From Gammaproteobacteria bacterium (lineage in GTDB: Bacteria; Pseudomonadota; Gammaproteobacteria; Pseudomonadales; Pseudohongiellaceae), in assembly GCA_009844085.1 (NCBI GenBank), contig VYCF01000021.1:62001-126000 (forward strand): a DNA stretch of 64,000 nt, in the 5' to 3' direction. A model generated the notes under the pieces. It was not told the DNA's origin and did no database searches. It was given only the letters and a program-made list of their open reading frames with translations. A program made the position numbers and the translations under genes. Below, one piece after another: positions 1-64,000 of this stretch. Within the stretch, counting starts at the first letter, position 1; each line of letters starts with the position of its first letter.

Positions 1-158
1 TACATCAGCCAGTTCTCCGGCTCGTCGGCCGCGTTGACGAGCCGCTCCCAGGTGATGGGCGTGAAAGCCGGCGTGATGACGGTCTGGAATTGCTGTTCCT
101 GGGCCTGGACGAGCGCGCCGGAAAGCAGAATCGCAAATAACAGGGAAAGGCGTTTCAT
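1..158 (-). CDS. PQQ-dependent alcohol/glucose dehydrogenase, N-terminal fragment
   Basis: Only the first 52 codons are inside the window; the gene continues past its left edge. The translation begins with a cleavable Sec signal (MKRLSLLFAILLSGALVQAQ) and then reads ITWERLVNAADEPENWLM. That is the characteristic opening of the quinoprotein dehydrogenase beta-propeller family (methanol, ethanol or glucose dehydrogenases that use PQQ in the periplasm). The ATG has a strong GGGAGG site upstream and lies 2 bp after the stop of the dihaem cytochrome c gene, so the two form an operon: the cytochrome would accept electrons from the dehydrogenase. The substrate cannot be told from this fragment. Confidence 0.75.
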   Translation of the reverse strand, partial: MKRLSLLFAILLSGALVQAQEQQFQTVITPAFTPITWERLVNAADEPENWLM

Positions 159-160
159 GG

Positions 161-976
161 TCAGATTTCCTCCCGTCGCAAGGAGAACAGGTACGCCACG
201 AGGTCGTCCAGTTCGCTTTCCGACAATGATTGGGCATAACTCGGCATGGTGGATTCTTCGATGCGCTCGTAGGACTGCAGGTCGTCCTTGTGGAAGGACC
301 ACAGGTTTTCGTCGTCGTCCATGATGCGCAGCGAGAAGCTGTCCTCGCTCATGCGATAGCCTTCCCTGGTCACGCCGTCGGGTCCGGTGATACGCAATCT
401 CCACCAGCGCGGCGCGACGTCTTCCTGGGGATTGATCATGTCCGCCAGCAGGTCATCGGGCGAGCGATTCTCGCCAATGCGGGACAGATCGGGTCCGAAA
501 CGCGCGCCGCGGCCGCTTACCATGTGGCAGTCGGCGCAGTCGCTGCCGCTCCAGAACAGATCGCTGCCCGATTCGGCGTCACCCGCGAGCACCACCGAAC
601 CCGGGTCGTAACGCAGCGAATCGAGATAGGCCACCAACTGCCAGACCTGCGGGTCCGGCACATTCTCCGGCACCGGCAGCATTGCCGTGCCAGGAATGCC
701 GTCGCGAATAATGTTGAAGATGGCGACGTCGGTGCTGCCCCGAGTTAGCCGGCCGGTCAGATCCGGCCCCCCGGCTTCGTCGTTCCCGGTGGCGTCAAAG
801 CCGTGGCAGCGCCCGCATTGCCGTTCGAAATACCGTTCGCCCAGCCGAATGTCGACCAACGTGTCGTACAGATTGCCGGCGTCTTCGGCCAGTGCGCGGG
901 GGATCAGCAACATCGAAAGCGCACAGGCGGCGCCCGCCAGCAACCACCCGCCGTGGAATCCCGAAAGCTTGCTCAT
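161..976 (-). CDS. Periplasmic dihaem c-type cytochrome
   Basis: 271 residues with an N-terminal hydrophobic segment ending near Ala30, then two cytochrome c domains. Haem-binding motifs are CGRCH at 54-58 and CADCH at 147-151. Likely axial methionines lie in GTAMLP near 99 and in STMPSY near 243. The ATG follows a GAGGAG site at good spacing. The gene directly precedes a PQQ-dehydrogenase start, which fits the usual pairing of quinoprotein dehydrogenases with a cytochrome that carries electrons to the oxidase. Its haems would be attached by the Ccm system encoded at 44-51 kb. The exact redox partner is inferred from position only. Confidence 0.85.
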   Translation of the reverse strand: MSKLSGFHGGWLLAGAACALSMLLIPRALAEDAGNLYDTLVDIRLGERYFERQCGRCHGFDATGNDEAGGPDLTGRLTRGSTDVAIFNIIRDGIPGTAMLPVPENVPDPQVWQLVAYLDSLRYDPGSVVLAGDAESGSDLFWSGSDCADCHMVSGRGARFGPDLSRIGENRSPDDLLADMINPQEDVAPRWWRLRITGPDGVTREGYRMSEDSFSLRIMDDDENLWSFHKDDLQSYERIEESTMPSYAQSLSESELDDLVAYLFSLRREEI

Positions 977-1004
977 GGCGACTCCTCGTGAAAATGCGGG
1001 GGTT

Positions 1005-1032
1005 AGTGTATCACCGACTCTTCAGGTTGCAA
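1005..1032 (-). promoter_or_regulatory. Candidate promoter of the cytochrome/PQQ-dehydrogenase operon
   Basis: Read on the minus strand, TTGCAA (1032-1027) and TACACT (1010-1005) are separated by 16 bp and lie about 30 bp upstream of the cytochrome ATG. Each hexamer matches the sigma-70 consensus at four of six positions. Position fits, sequence support is moderate. Confidence 0.4.
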
Positions 1033-1051
1033 TTGGCGAAAAAGTTGTTGA

Positions 1052-1067
1052 ATACGATGGATCGTAT
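1052..1067. promoter_or_regulatory. Perfect inverted repeat, possible operator
   Basis: ATACGAT-GG-ATCGTAT is a perfect 7+7 dyad with a 2 bp centre. It sits 19 bp upstream of the candidate -35 element of the cytochrome/PQQ-dehydrogenase operon and 21 bp beyond the stop codon of the upstream gene. Size and place suit a dimeric regulator; the regulator is unknown. Confidence 0.4.
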
Positions 1068-1088
1068 CGGATTGCGCATTCGGACGGT

Positions 1089-1589
1089 TCAGACGATATG
1101 CCCCACCCAGCGGCCGGCGAGGACTACGCCGGCCCAGAGGAAGAGGGAGAGGCTGCCGATGATTTTCAGTTGGAGTGGAGTCGCGGTCATGTGTTCCGCG
1201 CCGTCGAGGTGGCGGTAGATGCGGAAATGGAACCAGGCCATGTTGGCGCCGGCGAGGACGAGCAGGATCATCTTCCACTGGAAAGCGGGATTGAGGACGT
1301 GGGAGGCGGCGCGGGTGATGAACATGCCGAGGCCGGTGACGGTGGCGATCGCGAAGGCGCCCCAGGTCCAGGGGATCAGTTCCCGGGACAGGTCGCGGAT
1401 CGGGTAGCGCATGGCGGCGAGGCCGAGCAGGCGCAGGTCGACGAAAAGGATCGAGCCGACGACCATGGCGATGGCGATGACGTGGATCGATTCGATGAAA
1501 GGAAACAGCCAGGTGCCGCCGATTTCCCAGCTCAGCGGCCAGTTCTCTATCTCGATCCAGAATGGGTCTCGCAGGAAATCGGAAAGCAT
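1089..1589 (-). CDS. Small polytopic membrane protein (DUF6644-like), copy 1
   Basis: 166 residues with about four hydrophobic helices. It begins at an ATG preceded by a GAGAG site. Conserved marks shared with the next gene are a S-(I/V)-H dipeptide region at the start of helix 1 (ESIHVIAIAMVVG), a VDLRLLG loop, and a C-terminal helix ending AGRW. It resembles the uncharacterised family I remember as DUF6644. The histidines could bind haem or metal, but that is speculation. It is 10 bp downstream of its paralogue, so the two are cotranscribed and could form a heterodimer. Function unknown. Confidence 0.6.
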   Translation of the reverse strand: MLSDFLRDPFWIEIENWPLSWEIGGTWLFPFIESIHVIAIAMVVGSILFVDLRLLGLAAMRYPIRDLSRELIPWTWGAFAIATVTGLGMFITRAASHVLNPAFQWKMILLVLAGANMAWFHFRIYRHLDGAEHMTATPLQLKIIGSLSLFLWAGVVLAGRWVGHIV

Positions 1590-1599
1590 CGGTTCGCTC

Positions 1600-2112
1600 T
1601 CATGCCGGGAAATAGATGTATTCGGCGTAGGCGATCCAGCGTCCCGCCATGGCGACCATGATCCACAGGCCCAGGGAAAGCAGTGCCGCCGCCTTGACTT
1701 TTAGCGACGCCGCGCCGTTGGCGTTGACGAAATCCTGTTGCCGGCTCCACCAGTGGATCAGCACAGTCACCAGGATCGCCGAAAGCAGAAAGCTCGCCTT
1801 CCAGCCGAATATAGGGTTATTGAAATAGCGCAGGGGCCGGGCGAAAACGAAAAACGAGCCCGAAAACAGGTTCGAGGCCAGCGCGCACCACAGCCAGGGC
1901 ATTACGCGGCGCGCCATTTCCGGTAATTGCTGGGACGGCACGGCGAGCCCGAGGATGCGCAGGTCGAGCATGACGATGGAGCCCATCACGACGGCGATGC
2001 CGAGGATGTGCACGCTCTGGATGATCGGCGGAAAGCCGGGGATGTTGCTCAAAGCCCATAACGCCCAGGCCTGCGGCATCGAGCCGTCGAGAAACTGGCC
2101 TGTGTCGGTCAT
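1600..2112 (-). CDS. Small polytopic membrane protein (DUF6644-like), copy 2
   Basis: 170 residues starting at MTDTGQFLDG. I chose this ATG rather than the longer in-frame reading because the extra upstream residues are arginine-rich, look non-coding and would overlap ilvD. It has four predicted helices and shares SVHILGIAVVMG, LDLRILG and the terminal AGRW motif with the gene immediately downstream, so the pair arose by tandem duplication. It begins 26 bp after ilvD on the same strand. Unknown function; membrane-bound by composition. Confidence 0.6.
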   Translation of the reverse strand: MTDTGQFLDGSMPQAWALWALSNIPGFPPIIQSVHILGIAVVMGSIVMLDLRILGLAVPSQQLPEMARRVMPWLWCALASNLFSGSFFVFARPLRYFNNPIFGWKASFLLSAILVTVLIHWWSRQQDFVNANGAASLKVKAAALLSLGLWIMVAMAGRWIAYAEYIYFPA

Positions 2113-2138
2113 GAACTCCGGCAACCGGCTGCTCTCCT

Positions 2139-3824
2139 TCAGTCCGCCGCCGGCTCGTCGGTGACCGCCCCGGCCGAGGCGGAAGCGACGACCGCCGCGT
2201 ATTTGGCTAGCACCCCGCGCGTGTAACGCGGTGCGGGGCGTTGCCATTGCGCCAGGCGTAATTCGATTTCAGCGGCGTCCAGATCGAGATTTACCGTGTG
2301 GTTCCGGGCGTCGATCGTAATCGGATCTCCGTCGCGCACGATGGCCAGGGGGCCGCCCGAGAATGCTTCGGGCGTGATATGGCCGACCACGAAGCCATGG
2401 GAGCCGCCGGAGAATCTGCCGTCGGTGATCAGCGCAACGTCGGCGCCGAGGCCCTTGCCCATGATCGCCGAAGTGGGGGAAAGCATTTCGCGCATGCCCG
2501 GCGCGCCGCGCGGACCTTCGAAACGAATGACGACGACATCGCCCTTGACGACCTCGCCGGCGAGAATGCCTTTCAGACTTTCTTCCTCGGAATCGTACAC
2601 TCGCGCCCGGCCGGAGAAGCGGTCGCCTTGCTTGCCGGTGAGCTTGGCCACGGCGCCTTCGGGGGCGAGATTACCGCGCAGTACGACGAGATGGGATTCA
2701 GGTTTGATGGGATCGGCCAGGTCCCGCACGATCTGCTGATCCGCCGGATAGTCCTCGACTTCAGCCAGATTCTCGGCCAGGGTGCGGCCGGTTACGGTCA
2801 TGCATGAACCGTCGAGCATTCCGGCATCGAGCATGCGCTTCATCAGCGGCTGGATGCCGCCGATGGCGATCAGTTCCGACATCAGGTAGTTGCCGCTCGG
2901 GCGCAGGTCGGCCAGCACCGGCGCCGCGCGGCCGATGCGGCTGAAATCGTCGAGTTCGAGCCTGACGCCGATGGTATGGGCCATGGCGAGCAGATGCAGT
3001 ACCGCATTGGTCGAACCGCCGAGCGCGATCACGACCTTGATGGCGTTCTCGAAGGCGGCCCGGGTCATGATGTCGGAAGGTTTGATGTCCTTTTCGATCA
3101 GATTCATGATCGCCGCCCCGGCACGTTCGCAATCGTTCCGCTTCGCATCCGAGATCGCATCCTGGGCCGAACTGTTGGGCAGGCTCATGCCGAGGGCTTC
3201 GATGGCGGAAGCCATGGTGTTGGCGGTATACATGCCGCCGCAGGAGCCCGGGCCGGGTATGGCGGTATCCTCGATCTGTTTCAGTTCGATATCCGACACT
3301 TTGCCCGCGGCGTGGCCGCCGACGGCCTCGAACACCGAGACCACGTCGGTGCGGCCGGGGCCGGGCTGGATCGCGCCGCCGTAGACGAATATGGCCGGAC
3401 GGTTCAGCCGCGCCATGCCCATCACCAGGCCGGGCATGTTCTTGTCGCAGCCGCCGATGCCGATGATGCCGTCATGCCCCATGCAGCCCGAGACTGTCTC
3501 AACGCTGTCGGCGATCACCTCGCGGGAGACCAGCGAATACTTCATGCCCTCGGTGCCCATGGAAATGCCGTCGGAAACGGTGATCACGTTGTAGATCACG
3601 CCCTTGCCCCCGGCGGCGTCGGAAGCGCGATTGGCCGTCTCTGCCAGCTTGTCGATATGCATGTTGCAAGGCGTCACCATGCTCCAGGTCGAAGCGATGC
3701 CGACCTGTGGCTTGGCGAAATCCTCGTCGGTAAAGCCCACCGCGCGCAACATGGCGCGGCTCGGCGCCTGCTCGACGCCGTCTGTCACAATGCTGGAATG
3801 TTTGCGCAAGTCCCTGTCCGTCAT
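2139..3824 (-). CDS. ilvD: Dihydroxy-acid dehydratase
   Basis: 561 residues from MTDRDLRKHS. Longer in-frame starts add residues unlike the family. The enzyme dehydrates 2,3-dihydroxy-isovalerate and 2,3-dihydroxy-3-methylvalerate in valine, isoleucine and leucine synthesis. The three cluster-ligand cysteines are visible at C53 (VTPCNMH), C126 (GCDKNMPG) and C195 (GSCGGMYTANTM), as in [2Fe-2S]-type dehydratases. The length matches the shorter DHAD class rather than the 616-residue E. coli protein. No other ilv gene is nearby; a class IV aminotransferase of the IlvE family lies far away at 35.3 kb. Confidence 0.95.
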   Translation of the reverse strand: MTDRDLRKHSSIVTDGVEQAPSRAMLRAVGFTDEDFAKPQVGIASTWSMVTPCNMHIDKLAETANRASDAAGGKGVIYNVITVSDGISMGTEGMKYSLVSREVIADSVETVSGCMGHDGIIGIGGCDKNMPGLVMGMARLNRPAIFVYGGAIQPGPGRTDVVSVFEAVGGHAAGKVSDIELKQIEDTAIPGPGSCGGMYTANTMASAIEALGMSLPNSSAQDAISDAKRNDCERAGAAIMNLIEKDIKPSDIMTRAAFENAIKVVIALGGSTNAVLHLLAMAHTIGVRLELDDFSRIGRAAPVLADLRPSGNYLMSELIAIGGIQPLMKRMLDAGMLDGSCMTVTGRTLAENLAEVEDYPADQQIVRDLADPIKPESHLVVLRGNLAPEGAVAKLTGKQGDRFSGRARVYDSEEESLKGILAGEVVKGDVVVIRFEGPRGAPGMREMLSPTSAIMGKGLGADVALITDGRFSGGSHGFVVGHITPEAFSGGPLAIVRDGDPITIDARNHTVNLDLDAAEIELRLAQWQRPAPRYTRGVLAKYAAVVASASAGAVTDEPAAD

Positions 3825-3988
3825 GAAGATTCCCGAAGCTGTACGAAGGCGCGTATTTTTGTGGAGTTCAGGCGCAAACTCAAGTGTCCGCGCCGATTTT
3901 TTGTGTATCATGCCTGAAACTCGCGGTTTGGCGAATGTAAGCCGCGATACGAGAATCGGCCGCTTCAAAGACCACGAGGAGAAAACCG

Positions 3989-4453
3989 ATGAAAAAAATC
4001 TGGAATAGCGCTTTCGCGCTGCTGATACTGACCATGTCCTGGCAACAAGCGCTGGCCCAGGAGGCCGCGTCGAGTCTCAACGGCATCTGGCTGAATACGG
4101 ATTCGGATACTTTGGCGTTCCTCACCATTATCCACAAGGACAATGGACAGTTGGCCATAATCGGCACGAGCTATGTCAACCTCGTGCTGGTCGAAGGCTT
4201 GCTGTCCGGGGCATCGCTGGGTCAGGCGGACCCGGCCGCGCTGGGTGAAAACGTCGGTACGGCGATGAGCTATCCGGACGCTTACTACAACGCGGATTTA
4301 AGCTTCAATCTGCACCGGCCGTCGGCGGACGAACTATTGATCGAATTAACCAGTTGCAGCGTTCCCGAAGGAAACGCCGCTTCTTGCGAACTGATTCAAG
4401 AGCAGAGCGGTTTTACATTGAACGTTCGTGTTCGCCACACCAGGGCGTTCTGA
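3989..4453 (+). CDS. Small secreted protein of unknown function
   Basis: 154 residues with a clear Sec signal peptide ending at Ala-Gln near residue 23-24 and an AGGAG site 8 bp before the ATG. The mature part opens SSLNGIWLNTDSDTLAFLTI, reminiscent of small lipocalin-like or beta-barrel-like secreted domains. It contains two cysteines (CSVPEGNAASC), possibly a disulphide in the periplasm. It is divergent from ilvD and 31 bp upstream of a DUF3089 hydrolase gene, so those two may be cotranscribed. I do not recognise the family. Confidence 0.6.
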   Translation: MKKIWNSAFALLILTMSWQQALAQEAASSLNGIWLNTDSDTLAFLTIIHKDNGQLAIIGTSYVNLVLVEGLLSGASLGQADPAALGENVGTAMSYPDAYYNADLSFNLHRPSADELLIELTSCSVPEGNAASCELIQEQSGFTLNVRVRHTRAF

Positions 4454-4484
4454 CGGGACAACTGAAAGAATTGGGGAGTTGAAA

Positions 4485-5666
4485 ATGCGATATAGCGAAT
4501 GGATGAGGATTTTCGGGCTTGCCTTGCTCGCCGGACTGCCGCTGGCGTCCGCGTTCGCGCAGGAGGTGGAATCGGAGGCGCTCGAAGCCGTCGATTACGG
4601 CGATATCGACAATTGGCTCTGCCACCCCGGCAACACGCTCGATGTCTGCGGCCACGACGTCAGCGCGACCATCGTCAATGCCGACGGTTCGGTCGAACTC
4701 GAAGCCTGGACCGCCGATCCGGACCCGGGCATAGACTGTTTCTACGTCTATCCGACGACTTCGCTCGACGAGGACACCTGGGCCGACCTCCATCCGGGCC
4801 GGCACGAGGAAGTCATCACCGCGTTCACCCAGTTCGCGCGCTTCAAGTCGGTCTGCCGCGCGTTCGCGCCGGTGTACCGCCAGATCACGATTCCCGGCCT
4901 GCTCATGAACGCCGGCAATCTCGCCAACAACGACCAGCGCAATTACATCGACGTAGCCAACGCGTTCAACCACTACCTGGAAAACCACAACGACGGCCGT
5001 GGCTTCGTACTCGTCGGCCATTCCCAGGGCACCAGCCTGCTGATCGAACTGATCCGCAACGAAATCGACGGCCGGCCGCTGCAGGACCAGCTCGTTTCGG
5101 CGATTCTCGCGGGCAATTCCGTGGTCGTGCCGAAAGGTGAAGTCGCCGGCGGCAGCTTCAGCGAAGTGCCGCTATGCGAGTCCGCCGGCCAGGCCGGCTG
5201 CGTAATCAGTTACGCAACTTATCGCGACAATATTCCGCCTGGCGGCGAAGGTCTCTTCCTGTTCGGCCGCGCGCCGAACGAGGATTCCGAGGTGGCCTGT
5301 TTCAACCCGGCGAATCCGGGCGGGGAAGGGGAGCTCGACGCCTATCTTTCCAACATCGGAGAAATTTTCCAGGGCGTGGCGCCGATGCCCGTCTGGAGTT
5401 CGGCCGCACCCGGGATTTCGACGCCCTTCGTGAAAGTGCCGGGCCTGCTCAGCGCGCGCTGCGTCAACGACGGTACCTATCATTACCTGGAGGTAAGCAT
5501 AGCCGCCGACCCGGCGGATCCGCGCACCGACGATATTCGCGGCGATGTCCTGATCGACGGTCAGATCAATGCGCCCTGGGGGTTGCATCTGATCGACATG
5601 ACACTGGCCATGGGCAACCTGGTCGATATCGTCCGGATGCAGGCCGAGGCTTACGCCGGGCGTTGA
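4485..5666 (+). CDS. Secreted DUF3089-family alpha/beta hydrolase
   Basis: 393 residues. The ATG at 4485 follows a GGGGAG site, and the protein opens with a signal peptide ending at FAQEVES. It shows the DUF3089 core: an FYVYPTTSL strand, a conserved AFAPVYRQ segment, and the nucleophile elbow GHSQG within the VLVGHSQGTSLLIEL helix. A conserved C-terminal region reads NAPWGLHLIDMTLAMGNLVD. Such proteins have an esterase/lipase fold with poorly known substrates and would act in the periplasm or outside the cell. It converges with pyruvate kinase, leaving 1 bp between stops. Confidence 0.75.
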   Translation: MRYSEWMRIFGLALLAGLPLASAFAQEVESEALEAVDYGDIDNWLCHPGNTLDVCGHDVSATIVNADGSVELEAWTADPDPGIDCFYVYPTTSLDEDTWADLHPGRHEEVITAFTQFARFKSVCRAFAPVYRQITIPGLLMNAGNLANNDQRNYIDVANAFNHYLENHNDGRGFVLVGHSQGTSLLIELIRNEIDGRPLQDQLVSAILAGNSVVVPKGEVAGGSFSEVPLCESAGQAGCVISYATYRDNIPPGGEGLFLFGRAPNEDSEVACFNPANPGGEGELDAYLSNIGEIFQGVAPMPVWSSAAPGISTPFVKVPGLLSARCVNDGTYHYLEVSIAADPADPRTDDIRGDVLIDGQINAPWGLHLIDMTLAMGNLVDIVRMQAEAYAGR

Positions 5667-5667
5667 A

Positions 5668-7122
5668 TCAGTCTACTTCCAGGACCTTGAGGGTGTTGGT
5701 TCCGCCCTGGACGTCCTCCAGGTCGCCTTTCGAGAGAATGACCACGTCGCCGTGGGCGACCGCACCGATCTGCACGAGAAATTCGACCACCGCCTCGTTT
5801 ACGAGCGCGTAGTCGTAACTGTTCGTCTCGAACAACCGGGGATGAACGCCCCGGTACAGAGCGGCTCGCGACAGCGTGCGCGGGTTATTGCCGAGGGCGT
5901 AGATCGGCAGCCTTGAGCGGCTGCGCGACATCAGCTTGGGCGTATTGCCGCTCGAGGTGAGACAGGCCACCGCGCGCACGTCCGCCAGGTGTTCGGCCAC
6001 GGTCATCGCGGCCAGGGCGATCGATTCGTCGATGGCCTCGCAGTCGTGATCGAGACTGGTCTGCGGCGCGGCGAAAGGCGTCGATTCGGCGCCCAGTATC
6101 ACACGCACCATGGCTTGCACCGTTTCCACCGGGTACTTGCCCGTGGCGGTTTCCGCGGACAGCATCACCGCGTCGGTTCCGTCGAGCACGGCATTCGAGA
6201 CATCCATGATCTCGGCGCGGGTAGGGTGGGCGTTCTCGACCATGGATTCCATCATCTGCGTCGCGGTGATCACGCAGCGGTTCAATTCACGCGACCGCTT
6301 GATGATGTGTTTCTGCATTCCCATCAGCGCCGCTTCGCCGATCTCGATCGCCAGGTCGCCGCGGGCCACCATCACCGCATCGCTGGCCTTGATGATCGCG
6401 TCCATATTGGCGTCCGATGCGACCGCCTCGGCCTTTTCGATCTTGGCTACGATGGCGCAGGCGGAGCCTCGTTCCTCGACAAGTTTCCGCGCGGTTTTCA
6501 GATCGTCGGCCGAACTCGTGAAGGATATGGCCAGGTAGTCCACGCCCTGGTCGCAGGCGAACTTGAGGTCTTCTATATCCCTGGCCGTGGGAGTGGCGGC
6601 ATACAGTCCTCCGCCGCGCAAGTTGATGCCCTTGCCCGCCCGCACTTCGCCGCCCGTGGCGACCACGCAATTCACGCGGGAACCCTTAACGTCGATCACT
6701 TCGAGTTCAAGTGATTCGTCTCCGAGGAGCAGCACGTCTTCGGGACTGACCTGTTCGGCCAGCGCCGTGAATTTGGTCGAGACTTCCCCGCGATTTCCGC
6801 CGTCGTCAGGCAGCGCCGGATCGATGGAAAACTTGTCTCCAGGGGCCAGTTCGAATGGTTCCGAGGCAAATCCGCCGATGCGGATCTTGGGTCCCTGCAG
6901 GTCGGCGAGAATGGCAACATGGCGGCCGGTCCCGCTTGCGGCGGAACGAATGTTGGCGATTCTGGCGGCATGCTCCTCATGGGCGCCATAGGAGAAATTC
7001 AGCCGAAACACGTCCACGCCCGCATTGATCAGTTCCTTGATTTTCGGGTCGCTCGCGGGTCCCAGGGTGGCGACGATCTTGGTGGATCTGGGAATCGGCG
7101 GATTTTCGGTTTCGGTGCTCAC
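5668..7122 (-). CDS. pyk: Pyruvate kinase
   Basis: 484 residues when read from the GTG at 7122, which has AGGA upstream and places the conserved RSTKIVATLGPAS near the N terminus. A longer reading from a TTG at 7188 is possible but adds 22 residues unlike the family. Family landmarks include FRLNFSYG, ADLQGPKIRIG, the active-site region IVAKIEKAEAV, MVARGDLAIEIG and TATQMMESM, plus the C-terminal domain with ACLTSSGNTPKLMS. It converts phosphoenolpyruvate and ADP to pyruvate and ATP at the end of glycolysis. Confidence 0.95.
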   Translation of the reverse strand: MSTETENPPIPRSTKIVATLGPASDPKIKELINAGVDVFRLNFSYGAHEEHAARIANIRSAASGTGRHVAILADLQGPKIRIGGFASEPFELAPGDKFSIDPALPDDGGNRGEVSTKFTALAEQVSPEDVLLLGDESLELEVIDVKGSRVNCVVATGGEVRAGKGINLRGGGLYAATPTARDIEDLKFACDQGVDYLAISFTSSADDLKTARKLVEERGSACAIVAKIEKAEAVASDANMDAIIKASDAVMVARGDLAIEIGEAALMGMQKHIIKRSRELNRCVITATQMMESMVENAHPTRAEIMDVSNAVLDGTDAVMLSAETATGKYPVETVQAMVRVILGAESTPFAAPQTSLDHDCEAIDESIALAAMTVAEHLADVRAVACLTSSGNTPKLMSRSRSRLPIYALGNNPRTLSRAALYRGVHPRLFETNSYDYALVNEAVVEFLVQIGAVAHGDVVILSKGDLEDVQGGTNTLKVLEVD

Positions 7123-7199
7123 GTAAACGTCCTGTAGAAAATTCTTCTGGATTTCGCGGCGCGCAATGATACCAGCAAGTTGAGACAAAAAAGGCGATA

Positions 7200-7697
7200 A
7201 TGACGACGCTTATGGCAACGTACTATACCTATACGGACAGCCCCATCGGCAGCCTGCTGCTGGCCGGAGACGGGGATAATCTGCATACGCTGGGATTCCC
7301 CGGCGGCAAGATGCAACGCCGCCACGAACCCGGCTGGATCGAGGACGCAGCCCCGTTCGCACAGGCAATCGAACAATTGCGCGCCTACTTTGCCGGCGAA
7401 CTCGAACGGTTCGATCTACCCCTGGCGCCGGCGGGAACCGAGTTTCAGCGCAAGGTCTGGGCGGCCCTGCAGGACATTCCCTACGGCGAGACGCGCAGCT
7501 ATGGAGAACTTGCCAGGCAAGTCGGCAACGGCAAGGCCTCGCGGGCTGTCGGCGCCGCCAACGGCCGGAATCCGATTCCCGTCATCATCCCCTGTCATCG
7601 GGTCGTCGGCAGCGACGGCAGCCTGACCGGATTTGGCGGTGGCCTCGAAACCAAGCGGCGCCTGCTCGATCTGGAACTGACAACTCTTGTTAAGTAG
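7200..7697 (+). CDS. ogt: Methylated-DNA--protein-cysteine methyltransferase
   Basis: 165 residues. The alkyl-acceptor Cys132 lies in the invariant PCHRV motif, preceded by the helix-turn-helix region (YGELARQVG, RAVGAANGRNP) that inserts into the DNA minor groove. The single-domain length fits Ogt/MGMT rather than the two-domain Ada. It repairs O6-alkylguanine by a one-shot suicide transfer. A second ATG at residue 5 is equally plausible as the start. Its stop overlaps the start of the XdhC-type gene by 11 bp, so the two are translationally linked. Confidence 0.9.
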   Translation: MTTLMATYYTYTDSPIGSLLLAGDGDNLHTLGFPGGKMQRRHEPGWIEDAAPFAQAIEQLRAYFAGELERFDLPLAPAGTEFQRKVWAALQDIPYGETRSYGELARQVGNGKASRAVGAANGRNPIPVIIPCHRVVGSDGSLTGFGGGLETKRRLLDLELTTLVK

Positions 7698-8667
7698 CCA
7701 ACAGAACATCATTTCCCGGGTCGCGGGCTGGCTTGATGACGGCAAGCCGGTCTGGCTTTCCACCATCCTCAAGACCTGGGGCTCTTCGCCGCGCCCGCCG
7801 GGCTCGATGCTCGCCTGCACCCTGGACGGCGAACTGGCAGGGTCGATTTCCGGCGGCTGTATCGAAGAGGATTTCCTCGAACAATTGCAGAACGGCAGCC
7901 TGAAATCGCAATACGACGAGCAGGGCAAGCCGTTCCGGATCCGGTACGGCATCAGCGCGGAGGAACAGGCGCGGCTGAAACTGCCTTGCGGCGGGCAATT
8001 GCACGTATTGCTCGAATATCTCGATTCAGACGATGCCAATCGGCAGGTTTTTTCGCGACTGGCGGGCGACCTCGACGCCCATCGCAAGGTCTGCCGGGTG
8101 GTCGATCTGCGCGACGGCAAGGTCAGTGCGCGAAGCGGCAGCGAGGAAGCGGCCGTGATGATCGACGAAGACGCCATGGTGCACAGCCTGAGCCCGATGT
8201 ACCGGCTGTTGCTGCTCGGCGCCGGCGATGTCGCGCGTTATGTCTCGGAGATGGCGCTGGCGCTCGAATACGATGTGACCTTGTGCGACCCGCGCCCGAA
8301 ATATCTCGACAACTGGCATGTCGACGGCGTGGAGACGACCTCGCGCCTGCCAGACGACGTGGTTAGGGAACGGTTCAGCAATCCCTATGCCGGCGTCATC
8401 GCCCTGGCCCACGATCCGCGAGTCGACGACATGGCCCTGATGGAGGCATTGAAAACCGATGCCTTCTATGTCGGCGCCATGGGTTCGGAGCGCACTTCCG
8501 CGGCGCGGCGCAAGCGTCTGCCCGAACTTGGGTTAAGCGAAGAGGAAATCGGCCGGCTGCATGCGCCGATCGGTTTTCAGATCCATTCCAAGACGCCGGC
8601 GGAAATCGCCATTTCCATCATGGCTGAAGTAACCGCCGTGCGTCATCAGGGAAAGGACGCCTCCTAA
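7687..8667 (+). CDS. XdhC/CoxI-family molybdenum hydroxylase maturation protein
   Basis: 326 residues, apparently starting at a TTG inside the end of ogt. The N-terminal XdhC domain shows TWGSSPRPPGSML, GSISGGCIEED and LPCGGQLHVL. The C-terminal Rossmann-type domain shows LLLGAGDVARYVSEMA and YVGAMGSERTSAARR. Proteins of this family bind and sulphurate the molybdenum cofactor before insertion into xanthine or CO dehydrogenase-type enzymes. No molybdenum hydroxylase is in the window. A MobA/MocA-like nucleotidyltransferase at 22.2 kb and moaA/moaB at 54 kb belong to the same cofactor pathway. The 3' end overlaps the convergent aminotransferase by 4 bp. Confidence 0.85.
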   Translation: MLSSQQNIISRVAGWLDDGKPVWLSTILKTWGSSPRPPGSMLACTLDGELAGSISGGCIEEDFLEQLQNGSLKSQYDEQGKPFRIRYGISAEEQARLKLPCGGQLHVLLEYLDSDDANRQVFSRLAGDLDAHRKVCRVVDLRDGKVSARSGSEEAAVMIDEDAMVHSLSPMYRLLLLGAGDVARYVSEMALALEYDVTLCDPRPKYLDNWHVDGVETTSRLPDDVVRERFSNPYAGVIALAHDPRVDDMALMEALKTDAFYVGAMGSERTSAARRKRLPELGLSEEEIGRLHAPIGFQIHSKTPAEIAISIMAEVTAVRHQGKDAS

Positions 8668-9809
8668 GCCAGCACCTGCCTGAACACGTCCATCGCGATC
8701 GCCATTTCCTCGCGGTTGCCGAGGGAAATGCGCGAATGGGTCTGTTCCAGCGGCGAGAAGTCGCGGCCTACCAGCACGTTGTGCTCAAGGCAGGCAGAGC
8801 GGAATTCCGCCGCCGGCATTCGCAGGTTGACGAAGATGTGATTCGTGTTGGAATCGGGCGCCTCGTAACCGAGATCGCGGAAAAAGCCGATGACCTCGTC
8901 GCGGATTTCGGCGTTTTCCTGCACTTCCCAGGCCATGTGCTCCTTGTCCTCCATTGCGGTCAGCGCAGCGACGGCGCCGAGCATGTTGACGTCGCCCATG
9001 CCCCAGGCGTTGCGGATCTTTTGCAGGGTCTGCGGTTGGGCGACGGCGAAGCCGATGCGCATGCCGGCCAGCCCGTGCGCCTTCGAGAACGACCTGGTGA
9101 TGAACACGTTCTCGAATTCCAGCGCCAGCGGAATCGCGGTTTCCATGGCGCCCGGCCTTGCGTAATAGATGTACGCCTCGTCGATGTGGATGTAGGTGTC
9201 CGGATTCTCTTCCATCACGCGGCGGACGAAGGCTTCGACTTCTCCCGGCCCCCGCACGGTGCCCGTGGGATTGTTGGGGTTGCATAAATACAGCAGGCCG
9301 GCGCCGCGGGCGTTGTCCGCAAGCTGATCGAGATCGATGCCCAGGTTGCGGTCGAGCGGCAGTTCCACCGTGCGCGCTCCGATCTGCCGGGCAGTGCTGA
9401 GGCTTGTCGTATAGGTCGGCAGGGGAGTGACGAAAGCCTTTTCGGCATCGCAGAAGGCGCGAGCCGAGCCTTGCAGCAATGGCGTGGAACCGGTCGCCAG
9501 TTGAATGTTCTCCCGCTCAACGCCGTAGTAATCGGCCAGGCCTTGTTGCAGTTCGCCGACATGGTCGGGAGCGTAGCCGCGGCCGACGCGTTTGGTCGTA
9601 TGGGCGTGGATCGCTTCCATGGTCTTCGGTCCGGGTCCGCGCGCGCTTTCGTTCTGATTGAGTTGAATGATGCCGTTGTCGAATACGCCCGTGGCCATGG
9701 CTTCACGGGTCTGGGCGTAGGTTTTTCTGCCCAGCAGGGCGCTTCCGGACATCGCGCCGACCGCGGCGCCGATAGCGATGGTTCCAAATCCACGTCGAGT
9801 AGTTTTCAT
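8664..9809 (-). CDS. Tat-exported class I/II PLP aminotransferase (HisC-like)
   Basis: 381 residues. The N terminus is a twin-arginine signal (TTRRGFGTIAIG, R5-R6) with a weakly hydrophobic segment ending near TYAQ. The rest is a fold-type I aminotransferase closest to histidinol-phosphate aminotransferase: LNQNES, CNPNNPTGT, HIDEAY with Asp210, PLP lysine K243 in SFSKAHGLAGMRIGF, and a C-terminal arginine in HSRISLG. The Tat signal implies export of a folded, PLP-loaded enzyme to the periplasm, which is odd for a transaminase. Start supported by GGGAGGA. Divergent from another Tat-signalled PLP enzyme. Substrate unknown. Confidence 0.8.
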   Translation of the reverse strand: MKTTRRGFGTIAIGAAVGAMSGSALLGRKTYAQTREAMATGVFDNGIIQLNQNESARGPGPKTMEAIHAHTTKRVGRGYAPDHVGELQQGLADYYGVERENIQLATGSTPLLQGSARAFCDAEKAFVTPLPTYTTSLSTARQIGARTVELPLDRNLGIDLDQLADNARGAGLLYLCNPNNPTGTVRGPGEVEAFVRRVMEENPDTYIHIDEAYIYYARPGAMETAIPLALEFENVFITRSFSKAHGLAGMRIGFAVAQPQTLQKIRNAWGMGDVNMLGAVAALTAMEDKEHMAWEVQENAEIRDEVIGFFRDLGYEAPDSNTNHIFVNLRMPAAEFRSACLEHNVLVGRDFSPLEQTHSRISLGNREEMAIAMDVFRQVLA

Positions 9810-9946
9810 TCATTCCTCCCGCGGCCCGGTCAGGGCATTCTGGTGAGATCGGTGGTTGAAAGCCGCATCATAACGCCGGATTGCGCGAAGCGCCAAGCAA
9901 ATCACTTGGAATCTCGCGTCGATGTGCCGAATCGACGATCTTTTCA

Positions 9947-9975
9947 TTGATTTAGCTTCGCGCCTGTTTTATAAA
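9947..9975 (+). promoter_or_regulatory. Promoter of the Tat-signalled MalY-like gene
   Basis: TTGATT (9947-9952) and TATAAA (9970-9975) are separated by exactly 17 bp. Transcription would start near 9982, about 26 bp upstream of the ATG at 10008, with a GAGGGG ribosome site between. This is one of the better sigma-70 matches in the window. Confidence 0.6.
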
Positions 9976-10007
9976 CTTTAGCTTCAATACGGAATGAGGG
10001 GCGCCGC

Positions 10008-11363
10008 ATGTCCAACGTCTACAGATTCGACCGCAGATCTTTCCTGAAACAGGCCGGCATTGCCGCGGTGGCCGGTTCATTGGGAACAGCCACCAGCATC
10101 CAGGCCCAGGAGAATGGCGCGAGCCGCTCCTCCGGTTCGGGCTACAACTTCGATGAAATCTACAACCGCATCGGAACCGACTGCAGCAAGTGGGACGGCC
10201 AGATCGAGCGCTGGGGCGAACAACTGAAGATTCCCATGGGCGTCGCCGACATGGATTTCCGCGTTGCGCCGGCCATTACCGACGCGCTGAAGAAGCGCAT
10301 CGACCATGAAGTCTACGGTTACATGGCTGTCCCCGATTCCTATCGCGATTCGATCGTGAACTGGAACGAGCGCCGTTACGGCACGGTGATCGAACGCGAC
10401 ATGCTGCAAAGTTCGCCGGCGCTGCTGCCGGGCCTGCTCGCGGCGCTGCGCGCCTTCAATCCTCCAGGCGCCAAGGTTGTAATGCAGACTCCGGGCTATA
10501 ACGGCTTCTTCTCGACCATCCGCAAGGGCTTCGTCATCGAAGAAAATCCGCTGCGCGAGGTCAACGGCGTCTACGAAATGGATTTCGACGATCTCGACCG
10601 CAAGCTCGCCCAGGACGACGTCCATACTTTTATCCTGTGCAACCCGCACAATCCGGTCGGAAATTGCTGGGACCGCGCCACGCTTACCGAACTCGGTGAA
10701 CTTTGCGCGCGCCACAACGTCATCGTGCTCGCCGACGAGATTCATTGCGATTTTGTCAACGCGGGCCAGGAATACGTTCCTTACGCCAATCTCGCCGACG
10801 ATCTCGTCATGAACAGCGTGACCTTCAAGTCCGCGAGCAAGTCCTTCAACCTGGCGGCGTTCAAGGACGCCTACATGTTCTCCCACAACCCGGAGTTCAT
10901 GTCGCGCATCCGCGCCGTGGGCGATAACGCAACGGTCAACTCGCTCGGAATGATCGGCTCCCAGGCGGCGCTCGAGGAGGGCGACGACTGGATGGACGCC
11001 TTGCAGGTTTATCTGTCCGACAATGCGGCCTACGCGTCCGCCTTCATCAACGAGCAGATTCCGCACATGAGCTGCAACCAGCCGGAAGGCACCTACCTGG
11101 CTTGGCTCAATGTCGAGCCACTGATGGAGCGCATTGGCGCGGTCGAGACGGCCGCGGCCGAAACCGCCGCGCGCGGCCCGGACCAGGATGAAGTGACGCC
11201 CGAGATGGTTGCCGAGCGCTACCTGATCGAGACTTCGGGCGTCAAGCTCAACCCGGGTTCGGCCTATTGGGGCTCAGGCCGCATGCGCATGAACCTCGGC
11301 CTCGCCCGGCCCTTGCTCGAAGAAGCGCTCGGCCGCATCCAGGGCGCCATGCAGCAAGCCTGA
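10008..11363 (+). CDS. Tat-exported MalY/PatB-type PLP enzyme
   Basis: 451 residues. A canonical twin-arginine motif (DRRSFLKQAG, R9-R10) and short hydrophobic segment end at SIQAQE. The mature part is a MalY/PatB-type fold-type I enzyme with MGVADMDF, CNPHNPVGNCW, LADEIHCDF (Asp243) and PLP lysine K278 in SASKSFNLAAF. Family members are cystathionine beta-lyases or related aminotransferases acting in the cytosol. The Tat signal here points to the periplasm. An insertion near residues 375-395 is rich in Ala/Glu. Divergent from the HisC-like Tat enzyme, so the two may serve one periplasmic amino-acid pathway. Confidence 0.8.
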   Translation: MSNVYRFDRRSFLKQAGIAAVAGSLGTATSIQAQENGASRSSGSGYNFDEIYNRIGTDCSKWDGQIERWGEQLKIPMGVADMDFRVAPAITDALKKRIDHEVYGYMAVPDSYRDSIVNWNERRYGTVIERDMLQSSPALLPGLLAALRAFNPPGAKVVMQTPGYNGFFSTIRKGFVIEENPLREVNGVYEMDFDDLDRKLAQDDVHTFILCNPHNPVGNCWDRATLTELGELCARHNVIVLADEIHCDFVNAGQEYVPYANLADDLVMNSVTFKSASKSFNLAAFKDAYMFSHNPEFMSRIRAVGDNATVNSLGMIGSQAALEEGDDWMDALQVYLSDNAAYASAFINEQIPHMSCNQPEGTYLAWLNVEPLMERIGAVETAAAETAARGPDQDEVTPEMVAERYLIETSGVKLNPGSAYWGSGRMRMNLGLARPLLEEALGRIQGAMQQA

Positions 11364-11371
11364 CCGGCGTC

Positions 11372-12802
11372 TCAGGGTGCGATCTGCGGCCAGGGGGCGG
11401 CGGCTTCGAGTTGCTTCGCGAGTTGCAGCAGGAGCAGGTCGCCGCCCCAGGCGGCGGTGAACATGACGCCGACGGGCAGGCCTTCGGCGGTGTGATGCAG
11501 AGGCATCGACATCGACGGCTGGCCGGTGCCGTTGTAAACGGCGGTGAAACCGCTGTATTCGCGGAAGCGCCTGACGTATTCGCGCTGGTCCTCGCCGTTC
11601 ATGTCGAGCCAGCCGAGTTTTGCCGGGGTTTTGGCGAGTACGGGGGAGACGATCACGTCGACCTGCTCGTGTGCTTTGGCCATCTGTTTTTCAGCGATGC
11701 GCAACAGGTCCCGCGCAGCGAGGTAGTCCACGGCCGGAATTTCGGCGCCGCGTCCCGCCATGAAGCGGGTCGAACGTTCAAGCGGCGCCTCGTCTAGTTC
11801 AATCTTGTAATAGCGCAGGCCTCGGACGATCGAACGCCAGGTGTGCACGCAGACGAGTTGTCCCATGACTGAATTGAGCGCCTCGTAGTTGAGCGGGTGG
11901 TCGAAGGGCTCCACGACGTGGCCGAGCGACTCGCAATGCGCCGCGGCTGCCTGCACCGCTTCGACGCATTCGCCGTCGAGCGCCTCGCCCGTGGGATGGG
12001 TGTCCTGTATGCCGATTCGCAGGCGCGGGCAGGGCGTATCGAGCGCCGCGAGGAAGGATGCGGGAGATTCGGGCCGGGCGAACAGGTTCTGGTCCACGGG
12101 CAGCGTGATCAGATCGAGAAACGCGGCGCTGTCGCGCACTGTTCTCGAAACGACGTGTTCCACCGCCATGCCGCTCCAGTTCTCCGACAGCACCGTGCCC
12201 GCCTGGGTCAGCCCGCGGCTCGGCTTGAGGCCGAACAGTCCGCAGCAACTGGCCGGGATCCGTATCGAGCCGCCGCCGTCGGAAGCCTGGGCTACCGGCA
12301 CGATTCCGGCCGCCACCGCCGCCGCGGCGCCGCCGCTCGAGCCGCCGGTGGAATAGTCGGTGTGCCAGGGATTTCGGGTCGGCCCGGTGGCGACGGGCTC
12401 GGTGGTCAAGGTCAGGCCGAACTCCGGTGTATTGGTCTTGCCGAGTATCGTAAGGCCGGCGGCTTCGTACAATTGCACGCCGGGGGATGAGGATCTCGCC
12501 ACGTAATTCCTGAAGAGTTCGCTGCCGTAGCTTGTATGGAATCCTTTCAGGTCGCTGAGATCCTTGAGCAGGAAGGGTACGCCGGCCAGGGCACCCGATG
12601 GCTCAGGCGCCTCGTCCAGCGTCCCGGCGCGTTCGAGCCCCTGCTCGTAAAGCGGCAGATTGATCGCATTCAGTGCGGGATTGCATTGCTCCGCCCGCGC
12701 GATGGCGCGTTCGTTCAATTCGACCCGGCTGAAATCGCCGCGTTCCAGTCCTTGCGCCATGGCAAGCGCATCCATGGCGAGATAATCGTTTTCGCTTAAC
12801 AA
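11372..12802 (-). CDS. Amidase signature family enzyme
   Basis: 476 residues. The start is a TTG at 12802, favoured by an AAGGAG site 7-8 bp upstream; an ATG nine codons later is the alternative. The Ser-Ser-Lys triad of amidase-signature enzymes is visible: Lys in [11 protein letters not shown], a serine in [14 protein letters not shown], and the nucleophilic serine in [12 protein letters not shown]. The family hydrolyses linear or aryl amides. GatA is unlikely because no gatB/gatC is near and the C terminus differs. It converges with the MalY-like gene and follows pyrB by 16 bp on the same strand. No signal peptide. Substrate unknown. Confidence 0.85.
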
Positions 12803-12818
12803 GACGGTTCTCCTTTTG

Positions 12819-13835
12819 CTATTCGAATCGGCGGCCGGTATACCAGCCGGCCTGCTGGACGTGTTGCGGCACTTTTTCCACCACGTCGAGTACGAGGGCG
12901 AACAAGGCCATGCGCACGAGCACGCCGTTGTCGGTCTGCCTGAAGATGGCGAGGTTGGGATGCTGGTTCAGATCTTCGTCGAGTTCGTTGGCTTCGGCGC
13001 GGGTGTCCCGGGGCAGTGGGTGCATGATCACCGTATTCGGCTGGCAATGCCGTGTATAGATCGCCTGGTTGAGCCGAAAGCGGCCCCGGTAGACGTCGGC
13101 TTCGAGCCGGCTGGCGAAGCGTTCTTCCTGGATGCGGGTGAGATAGACCGTGTCGTTGTCGTGCAGTCCCTTCGCCATGTCCTCGGTCTGGCTCACCTTG
13201 TGGCCGGCGGCGCGCAATTCCGCGACGATCTCGGGGGGCATGCGCAATTGCTTCGGCGAGATCAGGTTGAAGTTGATGTCCCGGTACAACTTGAGCAACC
13301 TGGAGAGCGAATGCACCGTGCGACCGTGTTTCAGATCGCCCACCATGCCGATGTGCATGCCGTCGATACTGCGCTGTCTGGATTCGAGTTCCTTGCGGAT
13401 CGTGTAAAGGTCGAGCAAGGCCTGGGATGGATGTTCGTTGACGCCGTCGCCCCCGTTGATCACCGGCACGCGGCTCGCCTCCGCAAACTCGGCCACTGAA
13501 CCGGCCCGCGGATGGCGCATGACGATGACGTCGCTATAGCCGCTGATGACTCGGGCCGTATCGTACAGCGACTCACCTTTGGTGATCGAGGAAGCTCCGA
13601 TTTCGGCGGTTTCGCGCACATGTCCGCCGAGCATGTTGAAGGCGCAGCCGAAACTGACCCTGGTGCGCGTGCTGGGCTCGAAGAACATGTTGCCGAGGAT
13701 GGCGCCATCGAGCGCCTTGCTGACTTGTCTTCGCTGCGCGAAAGGCTCCATACTGTCGGCCACGTCGAAAATCCGCTCGACATCCGGCCGCTGGAACTGT
13801 TGTACGCTGATGATATGGGCGCCGCGAAAATCCAT
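12819..13835 (-). CDS. pyrB: Aspartate carbamoyltransferase catalytic chain
   Basis: 338 residues. Carbamoyl-phosphate site FEPSTRTRVSF, then GGDGVNEHPSQALLDL, a conserved HGRTVHSL helix and MHPLPRD near the C terminus identify the catalytic chain. It makes N-carbamoyl-aspartate, the step before PyrC, whose gene is at 31.1 kb. No pyrI regulatory chain is adjacent. The protein is somewhat longer than the 311-residue E. coli PyrB, mainly at the C terminus. It is divergent from sbcB, with 95 bp between. Confidence 0.93.
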   Translation of the reverse strand: MDFRGAHIISVQQFQRPDVERIFDVADSMEPFAQRRQVSKALDGAILGNMFFEPSTRTRVSFGCAFNMLGGHVRETAEIGASSITKGESLYDTARVISGYSDVIVMRHPRAGSVAEFAEASRVPVINGGDGVNEHPSQALLDLYTIRKELESRQRSIDGMHIGMVGDLKHGRTVHSLSRLLKLYRDINFNLISPKQLRMPPEIVAELRAAGHKVSQTEDMAKGLHDNDTVYLTRIQEERFASRLEADVYRGRFRLNQAIYTRHCQPNTVIMHPLPRDTRAEANELDEDLNQHPNLAIFRQTDNGVLVRMALFALVLDVVEKVPQHVQQAGWYTGRRFE

Positions 13836-13930
13836 GGAAGTCTTCCGGAAAGGGTGCCGGCAGGCTATTTCCGGCTGTCCGCATACTACAACATATCACC
13901 GAACATGAGCACCACGGATACCGCGGCCCG

Positions 13931-15346
13931 ATGACGGAAAACTCGATCTACTGGTACGACTTCGAAACCTTCGGCAGCGATCCCCGCCGCTGCCGCGCGG
14001 CGCAGTTCGCGGGATTGCGCACCGACGAAAATCTCGAGCCCATCGGCGAACCACTGGTGCTCTATTGCAAGCCGGCGGGCGACTTCCTGCCGGACCCGGT
14101 GTCCTGCCTGATTACCGGCATTACGCCGCAAAAAGCGCTCGAGGCCGGCGTGAGCGAGGCCGAGTTCATCACTCGCATCAAGCAGGAATTCGGCCGGCCG
14201 GGGACCTGCATCGCCGGTTACAACAATATTCGTTTCGACGACGAACTCACCAGGCAGTTGCTCTACCGCAACTTTTTCGATCCATACGAGCACGAATGGC
14301 GCGACGGCAACTCGCGCTGGGACATCATAGACATGACGCGGCTATGCGCAGCCACGCGCCCCGAGGGCGTCAACTGGCCGCAATCGGATGAAGGCGTGAC
14401 CACTTTCAGGTTGTCCGAGTTGAGCCGGGCCAACGGCCTCGAACACGAACACGCTCACGACGCCCTTTCGGACGTGCGGGCCACGATCGAGTTGGCCGGG
14501 CTGATCAGGGACCGTCAGCCGCGGCTCTACGATTATGTTTTCCAGTTGCGCCGCAAGGACAGGGTCGGCGCCCAGATCGACCTGTTCACGCGCAAGCCGA
14601 TCCTGCATGTGTCGGGCAGGTATCCGGCCCGGCAGGGTTGCCTGGGGCTCGTGATTCCCGCCGGCGCGCATCCGGTGAACAAGAACGGCGTCGTCGTCTA
14701 CGACCTGCGCGTCGATCCAGGACAATGGGCCGGGCTTTCGGCGCAGCAGCTCGCGGCGCACCTGTTCACCCCCCGCGACGAACTCGAAGGCGAGCGTCTC
14801 CCGCTCAAGATCGTCAGCATGAATCGCTGTCCGGTGGTGACTTCGCCCGCGGCGCTGGCGCCGGAGCGGGCAGGCCAGTTCGGCATCGATCACGAGGTCT
14901 GCCGCGACCATTGGGAGTACCTGGTTCGCAATCCCGAATTGCTGCAGCGGTTTTGCGACCTGTTCCAGGCGGACGGAGGCAGGCAGGAAAACGACCCCGA
15001 CTTCATGATTTACGGCGGCTTTTTCGGCGATGACGACCGCTCGCACATGGAAACCCTGCGCGGCATCGCTCCCGCGGATCTCGGCCGTGTCGACTTTCCG
15101 TTCAAGGATCGACGTCTGCCCGAGATGCAATTCCGCTATCGGGCGCGCAACTTCCCTGAGACCCTGAAAGGGGAGGAAGACGCCAGATGGCGGGAATTCT
15201 GCCGTTCGCGGCTGGAAGAACCGGCCGCTGTCGAGCGATTCGAGCAGTCGCTGGAAAAGGTCCGCGAAAGTGATCAGCCGGAAAGCGACCGGATCGTCGC
15301 CGATCTCACCGACTACGTTGCCGGTATACGCGCCGCTGTTGCATAG
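13931..15346 (+). CDS. sbcB: Exodeoxyribonuclease I
   Basis: 471 residues, close to the 475 of E. coli ExoI. The DEDDh exonuclease motifs are present: IYWYDFETFG at the N terminus, an AGYNNIRFDDE segment, and HAHDALSDVRATI with the catalytic His and Asp. The C-terminal SH3-like and helical domains follow. It degrades single-stranded DNA 3' to 5' and acts in recombination and mismatch repair. A tiny overlapping reading frame (MSTTDTAAR) ends in the sbcB start codon, but nothing shows that it is used. Confidence 0.95.
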   Translation: MTENSIYWYDFETFGSDPRRCRAAQFAGLRTDENLEPIGEPLVLYCKPAGDFLPDPVSCLITGITPQKALEAGVSEAEFITRIKQEFGRPGTCIAGYNNIRFDDELTRQLLYRNFFDPYEHEWRDGNSRWDIIDMTRLCAATRPEGVNWPQSDEGVTTFRLSELSRANGLEHEHAHDALSDVRATIELAGLIRDRQPRLYDYVFQLRRKDRVGAQIDLFTRKPILHVSGRYPARQGCLGLVIPAGAHPVNKNGVVVYDLRVDPGQWAGLSAQQLAAHLFTPRDELEGERLPLKIVSMNRCPVVTSPAALAPERAGQFGIDHEVCRDHWEYLVRNPELLQRFCDLFQADGGRQENDPDFMIYGGFFGDDDRSHMETLRGIAPADLGRVDFPFKDRRLPEMQFRYRARNFPETLKGEEDARWREFCRSRLEEPAAVERFEQSLEKVRESDQPESDRIVADLTDYVAGIRAAVA

Positions 15347-15348
15347 CC

Positions 15349-16503
15349 TTGGACAAGTTCTCCCACATCAGACCCTATCGCGATCACGAGATCAGGCCGG
15401 TACTCGAACAATTGCTGGAGGACCGGGAATTCATCGACAGCATGGCCGCCTTCGCCAGCCGCAGGCTTGCGCGCTGGATTCCCGGATTACTGCGCAATCT
15501 GACCAGGCGCCGCCTGCGGCGCTGGATCGAATCGGTGCATGACGTGCAAAGCATGCAGGAGGTGGTCGAGTTCTACATGAATCGGTCGATCCGCACCACG
15601 ACCTGGGGCTTGAGCCAGGACGGATTGGAGAAGTTTCAGCCCGGCAAGGCCCATGTTTTCGTCAGCAATCACCGGGACATCGTCATGGATCCGGCGTTTA
15701 CCAACCTGCTGTTGCATCGCGCCGGGTTTTCCACCTTGCAAATTGGCGTCGGCGACAATCTGCTCAAGAAACCGTTCGTTGCCGACCTGATGCGCCTGAA
15801 CAAGAGTTTCATCGTGCATCGATCGCTGAAAGGCCGCGAATTGCTGCTCGCGCTGCAGTTGCTTTCGGAATACATCCACCATTGCGTCGAGGATTCGGAA
15901 AATGTCTGGATCGCGCAACGGGAAGGGCGCGCCAAGGACGGCATCGATCGCACCGATCCGGCGCTGGTGAAAATGCTGGCCATGGGCAAACGAAAACTGC
16001 CGTTGTACGAAAGTCTGGCCGGCCTGCATATCGTGCCGGTGGCCATTTCCTACGAGTTCGATCCCTGCGACGAGTTCAAGGCCCGGGAGTTGCACGAGGT
16101 GCGGACCACCGGGAGTTTCACCCGAACCGCGGCGGGCGATCTGCGCCATATCGCCGCCGGCATGACCAGGTTCAAGGGCAGGGTGCATGTCGCCTTCGGC
16201 GAGGAGTTGCGTTGCGAAAACGAAGACGCGGAGGCGGTGGCCGCGGCCGTCGACCGCCAGATCATCCGGAACTATCGCTTGTACGAGACGAATTACCGGG
16301 CGCTGGAGATTCTGCTCGATGAAGGTGAACTGAATTCGCCGGCGTTGAGGCAGGCCGCCGCCGGCCGCAATGTCGATATCCGCTCCCGAGACCTGTTCGA
16401 CCGGCGGCTCGCGCGAGTGGAAGGCGAGTTGCGCAAGCTCTACCTGTTCGGCTACGCGAATCCGGTGATCAGCCGGTACGAGTGCGAGGCGGGCGCGAAC
16501 TGA
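15349..16503 (+). CDS. PlsC-like glycerophospholipid acyltransferase
   Basis: 384 residues, apparently starting at a TTG 2 bp after sbcB (the next in-frame Met is at residue 32). The catalytic HX4D motif is seen in FVSNHRDIVMDP. A glycine-rich substrate block follows (WIAQREGRAKDGID), typical of the 1-acylglycerol-3-phosphate acyltransferase superfamily. The protein is longer than PlsC (about 245) and lacks obvious membrane helices, resembling the large cytoplasmic-face acyltransferases of gammaproteobacteria. The natural acceptor is unknown. Its 3' end overlaps the convergent DUF349 gene by 35 bp. Confidence 0.8.
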   Translation: MDKFSHIRPYRDHEIRPVLEQLLEDREFIDSMAAFASRRLARWIPGLLRNLTRRRLRRWIESVHDVQSMQEVVEFYMNRSIRTTTWGLSQDGLEKFQPGKAHVFVSNHRDIVMDPAFTNLLLHRAGFSTLQIGVGDNLLKKPFVADLMRLNKSFIVHRSLKGRELLLALQLLSEYIHHCVEDSENVWIAQREGRAKDGIDRTDPALVKMLAMGKRKLPLYESLAGLHIVPVAISYEFDPCDEFKARELHEVRTTGSFTRTAAGDLRHIAAGMTRFKGRVHVAFGEELRCENEDAEAVAAAVDRQIIRNYRLYETNYRALEILLDEGELNSPALRQAAAGRNVDIRSRDLFDRRLARVEGELRKLYLFGYANPVISRYECEAGAN

Positions 16504-18088
16504 TCCGCTGGCGCAATTTCCGCAAGCGCTGCCAAAGCGCCTTGCGCGCATCCGGCATCATGGGCCCGGCGCAGGTCAGCGCAACTTCGGCTTCGCGCAG
16601 GTTTGCCGCGAGTTGTTTGTTGTCGGGCCCGCGCTTGCCGAATCCGCTGGCGAGTTGCTGCAATTGCATTTCCATGCGCAGGGCATGGTCCTCTTGCGGA
16701 GAATTCACTCCCGCGTGAATCTCGAGTTGCACGCAGTCGCGGCGCTGCTGCTGTTCGCAATCCGCCGCCCGGGATTCGAGGTCGGAAAGGGATTCCGTTT
16801 CGAGCAGTTCCTGCAGACGCGTGTTGAGTTCGCCGGCGCGATTTTCGTCCGCCGCCGGCAATTGCTCCCAGTCGTCGATATTGATCGCCTGCCGGCGTTC
16901 GACAAATGCAGCGGAATCTGCGGCGCCGAACAGGCCGGCTTCCAGTTTTTCCAGATAGTCGATTCGCGGCGCCATCCGCTCGAGCAGTTCGTCGTGATTC
17001 CGTTCCGCCGGCGGGCGGGCGCGTTCGCGCATTTTTGCCTGCTGTTCGGCGTTCTTTCGACCTTGGGCCTTGAAGATCGCCTCGCAAGCTGCGCCAAACT
17101 CCTCCCGGAAGCGCTTTTCGTCGCGAAACTCCGCGGGGCCGATCCGTTTCCATTCGGTTTGCAGTTTGCGCGCTTCCGCGGCGGCGGCCGAGCAATCCTC
17201 CTGCGCGGCAAGTTCCTTTGCCCGCTCGACGCAGGCCTGCTTGCGCGCGGTGTTTTCCGCCATCGCTTCCTTGCGCAGGTTGGTGAGCTTTTTCAGCGCC
17301 CCGTAATAACGCTTCTGCAAGGGCTTGATCTTCGATTGCTCAACCGGCGCATGATCTTTCCAGGAAGCGTTGCATTCGGAGACGAGCTGATTGAGCTTGA
17401 CGATGTGGACCGGCTTTCCCTCGATCTCCGTCAACCGCACTTCCAGTTTTTCGCACAATTCGGTGCGGATCTTCAGATTCCGCGTCATGCGCTGCTTGCG
17501 TTCCCGGTAGTATTCCTTGCATGGCGCATATGCCTGATCCGACAGCTTCTTGAACTCACGCCAGAGTTTTTCGTTCTGTTCGGATCGTCCCAGGGCTTTC
17601 CACTGTTCGTGCATCGTCTGGATGCGGCGGCTTAGATCGGGTGGTGGCAGCCCGGCCTCCGGCAACTTGCCCATCTCGGCGATGAGTTCCTTTTTCTTTT
17701 CCGTGGCCGCGTAGTTGCGCCATTTGCGCATCTCCAGCAACGGACCCTTGCAGACGCCGGCTTCCTTCTGCATGGTCACGCGCAACTTTCCGGTGCATTG
17801 CTGGATGTTGCCCTGGACCCGGTCCCAAAGCGAAAGCGCCTCTTTCGAGCGCCCGGCTTCCAGCGCCTCGTTCAGGGCTTCCAGTTGGCTTCGCAGGCGT
17901 TGCTGCAATTGCTGCTGGTACTGATGATTCTTTTCCAGCAAGGCCTGCAGGGCCTGCCATTCTTCGCAAGTGGTTCCCGGTTTGCCCAGGCGCTCGAAGC
18001 TGCGCCGCAAGTCAATCAACTCCCGGCTTTGCTTGTGACTGATTCGGGCCAGTTTCTCCGCAAGTTCGACTGGAACAATCGCCGTCAT
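16469..18088 (-). CDS. DUF349 coiled-coil protein
   Basis: 539 residues from the ATG at 18088; a TTG seven codons upstream is the alternative. It has several DUF349-type repeats, most clearly HEQWKALGRSEQNEKLWREF near residue 160 and QTEWKRIGPAEFRDEKRFRE near 310. The composition is highly charged and helical, with long predicted coiled coils and no membrane segment. The family is widespread in proteobacteria and poorly characterised. It is divergent from the DinG-like helicase gene, which may share the promoter region at 18.1-18.2 kb. Confidence 0.75.
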   Translation of the reverse strand: MTAIVPVELAEKLARISHKQSRELIDLRRSFERLGKPGTTCEEWQALQALLEKNHQYQQQLQQRLRSQLEALNEALEAGRSKEALSLWDRVQGNIQQCTGKLRVTMQKEAGVCKGPLLEMRKWRNYAATEKKKELIAEMGKLPEAGLPPPDLSRRIQTMHEQWKALGRSEQNEKLWREFKKLSDQAYAPCKEYYRERKQRMTRNLKIRTELCEKLEVRLTEIEGKPVHIVKLNQLVSECNASWKDHAPVEQSKIKPLQKRYYGALKKLTNLRKEAMAENTARKQACVERAKELAAQEDCSAAAAEARKLQTEWKRIGPAEFRDEKRFREEFGAACEAIFKAQGRKNAEQQAKMRERARPPAERNHDELLERMAPRIDYLEKLEAGLFGAADSAAFVERRQAINIDDWEQLPAADENRAGELNTRLQELLETESLSDLESRAADCEQQQRRDCVQLEIHAGVNSPQEDHALRMEMQLQQLASGFGKRGPDNKQLAANLREAEVALTCAGPMMPDARKALWQRLRKLRQRISSRPPRTRTG

Positions 18089-18211
18089 GGCTGCACCCGC
18101 AATCTCCAAAGGCGAATAGGCGCCAGTGTACCAAATGTATCGAAAATACGACCTGTTTCAGACGCGGTGCTATACTTTTCGCAGCTTTCCCAGCCTGGAC
18201 GGCGCGCCGCG

Positions 18212-20380
18212 GTGGATTCCCTCAAAAAGCAAATTCAGTCGGATTACCGGCGGATTCTCGACGCGCGCGGCTTTCGGCCCAGACAGGGCCAGCGCCGCAT
18301 GATCGCCGAAATTTTCAACACTCTTGCCGAGCAGGGAGAAGAAGGGAAGGGACCCGTTTGCGTAGTGGAGGCGGGCACGGGGACCGGCAAGACCCTGGCT
18401 TACCTGCTCGCCGGCCTGCCCCTGGCGATGGAAAGGGGCCTCAAGCTCGTTATCGCCACGGTTACCGTCGCCTTGCAGGAACAACTCGTCAACAAGGACA
18501 TTCCCCAGGTATTGGAAGACTCAGAGCTGCAATTCGACTACGCCCTAGCGAAAGGGCGGGGGCGTTACCTGTGCCGGCTGAAACTGGAAAATCTCCTGCG
18601 CGGCGACGACAGCCGCGCGGCCTTGCGCGACCTGTTCGACGAGGGCGCGCCGGCGGATTACGGCAAGGACCCGCAACTCTGGGAAGAGATGCGCCGGGAA
18701 CTCGAAGCGGGCCGCTGGCAGGGCGACCGGGACGACTGGAAGGAGCCGCTGGCGCAGGACCGCTGGCAGCCGTTGACGGTCAGGCGGGGCGAGTGTATGG
18801 GCCCGCGTTGCCGGCTGTTTAGCAAATGCTGCTTCTATGACGCCCGCCGCGACCTCGATCAGGCCGACTGCATAATCGCCAACCAGGACCTGGTGCTTAC
18901 CGACCTCGCTCTCGGAGGCGGCGCGGTGCTGCCGGCGCCGGAAGAATGCATCTATATCTTTGACGAAGCCCATCATCTGCCGGAAAAAAGCAACCGTCAT
19001 TTTGCTCACTCGATCCGTGTTCGGGCCGAAGCCGACTGGCTGGAGCGATGCGAGACCATCGTCCGGCGCATGAGCGAACAGCAAGTACTCGAACCGGGCG
19101 CCGTGAAAGAACTCAATACGCTGTTGCCGGAGTTGAGAAGCCGACTGCAGATGGCCTGGCTGCTGCTGCAGGATATCAGGCAGCCGGACGGCGACAGTTA
19201 TCGCGACCGCGTGACCCAGACCTTCGAACTCGGCAAGGCGCCGCCGGAATTGTGCGATTTGGCCGATCCGCTGGCGAAACTTTTCGGGCAACTTGAAGAC
19301 CGGCTGGATCGTGTGCGCGCGGACCTGCGCGAACGGTCGGGAGACGAAGGCGAGGAATCAGGCGGTGACGGCGATGCTTATGTTGAGACCGGGGCCGCCG
19401 AATCCTGGTTTCCCATTGCCGGTAACCTGTATGACCGGGCCATGGCGAATCGCGCCTTGTGGGACAGTTATGCCGCCGGCAACGAGGCAGGCGCCGCGCC
19501 CCGGGCTCGCTGGCTCAGTTTTGACAAGGATGACGGGGAAGCAGATATCTCGATTTCCTCAAGTCCGGTGCTGGCGGCGGAGAACTTGCGGGAAAGCCTT
19601 TGGCAACGTTGCGCCGGAGCGGTGCTGACATCGGCTACGTTGTCGGCCCTGGGCGAGTTTTCGATGTTGAACATGCGCGCCGGGCTGCCCGAACATGCCG
19701 CCTATTTGAGCATTCCAAGTCCCTTTCCCTTCGCCGAGGCGGCAAGCCTGGAAGTGCCGAGAATGGGGTGCGAGCCGAGAGAAACGCAAAGACATACCGA
19801 TTGCATCATCCGCTCGCTGCCGCGCCTGCTGGACCAGAAGGCAGGCAGCCTCATGCTGTTTTCCAGCCGCGTCCAGATGCATGACGTACTGGCGGCGCTG
19901 CCCGAAGAATGGCGCAAACGCGTACTCTGCCAGGACGACCATCAGAAGTTCGAACTATTGCGCCGGCATTGTGCGCGCATCGACAAGGGCAAGGGCAGCG
20001 TAATCTTCGGCCTGGCAAGTTTCGCCGAGGGCATCGACCTTCCGGGCAACTATTGCACGCATGTACTGATCGCGAAAATTCCCTTTCCGGTGCCGAGCGA
20101 TCCGGTGGAACGGACGCTGGCGGACTGGTTCGACAAGGAACAGGGAAACTCGTTCATGAAATTGTCGCTGCCCCAGGCGGCTTTTCGCCTGAAACAGGCC
20201 TGCGGCCGCCTGCTACGCAATGAGACCGACAGCGGCCGCATAACCCTTTTCGACGAACGCATCGCGCGCAAGTTCTATGGCAAGGGGCTGCTGGAGTCGC
20301 TGCCTCCTTTCCGGCGCGAAATGTTGCAGGACGACATTTCCCTGCCGGAGCGGGCAGACGCTCAGGATTTGGTGCGGTGA
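18212..20380 (+). CDS. dinG: DinG-family ATP-dependent DNA helicase
   Basis: 722 residues from the GTG at 18212, which gives almost the length of E. coli DinG (716). Upstream in-frame sequence is antisense to the DUF349 gene and not family-like. Walker A is EAGTGTGKT near 53-61 and the DEAH box is IFDEAHHLPE. The iron-sulphur domain cysteines lie between them (RYLCRL, ECMGPRCRLFSKC). The C-terminal helicase motifs include VIFGLASFAEGIDLPG and QACGRLLRNE. DinG unwinds DNA 5' to 3' and resolves R-loops. No LexA box was recognised upstream. Confidence 0.88.
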   Translation: MDSLKKQIQSDYRRILDARGFRPRQGQRRMIAEIFNTLAEQGEEGKGPVCVVEAGTGTGKTLAYLLAGLPLAMERGLKLVIATVTVALQEQLVNKDIPQVLEDSELQFDYALAKGRGRYLCRLKLENLLRGDDSRAALRDLFDEGAPADYGKDPQLWEEMRRELEAGRWQGDRDDWKEPLAQDRWQPLTVRRGECMGPRCRLFSKCCFYDARRDLDQADCIIANQDLVLTDLALGGGAVLPAPEECIYIFDEAHHLPEKSNRHFAHSIRVRAEADWLERCETIVRRMSEQQVLEPGAVKELNTLLPELRSRLQMAWLLLQDIRQPDGDSYRDRVTQTFELGKAPPELCDLADPLAKLFGQLEDRLDRVRADLRERSGDEGEESGGDGDAYVETGAAESWFPIAGNLYDRAMANRALWDSYAAGNEAGAAPRARWLSFDKDDGEADISISSSPVLAAENLRESLWQRCAGAVLTSATLSALGEFSMLNMRAGLPEHAAYLSIPSPFPFAEAASLEVPRMGCEPRETQRHTDCIIRSLPRLLDQKAGSLMLFSSRVQMHDVLAALPEEWRKRVLCQDDHQKFELLRRHCARIDKGKGSVIFGLASFAEGIDLPGNYCTHVLIAKIPFPVPSDPVERTLADWFDKEQGNSFMKLSLPQAAFRLKQACGRLLRNETDSGRITLFDERIARKFYGKGLLESLPPFRREMLQDDISLPERADAQDLVR

Positions 20381-20541
20381 GTGAATATCCAGCCGGCGGC
20401 AATGCCGAGCAGACCGAAAATCACGATCGAAAGCAGCATGTTGCCGACAAAGGGGCCGAGACCGACTCCGACCACAAGGCCGGCGGTAATGCATAGCGCG
20501 AGCGTTCCCTGTCTGGCCTGTTTCTTCGACTTTTTCGACAT
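20362..20541 (-). CDS. Small membrane protein, 59 residues
   Basis: A short gene read as MSKKSKKQARQGTLALCITA and onward, ending THRTKS. A basic N terminus is followed by two hydrophobic segments (about 15-30 and 34-52) separated by GPFVGNM. A GGAGAG site lies 9 bp before the ATG. It starts 21 bp downstream of the secreted cyclophilin gene on the same strand, so the two look cotranscribed. Its end overlaps dinG convergently by 19 bp. A positive-inside two-helix hairpin protein of unknown function. Confidence 0.6.
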   Translation of the reverse strand: MSKKSKKQARQGTLALCITAGLVVGVGLGPFVGNMLLSIVIFGLLGIAAGWIFTHRTKS

Positions 20542-20562
20542 GATGACGCTCTCCGGACACCG

Positions 20563-21414
20563 TCAATTGACCTGCCGGATAGAATAAATCAAGCGGCCGG
20601 AGGAGGTAAATTGTTCCGGTTCCAATGCCAGGGAATCCACCGCCGTGGCGCCGATTCGGTCGGCGGCTTTCATGCCTTCCACCACATGACCGATCACGGT
20701 GTATTTCCCGTTCAGATGCGGCGCGTCGTCCAGGACGACGAAAAACTCCGGACCATTGTCGTCGGGCCCGCGATTCGCAAGCGCCAGCACGCCGCGGCCC
20801 AGGCCCCGTCCGGGCCGTGTGGTCTGATAGCGATAACCGAGTTGCGCGTAAGCGTCCTTGACGCTCATGTCGGTCAGCGTGGACATGATCTCGTCCTGGC
20901 GCGCCGCCACCTGCGCGTTGCCGCTGATGCCGAGGCGCCGATACAGGGGTCGCAACAGCGTTTCTTCGAGATCTTCCTCGTTCTGTACGTCAAGCAGCGG
21001 ATTGAATTCGCCATTGGCGTAAAGCACGGGTTCGAGGTCGAGGCCGAGGGCGTCGGCATTGATTTCATCGCGGACGGTGGCGTATTCCCTCTCGCCCTGG
21101 TACAGCGCGGGACTGCCGGCCTGGATCAGGAATCCCGGAACCACGCGATGGAATCGCATGCCGTCGTAGTATCCCCGCGGGCCGGGGAGTACGGCCGGGT
21201 TTTCCATTTCAGGCGGTTCTGCCAGGGCGAGGAAATTCGCCACGTTCAACGGCGCTTCGCCGGGAAGCAGCTCGACGTACATCGGCCCGGATTCGGTATT
21301 GATAAGCACCAGGGGATTGGCCGGATTCTCCATCGCCGCCGCGGCCGAAACGGCGTCGGCCCTGGCCATGGCGGGACTCAACAAAAGCAATGTTAAAACG
21401 ATAAGAATACGCAT
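20563..21414 (-). CDS. Secreted cyclophilin-type peptidyl-prolyl isomerase
   Basis: 283 residues from the ATG at 21414, chosen because it opens a clean signal peptide (MRILIVLTLLLLSPAMARAD); longer readings lose it. Cyclophilin motifs are FHRVVPGFLIQAG, DDNGPEFFVVL and KYTVIGHVVEGM. The usual catalytic arginine is present in FHRV. An insertion of roughly 90 residues separates the two halves of the barrel, unlike the compact 164-residue E. coli enzymes. It would catalyse proline isomerisation in the periplasm. A second, compact secreted cyclophilin is encoded at 56.5 kb. Confidence 0.8.
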   Translation of the reverse strand: MRILIVLTLLLLSPAMARADAVSAAAAMENPANPLVLINTESGPMYVELLPGEAPLNVANFLALAEPPEMENPAVLPGPRGYYDGMRFHRVVPGFLIQAGSPALYQGEREYATVRDEINADALGLDLEPVLYANGEFNPLLDVQNEEDLEETLLRPLYRRLGISGNAQVAARQDEIMSTLTDMSVKDAYAQLGYRYQTTRPGRGLGRGVLALANRGPDDNGPEFFVVLDDAPHLNGKYTVIGHVVEGMKAADRIGATAVDSLALEPEQFTSSGRLIYSIRQVN

Positions 21415-21463
21415 GGGGGAATTCGCGGCCTGCTTCTCCCGGATTGTAGAAATTGCCCGAGTC

Positions 21464-22237
21464 ATGGGCAAGAATAACGCCCGGAGAATGCTCTTGTTGA
21501 AAATCGTAATCCTGTTTGGCGCGTTCGTATTGATGGCCGGTGGAAACGCTACGCCGGTTACCGCCCAGGGATTCAATGCGTTCAACGTGCAATTGCTGCA
21601 AGGGTCGGGCTACAGGCTGGTAAAAGATCGCGCCACGACATTTACCGGAGAATGGGCCAACGCCTGGCGCTATGGCGAGAACTTCGCTTTCGTCGACGTG
21701 GCGCGTCCGTTCAGCGGCGAACCGGGCACATACGCGGAATGGCTGCCCCGGCTGAGTATGTCAAATATTTCCGGCAGGGATATCTCCGCCGGGCCGGTGC
21801 GGGATGTGCTGCTGGCCGGCAATATCAAGAGCGGAGACGGTTTCCGCAGCTATCTTGCCGGCGCGGGAGTCAGTCTTGACGTGCCCGGGTTCAATTTCTT
21901 CAATGTGAACGGCTTTCGCAGGAACGACTCGGGCGTGCCGGGCTCGACCTGGCAATTGAACATGTCCTGGAACAGCACATTCACCACGGGTGCGTTGCAT
22001 TGGGAATTCGGCGGCTTTCTCAACTGGGCCGCGGCCGAGGGCACGCCCGGAACCGGCGCCTACAGCCACCCCAATCTGCTGACGCAGCCGCAATTGATGT
22101 TCGATCTCGGCAGGCTGCTTGGCGGCGGTCCGGACCGGATTTACGCCGGAGTCGAATGGCAGGTCTGGCGCAACAAGTTCGGTGTCGACGGGTTCGACGA
22201 ATCGGTGTTGCAGGCGGCGATCAAGCTGAAGTTGTAA
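21464..22237 (+). CDS. Tsx/OmpK-like outer membrane channel
   Basis: 258 residues from the ATG at 21464; a second ATG at 21488 is also possible. A signal peptide ends near VTAQG. The mature protein alternates aromatic and polar residues in beta-strand fashion, and FTGEWANAWRYGENFAFVDV resembles the opening of nucleoside-specific Tsx and OmpK channels. The C terminus (QAAIKLKL) is an alternating last strand ending in Leu rather than the usual Phe. It would form an outer membrane pore. It is divergent from the cyclophilin, with 49 bp between starts. Confidence 0.7.
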   Translation: MGKNNARRMLLLKIVILFGAFVLMAGGNATPVTAQGFNAFNVQLLQGSGYRLVKDRATTFTGEWANAWRYGENFAFVDVARPFSGEPGTYAEWLPRLSMSNISGRDISAGPVRDVLLAGNIKSGDGFRSYLAGAGVSLDVPGFNFFNVNGFRRNDSGVPGSTWQLNMSWNSTFTTGALHWEFGGFLNWAAAEGTPGTGAYSHPNLLTQPQLMFDLGRLLGGGPDRIYAGVEWQVWRNKFGVDGFDESVLQAAIKLKL

Positions 22238-22244
22238 ACGGCGC

Positions 22245-22838
22245 TCAATCCCGGCCCTGCTGCGCTGCGCCGGACTGATAACGGCCAAGATCGGCGGGTG
22301 TGTCAATATCCATGAGGATGGCAGGATCCTCGACCGGGATTTCCAGCACGTCGGCTTCATGCCGGCGAATGATTTTCCGGCCGCCGCGCTCGTCGTTCAA
22401 CTCGGCCAGTTCCGCGAAAAACCGGCGTCCGAAGCCCACCGGATTGCCCCGGCGGCCCATATGACCGGGAATGACGATGTTTTCGGGGGTCAATTCCGCT
22501 GCCAGCAAGCGATAGGTCCGCGGTTGAACGAAGGGCATGTCGGCAAGACATACCAGGCAGCCGTCCCAGGCCGGAAGCCGTGCAATTCCCCAGGCGAGGC
22601 TTGCGCCCATGCCTTGTTCCGCAGCTTCGAACTGCGTGACGGGCCATTCTTCAAGGTCCAGTCCGGAATCGGGGCGGGAGACGATCAGAATGTCATCGAA
22701 AGCGGAAGAGATGTTTTCGAGCGTGTGCCGGATCAGCGGGTTGCCGTCAGCCAGGGGAGCGGTGAGCTTGTCCTTGCCGAACCTGCGGGCGAATCCCGCC
22801 GCGAGTACGAGTGCGCCGATTCGTCGGCCGGGACTCAC
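22245..22838 (-). CDS. MobA/MocA-like nucleotidyltransferase
   Basis: 197 residues from a GTG. It carries the NTP-transferase signature LVLAAGFARRFGKDK at the N terminus, CLADMPFVQP in the middle and DIDTPADLG at the end. That pattern matches MocA/MobA-like enzymes that attach CMP or GMP to molybdopterin, or the related CTP:phosphocholine group. It has no neighbours in the molybdenum pathway, but XdhC-type (7.7 kb) and moaA/moaB (54 kb) genes are in the window, which supports the cofactor role. It abuts the small gene at 22839 without a gap. Confidence 0.75.
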   Translation of the reverse strand: MSPGRRIGALVLAAGFARRFGKDKLTAPLADGNPLIRHTLENISSAFDDILIVSRPDSGLDLEEWPVTQFEAAEQGMGASLAWGIARLPAWDGCLVCLADMPFVQPRTYRLLAAELTPENIVIPGHMGRRGNPVGFGRRFFAELAELNDERGGRKIIRRHEADVLEIPVEDPAILMDIDTPADLGRYQSGAAQQGRD

Positions 22839-23144
22839 TTAGTGAATTATCCGATTTGCCTTGCGAGATAACTTGCGGCGGTATGAGCCGATCTCGAGAT
22901 CGACGCCGTCCGAATTCCATTCGCGCGCGGCTTCCGGCGTGACGATGCGGGATTTGCGTTCAGCCGCAGGCGTTTGCTCCCCGGAATCCGCCTCAATCTG
23001 CTGCTCGTGCTGACGCAATTGCCTGCTCAGATGCCTTTTCAGGCGATCGACCACCTCGGACATGACCTCAATGGTCTGGCTGAGCTGGTCGAGCGTCTGC
23101 AAGGCCTGTTCGGCGCTGGGTCCTGCTGGTTTTCCCTTGCTCAT
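22839..23144 (-). CDS. Conserved-looking small hydrophilic protein in the nrd operon
   Basis: 101 residues from the ATG at 23144, which follows a GAGGAAAA site; the longer reading overlaps nrdB. An N-terminal amphipathic helix (TLDQLSQTIEVMSEVVDRLK) of coiled-coil character is followed by a charged Gln/Arg-rich linker and a C-terminal basic block (SYRRKLSRKANR). It starts 32 bp after the nrdB stop on the same strand, so it is likely transcribed with nrdAB. I do not recognise the family and assign no function. Confidence 0.55.
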   Translation of the reverse strand: MSKGKPAGPSAEQALQTLDQLSQTIEVMSEVVDRLKRHLSRQLRQHEQQIEADSGEQTPAAERKSRIVTPEAAREWNSDGVDLEIGSYRRKLSRKANRIIH

Positions 23145-23176
23145 GAGCTGTTTTCCTCGTCCGGGCGGCGCAGCGG

Positions 23177-24448
23177 TCAGTCCCAGCTCAACGCGCCGCC
23201 GGTCTGGTATTCGATAACCCGGGTTTCGAAAAAGTTCTTTTCCTTGCGCAGGTCCATGATTTCCGACATCCACGGAAAGGGATTGCCGACGCCGCGGAAC
23301 TGCTCTTTCAGGCCGATCTGCACCAGCCGCCGATTGGCGATGAATTGCAGGTATTCCTCCATCATCGCGGCGTTCATGCCGAGAATGCCGCGCGGCATGG
23401 TGTCCCTCGCGTATTCGATCTCAAGTTGCGTGGCCTGAAGAATCATCTGGGTCGCTTCTTCCCGCATCTCCCCGGTCCACAGATGCGGATTTTCGAGCTT
23501 GATCTGGTTGATCATGTCGATGCCGAAATTCAGGTGCATAGATTCATCGCGCAGGATGTACTGGAACTGCTCGGAGGTGCCGGTCATCTTGTTGCGCCGG
23601 CCCATGGACAGGATCTGGGTGAACCCGCAATAGAAGAAGATGCCTTCCAGGCAGCAATAGAAGGCGATCAGGTTCTTCAGCAGTTCCTGGTCGCTTTCCA
23701 CCGTGCCGGTGCGGAACTGCGGATCCGACAGCGCCTGGGTGTACATCAGGCCCCAGGACGCCTTTTTCGCGACCGAAGGCACTTCGTGATACATGTTGAA
23801 GATCTCGCCCTCGTCCATGCCCAGCGACTCGATGCAATACTGGTAGGCATGGGTGTGAATGGCTTCCTCGAAGGCCTGCCGCAGGATGTACTGGCGGCAT
23901 TCGGGATTGGTGATCAGCCGGTAGATCGCCAGCACCAGGTTGTTGGCCACCAGCGAGTCGGCAGTGGAGAAGAAACCGAGATTGCGCTTGACGATCAGGC
24001 GTTCGTCCGCGGTCAGCCCGTCGGGATTCTTCCACAAGGCGATGTCCGCGTTCATGTTGATTTCCTGGGGCATCCAGTGGTTGGCGCAGCCGTCCAGGTA
24101 CTTTTGCCAGGCCCAGTCGTACTTGAAGGGCACGAGCTGGTTCAGGTCGGCCCGGCAATTGATCATGCGCTTGTCGTCGACGGCCACCCTGGAAGCGGTG
24201 CCTTCAAGTTCCTCGAGGCCGGCGCTCACGTCCAGGTCTTTCAGATCGTCGATCGCCTGTTGCAAGGCGTCCTCGTTGCGGCTGCGCGTCGCCGCGTCGA
24301 GTTCCCGGGCCGCCGGCGCGTCGTCCGCTACCGGCTCCGGCGGCGCGGGCGGTTCGGCGCTCAGCGGCTCCGGCGCATTCGGCTCGCTCGGCGGCGGCTT
24401 TACCGAAGCGGCCTCGTCTCGATTGAATTCATCCCATGACAACATCAT
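23177..24448 (-). CDS. nrdB: Class Ia ribonucleotide reductase, beta subunit
   Basis: 423 residues with a very strong GGAGGGGG site. The first 90 residues are Pro/Ala/Glu-rich and probably disordered. The di-iron four-helix core follows. The helix [16 protein letters not shown] supplies metal ligands, and the tyrosine aligned with the E. coli radical Tyr122 is retained. Further ligands lie in [14 protein letters not shown] and [11 protein letters not shown]. The C-terminal tail that docks into NrdA is present. The subunit generates the tyrosyl radical for dNTP synthesis. Cotranscribed with nrdA, 18 bp upstream. Confidence 0.95.
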
Positions 24449-24466
24449 TCCCCCTCCATTTCCGGC

Positions 24467-27334
<2,868 letters not shown>

Positions 27335-27429
27335 TCTTTGCTCCTGCCTTGCATTCCGGGCTCCGCCCGGGCGATATTTTTTTCTGATTTGCCGCTTCTG
27401 GTCGCCGATCCGGGCGACTGGTTGTATTT

Positions 27430-27482
27430 ACACCATATAGTGGTATTGCGGCCGATTAAACCACAACATGATGGTATTGCAA
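27430..27482 (-). promoter_or_regulatory. nrdAB promoter with paired NrdR-type boxes
   Basis: On the minus strand TTGCAA (27482-27477) and TTTAAT (27460-27455) form a sigma-70-like promoter with a 16 bp spacer. Two imperfect dyads share the same TTG/GTGG-rich frame: one around 27430-27447 (ACACCATATAGTGGTA) and one around 27461-27479 (CCACAACATGATGGTA). Their equivalent bases are exactly 31 bp apart. NrdR, the ATP-cone repressor, typically binds two boxes about three helical turns apart over nrd promoters. Here one box lies between -35 and -10 and the other just downstream of -10. Confidence 0.7.
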
Positions 27483-27564
27483 AGGAATTGACGGGGGAAA
27501 TTTTGTTGAAAAGCTGTAGAGAAGACCAGGCGCCGGCCTGGTTCGGGATTAAACGGCTTTCAGG

Positions 27565-28455
27565 TCACTCCGCGAGGAGGTATTCGAGCAGGGCCTTCTG
27601 GGTATGCATGCGGTTTTCAGCCTCGTCCCAGACCACCGAATCTTCCCGGTCGAGCAATTCCGCGCTGACTTCCTCGCCGCGATGGGCGGGCAGGCAATGC
27701 ATGAACAGGGCGTCCGGCGCGGCATGGGCCATCAGTTCGCCGTTGACCTGAAAGCCGGCGAATACGCGATTGCGATCCGCGCTTTCCTGTTCCTGGCCCA
27801 TGCTGGCCCAGACGTCGGTCACTACGAGTTGCGCGCCGCGCACGGCTCTTCCGGGCTCGCGCACGATCGAAACCCGGCCGTCGTTGGCCGCCAGCAGTTC
27901 CGCATTCGGCTCGAAACCTTCAGGGCAGCAGACGCGCAATTCGAAATCGAAGGCCGCTGCCGCGTTGATATAGGACTGGCAGACATTGTTGCCGTCGCCG
28001 ATCCAGGCCACGATATTGCCGGCGATGTCGCCGCGATGCTCCTGCCAGGTCTGGATGTCCGCGAGCAACTGGCAGGGATGGAAATCGTTGCTGAGGGCGT
28101 TGATCACCGGCACGCGGGAATATGCGGCGAATCGCTCCAGCCGTTCGTGATCGAAGGTGCGGATGGCTACGCAATCGACCATGCGCGAGACCACGCGGGC
28201 GGTGTCCTCGATCGGCTCGCCGCGGCCGAGTTGGCTGTCGCCAGCAGCGATGAACAGGCTGGCGCCGTCCATCTGCGCCATGGCGGTCTCGAATGCGATC
28301 CGCGTGCGGGTGGAAGCCTTCTCGAAGATCAGCCCCAGCGTCTTGCGTCGTTGGCTGACGGCAAGCCCGGGCTGCGCCTTGAGCGCCATGGCCCGCTGCA
28401 CAATAGCCTGCAGATCCCGCGGGGGCAGATCGTTCAACGTAAGGAAATGGCGCAC
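27565..28455 (-). CDS. argF: Ornithine carbamoyltransferase
   Basis: 296 residues from the GTG at 28455, which begins the family's usual RHFLTLNDL; upstream in-frame residues are unrelated. Landmarks are carbamoyl-phosphate site EKASTRTRIAFE, SNDFHPCQLLADIQT, the DGNNVCQSY ornithine loop and the HCLPAHRGEE catalytic cysteine motif. It makes citrulline from ornithine and carbamoyl phosphate. The next pathway gene, argG, is at 36.3 kb in a separate unit. It is divergent from the hydantoinase B gene and is followed by the nrdAB promoter. Confidence 0.95.
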   Translation of the reverse strand: MRHFLTLNDLPPRDLQAIVQRAMALKAQPGLAVSQRRKTLGLIFEKASTRTRIAFETAMAQMDGASLFIAAGDSQLGRGEPIEDTARVVSRMVDCVAIRTFDHERLERFAAYSRVPVINALSNDFHPCQLLADIQTWQEHRGDIAGNIVAWIGDGNNVCQSYINAAAAFDFELRVCCPEGFEPNAELLAANDGRVSIVREPGRAVRGAQLVVTDVWASMGQEQESADRNRVFAGFQVNGELMAHAAPDALFMHCLPAHRGEEVSAELLDREDSVVWDEAENRMHTQKALLEYLLAE

Positions 28456-28597
28456 GCCGCTGCCTGTCTGGAAAATTCGGGAATTTCCGCCACTGCCGGC
28501 GGCGGAAGGAAAGCGGCGGATTCTAGCCGCAATTGCCCCTTCCCGCAAATGCGTTAGACTTGTCTCGCCCGACTGACCGCTCCCGTTTCGGCAAGTA

Positions 28598-30145
28598 ATG
28601 AACGTAGTCGAATTGAACCTGTTTGCCAGCCGCGTCGCCGCGATTTGCGACGAGATGGGCGTGGTGCTGCGGCGCGCGGCGTTTTCGCCCAATATCAAGG
28701 ACCGGCTCGATTTTTCCTGCGCGCTGTTCGACGCCGAAGGGCGGCTGTATGCCCAGGCGGCGCACATTCCCGTGCATCTCGGCAGCATGGCCTACGCCAT
28801 GCGCGGCGTGGTGCGCCGATTCGACTGGGCCGAAGGCGACATGCTGGTGTTCAACGACCCTTATCTGGGCGGCACCCACCTGCCGGACGTCACTCTCGTG
28901 GCGCCGGTGTTTCATGGCGGCGAACTCGCCGGCTTCGCCGCCAATCGCGCCCATCACGCCAATATCGGCTGCGATACGCCGGGGTCGATGCCGCTGTCGG
29001 AATCGCTGGACGAAGAAGGCCAGGTAATCCCGCCATCCCTCTTGTATCGGGCCGGGGAGTTGCAGGGCGATATCCGGCTGCCCGGATCGGAGAGCGGCCT
29101 CAGCGGGGATTTCGCCGCCCAGGCCGGGGCCAACAAGGTCGGCATGGCCCGGCTCTGCGAACTGCTGCAAGGGTTGGGAATGGAGCAATACCGCGCCGGT
29201 ATCGTCCAACTCAACGACTATGCCGAACGCATTGCCCGCAAAGCGCTCGGCGAACTCGCCGAGGGAGAATACCGGTTCCGCGATTTTCTCGACGATGATG
29301 GATTCAACGACGAACCGATTCCGCTCGAAGTCGCCCTGTGCTTGCGCGGCGGCGGCGCGGAACTCGATTTTTCCGCCAGCGCCGACCAGGTGCGAGGCAA
29401 CCTCAATTGCCCCGAACCCGTTGTCGCGGCCGCCGCGTTCTATTGCTTCCGTTGTCTGTTTCCCGAACACGCACCGGTTTGCGACGGCCTGTTCAGGCCG
29501 GTGCGTCTGATCACGCGCAAGGGTTCCGTGCTCAACGCCAATTCGCCAGCCGCGGTGGCGGCCGGCAACGTGGAAACCTCGATGCGCCTGGTGGACCTGA
29601 TCTTCGGCGCCTTGGCCCAGGCCTTGCCGGAGCGGATTCCCGCCGCGAGCCAGGGCACGATGAACAATGTCGCCATGGGCAATGTCGACCCGGCGGCGGG
29701 TACGCGCTGGGATTACTATGAAACGCTTGCCGGCGGCATGGGCGCGGGTCCGCGGGGACCGGGGCCCGACGCACGCCACAGCCATATGACGAACACCCTG
29801 AATACGCCGGTGGAAAGCGTGGAGATGCATTATCCGCTGCGCGTGCTGCGTTATGCCTTGCGCCCCGGCAGCGGCGGCGCTGGCCGGCATCCCGGGGGCA
29901 GGGGGCTGCTGCGCGAATACGAGTTTCTGGCCCCGGCGAGCCTGAGCCTGCTCAGCGAGCGCAGGCGCATCCCCCCCTGGGGTCTGCAAGGCGGCGAACC
30001 GGGCAAGACCGGCAAAAATCGCCTCAACGGCCGGCCCCTGCCGGCGAAATGCACCTTGAATGTAGCACCCGGCGACCGTCTGAGCCTTGCAACGCCGGGC
30101 GGCGGCGGCTTCGGCGCCGATGACAAGACAGAGCGCAAAATGTAG
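28598..30145 (+). CDS. Hydantoinase B/oxoprolinase-family protein (HyuB)
   Basis: 515 residues with the HyuB/N-methylhydantoinase B signature throughout: DFSCALFDAEGRLYAQAAHI, FNDPYLGGTHLPD, a HHANIG segment and the glycine-rich C terminus. HyuB normally works with an ATP-binding HyuA subunit on hydantoins, 5-oxoproline or acetone-like substrates. No hyuA lies on either side: neighbours are argF and grxD. Either the partner is elsewhere or the protein works alone. Start ATG at 28598; no signal peptide. The reaction cannot be assigned. Confidence 0.8.
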   Translation: MNVVELNLFASRVAAICDEMGVVLRRAAFSPNIKDRLDFSCALFDAEGRLYAQAAHIPVHLGSMAYAMRGVVRRFDWAEGDMLVFNDPYLGGTHLPDVTLVAPVFHGGELAGFAANRAHHANIGCDTPGSMPLSESLDEEGQVIPPSLLYRAGELQGDIRLPGSESGLSGDFAAQAGANKVGMARLCELLQGLGMEQYRAGIVQLNDYAERIARKALGELAEGEYRFRDFLDDDGFNDEPIPLEVALCLRGGGAELDFSASADQVRGNLNCPEPVVAAAAFYCFRCLFPEHAPVCDGLFRPVRLITRKGSVLNANSPAAVAAGNVETSMRLVDLIFGALAQALPERIPAASQGTMNNVAMGNVDPAAGTRWDYYETLAGGMGAGPRGPGPDARHSHMTNTLNTPVESVEMHYPLRVLRYALRPGSGGAGRHPGGRGLLREYEFLAPASLSLLSERRRIPPWGLQGGEPGKTGKNRLNGRPLPAKCTLNVAPGDRLSLATPGGGGFGADDKTERKM

Positions 30146-30181
30146 ACTTGGTCTTTGCCCCAAGCCGGAGTACATCCTTTA

Positions 30182-30499
30182 ATGAGCATCGAGCAGACCA
30201 TCAAAGACCAGATCAGCGACAACAACATTCTGTTGTACATGAAGGGTAGTCCGCAGATGCCCCAATGCGGCTTCTCGGCCCAGGTCATCCAGGTATTGAT
30301 GCAATGCGGCAAACGCTTTGCCTATGTCGACGTGCTCAGCAATCCGGAAATCCGGGCGAACCTGCCGAAAGTCTCCGACTGGCCCACTTTCCCGCAACTC
30401 TTCGTCGACGGCGAGCTCGTCGGCGGCTGTGACATTGTCACGGAGATGCACGAAAACGGAGAGTTGCAACCCATGCTCGAGAAGGCCGCCGAGGAATAG
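30182..30499 (+). CDS. grxD: Monothiol glutaredoxin
   Basis: 105 residues from MSIEQTIKDQ. The monothiol CGFS active site is at 29-32 in QCGFSAQ. It is followed by the WPTFPQLFVDGELVGG glutathione-binding region and the GCDI motif, all typical of Grx4/GrxD. These proteins bind and transfer [2Fe-2S] clusters, with BolA-type partners, rather than reduce disulphides. It lies 36 bp after the hydantoinase B gene and converges with rnt, leaving 5 bp between stops. Confidence 0.93.
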   Translation: MSIEQTIKDQISDNNILLYMKGSPQMPQCGFSAQVIQVLMQCGKRFAYVDVLSNPEIRANLPKVSDWPTFPQLFVDGELVGGCDIVTEMHENGELQPMLEKAAEE

Positions 30500-30504
30500 C
30501 GCAT

Positions 30505-31143
30505 TCAGGCGGAGTCCGCCTGGTTCCAGCCCCCGATCTCGCGCCAGCGATTGACGATGCGGCAGAACAGTTCCGCGGTCTTTTCGGCGTCGTAGCGGGC
30601 GCTGTGGGCGGCGCCGCCGTCGAAGGCGATGCCGGCTACCTCGCAGGCTCGCGACAGCACGGTCTGGCCGTAGGCGAGGCCGGCCAGGCTGGCGGTGTCG
30701 AAGACGCTGAAAGGATGAAAGGGATTGCGCTTGAGGTTATGGCGCGCGCTCGCGGCATTGACGAAACCGTGATCGAAATGGGCGTTATGGCCGACGAGGA
30801 CGGCGCGGCTGCATCCGTTCGTCCTGACCGCCTTCCTGATTAACTTGAACACATCGCGAAAGGCTTCCCGTTCGGGGACGGCTTTGCGTGCGGCGTCATT
30901 GAGATCGATACCGGTAAAACTCAGCGCCGCCGGATCGATATTGCTGCCCTCGAACGGAATGACGCTGTGAAACCGGCTCTCGTCGATGTGCAGTACGCCA
31001 TCCGCGTCCATGGCAAGGATGACAGCGGCAACTTCCAGGATGGCGTCGGTCTCAGCCTTGAATCCGCCGGTTTCCACATCCACGACTACCGGCAGGAATG
31101 CGCGGAACCGCTCTTTCAGCAGACCGTTCGGCGCCTCCGTCAT
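30505..31143 (-). CDS. rnt: Ribonuclease T
   Basis: 212 residues from the ATG at 31143, which overlaps the pyrC stop by 4 bp (ATGA). DEDDh exonuclease motifs are [10 protein letters not shown] at the N terminus, [11 protein letters not shown] in the middle and [14 protein letters not shown] near the end. The basic patch and [16 protein letters not shown] match RNase T, which trims the 3' ends of tRNA and other stable RNAs. Last gene of the parD-parE-pyrC-rnt run. In many gammaproteobacteria rnt follows pyrC, so this pair is ancestral. Confidence 0.93.
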
Positions 31144-32189
31144 GAGCCGTTTCCGGAAAGTTTCCAGCGAACGCGCTCGCCGGCCCGGATCGGGACCACT
31201 TCGTCGCCGCCGAATGCGAACCGTGCCGGAGCGGTCCAGCTTTCGCGCACGAGCTCGACGCGCGTACTGTTGCGTTCCATGCCATAGAAATCCGGCCCAT
31301 GGAAAGCGGCGAAGGCTTCGAGCCGGTCGAGCGCGTTCTCTTCCTCGAATACTTCGGCATAGAGTTCCAGCGCGGCGGGGGCCGTGTAGACGCCGGCGCA
31401 GCCGCAGGCGCTTTCCTTTTCGCCAACCGCATGCGGCGCCGAATCGGTGCCGAGAAAGAAGCGTGAATTGCCGCTCGTGGCCGCCGCCCGCAACGCTTCC
31501 CGGTGGACGTCGCGCTTGAGGATGGGCAAGCAATACAGATGGGGGCGGATGCCCCCGGCAAGCATATGGCTGCGGTGGTACAACAGGTGGTGGACAGTGA
31601 TCGTTGCGCCGATGCGCGCGTCGGCTTCAGTGACGAACTCGGCGGATTCACTGGTCGTAATGTGCTCAAGTACGATGGGAAGCCCCGGAAAGCGCCTGAC
31701 TAGCGGCTCAAGCACCTCATCGATGAAAACGGCTTCCCGATCGAAGATATCGACTTCGGCGCGGTTGACTTCGCCGTGCATCAGCAGCGGAACTCCAAGC
31801 TCCTGCATGCGCTCCAGCGTCGGATACGTCTTTTCAATGGCGGTCACGCCGGATTCGGAGTTCGTCGTCGCCCCGGCCGGGTAGTACTTCACCGCCGCCA
31901 GCCAGGGTTCGGCAGCGGCCCGGTCAATTTCGGCGGGAGGCAGCTCGTCGGTGAGATAAAGCGTCATCAGCGGCTCGAAACCGCTGCCGGCCGGCGCCGA
32001 AGCCAGGATCCTGCCGCGATAGTCGCCAGCCGCCGCCACTGTCGTAACCGGCGGATTCAGATTAGGCATGACGATGGCGCGACGGAAACAGCGCGCGGTA
32101 TGGGGAACCGTAGTCGCCAGCGCGGCGCCGTCCCGCAAGTGCAGATGCCAGTCGTCGGGGCAAACGATATTGATCTTGTCCGTGTTCAT
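31140..32189 (-). CDS. pyrC: Dihydroorotase
   Basis: 349 residues. Zinc ligands appear in [10 protein letters not shown] (H15, H17). The lysine that becomes carbamylated lies in [14 protein letters not shown] near 101, and further histidines occur in LLMHGEV and LEHITT. The length matches class II (E. coli-type) dihydroorotase. It cyclises carbamoyl-aspartate, made by PyrB, to dihydroorotate. The start codon overlaps the parE stop by 4 bp, and its own ribosome site is weak, so translation may depend on readthrough from the toxin gene. Confidence 0.95.
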
Positions 32190-32506
32190 GATTCGAGCGT
32201 TCCGAGAATCGAGAGCCAGTCTTGCTGTCCGCCGAGTATGCGCAAGACATCCAGATTTTCACCGGAAACCCGATAGACGATCAGGTGTTTTCCGCTGGGA
32301 TGTATTCGGACGGGAGGGGTGAATACCGTTCGTTCGGGAGCAAGTTCCGGCATTGCCAATAACTGGTCGAGACTTTTCCTCAACATCGCCGTGTAGCGTT
32401 CCGCTTGACGACTCGACCAGTTTTGCGCGCTGTACAGCCAGATTTCTTCCAGGTCATACTGCGCTGCCGGGGAAAGTCGATAACGTATCGGCTCAGTCGG
32501 TGCCAT
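32186..32506 (-). CDS. parE: ParE-family toxin
   Basis: 106 residues from [15 protein letters not shown]. It shows the RelE/ParE toxin fold pattern: an N-terminal strand, helix [15 protein letters not shown], helix [23 protein letters not shown], then strands containing [15 protein letters not shown]. ParE toxins poison DNA gyrase; RelE relatives cut mRNA. The VYRV strand and lack of RelE catalytic residues favour ParE. It overlaps parD by 14 bp upstream and the pyrC start by 4 bp downstream. Confidence 0.82.
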
Positions 32507-32738
32507 GGCGTTCGCGCATCCTTGCGTTGAACTCATCGAAGTCGAAAGGCTGCGGTTCGCCGCTTGCAATGCCTTCGTCAATCGCCTGCTGCAATATGGC
32601 GCGGGCGTGTTCGCGCTCCTGATCGCAGCGGATCAGATGCCGCACATAATCGCTCGCGTTGCTGAATCGGCCGTTTTCCATGCGGGATTCAACCCATTGC
32701 TTCATGGGGTCCGGGAGCGAGACATTCATGGTTGCCAT
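32493..32738 (-). CDS. parD: ParD-family antitoxin
   Basis: 81 residues from MATMNVSLPDPMKQW; an ATG three codons later is possible. The N-terminal ribbon-helix-helix (MNVSLPD, NASDYVRHLIRCDQ) binds DNA. The acidic C-terminal tail ([19 protein letters not shown]) would wrap the toxin. First gene of the operon, with a TTGACA promoter and a CCTCAA-N5-TTGAGG dyad directly upstream for autoregulation. Together with parE it forms a type II toxin-antitoxin pair of intact length. Confidence 0.82.
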   Translation of the reverse strand: MATMNVSLPDPMKQWVESRMENGRFSNASDYVRHLIRCDQEREHARAILQQAIDEGIASGEPQPFDFDEFNARMRERHGTD

Positions 32739-32746
32739 GCGACTGC

Positions 32747-32793
32747 CCTCAACTGATTTGAGGCTAGTATGATGCAATGGCAAACTTTGTCAA
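32747..32793 (-). promoter_or_regulatory. parDE-pyrC-rnt promoter with operator dyad
   Basis: On the minus strand TTGACA (32793-32788) and CATACT (32771-32766) are 16 bp apart. Just downstream of the -10, 32763-32747 reads CCTCAA-N5-TTGAGG, a perfect 6+6 dyad that also overlaps the GAGG ribosome site of parD. A dyad at the transcription start is the usual site for autorepression by a ribbon-helix-helix antitoxin. No other promoter was recognised before pyrC. Confidence 0.55.
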
Positions 32794-32919
32794 GAATTGT
32801 GAAACAAGTTGGGTCATCCAATAGCGGTCGCCGGTGTCGGTGTACCGTTGAGGAGGGCACGGACGGCTTCCAGACTTGAAGTATGATACCCGCGACAAAA
32901 CGAACGAGAGAACTGTGTC

Positions 32920-35157
32920 ATGGCGAAAAGCCACAGCCCGAGACCAACCGGTAACAGCACGGAAGCGCGAATATATGATCTCCTGGCTGATTCTCTCAAT
33001 GACGATTGGCAAGTCTGGCATGAGCCCGAGATTCATCGGGCGGAAGATGAAGACAAACCCTATCGCCCCGATTTTGTGCTCCTTCATCGAAATCACGGGC
33101 TGTTCGTTCTAGAAGTCAAGGGCTGGATGCTGGAACAGATCAAAGATGTGCGAACCAACAAAAAGATATTGCACACCGAACTGCTCTACGAATTCCGGGA
33201 CGGCAAACAGTGGATCGAGGCGCCATTTGATCAACTCACCAAATACAAGCGCAAAATTCGCCAAAAATTGGACCATCACAAACTCTCGCTTGGATTGTCG
33301 TCGAAGAAAATCAATAAGTTATTCGACGGAGCCGTGGCGTTCGCGAATATTTCCAGGGAAGAGCTTCATCGGCCGATTCGCGAGAGTTTCACCAGTCGAT
33401 TGTCAATAAAGCGCGCAAAGGTGCTGGCCGGGACTGGTCAGCGGGGTTTCTACAAATCTGAAATCGACACTTGGAAGGCGAGTCCCGAACAAGTTGAATG
33501 CGGCCTTACCAAATCAAGCGGCGAACTCGTGCTTTCTGAACCAGATCTGGATGTCATTCGGGGAATCGTTCACCCCGAGAGTTGTCTGCCTGTCGCGCCA
33601 GGCGACCTTATAACGGTCGAGCAACTTCGCGCGGCAAAAGGAACTCCGCTGGGCATTCTCAAAAAGGCAATAGAAAGACCGCCGGACGAGTTGCGTGTGC
33701 TCAGTCAAAAACAGGAAAGCGTGGCCCGATACGAGATCGGCGGTGGCCACAGAATTCTGTTCGGCGTGGCAGGCTCGGGTAAGACGATGATCCTGATTGC
33801 CAGGGCGCGATGGTTGGCGATGCGCAATCCGGCTCAGGGTATTCTCGTACTTTGCTTCAATCGCGCACTTAGTCTTTATATCGCCAAGGTGCTGGAGAAT
33901 TACGAAAATATCGATGTGATGACCTTCCACGCCTGGGTTCGGGAAAAGCTAGGCTTCGATCTTGAGTTTAACGACGCGGAATATGACAGTAAGCTGCTCG
34001 AGTACTTGTGGGAGCGGGATGTGGAAAAGTACCAGAGTATCTTGATCGACGAGTGTCAGGATTGGCATCCCGATTGGTTCAAGGCTGTGCTTCGCGTGGC
34101 GGATGACCCCGTCAATGGCGATTTGTTGATTGTGGGAGACGGCAGTCAATCAATTTATCGCAAGCATGGCAGTTTCAGTTGGGAAGATTGTGGAATCAAT
34201 CCACAACATTGGCGTGGAAACGACAGACCGGGGCCCATCACTTTCGACAGAAATTACCGCAACACTCCGCAAATCGTTGCCCTTGCGTCTTCCTTCGCGC
34301 AAAGCGGAATGGTGCGGGGCGACGACTCCGGTAAAGGAATTCTTTCGCTGATTCCAGACCCCGATGAATGCGTCCGCGGCGATGGCCCCCTGCCGAACTT
34401 GGGACAATTTTCCGATAGGGCGCAAGAAATGGAATTCGTCGCTGCGCAAATTCGAAATTTGATCGAGACAATCGAATGCCTAGAACCTTGCGATTTTGCC
34501 GTTGTGTATCCGGGGCATTTTGGCGTTGTCAGGGCAGTCGAACAATTTAGCGCCCTGTTCGAGAAACTCGATTTGATGTCGATTTCCCATGACCTTGTGC
34601 AAGGCGGTGCCGAGCGGAACCAGGAAAGGCTTCTTGAAGGCAACACGGTTAAAATTCTGAACATCAAGCAGATGAAAGGGCTTGAGCAAAAGGTTTGTTT
34701 CGTCATTGGGGTCGATGAATACTGGGAAACAAAGGAAGAAGACTTGCTGTATGTCGCCATTACCCGCGCAACGGATCGGCTGTACCTGACTTGGTCGGGC
34801 AAGGAGCGCACATCCATCGTTGAACGCTTGACAGCAGACTCGTCGCTGTATGATTGGTGTGGGATCCCGCAGGGAAAAGCGAAAATGAATGAAATCTTGG
34901 ATTGTCTGAATTCCGTAAGAATTCGCTGTACTTACAATGCGTTAGCCGAATATTTAAAGGTTGGGATGACGGATGTGTTTGTGATGCTCGGCCAGCGACG
35001 ACCCGAAGCGTCCTGGGTTGTTAACAGGAATTCGCTTAGGCCAACCGGCTACAGTCCTAATCAAACTCATCCAGACCTTTACAAAAACAAGGTAGTCATC
35101 ACAACCGGGGCCGAACTTGAGCGACTGATCGAAAACTCCCACGGAACGAAAGGCTGA
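32920..35157 (+). CDS. NERD nuclease - SF1 (UvrD-like) helicase fusion protein
   Basis: 745 residues. An N-terminal NERD domain has E16, D51 and E65-V-K67 (RPDFVLL, VLEVKGW), the pattern of the restriction-endonuclease-like fold. After a linker comes a superfamily 1 helicase with Walker A GVAGSGKT near 282-289, DECQD at 377-381, FDRNYRNTPQI and the motif VI region VAITRATDRLYLTW. A C-terminal extension of about 120 residues follows. GC content and codon use are visibly lower than in neighbours, suggesting transfer. It stands alone between parDE and an aminotransferase. A role in phage or plasmid defence, or in repair, is plausible but inferred. Confidence 0.8.
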   Translation: MAKSHSPRPTGNSTEARIYDLLADSLNDDWQVWHEPEIHRAEDEDKPYRPDFVLLHRNHGLFVLEVKGWMLEQIKDVRTNKKILHTELLYEFRDGKQWIEAPFDQLTKYKRKIRQKLDHHKLSLGLSSKKINKLFDGAVAFANISREELHRPIRESFTSRLSIKRAKVLAGTGQRGFYKSEIDTWKASPEQVECGLTKSSGELVLSEPDLDVIRGIVHPESCLPVAPGDLITVEQLRAAKGTPLGILKKAIERPPDELRVLSQKQESVARYEIGGGHRILFGVAGSGKTMILIARARWLAMRNPAQGILVLCFNRALSLYIAKVLENYENIDVMTFHAWVREKLGFDLEFNDAEYDSKLLEYLWERDVEKYQSILIDECQDWHPDWFKAVLRVADDPVNGDLLIVGDGSQSIYRKHGSFSWEDCGINPQHWRGNDRPGPITFDRNYRNTPQIVALASSFAQSGMVRGDDSGKGILSLIPDPDECVRGDGPLPNLGQFSDRAQEMEFVAAQIRNLIETIECLEPCDFAVVYPGHFGVVRAVEQFSALFEKLDLMSISHDLVQGGAERNQERLLEGNTVKILNIKQMKGLEQKVCFVIGVDEYWETKEEDLLYVAITRATDRLYLTWSGKERTSIVERLTADSSLYDWCGIPQGKAKMNEILDCLNSVRIRCTYNALAEYLKVGMTDVFVMLGQRRPEASWVVNRNSLRPTGYSPNQTHPDLYKNKVVITTGAELERLIENSHGTKG

Positions 35158-35289
35158 AGTAGCCAAACGTAGTAGCAACCGCGTCCAGCACCACTCTCAC
35201 GTTAGTGGTTCTCGCTGTTCTTCAATCGGTGCAACTTTACATTTCTACTGAGACACATCGTGGTTCCTGGCGGATGGCCATGCGAGTCG

Positions 35290-36213
35290 TCATTGCCTGC
35301 CGCGGCCGCATTCGTCGTCGATCAACTTTCGGTAGAGCTCCTGCACGCGCCGGGTGACCGGCCCCGACTTGCCGTCGCCGATGGTGCGGCCGTCGATTTC
35401 CGCAACCGGAGTGACGCCGGCGAAAGTGCCGGTGACGAACGATTCTTCCGCGCCATAGGCCTGCATGACCGAGAAATTCCGCTCGAAAACCGGCAATCCG
35501 TTTGCCTTGCAGAGGTTGACGATGTTGCGCCGGGTGATGCCGTCGAGGCAGTAATCGCCGCTCGAAGTCCATACCTCGCCTTCCCGCACGATGAAGAAAT
35601 GGGTTGAATTGCAAGTCGCCACATGGCCGTGAGGATCGAGCATCAGCGCTTCGTCGTAGCCAGCCTTGGCCGCCTGGATGCAGCCGAAAATGCAATTCAG
35701 TTTCGAGTGGCTGTTGATCCGCGGATCCTGTACGTCCGCGTAACCACGGCGTACATATACCGTATACAGCCGGACGCCGCGATCGTACAACCCGGGATCC
35801 GGCGCCTTGTATTCCGGGATGATGACGACAGTAGGCGCGCCCACTGTCATGGCGGGATCCTGGTAAGGCGTTGACTTGACACCGCGGCTCAGCATCAGGC
35901 GAATGTGTACGCCGGATTCCATGCCATTGGCGTCGACGGTGTCGTAGAGCCGCCGCTTCAGCGCGGCGGGCAAGATTCCAGGATCGAAATCAAGCGCTCC
36001 GGCACCCTCCCAAAGGCGTTTCATGTGACGGTCGAGAAACGGAATGACGCCCTGGTGCAGCCGCAGGCCTTCCCAGATGCCGTCGCCCAATACGAAACCA
36101 CTGTCGAATACCGATACCACGGCCTTCTCACGCGGGAACAACTCTCCGTTGACGTTGATTCGTATATGCCGGTTCCGTTCATCCGGCTGTATGGCGTGAG
36201 TGCCGGTAGTCAT
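35290..36213 (-). CDS. Class IV (IlvE/D-amino-acid-type) aminotransferase
   Basis: 307 residues from the ATG at 36213. Fold-type IV PLP enzyme: an N-terminal [18 protein letters not shown] loop, the catalytic lysine in [36 protein letters not shown], and the phosphate-binding turn GTFAGVTPV. Closest in style to branched-chain or D-amino-acid aminotransferases; the substrate cannot be resolved by eye. It might supply the branched-chain transamination step after IlvD. Cytosolic, without a signal peptide. Divergent from argG, with 134 bp between starts. Confidence 0.82.
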
Positions 36214-36309
36214 GGAATTCTGCCTTTTCCCGCGTTCCGGTTTCGCGACGGTTCGGCATGATCGTATGGCGGCCGGCAAAAGTCCATTTCGATCGGGGCT
36301 GCGCGGCTT

Positions 36310-36318
36310 TGCTAGAAT
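36310..36318 (+). promoter_or_regulatory. Extended -10 promoter of argG
   Basis: TGC-TAGAAT is an extended -10 element (TGn before a five-of-six TATAAT match), 29 bp upstream of the argG ATG at 36348. No good -35 was seen at 17 bp. That is usual for extended -10 promoters. I did not find a clear ArgR box. Confidence 0.45.
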
Positions 36319-36347
36319 GCGCTGTTTTTCGCGGGTGGAGATTGCGC

Positions 36348-37559
36348 ATGTCCCAGATCAGGAAGGTGGTGCTGGCCTATTCGGGCGGGCTCGACACTTC
36401 GGTTATCGCGAAATGGCTGCAGCAGACTTACGATTGCGAAGTCGTCACGTTCACCGCCGACATCGGCCAGGGCGAAGAAGTCGAGCCGGCCCGCGCCAAG
36501 GCCGAAGCCATGGGCATCCGGGAGATCTTCATCGAGGATCTGCGCGAGGAATTCATCGCCGAATACGTCAACCCCATGTTCCGCGCCAATGCCCTTTACG
36601 AAGGCGAATACCTGCTCGGGACCTCGATCGCGCGGCCGCTGATCGCCAAAAGGCTGGTGGAGATCGCTCACGAGACAGGCGCCGACGCCATTTCCCATGG
36701 CGCAACCGGTAAAGGCAACGACCAGGTCCGCTTCGAACTTGGCGCCTATGCCTTGAGCCCCGGCATCAGGATCATCGCCCCCTGGCGCGAATGGGATCTG
36801 AATTCGCGGGAGCGTCTGCTCGCGTATTGCGAAAAACACGGCATTCCCGTGGAAATGAAACGGGGAAGCGAGTCGCCTTATTCCATGGACGCCAACCTGC
36901 TGCATATCTCCTACGAAGGCGGCGTACTCGAAGACCCCTGGTCCGAGCCCGACGAGTCCATGTGGCTGCGCACCGTGGCGCCGGAGCAGGCGCCGGACGA
37001 GCCGGCCTTCGTGGAACTCGATTATCGCCGCGGCGACATAGTCGCCGTAAACGGCGAGGCCATGAGCCCGGTGCGCGTGCTGGAAACGCTCAACGAACTG
37101 GCCGGCGCCCATGGCGTAGGCCGCGCCGACATCGTCGAGAATCGCTATGTCGGCATGAAATCCCGCGGCTGTTACGAAACTCCCGGCGGCACGGTCATGC
37201 TCAAGGCCCACCGCGCCATCGAGTCGATTACGCTCGACCGGGAACTCGCCCATCTGAAAGACGAACTCATGCCGCGTTACGCCAGCCTGGTCTACAACGG
37301 CTACTGGTTTTCGCCTGAACGCCTGGCGCTGCAGGCGCTGATCGACAATTCCCAGCAATACGTGAACGGCAAAGTCAAGCTGAAACTTTACAAAGGCAAT
37401 GTCATCGTCGCCGGCAGGCAATCCGACGATTCGCTGTTCGACGAGGACATCGCCACCTTCGAAGACGATTCCGGCGCTTACGATCAGGCAGATGCGGGCG
37501 GATTCATCCGCCTCAACGCCTTGCGCCTGCGTATCGCCGCGGGCAAGGGCAGAAAGTAG
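36348..37559 (+). CDS. argG: Argininosuccinate synthase
   Basis: 403 residues from [14 protein letters not shown], with a GGTGGAG site upstream; the longer in-frame reading runs into the promoter. The ATP-pyrophosphatase P-loop AYSGGLDTS is at 10-18, and [14 protein letters not shown] and [15 protein letters not shown] mark the citrulline and aspartate sites. It joins citrulline and aspartate using ATP. Length equals that of the type I bacterial enzyme. It converges with nth, leaving 6 bp between stops. argF, the preceding pathway step, is 8 kb away on the other strand. Confidence 0.96.
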
Positions 37560-37565
37560 GCCGCT

Positions 37566-38201
37566 TCAGACCGGCGTCTTTTCAGGGTATTCGCACAGGT
37601 CGGCGATAGGGCAATCGCCGCAGCGGGGTTTGCGCGCCACGCAGACATAGCGGCCGTGCAGGATGAGCCAGTGGTGCGCGTCGAGCAGGAATTCCCCGGG
37701 CACCAGGCGCAGCAGTTCCTTTTCCACTTCTAGCACGTTGCGTCCCGGCGCGACGCCGGTGCGATTGGACACGCGGAAGATATGCGTGTCGACCGCCATC
37801 GCCACCTGGCGGAAGGCGGTATTGAGGATCACATTGGCGGTTTTCCTGCCGACGCCCGGCAGGGCCTCGAGTTCCTCGCGGGTGTCCGGCACTTGCGAGC
37901 CGTGCTCCTCGACGAGCATGCGGCAGGTGGCGATCACGTTCTTCGCCTTGGTGTTAAACAGTCCGATGGTGCGAATATAACGCTTCAGCCCTTCCTCGCC
38001 GAGGGCGAGCATGGCTTCCGGCGTATTCGCTACCGGGTACAGCTTTGCCGTAGCCTGATTGACGCTGACATCGGTCGCCTGGGCCGACAGGATCACCGAA
38101 ATCAGCAATTCGAAATGCGAATTGAAACTCAGTTCCGTGGTCGGTTCCGGATTGGCCGCCCGCAGGCGTTCGAAGATCTGCCGCCTTTTCCTTGCGTTCA
38201 T
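37566..38201 (-). CDS. nth: Endonuclease III
   Basis: 211 residues, the standard length. The helix-hairpin-helix LPGVGRKTA holds the catalytic Lys120, and Asp138 lies in [12 protein letters not shown]. The [4Fe-4S] ligands are C187, C194, C197 and C203 in the C-X6-C-X2-C-X5-C pattern. It is a DNA glycosylase and AP lyase for oxidised pyrimidines. Its ATG overlaps the stop of the RnfB-like ferredoxin gene by 4 bp. That matches the rsx/rnf-nth linkage of gammaproteobacteria. Confidence 0.96.
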
Positions 38202-38626
38202 GAGCGATTTCTGCGCGCCGCCACCCTTGCTACCGCGGCGGCGATCTCGCGCCGCGCCGCCTCGCGTGAAAATCCGCCGCCGCCCGCCTTCGGCCAGAGA
38301 CGGGGGTCCGGATTCGCCAGACGGAAATCGTGATATTCCTCGCGCCGTCGCCGATGCCGCAACTGCGCTTCGTCAGGCCTCGCCAAGGTCTCGGGGTTCG
38401 GGCGCATGTCGATGCAATCGGTGGGGCAGGGCTCGAGGCAAAGTTCGCAGCCGGTGCATTCGGCGCTGACAACGGTGTGCATCATGCCAGGCGCGCCGAG
38501 GATGGCGTCGACGGGACAGACCGGCAGGCATTTCGCGCAGCCGATGCATTCGGCTTCGCGGATGAAAGCCAGGGATTCCGGCGCTTCAGGGCTGCCGGGA
38601 GAAAGATTGCTCATCCAGGAGGCCAT
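38198..38626 (-). CDS. Stand-alone RnfB/RsxB-like 2[4Fe-4S] ferredoxin
   Basis: 142 residues with two CxxCxxCxxxCP motifs: [12 protein letters not shown] (C27-C37) and [12 protein letters not shown] (C57-C67). These are spaced like the ferredoxin domain of RnfB/RsxB. The N-terminal membrane helix and the extra cysteine cluster of true RnfB are missing. The C-terminal 60 residues are Arg/Ala-rich. No rnfA, C, D, G or E is nearby. It is coupled to nth by a 4 bp overlap, and its start overlaps the protease end by 41 bp. It may serve as an electron carrier for a soluble partner. Confidence 0.75.
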
Positions 38627-40112
38627 TGGAATACGCCGAGGGAATCCGATAGCGCGCCAGGATCTGCTCCTCCGAGGCCAGCGCTTCCTCGTGGTCGATC
38701 ACCATCTGGTAGCCGTTTTCGTTGCGGAACACGACGAAGGGTTCGCTGTTCTCCCGCAACATGGCAACGAACTGATTGAAATCGCGGATCGGCTCACCGT
38801 TCACGGTATGCACCACCCAGTTGCGCCAGTCGTGATAGCCGAGATTCACGTCGGCCGCCATTACCTGCAAGGCGACGACGAGTTCCTGCCGGTCGAGCGA
38901 GGCCCATTCGTTGCGCGCTTCGAGCAGGGCGATCGGCGCCGAGCGGCTCCAGTCGTTGCCCCAGCGCTTGATCAGATTCATGTTCAGCGGCACGAACAGG
39001 ACTCCGCCGTAGAGATAGTACTCGGGGATCCGGTCGAACTGTTCGGGATTGACCAGGCTGTAGCTGACTTGCGCGCCTGCGGCAGTGAGAAGTGCGGTTT
39101 CTTCCTTGCCGTCGCGGGAGAAAGTCACCGGAATCGTGTCTCCGACGTGATACTGGTCCATCGCGTACTTGTAGTTCGTCAACATCTCGTCGTTGAGCTG
39201 GATGCTGCCGTCGTCGGCGATTTCATGGCCGTCCACCGCCGTGATCACGTCGTTGACCTGAATCAAGCCATCGGCCGGCGAATCCTCGAAAACCTTGATC
39301 ACGATCACGCCGCGCTGATCTTCGCTCAGGCCCCAGGCGGCTTTCGCCGACGGGCTTTCCAGGGTCTGGGTGCGGAAGCCGAGATCGGGGAAACCGTCCC
39401 AGGCGCTGTCTTCGCTGTCTTCCAATACGTGGCGGATTACGCTGGGCGGAATGAAATAGCCGAGATTTTCGGCTCGGCCGCCGGTATTCGACTGCATGAC
39501 TATGCCGACGATCTGCTGATCGACGATGACGGGTCCGCCGCTATTGCCGGGATTGATGGCCGCGTCGAGCTGGCCGGCCAGCAGGTAACTGGAGGCATGG
39601 GCGTATATCTGGTGTTCCACGCGGGAAAGTACGCCCTGGGTGATGCTCAGGCTCTGGCCGCCGACGGGATAGCCGAATACCGACACCTCGTCGCGCAGAC
39701 TTGGTAAATCGCCAATGGTCAAGGGTTTCAGTCCCGTGTAGAACTCTTCGTCTTCAACCGTTATCAGCGCAAGATCGGCTTCGTGTGATACGAACAGCAC
39801 CCGCGCCTGGAATCGTTGCGGATCGTTGTGCCTTTGGGCCTGTACGTAACTCGCATTGGCAATGACGTGGGCATTGGTGAGGATGCGGTTGGCGTCGATG
39901 AGTACGCCGGAGCCGGATGTCTGCCGGGGGTTGAGCAGGCGCCAGGGAACGAAGTAGTCGGGGGCGGCCTGGGTGGTATGAATCTTGATGACGGAGTCTT
40001 CGATTTCCCGGATGTCGGCGTCTTGCGCGGTCACGGCGCCGCAGGCCAGCAACAGGAGGCCGGCGACGGTGCCTGACAGTGTCTTGCTCGATGGAGTACG
40101 CACGCTGTCCAC
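38586..40112 (-). CDS. Secreted S1C (DegP-like) serine protease with PDZ domains
   Basis: 508 residues from a GTG, with a signal peptide ending near VTAQD. The trypsin-like triad is His82 (TNAHVIA), Asp113 (EADLALI) and Ser191 (NPGNSGGPV). Two PDZ-like regions follow: one around 265-350 containing [20 protein letters not shown], another near 410-470 containing [16 protein letters not shown]. It resembles the plant/bacterial Deg family with an extended second half rather than classic DegP. It would act in the periplasm on misfolded or specific substrates. Copy A of the giant hairpin lies just upstream. Confidence 0.85.
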
Positions 40113-40185
40113 CCAGGTGGCCGCTACGAAATCAAACGTCGAGTATCAGCCTTGCCGCCGCTTGCTGTCAATTCGAGTTCTGTGG

Positions 40186-40314
40186 CTTGGATCCGTCGCC
40201 GCCGGGCTGGGGGTGTGTTTGGCGGACGCTGTAAATACATCCATGTACGCTGCGGCCTCGGCTTCCTGCCTCGGACGCCCGCCAAACACACCCCCAGCCC
40301 GACGGCGACTCACG
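40186..40314. repeat. Giant hairpin element, copy A
   Basis: A 129 bp intergenic element between CTTGG and CTCACG. The arms 40195-40229 and 40275-40309 pair at 32 of 35 positions. The central part carries two mini-hairpins: TACATCCATGTA (40236-40247) and a weaker GGC-TTCCT-GCC (40260-40270). It lies between the metG stop and the protease start, both on the minus strand. A second copy at 57759-57891 has the same ends and core. Its arm sequence differs but remains self-complementary. Similar ATCCATG-type repeats occur between genes in other gammaproteobacteria as I recall, but I cannot name this family. Confidence 0.8.
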
Positions 40315-40331
40315 TTGTGCGAGACCGACGG

Positions 40332-42380
40332 TCAGTTGATTCTCATGCCTGGTTTGGCGCCGGTGTCGGGATGCAATACCCAGATTTCCTTTCCGCCGGG
40401 GCCGGCGGCAAGGATCATACCTTCGGAGGTGCCGAATTTCATTTTTCGGGGTTTGAGGTTGGCGACTACCACCAGCAGTTTGTCTGTCAGTTGTTCCGGT
40501 TTGTACGCGGTGCGGATGCCGGCGAATACGGTGCGTTCGACGGGGTCTCCGGCTGCGTCTACGCCCAGGTCAAGGCGGAGGCGCAGGAGTTTGTCGGCGC
40601 CTTCGACCAGTGATGCCTCGATTACTTGTGCGACGCGCAGGTCTACTTTCGCGAATGCGTCGATGTCGATTTCGGCGGCGATTTCTTCGATGGCTTCCTC
40701 GGCGGGCGCAGCTTCGGCAGCGTTCTGGCCGCTATCCCAGCTTTGCCTTGATTCTTCGATCATGGCTTGCACCGCGGCGGGTTCGACTCGTGTCATCAGG
40801 GGCTTGAAGCGGTTGATGCGATGATCGAGCAGGAGCGAATCGAAATCGCTCCAGGCCAGGGGATCGATCGCCAGGAATTCTTCGGCGTCGGCCGCCATCG
40901 CCGGCAGTACGGGTTTGAGGTAGCCGGCGAGGAGGCGGAAGGCGTTGATGCCGGTGGTGCAGATCTGCTGCAACTCGGGCGATCTCTGGTCCGATTTGGC
41001 GATTTCCCAGGGCTTGCGTTCGTTGAGGTATTGGTTGGCCTTGTCCGCCAGCGCCATGATCCGGCGCACGGCCTTGCCGTATTCGCGTTGTTCGAACAGG
41101 TCGGCGATTTCGGCGGAAGCATCGCGGACTTCCTCGATCAGGGCCTCGTTGTCGACGGCATCGGCGAGCATGCCGTCAAAGTTCTTGCCGATGAAGCCGG
41201 CGCAGCGGCTGGCGATGTTGACCAGCTTGCCGACCAGGTCCGAATTTACCCGCTGCACGAAGTCTTCCAGGTTCAGGTCGAGATCGTCGACGCCCGGGCC
41301 GAGTTTCGCTGCCAGGTAGTACCGCAGATATTCCGGGCTCAGGTGTTTCAGATAGGTTTCGGCATTGATGAAAGTGCCCCGGGACTTGGACATCTTGGTG
41401 CCGTCCACGGTGAGGAAGCCGTGAACGAATACCGCGTCGGGCGTGCGATAGCCCGCGCTCTCCAGCATCGCCGGCCAGAACAGTGTATGGAAATTGACGA
41501 TGTCCTTTCCGATGAAATGATAGAGTTCATGGTCGCGCCCCGACTGCCACCAGGCGTCGAAATCGAGTCCCTTGCGCTTGCAATAGTTGAGAAAGCTCGC
41601 CATGTAACCGATGGGAGCGTCGAGCCAGACGTAGAAGTACTTGCCCGGGTGGCCCGGTATCTCGAAACCGAAATAGGGTGCGTCGCGGCTGATGTCCCAG
41701 TCCTGCAGGCCTTCCTCGAGCCATTCGTCGAGCTTGTTGGCGACGGCCTCGTGTACGGCGCCGCCCCGAATCCAGTTCCGCAGCATTTCCGTGAACGCCG
41801 ATACGGTGAAAAAGAAGTGCTCGGATTCCTTCTCCACAGGCGTGGCGCCGGAGAGGGCGGATTTCGGATCGATCAATTCCGATGGGCTATGGGTCGAGCC
41901 GCAGACTTCACAGTTGTCGCCATATTGGCCTTCGGCGTTGCAGCGCGGGCAGGCGCCGGTGATATAGCGGTCGGCGAGGAACAGATTCTTTTCCGGATCG
42001 AACAACTGGCGGATGTTGCGCCGGGCGATATGGCCGTTGCGTTCGAGCGCCAGGTAGATCGATTCCGACAATTCCCGGTTTTCTTCCGAATGCGTCGTGT
42101 AAAAGTTGTCGAAGCCGATCAGGAAACCGACGTAGTCGCGCCGGTGCTCGCGGTTGACCCGGTCGATCAGTTCCTCGGGCGTAATGCCCTGGCTCTCGGC
42201 GCTGAGCATGATGGCGGTGCCATGCGCATCGTCTGCACAGACGTAAATGCACTGGTGGCCGCGCATTTTCTGCAGGCGCACCCAGATATCGGTCTGGATC
42301 GCTTCCATGACGTGACCGAGATGGATATCGCCGTTCGCATAGGGCAGGGCGCCCGTAACGAGTATCTTGCGTTGTTTCAC
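40332..42380 (-). CDS. metG: Methionyl-tRNA synthetase
   Basis: 682 residues. The HIGH-type motif is H20-L-G-H23 in [10 protein letters not shown] and the KMSKS loop is in [10 protein letters not shown]. The zinc knuckle is C-x2-C-x9-C-x2-C ([17 protein letters not shown]). The C-terminal dimerisation and tRNA-binding OB-fold domain is included ([24 protein letters not shown]), as in E. coli MetG. It charges initiator and elongator tRNA-Met. It is divergent from dcd, with 130 bp between starts. Confidence 0.97.
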
Positions 42381-42510
42381 CTGAAATTCCTCGCGCGCGG
42401 ATCATACTTTAACGAACCCGTAAAATCACCCGGATGGCGGGATGAACTGAAATCGGAATGGTTCTATCATGCGCTTGCGCCGCCCGGGGCGGCGGCCCGG
42501 AGAGGATCAC

Positions 42511-43080
42511 ATGACAATCAAGTCGGACCGATGGATCAGGACGATGGCCGAGGAGCAGCGGATGATCGAGCCGTTCGAGCCGGGCCAGGTGCGCAGGAAC
42601 GCCGACCGCAGGGTCATTTCCTACGGCACTTCCAGTTATGGCTATGACGTCCGTTGCGCGAACGAATTCAAGATCTTCACCAATGTGCATACGACCGCCG
42701 TGGTGGACCCGAAAAATTTCGACGAAACCAGTTTCGTCAGCATCGAAGAGCCGTCCTGTATCATTCCGCCAAACTCCTTCGCCCTTGCGCGCACCGTCGA
42801 ATATTTCCGCATTCCCGCCAATGTGCTGACCGTCTGTCTCGGCAAGTCGACTTATGCCCGCTGCGGCATCATCGTCAACGTCACGCCGCTTGAGCCGGAA
42901 TGGGAGGGACACGTCACGCTCGAGTTTTCGAACACCACGCCGCTGCCGGCCAAGATCTACGCCGGCGAAGGCGCCGCCCAGATGCTGTTTTTCGAAAGCG
43001 ACGAGCGTTGCGAAATCACGTATCGCGATCGCGGCGGCAAATACATGGGTCAAAAGGGAGTCACCCTGCCCAAGGCCTGA
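42511..43080 (+). CDS. dcd: dCTP deaminase
   Basis: 189 residues from [10 protein letters not shown], with a GGAGAGG site. Longer starts add arginine-rich residues not found in the family. Conserved [38 protein letters not shown] (active-site Arg and Glu, pieces shown) and the C-terminal [11 protein letters not shown] are present. It deaminates dCTP to dUTP for thymidylate synthesis. It is the monofunctional type, with the length of the pseudomonad enzyme. Confidence 0.95.
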
Positions 43081-43417
43081 GTGGCGTCATGCAAATGGCG
43101 AACAGGCGAAAAATTGACGCCGCTGGCCGGAGCGTCAATAAACCGACTTAACGAATGCCGCTGTCCAGCGCCCCGTTTCTTCCCTAAGCAACTGAATTTA
43201 TTGTCTTTTTCTTGCGTTTACGCATAAAGCGCCGAGTTGGAACGGTTCTTGCTCATACCTATCTATCGGGTTTGCTCGCATTGCAGTGCGCCCGATCCGG
43301 CAGGCAACAACCGGCGGCTAATTCATACATCGACAGGTAGCCGAAGAAGTTTAGCGTTGCGAAGCGGGAACGTTAAAAAAGCGGAAAAGGACGACAGGGA
43401 ATCATGAGTTCGGCAAC
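43081..43417 (+). other. 337 bp intergenic region before fliA
   Basis: It holds an 8+8 bp inverted repeat at 43113-43139 (ATTGACGC, 11 nt loop, GCGTCAAT) just after dcd. This lacks a downstream T-run on the plus strand, so it is not a standard terminator for dcd. It also holds a sigma-54-type promoter at 43237-43254 (separate entry). A seven-codon frame MSSATWV at 43404-43427 overlaps the fliA start and owns the only good ribosome site (CAGGGA). I see no RNA gene and no other supported coding sequence. Confidence 0.5.
43237..43254 (+). promoter_or_regulatory. Sigma-54 (RpoN) promoter of fliA
   Basis: The sequence TTGGAACGGTTCTTGCT carries GG at 43239-43240 and GC at 43251-43252 with exactly 10 bp between. 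It matches the consensus TGGCACG-N4-TTGCW at all but one informative position. Transcription would start near 43264, leaving a leader of about 150 nt before fliA. Control of fliA by RpoN and a FleQ-type activator is known in some polar flagellates. No activator site was identified. Confidence 0.65.
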
Positions 43418-44149
43418 ATGGGTTTGATAAAAAGTAACGCAGCGGAAAAAGTGGAGAGCAGGGAATGGGCTCGGGAAACAGTGGAGAAACACGCGCCGCT
43501 GGTAAACCGCATCGCGCGCCATTTGCTGGCGAGAATGCCGGCCAATGTGCAACTCGACGATCTGGTGCAATCCGGCATGATCGGACTGCTTGACGCGGCC
43601 AGCAAGTACGACAAGACCAAGGGCGCCAGTTTCGAGACTTATGCCGGCATCCGCATCCAGGGCGCAATGCTGGACGAAGTCCGCAAGGGCGACTGGACCC
43701 CGCGTTCGGTGCATCGCAAGTCCCGCGACGTGTCGAAGGCGATTCAGAAGATTGAGGCGCGCACCGGCCGCCATGCCACCGACAAGGAAATTGCCGAAGA
43801 ACTGGAAACCGATCTGGATTCCTACTATCACATCCTGCAGGACGCCACCGGTACGCGACTGTTCAGTTTCGACGAAATCAGCGAAGGCGCCGATCCGGTC
43901 CTCGAGACGCTCGACAGCGATTTGCCGGATCCCCTGGACAACTTGCAACACAGCCGTTTCCAGCAGGATTTGACGAAGGCCATCGACGCCTTGCCCGATC
44001 GCGAGAAACTCGTGCTGTCGCTGTATTACGACGAAGAACTCAATCTGAAGGAAATCGGCGAGATCATCGGCGTCAGCGAATCGCGGGTAAGCCAGATTCA
44101 CAGCCTCGCGGCCTTGCGGCTGCGCTCAAGAATGTCCGAATGGAGTTGA
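43418..44149 (+). CDS. fliA: RNA polymerase sigma factor for flagellar genes (sigma-28)
   Basis: 243 residues. Region 2 is seen in LVNRIARHLLARMPANVQLDDLVQSG and ASFETYAGIRIQGAMLDEVR, region 3 in SRDVSKAIQKIEARTGRHAT. Region 4, with its helix-turn-helix, is in DREKLVLSLYYDEELNLKEIGEIIGVSESRVSQI (shown in part). FliA directs late flagellar and chemotaxis genes. No other motility gene is in the window. In pseudomonads flhF and fleN precede fliA and che genes separate it from ccm, whereas here dcd precedes it and ccmA follows 66 bp later. The ribosome site for this ATG is poor. Confidence 0.93.
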   Translation: MGLIKSNAAEKVESREWARETVEKHAPLVNRIARHLLARMPANVQLDDLVQSGMIGLLDAASKYDKTKGASFETYAGIRIQGAMLDEVRKGDWTPRSVHRKSRDVSKAIQKIEARTGRHATDKEIAEELETDLDSYYHILQDATGTRLFSFDEISEGADPVLETLDSDLPDPLDNLQHSRFQQDLTKAIDALPDREKLVLSLYYDEELNLKEIGEIIGVSESRVSQIHSLAALRLRSRMSEWS

Positions 44150-44215
44150 CACCGGACCAGGCCGAACCGGGTCCGCTATAATTCCGTCCGGACTCCTCCA
44201 CCGGAACGGCAAACA

Positions 44216-44860
44216 GTGACCGAGATTTCCCAGGACGCAAGCCCCCTGCTCGAGGTCCGCGCGCTGACCTGCGAACGGGGGGAGCGGTTGCTGTTCCGCG
44301 ATCTCGAATTCTCTCTCGATTCCGGCCAGGTGCTGCAAGTCAAGGGCGGCAACGGCTCGGGCAAGACCACGCTGATGCGCATCGTCTGCGGCCTCAACGA
44401 CAGCTTCGAGGGCGAGTTGTACTGGCGCGGCGATGCGCTCGGCGAGCGCTGGGACGCCTTTCACGCGAACCTGTTGTACATCGGCCACCGGTTGGCGGTG
44501 AATCACGTGCTGACGCCGCTGGAGAACCTGCGCTGGAGTTGCCGCCTGCACGATCCGGCGGACGACAGCGGCATTCGCGAAGCGCTCGCGGAAATGGATC
44601 TGGCCGGTTACGAGGATTCGCCCTGTTATTCGCTTTCCGCGGGACAGCAGCAACGTGTGTCGCTCGCCAGATTATTGCTCAGCAGCGCGGCACTATGGAT
44701 TCTCGACGAGCCGTTCACCACGCTCGACGTGGACGGCGTCGCCTTGCTGGAAAATCTCGTGGCGCGTCACGCCCGCGAGGGAGGGGCCGTACTGATCACG
44801 ACCCACCATAAGCTGGTCCTGCCGCGTCTGCGCACCTTGACGCTTGGAGTGGCGCGATGA
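44216..44860 (+). CDS. ccmA: Haem exporter ATP-binding protein CcmA
   Basis: 214 residues from a GTG. ABC ATPase motifs: Walker A GGNGSGKTTL, signature LSAGQQQR, Walker B LWILDEPFTTLD and the H-loop in TTHH. It pairs with CcmB, and with CcmC-CcmD-CcmE drives release of haem-loaded CcmE for cytochrome c maturation. First gene of a complete ccmABCDEFGHI order. It overlaps ccmB by 4 bp. A good -10 (TATAAT at 44177-44182) lies upstream without a properly spaced -35. Confidence 0.93.
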   Translation: MTEISQDASPLLEVRALTCERGERLLFRDLEFSLDSGQVLQVKGGNGSGKTTLMRIVCGLNDSFEGELYWRGDALGERWDAFHANLLYIGHRLAVNHVLTPLENLRWSCRLHDPADDSGIREALAEMDLAGYEDSPCYSLSAGQQQRVSLARLLLSSAALWILDEPFTTLDVDGVALLENLVARHAREGGAVLITTHHKLVLPRLRTLTLGVAR

Positions 44861-45564
44861 ATCGTACTGGAAATAGCGCGATGAATCGCGCAAACGCGGG
44901 CGCCGCGTTCCGGGCGACGCTGAAACGCGATCTGCTGATCAGCGTGAAGCGGCGCAACGACATCCTCAATCCCTTCATGTTCTTCATCATCGTCGTCTCG
45001 CTGTTTCCCATCGGCATCAGCCCGGAAAGCGCGATGCTGCGGCAGATCGCCGCGGGCGTCATCTGGATCGCGGTATTGCTCGCCTCGATGCTGTCGATGG
45101 ACAGTCTCTATCGCTCGGACTACGAGGACGGCTCGCTCGAACAATTGCTGCTCAGCTCCCAGCCGCTGTACCTGCTCGTATTCGCGAAGAATATCGCCCA
45201 CTGGCTGGTGAGCGGACTGCCGGTGATCCTCGTTTCGCCCTTGCTCGCCTATATGCTGGCGCTGCCCGCCGAGGGTTATCTCACGCTGGTGCTTTCGCTG
45301 CTGCTCGGCACGCCGGTAGTCGGCATGATCGGTGCGATCGCCGTGGCCCTGACCGTGGGGCTCGGCAGCCGCGGCCTGATCCTGGCGGTCATCACCGTGC
45401 CCATGAGCGTGCCCGTGCTCATCTTTGGCACGCTGGCGGTACAGAATTCCCTGGCGGGAGGTTCGCCGCTAGGTTATCTGGCGCTGCTCGGGGCAATGCT
45501 GGCGGCGGCGGCCAGCCTGGCGCCGGTCGCGACTGCGGCTGCCTTGCGCATTTCCCTGAATTGA
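44857..45564 (+). CDS. ccmB: Haem exporter membrane subunit CcmB
   Basis: 235 residues with six hydrophobic helices, starting at an ATG that overlaps the ccmA stop. A second ATG at residue 9 is possible. The conserved region LKRDLLISVKRRNDILNP precedes helix 1, and SLYRSDYEDGSLEQLLLS and GTPVVGMIGAIAVALT are family-typical. It is the permease half of the CcmAB transporter in the inner membrane. Confidence 0.93.
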   Translation: MNRTGNSAMNRANAGAAFRATLKRDLLISVKRRNDILNPFMFFIIVVSLFPIGISPESAMLRQIAAGVIWIAVLLASMLSMDSLYRSDYEDGSLEQLLLSSQPLYLLVFAKNIAHWLVSGLPVILVSPLLAYMLALPAEGYLTLVLSLLLGTPVVGMIGAIAVALTVGLGSRGLILAVITVPMSVPVLIFGTLAVQNSLAGGSPLGYLALLGAMLAAAASLAPVATAAALRISLN

Positions 45565-45667
45565 CAGACGCGCCAGGCGGGCGGAACGGTAACAGATTGT
45601 AGCCGCGGCCTTAGCATTGCGGCCGCTTCGGTTACAATGGCGACTGGTCGAAGTAGAGGTTGAAGAA

Positions 45668-46423
45668 GTGTCCGGTAGATGGCAATGGTTCCATAGGCTC
45701 GGTTCGCCGAAATGGTTCTATGAGAAGACCACGCGCTGGCTGCCCTGGCTGGTCGGAGCCATGGCGCTGTTTCTCACCGTGGGCGTTGCCTGGGCGCTGC
45801 TGTTCCTGCCGCCGGATTACCAGCAGGGCCATACTTCGCGCATTCTCGTCGTGCACGTCGCCGTGGCGGGCACTTCGCTGTCCTTTTTTCCGCTGATGGC
45901 CGCGGCGGGCACGGTAACCCTGGTCTGGCGCATCAAGCTGGCTGACATGGTGGCGAAACACGCGGCGCCGCTGGGCGCCTGGTTCACGTTTCTGACGCTG
46001 GCGTCCGGTTCGATCTGGGGCAGCGTGATGTGGGGCACCTGGTGGGAATGGACTGACAGCCGGCTGGTGTCGATGCTGTTTCAACTCTTTCTGCTGCTCG
46101 GCGTGATCTCCCTGCGCACCGCCATCGAGAATGCCGAAACCGCGGCCAGAGCCTGTGCGCTGCTGTCGATCGTCGGCTGCATCAATGTCGTCATCATCAA
46201 GTACTCGGTGGATTGGTGGAATACCCTGCATCAACCTTCGAGTCCGATTTCGATGGAGGTGGGCAACCCGAACGGACCGGAATTCTGGGTCGCCACGCTG
46301 GTCATGATCGTCGCCGTGTATCTGTTCCTCGCGGTCAGCCTGATCCTGGCGACGCGCAACGAGATTCTCGAGCGCGAGAACAATGCGCAGTGGGTGCGGG
46401 AACTCGTGGCGCAGGCGCGCTAG
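45668..46423 (+). CDS. ccmC: Haem handling protein CcmC
   Basis: 251 residues from the GTG at 45668, which has AGAGG upstream; longer readings cross the preceding non-coding stretch. Six helices and a periplasmic tryptophan-rich motif are present. The motif reads WGTWWEWTDSRLVS, with one extra residue compared with the usual WGTWWxWDxRLTS. Conserved haem-ligand histidines lie in the flanking loops (VVHVAVAGTS, TLHQPSS). It loads haem onto CcmE. A promoter-like pair TTAGCA (45611-45616) and TACAAT (45633-45638), 16 bp apart, lies just upstream and may add transcripts within the operon. Confidence 0.9.
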   Translation: MSGRWQWFHRLGSPKWFYEKTTRWLPWLVGAMALFLTVGVAWALLFLPPDYQQGHTSRILVVHVAVAGTSLSFFPLMAAAGTVTLVWRIKLADMVAKHAAPLGAWFTFLTLASGSIWGSVMWGTWWEWTDSRLVSMLFQLFLLLGVISLRTAIENAETAARACALLSIVGCINVVIIKYSVDWWNTLHQPSSPISMEVGNPNGPEFWVATLVMIVAVYLFLAVSLILATRNEILERENNAQWVRELVAQAR

Positions 46424-46449
46424 CAGCGCTCGGCGGAGGTTAAAAACGG

Positions 46450-46704
46450 ATGATTGATGGTATACAATTCAACAGTTTAGGCGAGTTTCTCGCGATGGGC
46501 GGCTATGCATTCAACGTATGGTCGGTATATGCGCTTTTCGCCATATTCCTGACCGCCAACCTGGCATTGCCCCTGCGCAAGCGCAGGCTGATCCTGCGTG
46601 ACCAGAAGCGCAGGCTCGCCGCACTCGATGCGCGAGAAGAAAGCGCCCGTGACCCGGCCGACAGCGCCGGCTGGGAAGTCAGCATGGCAGGAGACGAAAA
46701 ATGA
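46450..46704 (+). CDS. ccmD: Haem exporter small subunit CcmD
   Basis: 84 residues with a single membrane helix (VWSVYALFAIFLTANLALPL) preceded by the conserved GGYAFNVW and followed by a basic cytoplasmic stretch (RKRRLILRDQKRR). A GGAGG site lies about 10 bp before the ATG. CcmD stabilises the CcmABC-CcmE complex and helps release holo-CcmE. It overlaps ccmE by 4 bp. Slightly longer than the 69-residue E. coli protein because of an acidic tail. Confidence 0.88.
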   Translation: MIDGIQFNSLGEFLAMGGYAFNVWSVYALFAIFLTANLALPLRKRRLILRDQKRRLAALDAREESARDPADSAGWEVSMAGDEK

Positions 46705-47171
46705 TGAAGCCGCATCGCCGCAAGAGGCTCGGCGCGATTCTGTTCGTCGCTTTCGGCTTGAGCGTGGCGGTAACCCTGACCCTGTTCGCCCTGAGCCAGA
46801 ACATCAACATGTTCTATTCACCCACGCAGGTGGCGAACGGCGAAGTTGAATCGGGCACGCTGTTCCGGATCGGCGGCATGGTCAAGGACGGCTCGGTGGA
46901 GCAGCAGCAGGACAGTCTGGCGGTGAATTTCGTGACCACGGACTTTGTCCACGACGTGGCTATCGAATACGAGGGCATCCTGCCGGATCTGTTCCGCGAG
47001 GGTCAGGGAATCGTCGCAGAAGGCAGGCTCGACGCCCTGGGCGTGTTCCAGGCAAGCCGGGTGCTTGCCAAGCACGATGAGAACTACATGTCGCCGGAAG
47101 TCCGGGCAGCCCTGGAGCAGGCCGGCGCAAACCCGGAGAATCACCAGTTCAGGGCGACCCCGGAGGACTGA
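46701..47171 (+). CDS. ccmE: Periplasmic haem chaperone CcmE
   Basis: 156 residues. An N-terminal anchor helix (about 10-30) is followed by the OB-fold domain. The covalent haem ligand His125 is in LAKHDENYM, with Tyr129 as the likely axial residue. It carries haem from CcmC to CcmF/H. It is directly followed by ccmF with no intergenic bases. Confidence 0.94.
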   Translation: MMKPHRRKRLGAILFVAFGLSVAVTLTLFALSQNINMFYSPTQVANGEVESGTLFRIGGMVKDGSVEQQQDSLAVNFVTTDFVHDVAIEYEGILPDLFREGQGIVAEGRLDALGVFQASRVLAKHDENYMSPEVRAALEQAGANPENHQFRATPED

Positions 47172-49187
47172 ATGATCCCCGAACTGGGTCAGTTTTCACT
47201 GATTCTGGCATTCTGCCTCAGCATCCTGCTGGGCGTCATGCCGCTGGCGGGCGCCGCCACGGGCAACCGACTGTGGATGAACATGGGCCGGCCCCTGAGC
47301 GCCGGACTCTTCGTTTTCCTTGGAATCTGCCTGGTCATCCTGGCCCATGCCTTCGTCACCGACGACTTTTCCGTCCGCATCGTCGCCGCCCAGTCGAATT
47401 CGCTGCTTCCCATGCAATACAAGGTGACCGCGCTCTGGGGCGGTCACGAAGGCAGCTTCCTGTTGTGGACCTTCATGCTTGCCGGCTGGATTCTCGCCGT
47501 CGGCATATTCAGCAAGAGCATGCCCAGGGAATTCGTCGCCCGGGTGCTCGGCGTACTCGGCCTGCTTTGCGCGAGCTATATCCTGTTCATGCTCGCCACC
47601 TCAAATCCCTTCGACCGTATGGTTCCGGTACCGCCGGCCGACGGCGCTGATCTGAACTCCGCCTTGCAGGACATCGGCTTCATCTTGCATCCGCCGACCC
47701 TGTACATGGGCTATGTCGGTTTTTCCGTGGTGTTCGCCTTTGCCATTGCCGCCTTGCTCAGCGGCCGTCTCGACGCCGCCTGGGCGCGCTGGTCGCGGCC
47801 CTGGGCCAATGTCTCCTGGGCGATATTGACCATCGGCATCGCCCTCGGAAGCTGGTGGGCTTACTACGAATTGGGTTGGGGCGGCTGGTGGGCCTGGGAT
47901 CCGGTGGAAAATCCGCCGCTGATCACCTGGCTGTGCGGCGCGGCGCTGATCCATTCGCTGGCGGTGACCGAGAAGCGCCGTGTCTTCAAGAGCTGGACGG
48001 TATTACTCGCGATTCTCGCTTTCGCCGGCAGTCTGCTCGGCACTTTCATCACGCGTTCGGGCCTGCTGACTTCAGTGCACGCTTTCGCCAGCGACCCTTC
48101 CCGGGGAATCTTCATTCTCGCCATTCTCGGCGTTTTCGTCGGCGGCGCCTTGTTGCTATACGCAATCCGCGCTCCCCTGATCAAGAGCGAATTCGGTTTC
48201 GGCTCGCTTTCCCGGGAGATTTTCCTGCTTGCCAATAACGTGATTCTTGTGGTGGCCGCGGCGTCGGTTTTTCTCGGCACGCTTTTTCCGATGCTCTACC
48301 AGGCGCTGACCGGAGACCTCATCTCGATCGGGCCGCCTTATTTCAACATCATTTTCGTGCCCCTGATGATCCTGCTCGTCATCCTGCTCGGTATCGGGCC
48401 GATCAGCCGCTGGAAGAAGACTTCGGGTGCGTATCTGCAGCGGCAACTCGGAAAAGTGGCGGCCGCCAGCGTGTTGCTTGGCGTGGCGCTGCCATTGATC
48501 GTCCTGCTGAACATCTCCATCCCGGCCACCATCGCCGTGGCGCTGGCGATCTGGATCGTGCTCGGCATCGGCCGGGATCTGGCCGCCAAGACAGCCAACA
48601 AGCCCAGCCGGTGGCAGGGACTGCGGTCGCTCACGTACGGCTATTACGGCATGCAGGGCGCACATTTCGGCGTCGCCGTCATGCTCATCGGCGTAGCACT
48701 GACAAGCTATTTCAGCAGCGAGCGAAGCGTATTGCTGCAAGCCGGCGATTCGGTGCAACTCGGTGGCTACGAATTTCAGTTTGCGGGCAGCGAAAGAATC
48801 GCCGGGCCGAATTACAATGCCGACCGCGCGACGGTGCTCGTCACGCGCGATGATGAGGCCGTGGCGGATCTGTATCCTGAATTGCGGGTGTATCTCGCCA
48901 ACGGCGCCCCTTCGACGGAAATGGCCATCGACCCGAGCCTGCTGCGCGACCTGTTCGTCACGCCCGGCGAGATTCGCGCCAACGGCGCCTGGACCATGAC
49001 GGTTTACGTCAAACCCTTCGTGCGCTGGATCTGGCTCGGCGCAATCTTCATGGCCCTCGGCGCAACCATCGCCGCCGCCGACCGACGCTATCGCAAGCTC
49101 GCACGTGTGCGCGATCATGCGCATGAACCAGCCGTCGGCGATATGAAACCAGGCGGTTTGCAACCCGCTTCGGGAGACGGCACATGA
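47172..49187 (+). CDS. ccmF: Cytochrome c haem lyase subunit CcmF
   Basis: 671 residues with about 14-15 membrane helices. The tryptophan-rich haem-handling motif is in WGGWWAWDPVENPPLITWL, and conserved histidines occur in LWGGHEGSFLLW, DIGFILHPPTLYMGYVGF and LLTSVHAFASDP. It ligates haem to apocytochromes together with CcmH/CcmI. The start abuts ccmE and the end overlaps ccmG by 4 bp. Length matches the E. coli 647-residue class. Confidence 0.96.
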   Translation: MIPELGQFSLILAFCLSILLGVMPLAGAATGNRLWMNMGRPLSAGLFVFLGICLVILAHAFVTDDFSVRIVAAQSNSLLPMQYKVTALWGGHEGSFLLWTFMLAGWILAVGIFSKSMPREFVARVLGVLGLLCASYILFMLATSNPFDRMVPVPPADGADLNSALQDIGFILHPPTLYMGYVGFSVVFAFAIAALLSGRLDAAWARWSRPWANVSWAILTIGIALGSWWAYYELGWGGWWAWDPVENPPLITWLCGAALIHSLAVTEKRRVFKSWTVLLAILAFAGSLLGTFITRSGLLTSVHAFASDPSRGIFILAILGVFVGGALLLYAIRAPLIKSEFGFGSLSREIFLLANNVILVVAAASVFLGTLFPMLYQALTGDLISIGPPYFNIIFVPLMILLVILLGIGPISRWKKTSGAYLQRQLGKVAAASVLLGVALPLIVLLNISIPATIAVALAIWIVLGIGRDLAAKTANKPSRWQGLRSLTYGYYGMQGAHFGVAVMLIGVALTSYFSSERSVLLQAGDSVQLGGYEFQFAGSERIAGPNYNADRATVLVTRDDEAVADLYPELRVYLANGAPSTEMAIDPSLLRDLFVTPGEIRANGAWTMTVYVKPFVRWIWLGAIFMALGATIAAADRRYRKLARVRDHAHEPAVGDMKPGGLQPASGDGT

Positions 49188-49726
49188 AAAAATTCATCTT
49201 CTATGCGCCCATTGCGGCTTTCCTCGCCCTGGCGTTCGTGCTCTGGCGGGGGCTCTATCTCGACCCGACCGAATTGCCATCGGTCCTGATCGACAAGCCC
49301 ATGCCCAGCTTCGTGATGACGACGGTGGAAGGGGAACCGGTCAGCAATGCCGATTTGCCCGGGAGGGTTTTCCTGCTCAACGTCTGGGGCAGTTATTGTC
49401 TGCCATGCCTGGTCGAGCATCCCACCCTGATGCGGCTTTCGGAAGAAGGCGAGTTCCCCGTGGTCGGCGTCAATTACCGCGATCGCCGGCTGCTGGCGCT
49501 CGACTGGCTTGACGTCAACGGCGACCCGTTCGAATACAGCATCCTCGACGAAGATGGCCGTTTCGGCATCGACCTCGGCGTGTACGGCGCTCCCGAGACC
49601 TTTCTGGTCGACGGCGAAGGCGTGATCCGTTACCGCCACGTGGGCGTGCTGGAGGAAAACGTCTGGCGCGAAGTCTTCATGCCCGCCATCGCCGAATTGC
49701 GCGGCGCGCTGGCGCCCTCGCCTTAG
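49184..49726 (+). CDS. ccmG: Thiol:disulphide interchange protein CcmG/DsbE
   Basis: 180 residues. One N-terminal membrane anchor is followed by a periplasmic thioredoxin fold. The redox pair is C72-L-P-C75 in NVWGSYCLPCLVEHP, where the usual tryptophan before the first cysteine is replaced by tyrosine. The cis-proline region is YGAPETFLVDG, with the acidic GVYGAPE motif typical of CcmG. It keeps apocytochrome CxxCH cysteines reduced. Confidence 0.94.
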   Translation: MKKFIFYAPIAAFLALAFVLWRGLYLDPTELPSVLIDKPMPSFVMTTVEGEPVSNADLPGRVFLLNVWGSYCLPCLVEHPTLMRLSEEGEFPVVGVNYRDRRLLALDWLDVNGDPFEYSILDEDGRFGIDLGVYGAPETFLVDGEGVIRYRHVGVLEENVWREVFMPAIAELRGALAPSP

Positions 49727-49757
49727 CCGGCGCTGCGCCTTCAATCGGCCGAAGTTC

Positions 49758-50228
49758 ATGTACTCGCCGCGCTTGCTGCTATTGACCGCCTTGTTGCTCG
49801 CGGCCACTCCGGGGTTCTCCCAGGTCGACACTTTCGTCTTCGAGAACGACGAGCAACAGCAGCGCTTCCGGCAACTGTCGAACGAACTCCGCTGCCCCAT
49901 GTGCCAGAACGCCAATCTGACCGGCTCGCCCGGCGGCGTCGCAGAGGATCTGCGCCGCGAGATTCATCGCATGATCCTGGCGGGCAATACGGATGCCGAA
50001 ATCGAGCAATTCATGTTCGAGCGCTACGGAGACTTCATCTTCTACCTTCCGCGCCTGCGGGCCGACACCGTGCTGCTCTGGTTCGGTCCGTTGCTGTTCC
50101 TGCTGCTCGGCGGCTACATCGGCTGGCGCATCTTCCGGCAGGCGAGCGGTAATCAGCAAGCCGCGTCGGGCGTGGCGCTCGACCAGGCGGAAAAGGAACG
50201 ATTGCGGCGGCTGCTGGACGATGAATGA
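49758..50228 (+). CDS. ccmH: Cytochrome c maturation thiol oxidoreductase CcmH (N-terminal type)
   Basis: 156 residues with a signal peptide, then the three-helix domain holding the LRCPMCQN redox motif (C46, C49), and a C-terminal membrane helix (TVLLWFGPLLFLLLGGYIGW). It resolves disulphides between CcmG and apocytochrome c. This is the short form, with the TPR part encoded separately as ccmI, as in pseudomonads. It overlaps ccmI by 8 bp. Confidence 0.93.
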   Translation: MYSPRLLLLTALLLAATPGFSQVDTFVFENDEQQQRFRQLSNELRCPMCQNANLTGSPGGVAEDLRREIHRMILAGNTDAEIEQFMFERYGDFIFYLPRLRADTVLLWFGPLLFLLLGGYIGWRIFRQASGNQQAASGVALDQAEKERLRRLLDDE

Positions 50229-51468
50229 ATTTACCGGCCTGTTCTGGGTCCTTTGCGCCTTGCTGGCGCTGCTTTGCGCGGCCTTTGTCGCCGTGCCCGT
50301 CTGGCGCGCGCGGCGCGGCGCGGCGGACGCCGGAGAAACCGGCCGTGCCGAGGCCAATATCGCGTTGTTTCGCGAGCGCAAACAGGAACTCGAAGCCGAT
50401 TACGCCGCAGGTGAGCTCGACCGGGAAGAACTCGATGCACTGCTGATCGAACTGCAGAAAAGCCTGCTGACCGATGTGGAATCGGCAGAGCGGCCGCAGG
50501 ATCGCAAGGCCGGCGACCGCGAGTCGATTTCCTGGCGCTCGCCGGCATTGCTCGCACCGCTGGCGCTGACAATCCTGTTGCCCCTGGCCGCCTGGCTGAT
50601 GTACGGGCAATGGGGGCACCTGGGAGACGTGGAATTGATGGATCAGTTTCAACGCACGGTGCAGAACGAGAACGACCCGGACACCGCTCGCGATCTCGTG
50701 CTCAGCCTCGGAGAGGAAGTGCAGGAAAATCCCGAGCGCCCCTGGGCCTGGTATTTTCTCGGCGAGAATTTGTCCACTCTCGGCATGTTCGACGTTGCCA
50801 ATTCCGCCTACCGGCAGGCCGCCGAACGCTTGAGCGAGGACGACGAAAAAGCCCTGGCGCTCGGACGCGTCGTACTCACCGCCTACATCATGGAACAACT
50901 CCGGATCACGCCGGAGGTTCAGGATCTGATAGACAGTACGCTCGAACTCAACCCCGACGAACCCAACGTGCTGCAATTGCTCGCTTCAGACGCCCAGGAA
51001 CGCGAAGACTACGATGCCGCCATCGGCTATTGGCGACGGCTTTCGCAATTGAATCCCAATTCGCAGACCGCGCGGGAGAATATCGCCAACCTGCAGCGCC
51101 TGCGCGCCGGAGACGCCGCCGGCGGACCGGCCATCGAAGTCGAGGTCGCCATCGCCTCGGACTTGCCGCTCGACCCGGAATTGCGCGTCTTCGTCTCGGC
51201 CCGCAACGCCCAGGCGGACGGCATGCCGCCGCTGGCGGTCGCCGACCTCACAGTGGCCGACCTGCCGGCCCGGATTCGCCTCGACGACAGCCTGGCCGTG
51301 GGTCCGTTCAATCTCTCTTCGGCCGAATCGGTATTCGTCAGCGCCCTCGTGTCCCGGGCCGGCACGGCCAACCGCGCATCCGGCGACTATTTCGCCGAAA
51401 CCGAAGCATTCTCACTCGAAAATCCACCCGCGCCGGTGGAACTGGTGATTTCCGATATCGTCCCCTGA
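50221..51468 (+). CDS. ccmI: Cytochrome c maturation protein CcmI (TPR)
   Basis: 415 residues from the ATG at 50221, inside the end of ccmH. Two N-terminal membrane helices flank a cytoplasmic leucine-rich loop (ELDREELDALLIELQKSLL). A periplasmic TPR region follows (WYFLGENLSTLGMFDVANSAYRQAAERL). A C-terminal beta domain (about 310-415) resembles the CcmI chaperone domain that recognises apocytochrome C termini. Last gene of the ccm set. Confidence 0.9.
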   Translation: MNEFTGLFWVLCALLALLCAAFVAVPVWRARRGAADAGETGRAEANIALFRERKQELEADYAAGELDREELDALLIELQKSLLTDVESAERPQDRKAGDRESISWRSPALLAPLALTILLPLAAWLMYGQWGHLGDVELMDQFQRTVQNENDPDTARDLVLSLGEEVQENPERPWAWYFLGENLSTLGMFDVANSAYRQAAERLSEDDEKALALGRVVLTAYIMEQLRITPEVQDLIDSTLELNPDEPNVLQLLASDAQEREDYDAAIGYWRRLSQLNPNSQTARENIANLQRLRAGDAAGGPAIEVEVAIASDLPLDPELRVFVSARNAQADGMPPLAVADLTVADLPARIRLDDSLAVGPFNLSSAESVFVSALVSRAGTANRASGDYFAETEAFSLENPPAPVELVISDIVP

Positions 51469-51489
51469 GACAAGGATTTCCCATCGGTA

Positions 51490-52104
51490 ATGCAGGAATT
51501 CATCACCATAGCCATAGCCCATTTGCTCGCGGTCGCATCGCCGGGGCCGGATTTCGCCGTCGTGCTCAAGCAAAGCGTGAACGGCGGAGTGCGCGCGGGA
51601 ATGTGGACCAGCGCCGGGGTGGGCACGGGGATTTTTCTGCATGTCGCGTATTGTGTGCTGGGGGTCGCCTTGCTGCTGTCCCGGGTGGACTGGCTGTTTG
51701 TCGTCGTGAAGCTGATCGCGGCGGCGTATCTCGGCTGGCTCGGTTTGCAGGCGCTCTGGCATGCCTGGCGTTCCGCCGAAGTCGTGCGGGCGGGCGCCGG
51801 AGCCGAACTCGCTCCGATGAGGGCATTTTCGACCGGCTTCCTCACCAATGGCCTCAATCCCAAGGCGACCTTGTTCTTTCTCGCGTTGTGGACCGTGGTA
51901 ATCAGTCCGCAGACGCCGGTGACAATCCAGGCGCTCTACGGCCTGTATCTGGCACTGGCCACTTTTGCCTGGTTCGCCATGTTGTCGCGGCTGCTGGGCC
52001 AGCAGCGGGTGCGCGGCCTGCTGCTAAGCTCGGGCAAGTGGTTCGAAGCCAGCATGGGCGTCGTATTGCTGTTTCTCGCCGTCCAGATCGCCGTTACCGC
52101 CTGA
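51490..52104 (+). CDS. LysE/RhtB-family amino-acid exporter
   Basis: 204 residues with about six hydrophobic helices and the family marks HLLAVASPGPDFAVVLKQS at the N terminus, KLIAAAYLGWLGLQAL, and GFLTNGLNPKATLFFLAL. Such proteins export amino acids or homoserine lactones across the inner membrane. It starts 21 bp after ccmI, so may be read from the ccm operon. It converges with the lipoprotein gene, leaving 1 bp between. Substrate unknown. Confidence 0.85.
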   Translation: MQEFITIAIAHLLAVASPGPDFAVVLKQSVNGGVRAGMWTSAGVGTGIFLHVAYCVLGVALLLSRVDWLFVVVKLIAAAYLGWLGLQALWHAWRSAEVVRAGAGAELAPMRAFSTGFLTNGLNPKATLFFLALWTVVISPQTPVTIQALYGLYLALATFAWFAMLSRLLGQQRVRGLLLSSGKWFEASMGVVLLFLAVQIAVTA

Positions 52105-52105
52105 A

Positions 52106-52480
52106 TCAGTTGAGCACGCGGTAACCGCGGCCGGACAGGCAATTGGAGACTACTCGCTGGCGCTCGTCCAACGCCCTGCCGACGCCCTTGACCGAGCCCG
52201 CTACAGCGCCGAACCCCGCCAGGCGTTTCGCCGTATCGGAATTGCCGACCGAGGCGCCCGCCACAGCGGCGGCAGCCGCTCCGGTCGTTGCAGCAACGGC
52301 CACCTGCCGGCCGACGTTAACCTGGTCGGCATAGTCACGGCATTGCATCAGATCGGCGTGATACATGGCGTAATTGACGCCTTGCATGTCCACGACAGGC
52401 TCGGCGCCGATGAATTCCTCGACCGAACCGCAGGCCGCGGCCGTAAGTGCAATCAACATCGCAATGGATACATTTCGCAT
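52106..52480 (-). CDS. Glycine-zipper lipoprotein
   Basis: 124 residues with a lipoprotein signal ending in LTAAAC (Cys17) and a GGGGGAA ribosome site. The middle (about 58-95) alternates Ala, Gly and small residues (AVAATTGAAAAAVAGASVG, AGFGAVAGSVKG), a glycine-zipper pattern seen in envelope proteins. Two further cysteines (MQCRDYADQV and NCLSGRGYRVLN) could form a disulphide, giving a shape common in small envelope proteins. Function unknown; probably anchored in the outer membrane because Gly and Ser follow the cysteine rather than Asp. Confidence 0.7.
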   Translation of the reverse strand: MRNVSIAMLIALTAAACGSVEEFIGAEPVVDMQGVNYAMYHADLMQCRDYADQVNVGRQVAVAATTGAAAAAVAGASVGNSDTAKRLAGFGAVAGSVKGVGRALDERQRVVSNCLSGRGYRVLN

Positions 52481-52616
52481 TTCGGTTCCCCCATTTCAAA
52501 TCGTTGTGCGGTCTGACCCTGCCTGTCATTGAAATGCAAACAGTCTGAACGAAAACTGAACTTCTCCCCGATTCCCGGGTGAATCCCGATCCCTGCTGAC
52601 ACCTGCGGGAGTCGCC

Positions 52617-52638
52617 TGTACAATGATCCGGTTGTACA
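52617..52638. promoter_or_regulatory. Perfect dyad TGTACAA-N8-TTGTACA
   Basis: A perfect 7+7 inverted repeat, with half-site starts 15 bp apart, 60 bp upstream of the secreted protein start at 52698. The position fits an operator for that gene. Half-sites with a TTGTACA core are unusual, and the binding protein is unknown. Confidence 0.45.
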
Positions 52639-52697
52639 AAGTATTCGCTTGCGGTTCCTGGCCGGATCGCATGGCAAAATTTTGCAGGGGATTTGAA

Positions 52698-53747
52698 ATG
52701 ACAAACATCAAGCAGCTTACGGCTGTTCCGGCTTTGCTCGGACTTTCGCTTGCCGCCGTGGTGGCGCTGGCCCAGGACGCGGGCAGACCCGACCTCGAAG
52801 GCGTCTGGACCAATGCCTCGCGCACTCCGCTCTCGCGGCCGCAGGGAATCGACCGGCTCGTCGTCACCGGCGAGGAAGCGAGTCGGATCGTTGCCGAAAT
52901 GGCCATCGCCGGCATTTCCGCAGAGAACATCGAGGCCGGCCCGGCCATCGATCCGGAAACCGGAGCGCCGCCGGCAGGCGCCCAGGATTTCGGTCTGCGC
53001 GGCTACAACCTGTTCTGGGTGGATCCCGGCTCGACCCTGGCCTATGTCAAGGGCGAGTTCCGCACTTCCCTGATCGTCGATCCTCCCAGCGGGCGCGTTC
53101 CAAGGCTCGAAGTTCCCCTGGTCGATCTGGGCCGGAACAACTACGGTTATCGCTATCTGACCGGCATCGGCGACGCCAGCGGACCGGAAGCGATTCCCAT
53201 TTCCGAACGCTGCCTGATCGGTTTCGGCAATACCGCCGGCCCCGGCATGATGGGCACCCTTTACAACAGCAGCTACCAGTTCGTGCAAACCGACGACTAT
53301 GTCGTCATCTCGGTCGAAATGGCGCACGATGCCCGCATCATCCCGATTTTCGACTCCGCCGAAGACGCCAGGGTAAATCTGCGGCCGGAGTCGCATCAGC
53401 CCTGGTTCGGCGACTCCCGCGGCTGGTACGAGGACGACGCTCTCGTCGTCGAGACGGTCAACATCAACGCCTTGCAGATTTCCGAAAGTTCGGTGCCGAT
53501 CTCGAGCGATGGCCGCATCATCGAACGCTTCACGCGTTACTCCGATACCGAGATTGTCTACACCTTCACCGTCGAGGACGACAATCTCTACAGCCAGCCC
53601 TGGACCGCCGAGCTGAGCTATCACGAAATGGACGGAAACCTGTACGAGTACGCCTGCCACGAAGGCAACTATTCCATGGCCGGCATTCTGGCGGGGGCCC
53701 GCATCCAGGAAGTCGAGGCGGAGCTGGGCCCAAGTTCTGAAGAATAG
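52698..53747 (+). CDS. Secreted protein of unknown function (CHEGNYS family), copy 1
   Basis: 349 residues from the ATG at 52698 (CAGGGG upstream), with a signal peptide ending at ALAQD. Conserved landmarks shared with the gene at 57966 are PDLEGVW, a RTSLIVDPPSGRVP block, ISERCLIGF, a WYEDDALVVET strand and the terminal YEYACHEGNYSMAGI. The single ERC and ACHE cysteines may pair. The family is frequent in Acidobacteria and some marine gammaproteobacteria as I recall, always uncharacterised. It is 36 bp upstream of moaA on the same strand. Confidence 0.65.
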   Translation: MTNIKQLTAVPALLGLSLAAVVALAQDAGRPDLEGVWTNASRTPLSRPQGIDRLVVTGEEASRIVAEMAIAGISAENIEAGPAIDPETGAPPAGAQDFGLRGYNLFWVDPGSTLAYVKGEFRTSLIVDPPSGRVPRLEVPLVDLGRNNYGYRYLTGIGDASGPEAIPISERCLIGFGNTAGPGMMGTLYNSSYQFVQTDDYVVISVEMAHDARIIPIFDSAEDARVNLRPESHQPWFGDSRGWYEDDALVVETVNINALQISESSVPISSDGRIIERFTRYSDTEIVYTFTVEDDNLYSQPWTAELSYHEMDGNLYEYACHEGNYSMAGILAGARIQEVEAELGPSSEE

Positions 53748-53783
53748 GTTTCGGAAGAAAAAGGTGTCTGCGTTGGAGGCCTC

Positions 53784-54794
53784 ATGAACGCGGCTGTGCA
53801 ACCGGCAAAAGGCCTGATCGACAAGTTCGGCCGGCGGGTGGACTACATTCGCCTGTCGGTGACGGACCGTTGCGATTTCCGCTGCGTCTATTGCATGACC
53901 GAAGAGATGCAGTTCGTGCCGCGCAGGCAGGTACTGACGCTGGAAGAGTTGTACACCGTCGCACGGGCCTTCACCGAACTCGGCGTCAGCCGCATCCGTC
54001 TCACCGGCGGCGAGCCCATGGTGCGTTCGAACGTCATGCACCTGATTGGACGCCTCGGCCAATTGCCCGGTCTGGATGAGTTGCTGCTAACGACCAACGG
54101 CAATCAACTCGACAAGTACTCCGGGCCGCTGAAAGCCGCCGGCGTGAATCGCATCAATATCAGCCTCGACAGCCTCAACACGGAGAAATTCCGCAGAATT
54201 TCCCGGGTGGGCAAGCTCGAACGCGTGCTGGCCGGAATCGACGCCGCCATCGCCGCGGGATTCGACCGCCTGCGCATCAACTCGGTGATCATGCGCGGCT
54301 ACAACGACGATGAAGTGCTGCCGCTCGTGGAGTACGCCCTCGACCGCGGCCTCGATATCGCTTTCATCGAGGAAATGCCGCTCGGCGAAGCTTCCGACCA
54401 CGATCGCGAGGAGACGACTTGCAGCAACGACTGGGTCCGCGAACAGATCGAAAGCCGGTACACGCTGCTCGACAGCGCGGTGAAGACCGCTGGGCCTTCG
54501 CGTTACGTCCAGGTGGTCGGCAGCAAGTCGCGGATCGGTTTCATCTCGCCGGTTACGCATAACTTCTGCGCCGATTGCAACCGGGTCCGCATTACCGTTG
54601 AGGGACGTCTGCTGCTCTGCCTCGGCAATGAGCATTCGATGGATCTGCGCGCGATCTTGCGCGACGGCGAGAAGGACTTCGACGATCTGAAAGCCGCCAT
54701 TGTCGCGGCCATGGACCTCAAACCGGAGCGGCATTACTTCTACGACAAGGAACATGCCCAGCCGGTCCGATTGATGAACATGACCGGCGGATAG
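53784..54794 (+). CDS. moaA: GTP 3',8-cyclase (molybdopterin synthesis)
   Basis: 336 residues. The radical SAM cluster motif is C30-X3-C34-X2-C37 (TDRCDFRCVYCM). The second [4Fe-4S] site is FCADCNRVRITVEGRLLLC in the C-terminal part. The essential GG dipeptide ends the chain (MTGG). LTGGEPMVR and TTNGNQL are family-typical. It converts GTP to the cyclic precursor used to make cPMP together with MoaC, which is not in the window. It is followed by moaB 5 bp later. Confidence 0.96.
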   Translation: MNAAVQPAKGLIDKFGRRVDYIRLSVTDRCDFRCVYCMTEEMQFVPRRQVLTLEELYTVARAFTELGVSRIRLTGGEPMVRSNVMHLIGRLGQLPGLDELLLTTNGNQLDKYSGPLKAAGVNRINISLDSLNTEKFRRISRVGKLERVLAGIDAAIAAGFDRLRINSVIMRGYNDDEVLPLVEYALDRGLDIAFIEEMPLGEASDHDREETTCSNDWVREQIESRYTLLDSAVKTAGPSRYVQVVGSKSRIGFISPVTHNFCADCNRVRITVEGRLLLCLGNEHSMDLRAILRDGEKDFDDLKAAIVAAMDLKPERHYFYDKEHAQPVRLMNMTGG

Positions 54795-54799
54795 GCCGC

Positions 54800-55294
54800 A
54801 TGGCAGCGGAAACCCCTCTCAATCTGGCCGTCGTCACCGTTTCCGATACCCGCACCGCGGAAACCGATACTTCCGGCGCGCTGCTCGCGGAAAAGTTGCA
54901 GGCCGAAGGCCACAAGCTGCATTCAATGAACATCGTCAAGGACGATGTCTATCTATTGCGCGCGCTGGTCTCGAAACTGATCGCCGACCCGGAAGTGCAG
55001 GGCATTCTGACCACTGGGGGCACCGGCTTTACCGCCAGGGACAATACCCGCAAGGCGATCACGCCGCTGTTCGATGTCGAAATCGAAGGCTTCGGCGAAT
55101 TGTTCAGGCAGATTTCCTTTACCGAGATCGGCAGTTCCACGGTGCAGTCGCGGGCCTTCGGAGGGCTCGCCAACAGCACCGTCGTCTTCTGCCTGCCCGG
55201 TTCGACCGGCGCCTGCCGCACGGGCTGGGACCACATCATCCGTGAACAACTGGACAGCGGGCACAAACCCTGCAATTTTGCGGAACGAATTTAG
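54800..55294 (+). CDS. moaB: Molybdopterin-related protein MoaB (MogA-like fold)
   Basis: 164 residues. It shows VTVSDTRTAETDTSG at the N terminus and the MoCF-binding TTGGTGFTARDNT loop, followed by a conserved LPGSTGACRTGW. The enzyme family adenylates molybdopterin or its E. coli form is inactive. It is cotranscribed with moaA. The stop is followed after 2 bp by an A-run that belongs to a terminator acting on the opposite strand. Confidence 0.92.
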   Translation: MAAETPLNLAVVTVSDTRTAETDTSGALLAEKLQAEGHKLHSMNIVKDDVYLLRALVSKLIADPEVQGILTTGGTGFTARDNTRKAITPLFDVEIEGFGELFRQISFTEIGSSTVQSRAFGGLANSTVVFCLPGSTGACRTGWDHIIREQLDSGHKPCNFAERI

Positions 55295-55296
55295 GG

Positions 55297-55325
55297 AAAA
55301 AAAGCCGGGCCGCGATTGGCCCGGC
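55297..55325 (-). terminator. Second tandem intrinsic terminator of the 37-residue peptide gene
   Basis: Perfect 8 bp stem GCCGGGCC/GGCCCGGC (55304-55311 with 55318-55325) and a 6 nt loop. On the minus strand it is followed by seven T (A-run 55297-55303). On the plus strand no T-run follows, so it should not stop moaB transcripts. Confidence 0.8.
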
Positions 55326-55333
55326 AAACGGAC

Positions 55334-55360
55334 AAAAAGAAGGGCTTGGGGAAAGCCCTT
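55334..55360 (-). terminator. First tandem intrinsic terminator of the 37-residue peptide gene
   Basis: Perfect 8 bp stem AAGGGCTT/AAGCCCTT (55340-55347 with 55353-55360), a 5 nt loop and, on the minus strand, CTTTTTG directly after the stem. It starts 11 bp beyond the stop codon of the peptide gene. Confidence 0.8.
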
Positions 55361-55371
55361 CAAGAGGAGAA

Positions 55372-55485
55372 TCAAACCGTCGCAATTACGATCAGCGCGG
55401 GAAGGGCCAGGGCGGCCGCGACCAGCGCCAAACTGACAACGGTAGCCTCCAAAACCGGTAAGTACTTGATCACTACGTTGCGCAT
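55372..55485 (-). CDS. 37-residue single-helix membrane peptide
   Basis: The frame reads MRNVVIKYLPVLEATVVSLA, then LVAAALALPALIVIATV. That is a short basic head (R2, K7) and one long hydrophobic helix (about 11-36) with two prolines. The ribosome site is a perfect AAGGAGGT (55491-55499, read on minus) at good spacing, the best in the window. Two intrinsic terminators follow. The upstream 100 bp is AT-rich and contains spaced GTAACA motifs. These marks argue for a real, strongly translated small gene. It could be a small membrane regulator, a type I toxin-like peptide, or a secreted hydrophobic peptide; nothing decides between them. Confidence 0.65.
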   Translation of the reverse strand: MRNVVIKYLPVLEATVVSLALVAAALALPALIVIATV

Positions 55486-55526
55486 CTCAAACCTCCTTTA
55501 TCGAACCCCCGAACATTCAAGTTTCG

Positions 55527-55598
55527 TGTTACTTGAAACGTTGCGAATAGTAACACAATATCGCGAATAAGTAACATCTACTGCTCTATTTGGTAACA
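55527..55598. promoter_or_regulatory. Phased GTAACA motif array between the peptide gene and xth
   Basis: GTAACA occurs on the plus strand at 55550, 55571 and 55593 (first bases), 21 and 22 bp apart, and inverted (TGTTAC) at 55527. Two copies sit in a longer repeat, GCGAATAGTAACA (55543-55555) and GCGAATAAGTAACA (55563-55576). Spacing of two helical turns puts the sites on one DNA face. The array lies upstream of both the peptide gene (minus) and xth (plus). Multiple regulator sites are the natural reading; the regulator is unknown. Confidence 0.55.
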
Positions 55599-55645
55599 TT
55601 TTTTGATTTTTCAATAGTGAATCGTGAAAAAATCAGGGAAATCCG

Positions 55646-56458
55646 ATGCGAATCATGACGTTAAATTGCAACGGCGTACGCGCCGCGGAAAGAAAGGGCT
55701 TTTTCTCCTGGCTGGCGCGCCGGGACGTGGACTTGGTTTGCCTGCAGGAAACCAAGGCGCAGGAAGAGCAACTGATTGACCTCGAACGCAAGGCCGGCAA
55801 GCCTGTTTTTCACCCGGAAGGCTTCCATTGCTATTACTTCGATGCCGAAAAGAAAGGCTACTCCGGCACCGCGGTTTATTCCCGCAAACAGCCGCAAGTC
55901 GTGCAACGCGGATTCGGTTACGAGATGTCAGACTGCGAGGGCCGTTATCTTCAACTCGACTTTGACGGCCTGAGCGTCATTTCGCTATATCTGCCTTCGG
56001 GTTCGGCGGGCGAGGAGCGCCAGCAGCGCAAGTTCGCATTCATGGACGCCTTCATGGCGCACATGCGCGAACTGCGCGGCCACGACCGCGAATACATCAT
56101 TTGCGGCGACTGGAACATCTGTCACAAGCAGATCGATCTGAAGAACTGGCGGTCAAATCAGAAGAATTCGGGTTTTCTGCCCGAAGAACGAGCCTGGCTC
56201 GACACCTTGTACGACGAGGTTGGCTACGTGGATGCGTTTCGGCTGGTCAACCAGGAAGCGGAGCAATATACCTGGTGGTCCCAGCGGGGAGCGGCCCGGG
56301 CGAAAAACGTCGGCTGGCGGCTGGACCTGCACGTCATTACGCCGGGTCTTGCGGAAACGGTAAAATCGGCCGAGATCGTCGACGGCATCGCCAACCCGAA
56401 CGAAAACTTTTCCGACCACGCGCCGCTGACCCTGGAGTATGATCTGCAAATCGACTGA
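55646..56458 (+). CDS. xth: Exodeoxyribonuclease III
   Basis: 270 residues. AP endonuclease/exonuclease landmarks are LNCNGVRAAERKGF, CLQETKAQ with the metal-binding Glu, GYSGTAVYSRK, ICGDWNICHKQIDLKN, WRLDLHVITPGL and the terminal NFSDHAPL with the catalytic Asp-His. It cuts at abasic sites and degrades 3' ends of duplex DNA, working with nth-type glycosylases. The stop overlaps the cyclophilin start by 1 bp. Confidence 0.95.
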   Translation: MRIMTLNCNGVRAAERKGFFSWLARRDVDLVCLQETKAQEEQLIDLERKAGKPVFHPEGFHCYYFDAEKKGYSGTAVYSRKQPQVVQRGFGYEMSDCEGRYLQLDFDGLSVISLYLPSGSAGEERQQRKFAFMDAFMAHMRELRGHDREYIICGDWNICHKQIDLKNWRSNQKNSGFLPEERAWLDTLYDEVGYVDAFRLVNQEAEQYTWWSQRGAARAKNVGWRLDLHVITPGLAETVKSAEIVDGIANPNENFSDHAPLTLEYDLQID

Positions 56459-57069
56459 TGGTGACCGCAATGTGGGAAAAACTGAAACCGATCGCTCTCG
56501 GGCTGATTCTGCCTCTCGCCTGGATCGCCATGCCGGTCCAGGCCCAGGGCCTGTTAGCGGCAATCTACACCAGCAAGGGAGTGATGCGCGTGGAACTGAA
56601 CCACCGCGCCGCGCCCACGACGGTGGCAAATTTCGCCAATCTCGCGATGCGCGGATTCTATGACGGCCTGACTTTCCATCGCGTCGAGCGTAACTTCATG
56701 GCCCAGGGCGGCGACCCGCTCGGAACGGGCATGGGCGGCCCGGGTTATCGCTTCGCCGGCGAGCTGATCCTCAAGCACAACCAGCAGGGCATCATTTCAA
56801 TGGCGAATTCCGGGCCGGGCACCGACGGCAGCCAGTTTTTCCTGACGCATCTCGCCACGCCGCATCTCGACGGACTTCACTCGGTTTTCGGGCGGGTTGT
56901 CGAAGGCGTGCAGATCGTACGGCAGATCGAACGGCGCGACCTGATCAATTCGATCGTCATCGAAGGCGATCCGGCGCCGATTTTCAGCCGCCGCCGCGCG
57001 CAACTCGAGGAATGGAACGCAGTCCTCGACCGGGAATTCCCCGATCTCGGACCCGCGCCGGAGTTCTAG
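56458..57069 (+). CDS. Secreted compact cyclophilin (PpiA-like)
   Basis: 203 residues. A second ATG at residue 5 is an alternative start. A signal peptide ends near PVQAQG. The cyclophilin fold shows FHRVERNFMAQGGDP with the catalytic Arg, GIISMANSGPGTDGSQFFL and LHSVFGRVVEGVQIV. A 35-residue C-terminal extension (FSRRRAQLEEWNAVLDREF) is not typical of PpiA/PpiB. It acts as a periplasmic prolyl isomerase. It is read with xth and converges with the yciB-type gene, overlapping by 4 bp. Confidence 0.85.
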   Translation: MVTAMWEKLKPIALGLILPLAWIAMPVQAQGLLAAIYTSKGVMRVELNHRAAPTTVANFANLAMRGFYDGLTFHRVERNFMAQGGDPLGTGMGGPGYRFAGELILKHNQQGIISMANSGPGTDGSQFFLTHLATPHLDGLHSVFGRVVEGVQIVRQIERRDLINSIVIEGDPAPIFSRRRAQLEEWNAVLDREFPDLGPAPEF

Positions 57070-57695
57070 GCCCGTTTTCTGACGGCGCCCGTCGTATCGG
57101 TCTCGCTCTCTTTGGCGGGCTGCTCTGGCATTTCCATGTAACGCGCCAGGTAAGGCATCTGGCCGAATACGAACACCACGGTGATGATGAGGTTGCCGAA
57201 CACCTTGAACTGGATCCAGGCGGCTTCGCTCAACATATAGGCCACGGCCAGGTTGACGGCGCCGAGCAGGACGAAATACACGATCCAGACATTGTTCAGC
57301 CGCAGCCAGACTTCCCTGGGCATTTCCACGGCATGGCCCAGCATGTGTTGCAGCGCGGGCTTGCTGCCGATGTAGCGCGAGCCGAGGAATATCGCGGCGA
57401 ATATCCAGTTCACCAGGGGTGCCTTCAATTTGAGAAAATTGACGTCGCGCAGGAGAAAGGTGGGGATGCAGAACACTACCACGGCGCACAAGGTGATCCA
57501 TTCGAACTTGTCGAGGCGCTTGTAGGCGATGTAAAGCGCACCGTAGACGATCACGGAAGTGACGAGCAGCACTTCGGCGGCGCTGTAGATGCCGCCGACG
57601 CTATGCTCGAAGCCGGCAATGTTCACGGGTCTTTCGTCGATCGCCCAGACGGTGAAGAAGGCCAGCAACGGGATGTAGGCCACAACTTGCTTCAT
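57066..57695 (-). CDS. YciB/IspZ-family inner membrane protein
   Basis: 209 residues with about five to six membrane helices and the family marks KQVVAYIPLLAFFTVW at the start, WITLCAVVVFCIPTFLLRDVNFLKLKAP (partly shown), and NNVWIVYFVLLGAVNLAVA. YciB (intracellular septation protein A) contributes to envelope synthesis and septation. The C-terminal tail is hydrophilic (ESETDTTGAVRKRA). Downstream it converges with the cyclophilin. Copy B of the giant hairpin lies in its upstream region. Confidence 0.85.
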   Translation of the reverse strand: MKQVVAYIPLLAFFTVWAIDERPVNIAGFEHSVGGIYSAAEVLLVTSVIVYGALYIAYKRLDKFEWITLCAVVVFCIPTFLLRDVNFLKLKAPLVNWIFAAIFLGSRYIGSKPALQHMLGHAVEMPREVWLRLNNVWIVYFVLLGAVNLAVAYMLSEAAWIQFKVFGNLIITVVFVFGQMPYLARYMEMPEQPAKESETDTTGAVRKRA

Positions 57696-57758
57696 AAGTG
57701 ATACTTCCCGCCGGTTCCAAGCAACGCAACAATGTTACTTTAGTCTGGCCCGGCGTGT

Positions 57759-57891
57759 CTTGGCTTCGATCCGTCGCCGGCGGCTGGTGGGGTGTTCAGC
57801 GGACGCCGTAAATACGTCCCTGTAGGCTTCGGGCTCGGCATCCATGCCTCGCACGCCCGCTGAACACCCCACCAGCCGCCGGCGACTCACG
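57759..57891. repeat. Giant hairpin element, copy B
   Basis: A 133 bp element with the same ends (CTTGG ... CTCACG) and core as the copy at 40186. The arms 57773-57806 and 57853-57886 pair at 32 of 34 positions. The core carries a weak hairpin TAC-GTCCC-TGTA and a perfect one, GGCATCCATGCC. The arms differ from copy A by several substitutions and length changes, each matched on the other arm. It lies between the divergent starts of the yciB-type gene and the secreted protein at 57966, so it is not a terminator for either. Confidence 0.8.
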
Positions 57892-57965
57892 CACTGTGGA
57901 CACGATCTTGTCAACATGTTGGCTTGGGTGTAGTGTTGATTGGTATCACTTGCGGAGGCGCCATT

Positions 57966-58934
57966 ATGATTGACGCGAATGCCTTGAACCGCTTTTTTCT
58001 ACCGGCTTCCCTGTTTTTCGTTCTGGCGACGCCGGCTACGCTGGCGCAGGAAGGTGGCGATTTTCCGCGGCTGGCTAATGGGCTTCCTGACTTGCAGGGT
58101 ACCTGGGACTTTCGCACGATTACGCCGTTGCAAAGGCCGCAGGGGTTTGCCGATCAGGAAGTGTTGACGGCCGAACAGGCGGCGGAGTTTGAGATCGCAA
58201 GGCAGGAGCAGCTTGACCGTGACAATTTCACCGACACCACGACCACCGGCGACTATAACCAGTTCTGGTACGACCGGGGCAGCGAGATTCTCGGCTCGAA
58301 TCGCACGTCGTTGATCACTTATCCTCCCGACGGCCGCATTCCCGAGTTGACCGAGCGGGCCCAGGAGCGGAACGCAGCCCGGCGCGAAGCGGCGACATTG
58401 AATCACGGCATCGAGGTCAGGCCTCTGTCGGAACGCTGCATCATGGGTTTCAATTCCGGCCCGCCGATGTTGCCGAGCGCATACAACAACAATGTGCAAC
58501 TGGTCCAGACCGGAGACTACTTCCTGATCCATAACGAAATGGTGCACAACGCGCGCATCGTCAAGATGAACGCGGCTGAATACCGCCAGGCGCCGCGCGA
58601 CTGGGAAGGCGATTCCATCGGCTACTGGGACGGCGATACGCTGATAGTCGAAACACGATACTTCGCACGGGCCACGTCTTTCGGCAATTCCAGCGAAAAC
58701 ATGGAGCTGACGGAAAAGTTCTGGCTGATCGACGCCGACACCCTCGGCTACGAATTCACCATCAGCGACCCGACCACATGGACCGATTCCTGGACGGCCA
58801 TGTTTCCCATGCGCAGGGCGACGGAACCGATCTATGAATACGCCTGCCACGAAGGGAACTACAGCATGGCAGCCATCATGGCCGGCTGGCGCACCCAGGA
58901 AGTCCTCGCAGAATTCAGCACCGAAGAAGACTAG
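57966..58934 (+). CDS. Secreted protein of unknown function (CHEGNYS family), copy 2
   Basis: 322 residues from the ATG at 57966, preceded by a GGAGG site, with a signal peptide ending at TLAQE. It is a paralogue of the protein at 52698. Shared blocks are LPDLQGTW, RTSLITYPPDGRIPE, LSERCIMGF, WDGDTLIVET and the C-terminal YEYACHEGNYSMAAI. The region between about 75 and 115 is Thr/Asp-rich and differs from copy 1. A conserved Cys pair may form a disulphide. Function unknown, probably periplasmic or extracellular. Confidence 0.65.
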   Translation: MIDANALNRFFLPASLFFVLATPATLAQEGGDFPRLANGLPDLQGTWDFRTITPLQRPQGFADQEVLTAEQAAEFEIARQEQLDRDNFTDTTTTGDYNQFWYDRGSEILGSNRTSLITYPPDGRIPELTERAQERNAARREAATLNHGIEVRPLSERCIMGFNSGPPMLPSAYNNNVQLVQTGDYFLIHNEMVHNARIVKMNAAEYRQAPRDWEGDSIGYWDGDTLIVETRYFARATSFGNSSENMELTEKFWLIDADTLGYEFTISDPTTWTDSWTAMFPMRRATEPIYEYACHEGNYSMAAIMAGWRTQEVLAEFSTEED

Positions 58935-59009
58935 GCTTCCGCCCAATACTCGACGTGTGTCGGGATTGGCCCCGCGCAGGGTATCCGCTCAGCAGGTTAT
59001 TGTCGGCGT

Positions 59010-59336
59010 TCAAACTCGAAGCAAGCGTCGTTCGAGCAAGGCGCGCATATCGCGGCGACCGTCGGCGATGGCCAGCACATAGACAATGTCGTCCTGCAAC
59101 CGGAAAATGATTCGGTAGGGTTTGAAGAAAATTTCGCGATACTCCCGCAACCCCAATTCCAGTAATTCCTTCGGAAATGTTCCGCGCGAAGGCTGCTCGG
59201 AAAGACTGGAGAAAGCCTCTTCAAAGCGAGTCAACACATGGTCGGCGGCGCCTTGAGAGTCATGCTTCCCGATGTATTCCCAGATGTCTCCGACATCGCC
59301 GGCAGCGGCGTCGGTCAGTTTGACCGGGTGCGGCAT
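59010..59336 (-). CDS. RelE/ParE-superfamily toxin
   Basis: 108 residues. The N-terminal VKLTDAAAGDVGDIWEYIGKH, the central helix HVLTRFEEAFSSLSEQP and the strands YREIFFKPYRIIFRLQDDIVYVLAIADGRRDM give the ParE/RelE pattern. The DGRRDM end is typical of ParE-like toxins paired with Phd/YefM-type antitoxins. It lies 12 bp after the antitoxin gene on the same strand. Target (gyrase or ribosome-bound mRNA) cannot be told. Confidence 0.8.
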   Translation of the reverse strand: MPHPVKLTDAAAGDVGDIWEYIGKHDSQGAADHVLTRFEEAFSSLSEQPSRGTFPKELLELGLREYREIFFKPYRIIFRLQDDIVYVLAIADGRRDMRALLERRLLRV

Positions 59337-59348
59337 GGGTGGAGCCGG

Positions 59349-59615
59349 TTAGCGCCGCGAGCGGAGATTCGCCAATACGTCCGCCGCGTCCTGCACTTTG
59401 CCTGCATCGATCTGTTCTTTTCCTTGCACGAGTATCTTTAACAGAGCGATGGTTTCCAGCATTCGCTCGTAACTGTCTATGTCTTGCACCACGACCTTGG
59501 CCTGACCGTTTTGAGTGATGATATAGGGCTCAGTTGATTCTCCCAGCGTGCGGACAATTTCAGCGGCGTGTGATTTCAGATAGCTGATCGGTTTGATGTT
59601 GCTCGCGAGTGTCAT
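59349..59615 (-). CDS. Phd/YefM-family antitoxin
   Basis: 88 residues with the Phd/YefM DNA-binding N-terminal domain (SYLKSHAAEIVRTLGESTEPYIIT, QNGQAKVVVQDIDSYERM) and a short C-terminal tail for toxin binding. A good GAGGTGG ribosome site precedes the ATG. The perfect palindrome at 59645-59659 lies 30 bp upstream and suits autoregulation. With the ParE-like gene it forms an intact type II module, the second in the window. Confidence 0.82.
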   Translation of the reverse strand: MTLASNIKPISYLKSHAAEIVRTLGESTEPYIITQNGQAKVVVQDIDSYERMLETIALLKILVQGKEQIDAGKVQDAADVLANLRSRR

Positions 59616-59644
59616 GTTCCCACCTCGATATCGGACTGAATTTA

Positions 59645-59659
59645 GACCGAAATTCGGTC
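59645..59659. promoter_or_regulatory. Palindromic operator candidate of the Phd/ParE module
   Basis: GACCGAAATTCGGTC is a perfect 7+1+7 palindrome 30 bp upstream of the antitoxin ATG. An adjoining GACTGAATTT (59634-59643) looks like a degenerate extra half-site. Phd/YefM antitoxins bind such palindromes to repress their own promoters. Confidence 0.5.
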
Positions 59660-59725
59660 AAACGCAATCAAAATCGTTATGCGGTTGCACGTAAGTTACG
59701 CACTTGCGCAAGTACGTGTTCGCGC

Positions 59726-59745
59726 GGGCGACGCATGCGTTGCCC
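59726..59745. repeat. 20 bp palindrome upstream of rplU
   Basis: GGGCGACGCATGCGTTGCCC is a near-perfect 20 bp palindrome centred on ACGCATGCGT. It ends 4 bp before the -35 element of the rplU promoter, close enough to affect it. Very similar GGGGCAACGCATGCGTCGCCC-type sequences are dispersed in other genomes as I recall. Whether this is a regulatory site or a dispersed repeat is open. Confidence 0.5.
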
Positions 59746-59749
59746 CTAC

Positions 59750-59778
59750 TTGTCTTGCAGGAATTGATCCCGTAAAAT
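59750..59778 (+). promoter_or_regulatory. Promoter of rplU-rpmA
   Basis: TTGTCT (59750-59755) and TAAAAT (59773-59778) have a 17 bp spacer; the -10 matches five of six positions. Transcription would start near 59785, giving a leader of about 45 nt before the rplU ATG. Confidence 0.55.
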
Positions 59779-59830
59779 TCGCGGCTTCGATTGGACGGGG
59801 CGGATCCGCTCCGGAAGCCGGGTCAGAACG

Positions 59831-60142
59831 ATGTATGCGGTAATTGAAAGCGGCGGCAAACAGCACCGGGTCAGCGAAGGTGAAGTGCTGCGGCTTGAAA
59901 AGCTCGAACTCGAAGTCGGCGCCACCGTCACCTTCGACAAGGTGCTGATGATAGGCGAGGGCGCCGAGGTGAAGGTCGGCCAGCCTTACGTCGAAGGCAG
60001 TTCCGTGGAAGCCGAAGTGCTGAACCAGGGCCGCGGCGAGAAAATCCGCATCGTCAAGTTCAATCGGCGCAAGCATCATCGCAAGCAGATGGGACATCGC
60101 CAGTGGTTCACCGAGGTGAAGATCACCGGCATCAAGGCTTGA
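59831..60142 (+). CDS. rplU: 50S ribosomal protein L21
   Basis: 103 residues, the usual length. [18 protein letters not shown] at the start and the basic [21 protein letters not shown] region near the end identify L21, which binds 23S rRNA. It is followed 9 bp later by rpmA, the universal pairing. No ysxB-type gene lies between, as expected in proteobacteria. Confidence 0.97.
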
Positions 60143-60151
60143 GGTACGGAT

Positions 60152-60412
60152 ATGGCACACAAGAAAGCAGGCGGCAGCAGCAATAACGGCCGCGATTCGA
60201 TATCCAAGCGGCTCGGAGTCAAACTCTTCGGCGGCCAGGCCGTGAAAGCCGGCAACATCATCGTGCGCCAGCGCGGCACCAGCTTCCATCCCGGTTACCA
60301 GGTCGGCTGCGGCAGAGACTATACGCTTTACGCGAAAGCGGACGGCGTCGTCGAGTTCACCGTGAAAGGCCCGAACAAGCGCAAGTACGTCAACGTGGTA
60401 AACCCTGCCTAG
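60152..60412 (+). CDS. rpmA: 50S ribosomal protein L27
   Basis: 86 residues: [20 protein letters not shown] at the start, [20 protein letters not shown] in the middle. The mature-like N terminus (Ala-His-Lys-Lys) reaches the peptidyl transferase centre; there is no N-terminal extension to be cleaved as in firmicutes. It stops 109 bp before obgE. Confidence 0.97.
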
Positions 60413-60506
60413 TCGGCCGTAACATCTTTCCGCGGCGCGCCGCGAATTCAATTCTCAACAGATGCGGCATGCACCGGGCGAGGCATGCGCCGTTCCTGCG
60501 TCTTGA

Positions 60507-62760
<2,254 letters not shown>

Positions 62761-62766
62761 TCGGGG

Positions 62767-63030
62767 TTACTGCAAAGCCTTTATCGCAGAATTCAGGCGG
62801 CTCTTGTGCCTGGCGGCCTTGTTCTTGTGGATAATGCCCTTTTCCGCCATGCGATCGATGATCGGAACGGCGGCCTGGTAAGCCTCTGAGGCGGCCTTGT
62901 GGTCCTTGTCGTCGATCGCCGCTCTCACTTTCTTGATATAGGTGCGGACCATGGAACGAAAGGACGCGTTATGACGGCGCCGCTTCTCGTTTTGTCGGGC
63001 GCGCTTGCGCGCCTGGGGGGAATTTGCCAA
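62767..63030 (-). CDS. rpsT: 30S ribosomal protein S20, UUG start
   Basis: 87 residues: [20 protein letters not shown] then a helical basic protein ending SAIKALQ. The start codon is TTG at 63030 with an AGGAG site 7 bp upstream. E. coli rpsT also starts with UUG, which is linked to autogenous control of S20 synthesis. Divergent from murJ, the arrangement found in many gammaproteobacteria. Confidence 0.96.
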
Positions 63031-63083
63031 GGAGGTCTCCTCCGTCTCGGCCTGTATTCGAACAGTCCTGAAAAAAGTGCGAC

Positions 63084-63112
63084 ACTATGCCGCTTTAGCC
63101 CGCTTGTGTCAA
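63084..63112 (-). promoter_or_regulatory. Promoter of rpsT
   Basis: On the minus strand TTGACA (63112-63107) is a perfect -35, and CATAGT (63089-63084) a four-of-six -10, with a 17 bp spacer. The start would fall near 63077, leaving a leader of about 45 nt. The -35 lies just upstream of the divergent murJ start. Confidence 0.6.
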
Positions 63113-63127
63113 TAATCCCGCCGACCC

Positions 63128-64000
63128 GTGAGCCAGATTGAAGCCAGCCCGGCCAGCGCCGGGGAAACGCCCGCCAGCGACGAAGGTCTGCTGAAATCCA
63201 GCGGCGTTACCGGCTCGATGACGATGGTTTCCCGGGTGCTCGGCCTGGTGCGCGATGTCGTGATCGCCCGCCTGTTCGGCGCGGGCGAAGGCGTGGACGC
63301 ATTCTTTCTCGCCAACAAGATTCCCAATTTCATGCGCCGCCTGTTTGCCGAAGGCGCTTTCAACCAGGCTTTCGTGCCGGTGCTTTCGGAATATCGCACC
63401 CGGCGCAGTCATGCCGAAGTGCAGGATCTGGTGAACTCGGTAACCGCCTCGCTGGGAGGCCTGCTTGCGATCGTGACCGTGCTGGTCGTGGTCGCCGCGC
63501 CATTGCTGGCGATGGTCGTCGCTTACGGATTCATCGACGAACCTTACAAGTTCGACACTTTCGTACAGATGTTCCGCATCACCTTTCCCTACCTGCTGCT
63601 GATCTCGATGACGGCAATGTGCGGGGCGGTGCTGAACAGTTACGGATACTTCGCCGGACCCGCGATCACCCCGGCCATGCTCAACCTGTCGCTGATCGGC
63701 TGCTCCTTCCTGCTCGCTCCTTATCTGGGCGAGCCGGCGCTGGCCCTGGCCTGGGGCGTATTGATCGCCGGCGTCGCGCAATTGCTGTTCCAGTTGCCCT
63801 TTCTCATGCATATCCGACTCCTGCCCATGCCCAGGCCGCGGCGCGGACATGAAGGCGTGAGGCGCATCAAGCGGTTGATGCTGCCCGCGCTGTTCGGCGT
63901 TTCGGTGAGCCAGATCAATCTGCTGCTCGATACCGTCATCGCCTCGCTGCTCGTCACCGGCAGCGTTTCCTGGCTGTATTATTCCGACCGCCTGATGGAA
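63128..64000 (+). CDS. murJ: Lipid II flippase MurJ (N-terminal part)
   Basis: The frame is open from a GTG at 63128 to the window end, 291 codons; the usual protein is about 510-530 residues, so the C-terminal part is missing. Opening SGVTGSMTMVSRVLGLVRD, then FGAGEGVDAFFLANKIPNF, RRLFAEGAFNQAFVPVLSEY and the SWLYYSDRLME region are typical of MurJ/MviN, with about seven membrane helices in the visible part. It moves lipid II across the inner membrane for peptidoglycan synthesis. Confidence 0.95.
   Translation, partial: MSQIEASPASAGETPASDEGLLKSSGVTGSMTMVSRVLGLVRDVVIARLFGAGEGVDAFFLANKIPNFMRRLFAEGAFNQAFVPVLSEYRTRRSHAEVQDLVNSVTASLGGLLAIVTVLVVVAAPLLAMVVAYGFIDEPYKFDTFVQMFRITFPYLLLISMTAMCGAVLNSYGYFAGPAITPAMLNLSLIGCSFLLAPYLGEPALALAWGVLIAGVAQLLFQLPFLMHIRLLPMPRPRRGHEGVRRIKRLMLPALFGVSVSQINLLLDTVIASLLVTGSVSWLYYSDRLME

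Follow-up and report, generated by a model that had tools for sequence, protein, structure and literature searches.

A dispersed gammaproteobacterial repeat of the YPAL/TwoAYGGAY kind, with strand-specific arm pairing, two conserved GGA loops and a possible link to CsrA

Introduction

The closest described relative of the element considered here is YPAL/RU-2, the Yersinia palindromic sequence (De Gregorio 2006; Delihas 2007, PMC2759123), which is reported to contain internal inverted repeats, to lack TA ends, to have target duplications of 3-26 bp and to show evidence of having moved recently (PMC2759123). Two catalogued families also resemble it. "TwoAYGGAY" (RF01731) is listed as a probable RNA and not as a repeat (PMC2864571), and a CsrA-binding role has been proposed for it on the grounds of its paired GGA loops (PMC4333381); "Ysr224" (RF02770) is reported as an expressed sRNA (PMC9029176). 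In the literature searched, which was incomplete, no paper names the core sequence of the present element and none joins YPAL, Ysr224 and TwoAYGGAY.

The proteins CsrA, RsmA and RsmE act as dimers and recognize ANGGAN in the loops of hairpins, often at two sites per RNA. Sponge sRNAs of the CsrB/RsmZ type are single promoter-driven genes with many such sites. The repeat described here has in common with them the paired GGA-loop hairpins that are the CsrA/RsmA signature, but it is dispersed, has two sites and showed no promoter in simple scans of two copies. It is an uncatalogued member of a widespread YPAL/TwoAYGGAY-like kind that has been met three times under different names.

Two Elements in the Window

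The source genome, that of a marine bacterium, is a 3.43-Mb draft in 77 contigs, and the window, a stretch of 64,000 nucleotides, lies in contig 37. Two elements, A and B, are present in it at 40182-40321 and 57760-57898, both where a preliminary description had placed them although with limits a few bases wider. The giant hairpins of that description are real: each element folds almost perfectly on itself, A at -84.5 kcal/mol (z -6.7) and B at -92.5 kcal/mol (z -7.6), with 0 of 200 shuffles as good in either case. The core match was found twice, against 0.03 expected by chance.

In element A, delimited by genome search and covariance model, fold and covariation place the left arm of the long stem at 40195-40225 and the right arm at 40279-40309. 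Two mini-hairpins on the minus strand occupy 40236-40247 and 40256-40274; their TCC triplets (40240-40242 and 40264-40266) read GGA on that strand, the second 24 nt from the first. Element B, delimited by fold and covariance model, has arms at 57773-57802 and 57857-57886, again from fold and covariation, and minus-strand mini-hairpins at 57813-57824 and 57833-57852, with TCC at 57817-57819 and 57841-57843. Both elements are assigned to the minus strand, which bears GGA and, in A, is the presumed functional strand. The gene settings are as first described. Element A lies between codirectional minus-strand genes for a methionyl-tRNA synthetase (40332-42380) and a Deg-like protease (38586-40112), and element B between the divergent starts of a gene of the septation protein IspA family and an open reading frame without a Pfam hit. 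The contrast once drawn between the copies, in which A keeps the first mini-hairpin and B the second, is an accident within the family, as both hairpins survive in most copies and both are perfect in many.

Copies in the Source Genome and Covariation of the Arms

Element A as query picked out 40 copies genome-wide, and a covariance model built from 30 copies found 57 places scoring at least 91 bits. Because the two lowest-scoring places (C74:88702 and C56:55634; 91-102 bits) look degraded, the number of full copies of this 139-bp dispersed repeat is given as 56-57, and the two copies first noticed are thus far from the only ones. Three copies are 212 nt long, with a 73-nt insert in the loop of mini-hairpin 1. 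Deletion remnants of 30-57 nt (seven loci were catalogued) keep both ends but almost none of the arm sequence and nothing of the core, as is expected from deletion of a DNA palindrome; in the source genome they occupy at least six places, at 40-57 nt. A second repeat of about 40 bp, CGTCATTCTGCGCG..GCGAAGCG..GCAGAATCTC, lies some 15 nt past the right end of the element in 9 of 15 occurrences seen near elements of this genome; it is absent from the window.

In the 30-copy alignment 20 of 47 pairs are changed on both sides, giving 134 cells against 37.5 in shuffles, a comparison somewhat favored by the derivation of the structure partly from the same sequences. The signal is gone when the partner is slid by 1-3 columns, and most two-sided changes swap one Watson-Crick pair cleanly for another (GC to CG, UA to CG and the like). 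Recurrence of the same architecture with unrelated arms in other genomes is independent support for the structure. The compensated change that had been read from two copies is true of the family, and both the selection proposed to keep the arms complementary and the view of a structured nucleic-acid element are borne out.

Distribution and Known Relatives

Searched as the degenerate pattern GCCGTRAAYNYRTCCMTRNRGGCT, the core occurs in at least 118 stretches of named genomes, and among the 80 matches listed all that carry a genus-level name are gammaproteobacterial, including Stenotrophomonas, Xanthomonas, Shewanella, Marinobacter, Microbulbifer, Methylomonas, Rheinheimera and Alteromonas. Of 369 genomes sampled evenly from the class, 30 (in 27 of 272 genera) hold from 1 to 400 exact cores; the reversed pattern has no match in the same 369. 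Viral contigs gave two hits, and element B as query found none in plasmids, phages or E. coli. Among the relatives in the genus, three have 27-75 copies and most of the rest have few or none. Long complementary arms, unrelated in sequence from match to match, flank most occurrences of the core; in the named genomes complementary arms score at least 15 at 105 of 124 matches, where the 95% point of the control is 12.

The gammaproteobacterial genome with 400 exact cores, G286, holds several subfamilies (30 loci catalogued). Some of its copies are bounded by TATACC...GGTATA and carry additional GCCATGGATGGC / GCAGGAGC hairpins within the loop, and given these ends the core may ride on different carriers. 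At five other loci, elements stand in opposed pairs about 180-240 bp apart, the core-plus member first and the core-minus member second, with unrelated arms.

Comparison with the described systems locates the repeat among them. Published RU-2 (PMC2759123) holds the core GCCGTAAATACATCCATGTAGGCT exactly, followed by a second hairpin of the GCGCCATCC type. The two share the core, internal inverted repeats, ends without TA, intergenic position and multiple copies; YPAL/RU-2 differs in its length of 168 bp, in its other arm sequence and in its less perfect arms, and the target duplications reported for it have no detectable counterpart here. With TwoAYGGAY the repeat has in common two AYGGAY-loop hairpins held on a poorly conserved outer stem on the same strand, although the inner stems differ. 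Six copies match RF01731 on the minus strand and one of the 57 passes, at 43.8 bits against a cut-off of 43. Ysr224 matches the core residue by residue at 23-29 bits, against a cut-off of 70, and is annotated on the strand opposite to the GGA strand. The question of whether the element is already catalogued thus has a divided answer. Its core is that of YPAL/RU-2 and it resembles TwoAYGGAY, but elements A and B match no Rfam family at threshold. REP/BIME repeats with RAYT are likewise intergenic and palindromic and sometimes form opposed pairs, but differ in length and sequence.

Strand-specific Pairing

Mismatches within the arms are distributed unequally between the strands. Counted on the core strand, A·C exceeds G·T by 81 to 13 at 95 loci of named genomes, by 40 to 2 in the source genome and by 27 to 4 in its relatives; related copies of the source genome are not independent, and the named-genome set is the stronger of these for strand asymmetry. 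Counted by locus, 49 show an excess in one direction and 9 in the opposite one (sign test, ~1e-7). Base composition does not explain the asymmetry, because random pairing of arms between different loci yields 1483 A·C and 1766 G·T. Since an A·C on the core strand corresponds to G·T on its complement, pairing is kept on the minus strand, and there is good evidence that this GGA-bearing strand is the one selected to fold. The asymmetry appears in all arrangements of the neighboring genes, called by a crude longest-ORF rule, and is thus independent of read-through from one side. Taken alone, it cannot tell RNA from single-stranded DNA, since G·T pairs are tolerated in the latter too. An argument that G-U intermediates are missing, and that the arms are hence homogenized only at the DNA level, was rejected, as a plus-strand A·C is a minus-strand G·U.

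GGA Loops and a Candidate Role

Both mini-hairpins present GGA on the minus strand. The loop of the first reads CANGGANG in nearly all copies, a constancy partly built into the search pattern. The second lies outside that pattern, and its loop contains GGA at 83 of 94 named loci, where permuting the loop letters would give 22.8, while 74 different stem sequences occur among the same 94 loci. With a GGA-to-GGA spacing of 23-24 nt, the paired loops stand at CsrA/RsmA bridging distance. In copies at orthologous sites of G022, a relative in the same genus, a 143-nt insert adds two more hairpins of the ATGGAT/AGGGAT type (two loci); the 73- and 143-nt inserts always lie in the loop of mini-hairpin 1.

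The explanation that best accounts for these features, held with roughly even confidence, is a gene-less dispersed repeat whose working form would be the minus strand, single and folded on itself and most likely as RNA, acting as a CsrA-binding decoy or tuner. A stem of about 31 bp, its pairing preserved though its sequence is free to vary, would hold up two short hairpins whose loops, CANGGANG and ANGGAN, have a geometry predicted to dock one CsrA/RsmA dimer. Transcripts of many copies might then bind CsrA, either as a dispersed decoy or as a means of tuning the transcripts in which they sit. The link to CsrA is plausible, and action as RNA and spread by transposition are likewise inferred. 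Orientation relative to neighboring genes is neutral under the same crude gene calls, which argues against a consistent cis role, and a preferred orientation was accordingly rejected. Simple consensus scans, made on two copies only, revealed no conserved promoter or terminator for a transcript of its own. Counting against a minus-strand RNA is Ysr224, which shares the core and is modeled on the opposite (CAUCC) strand.

Mobility, Arm Renewal and Alternative Explanations

Comparison of the source genome (G000) with G022 yields the filled and empty sites that are a criterion of YPAL/RU-2, and so answers the call for empty sites in the preliminary description. The element occupies one intergenic site in G022 but not in G000 and a second in G000 but not in G022, and a third site has a full element in G000 and a short remnant in G022. 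At site A the intergenic DNA of G018 does not align and offers no usable empty site. Other marks of a mobile element were not found: over 55 copies the mean longest shared flank word is 4.15, against 4.12 in the control, giving no target-site duplication, and the neighbors are diverse housekeeping genes, with no linked transposase or other recurrent gene. Membership among MITEs was rejected, as the ends GTGGCTTCGATCC and CGCACAACGTGAG differ and duplication is lacking, and an integron attC site was dropped, as the right end varies where the GTTRRRY site should be fixed. At site B in G022 and G021, a gene block is inverted between two copies and there is a copy with mismatched arms, through either recombination between copies or assembly error.

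A distinctly less probable reading, though the most serious alternative, is a DNA element, in which one DNA strand, such as the lagging-strand template, folds while single-stranded into a hairpin that a recombinase or transposase recognizes; the GGA loops would be recognition marks, and template switching would keep the arms complementary. The high and patchy copy number (1-400 per genome), presence and absence between sister species, the instability as DNA shown by remnants keeping both ends, a pairing asymmetry independent of local transcription and the one lineage with MITE-like TATACC...GGTATA ends all suit it. Yet the element has no target duplication, no Y1 transposase in the carriers tested and no recurrent neighboring gene, and its loops match a known RNA-protein signature. 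Replication-strand polarity, too, was rejected: there is none along the contigs of the source genome, and its appearance in G286 reflects sorting by strand.

The arms raise a separate question. In the relatives G027 and G029, identity between copies is 0.33 and 0.31 at arm positions 5-18 and 0.40 and 0.31 over the whole inner arm (shuffled 0.25-0.28), whereas in the core it is 0.97 and 0.87; the arms are still about 0.95 self-complementary, and the constant outer ends are plain by eye in G027. Hairpin-2 stems are 0.53-0.55 identical between copies, and the arms thus differ more than another freely varying stem. Either the copies are old and their arms drift fast through paired changes, of which template switching is one possible source, or each act of copying renews the arms. 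It is conceivable, if rather unlikely, that the element is a selfish gene-less repeat spreading among gammaproteobacteria as a folded single strand with two putative CsrA docking loops, in which new copies gain new self-complementary arms while core and outer ends stay constant. If so, arm sequence would be free or even diversified and only arm pairing inherited.

It is doubtful that the repeat is an mRNA 3'-end stabilizer, attenuator or terminator, as proposed for REP/BIME and YPAL. Many copies lie near gene ends by the crude gene calls, the stem is very stable, and YPAL may affect the stability of upstream transcripts (PMC2759123). Against such a role, all four gene arrangements occur, including the divergent starts at element B, scans of two copies show no T-run, and a plain stem would need neither conserved GGA loops nor one-strand pairing; the earlier judgment that a terminator would not suffice therefore holds. 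A REP/RAYT (TnpA-REP) element, offered as an option at the outset, is most improbable: although the repeat is a dispersed intergenic palindrome with convergent pairs about 200 bp apart in some relatives, it is several times too long, and Y1_Tnp, with hits in 26 of 38 relatives, has none in G000, G018, G021 or G022, exactly the four genomes of the genus with most copies, which refutes this option for the lineage unless all four assemblies lack the gene within the few per cent that they miss.

Implications

The repeat joins YPAL, Ysr224 and the TwoAYGGAY RNA with an uncatalogued high-copy repeat of many gammaproteobacterial genera, and its mismatches allow selection for the folded GGA strand to be tested strand by strand. 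Strand-specific selection together with copy-specific arms are its noteworthy features, and they raise the question of how unrelated, perfectly paired arms arise between constant ends and core within one genome. If the loops bind CsrA, a genome with 50-400 copies would have a scattered store of CsrA sites, through which the level of a global regulator could be set.
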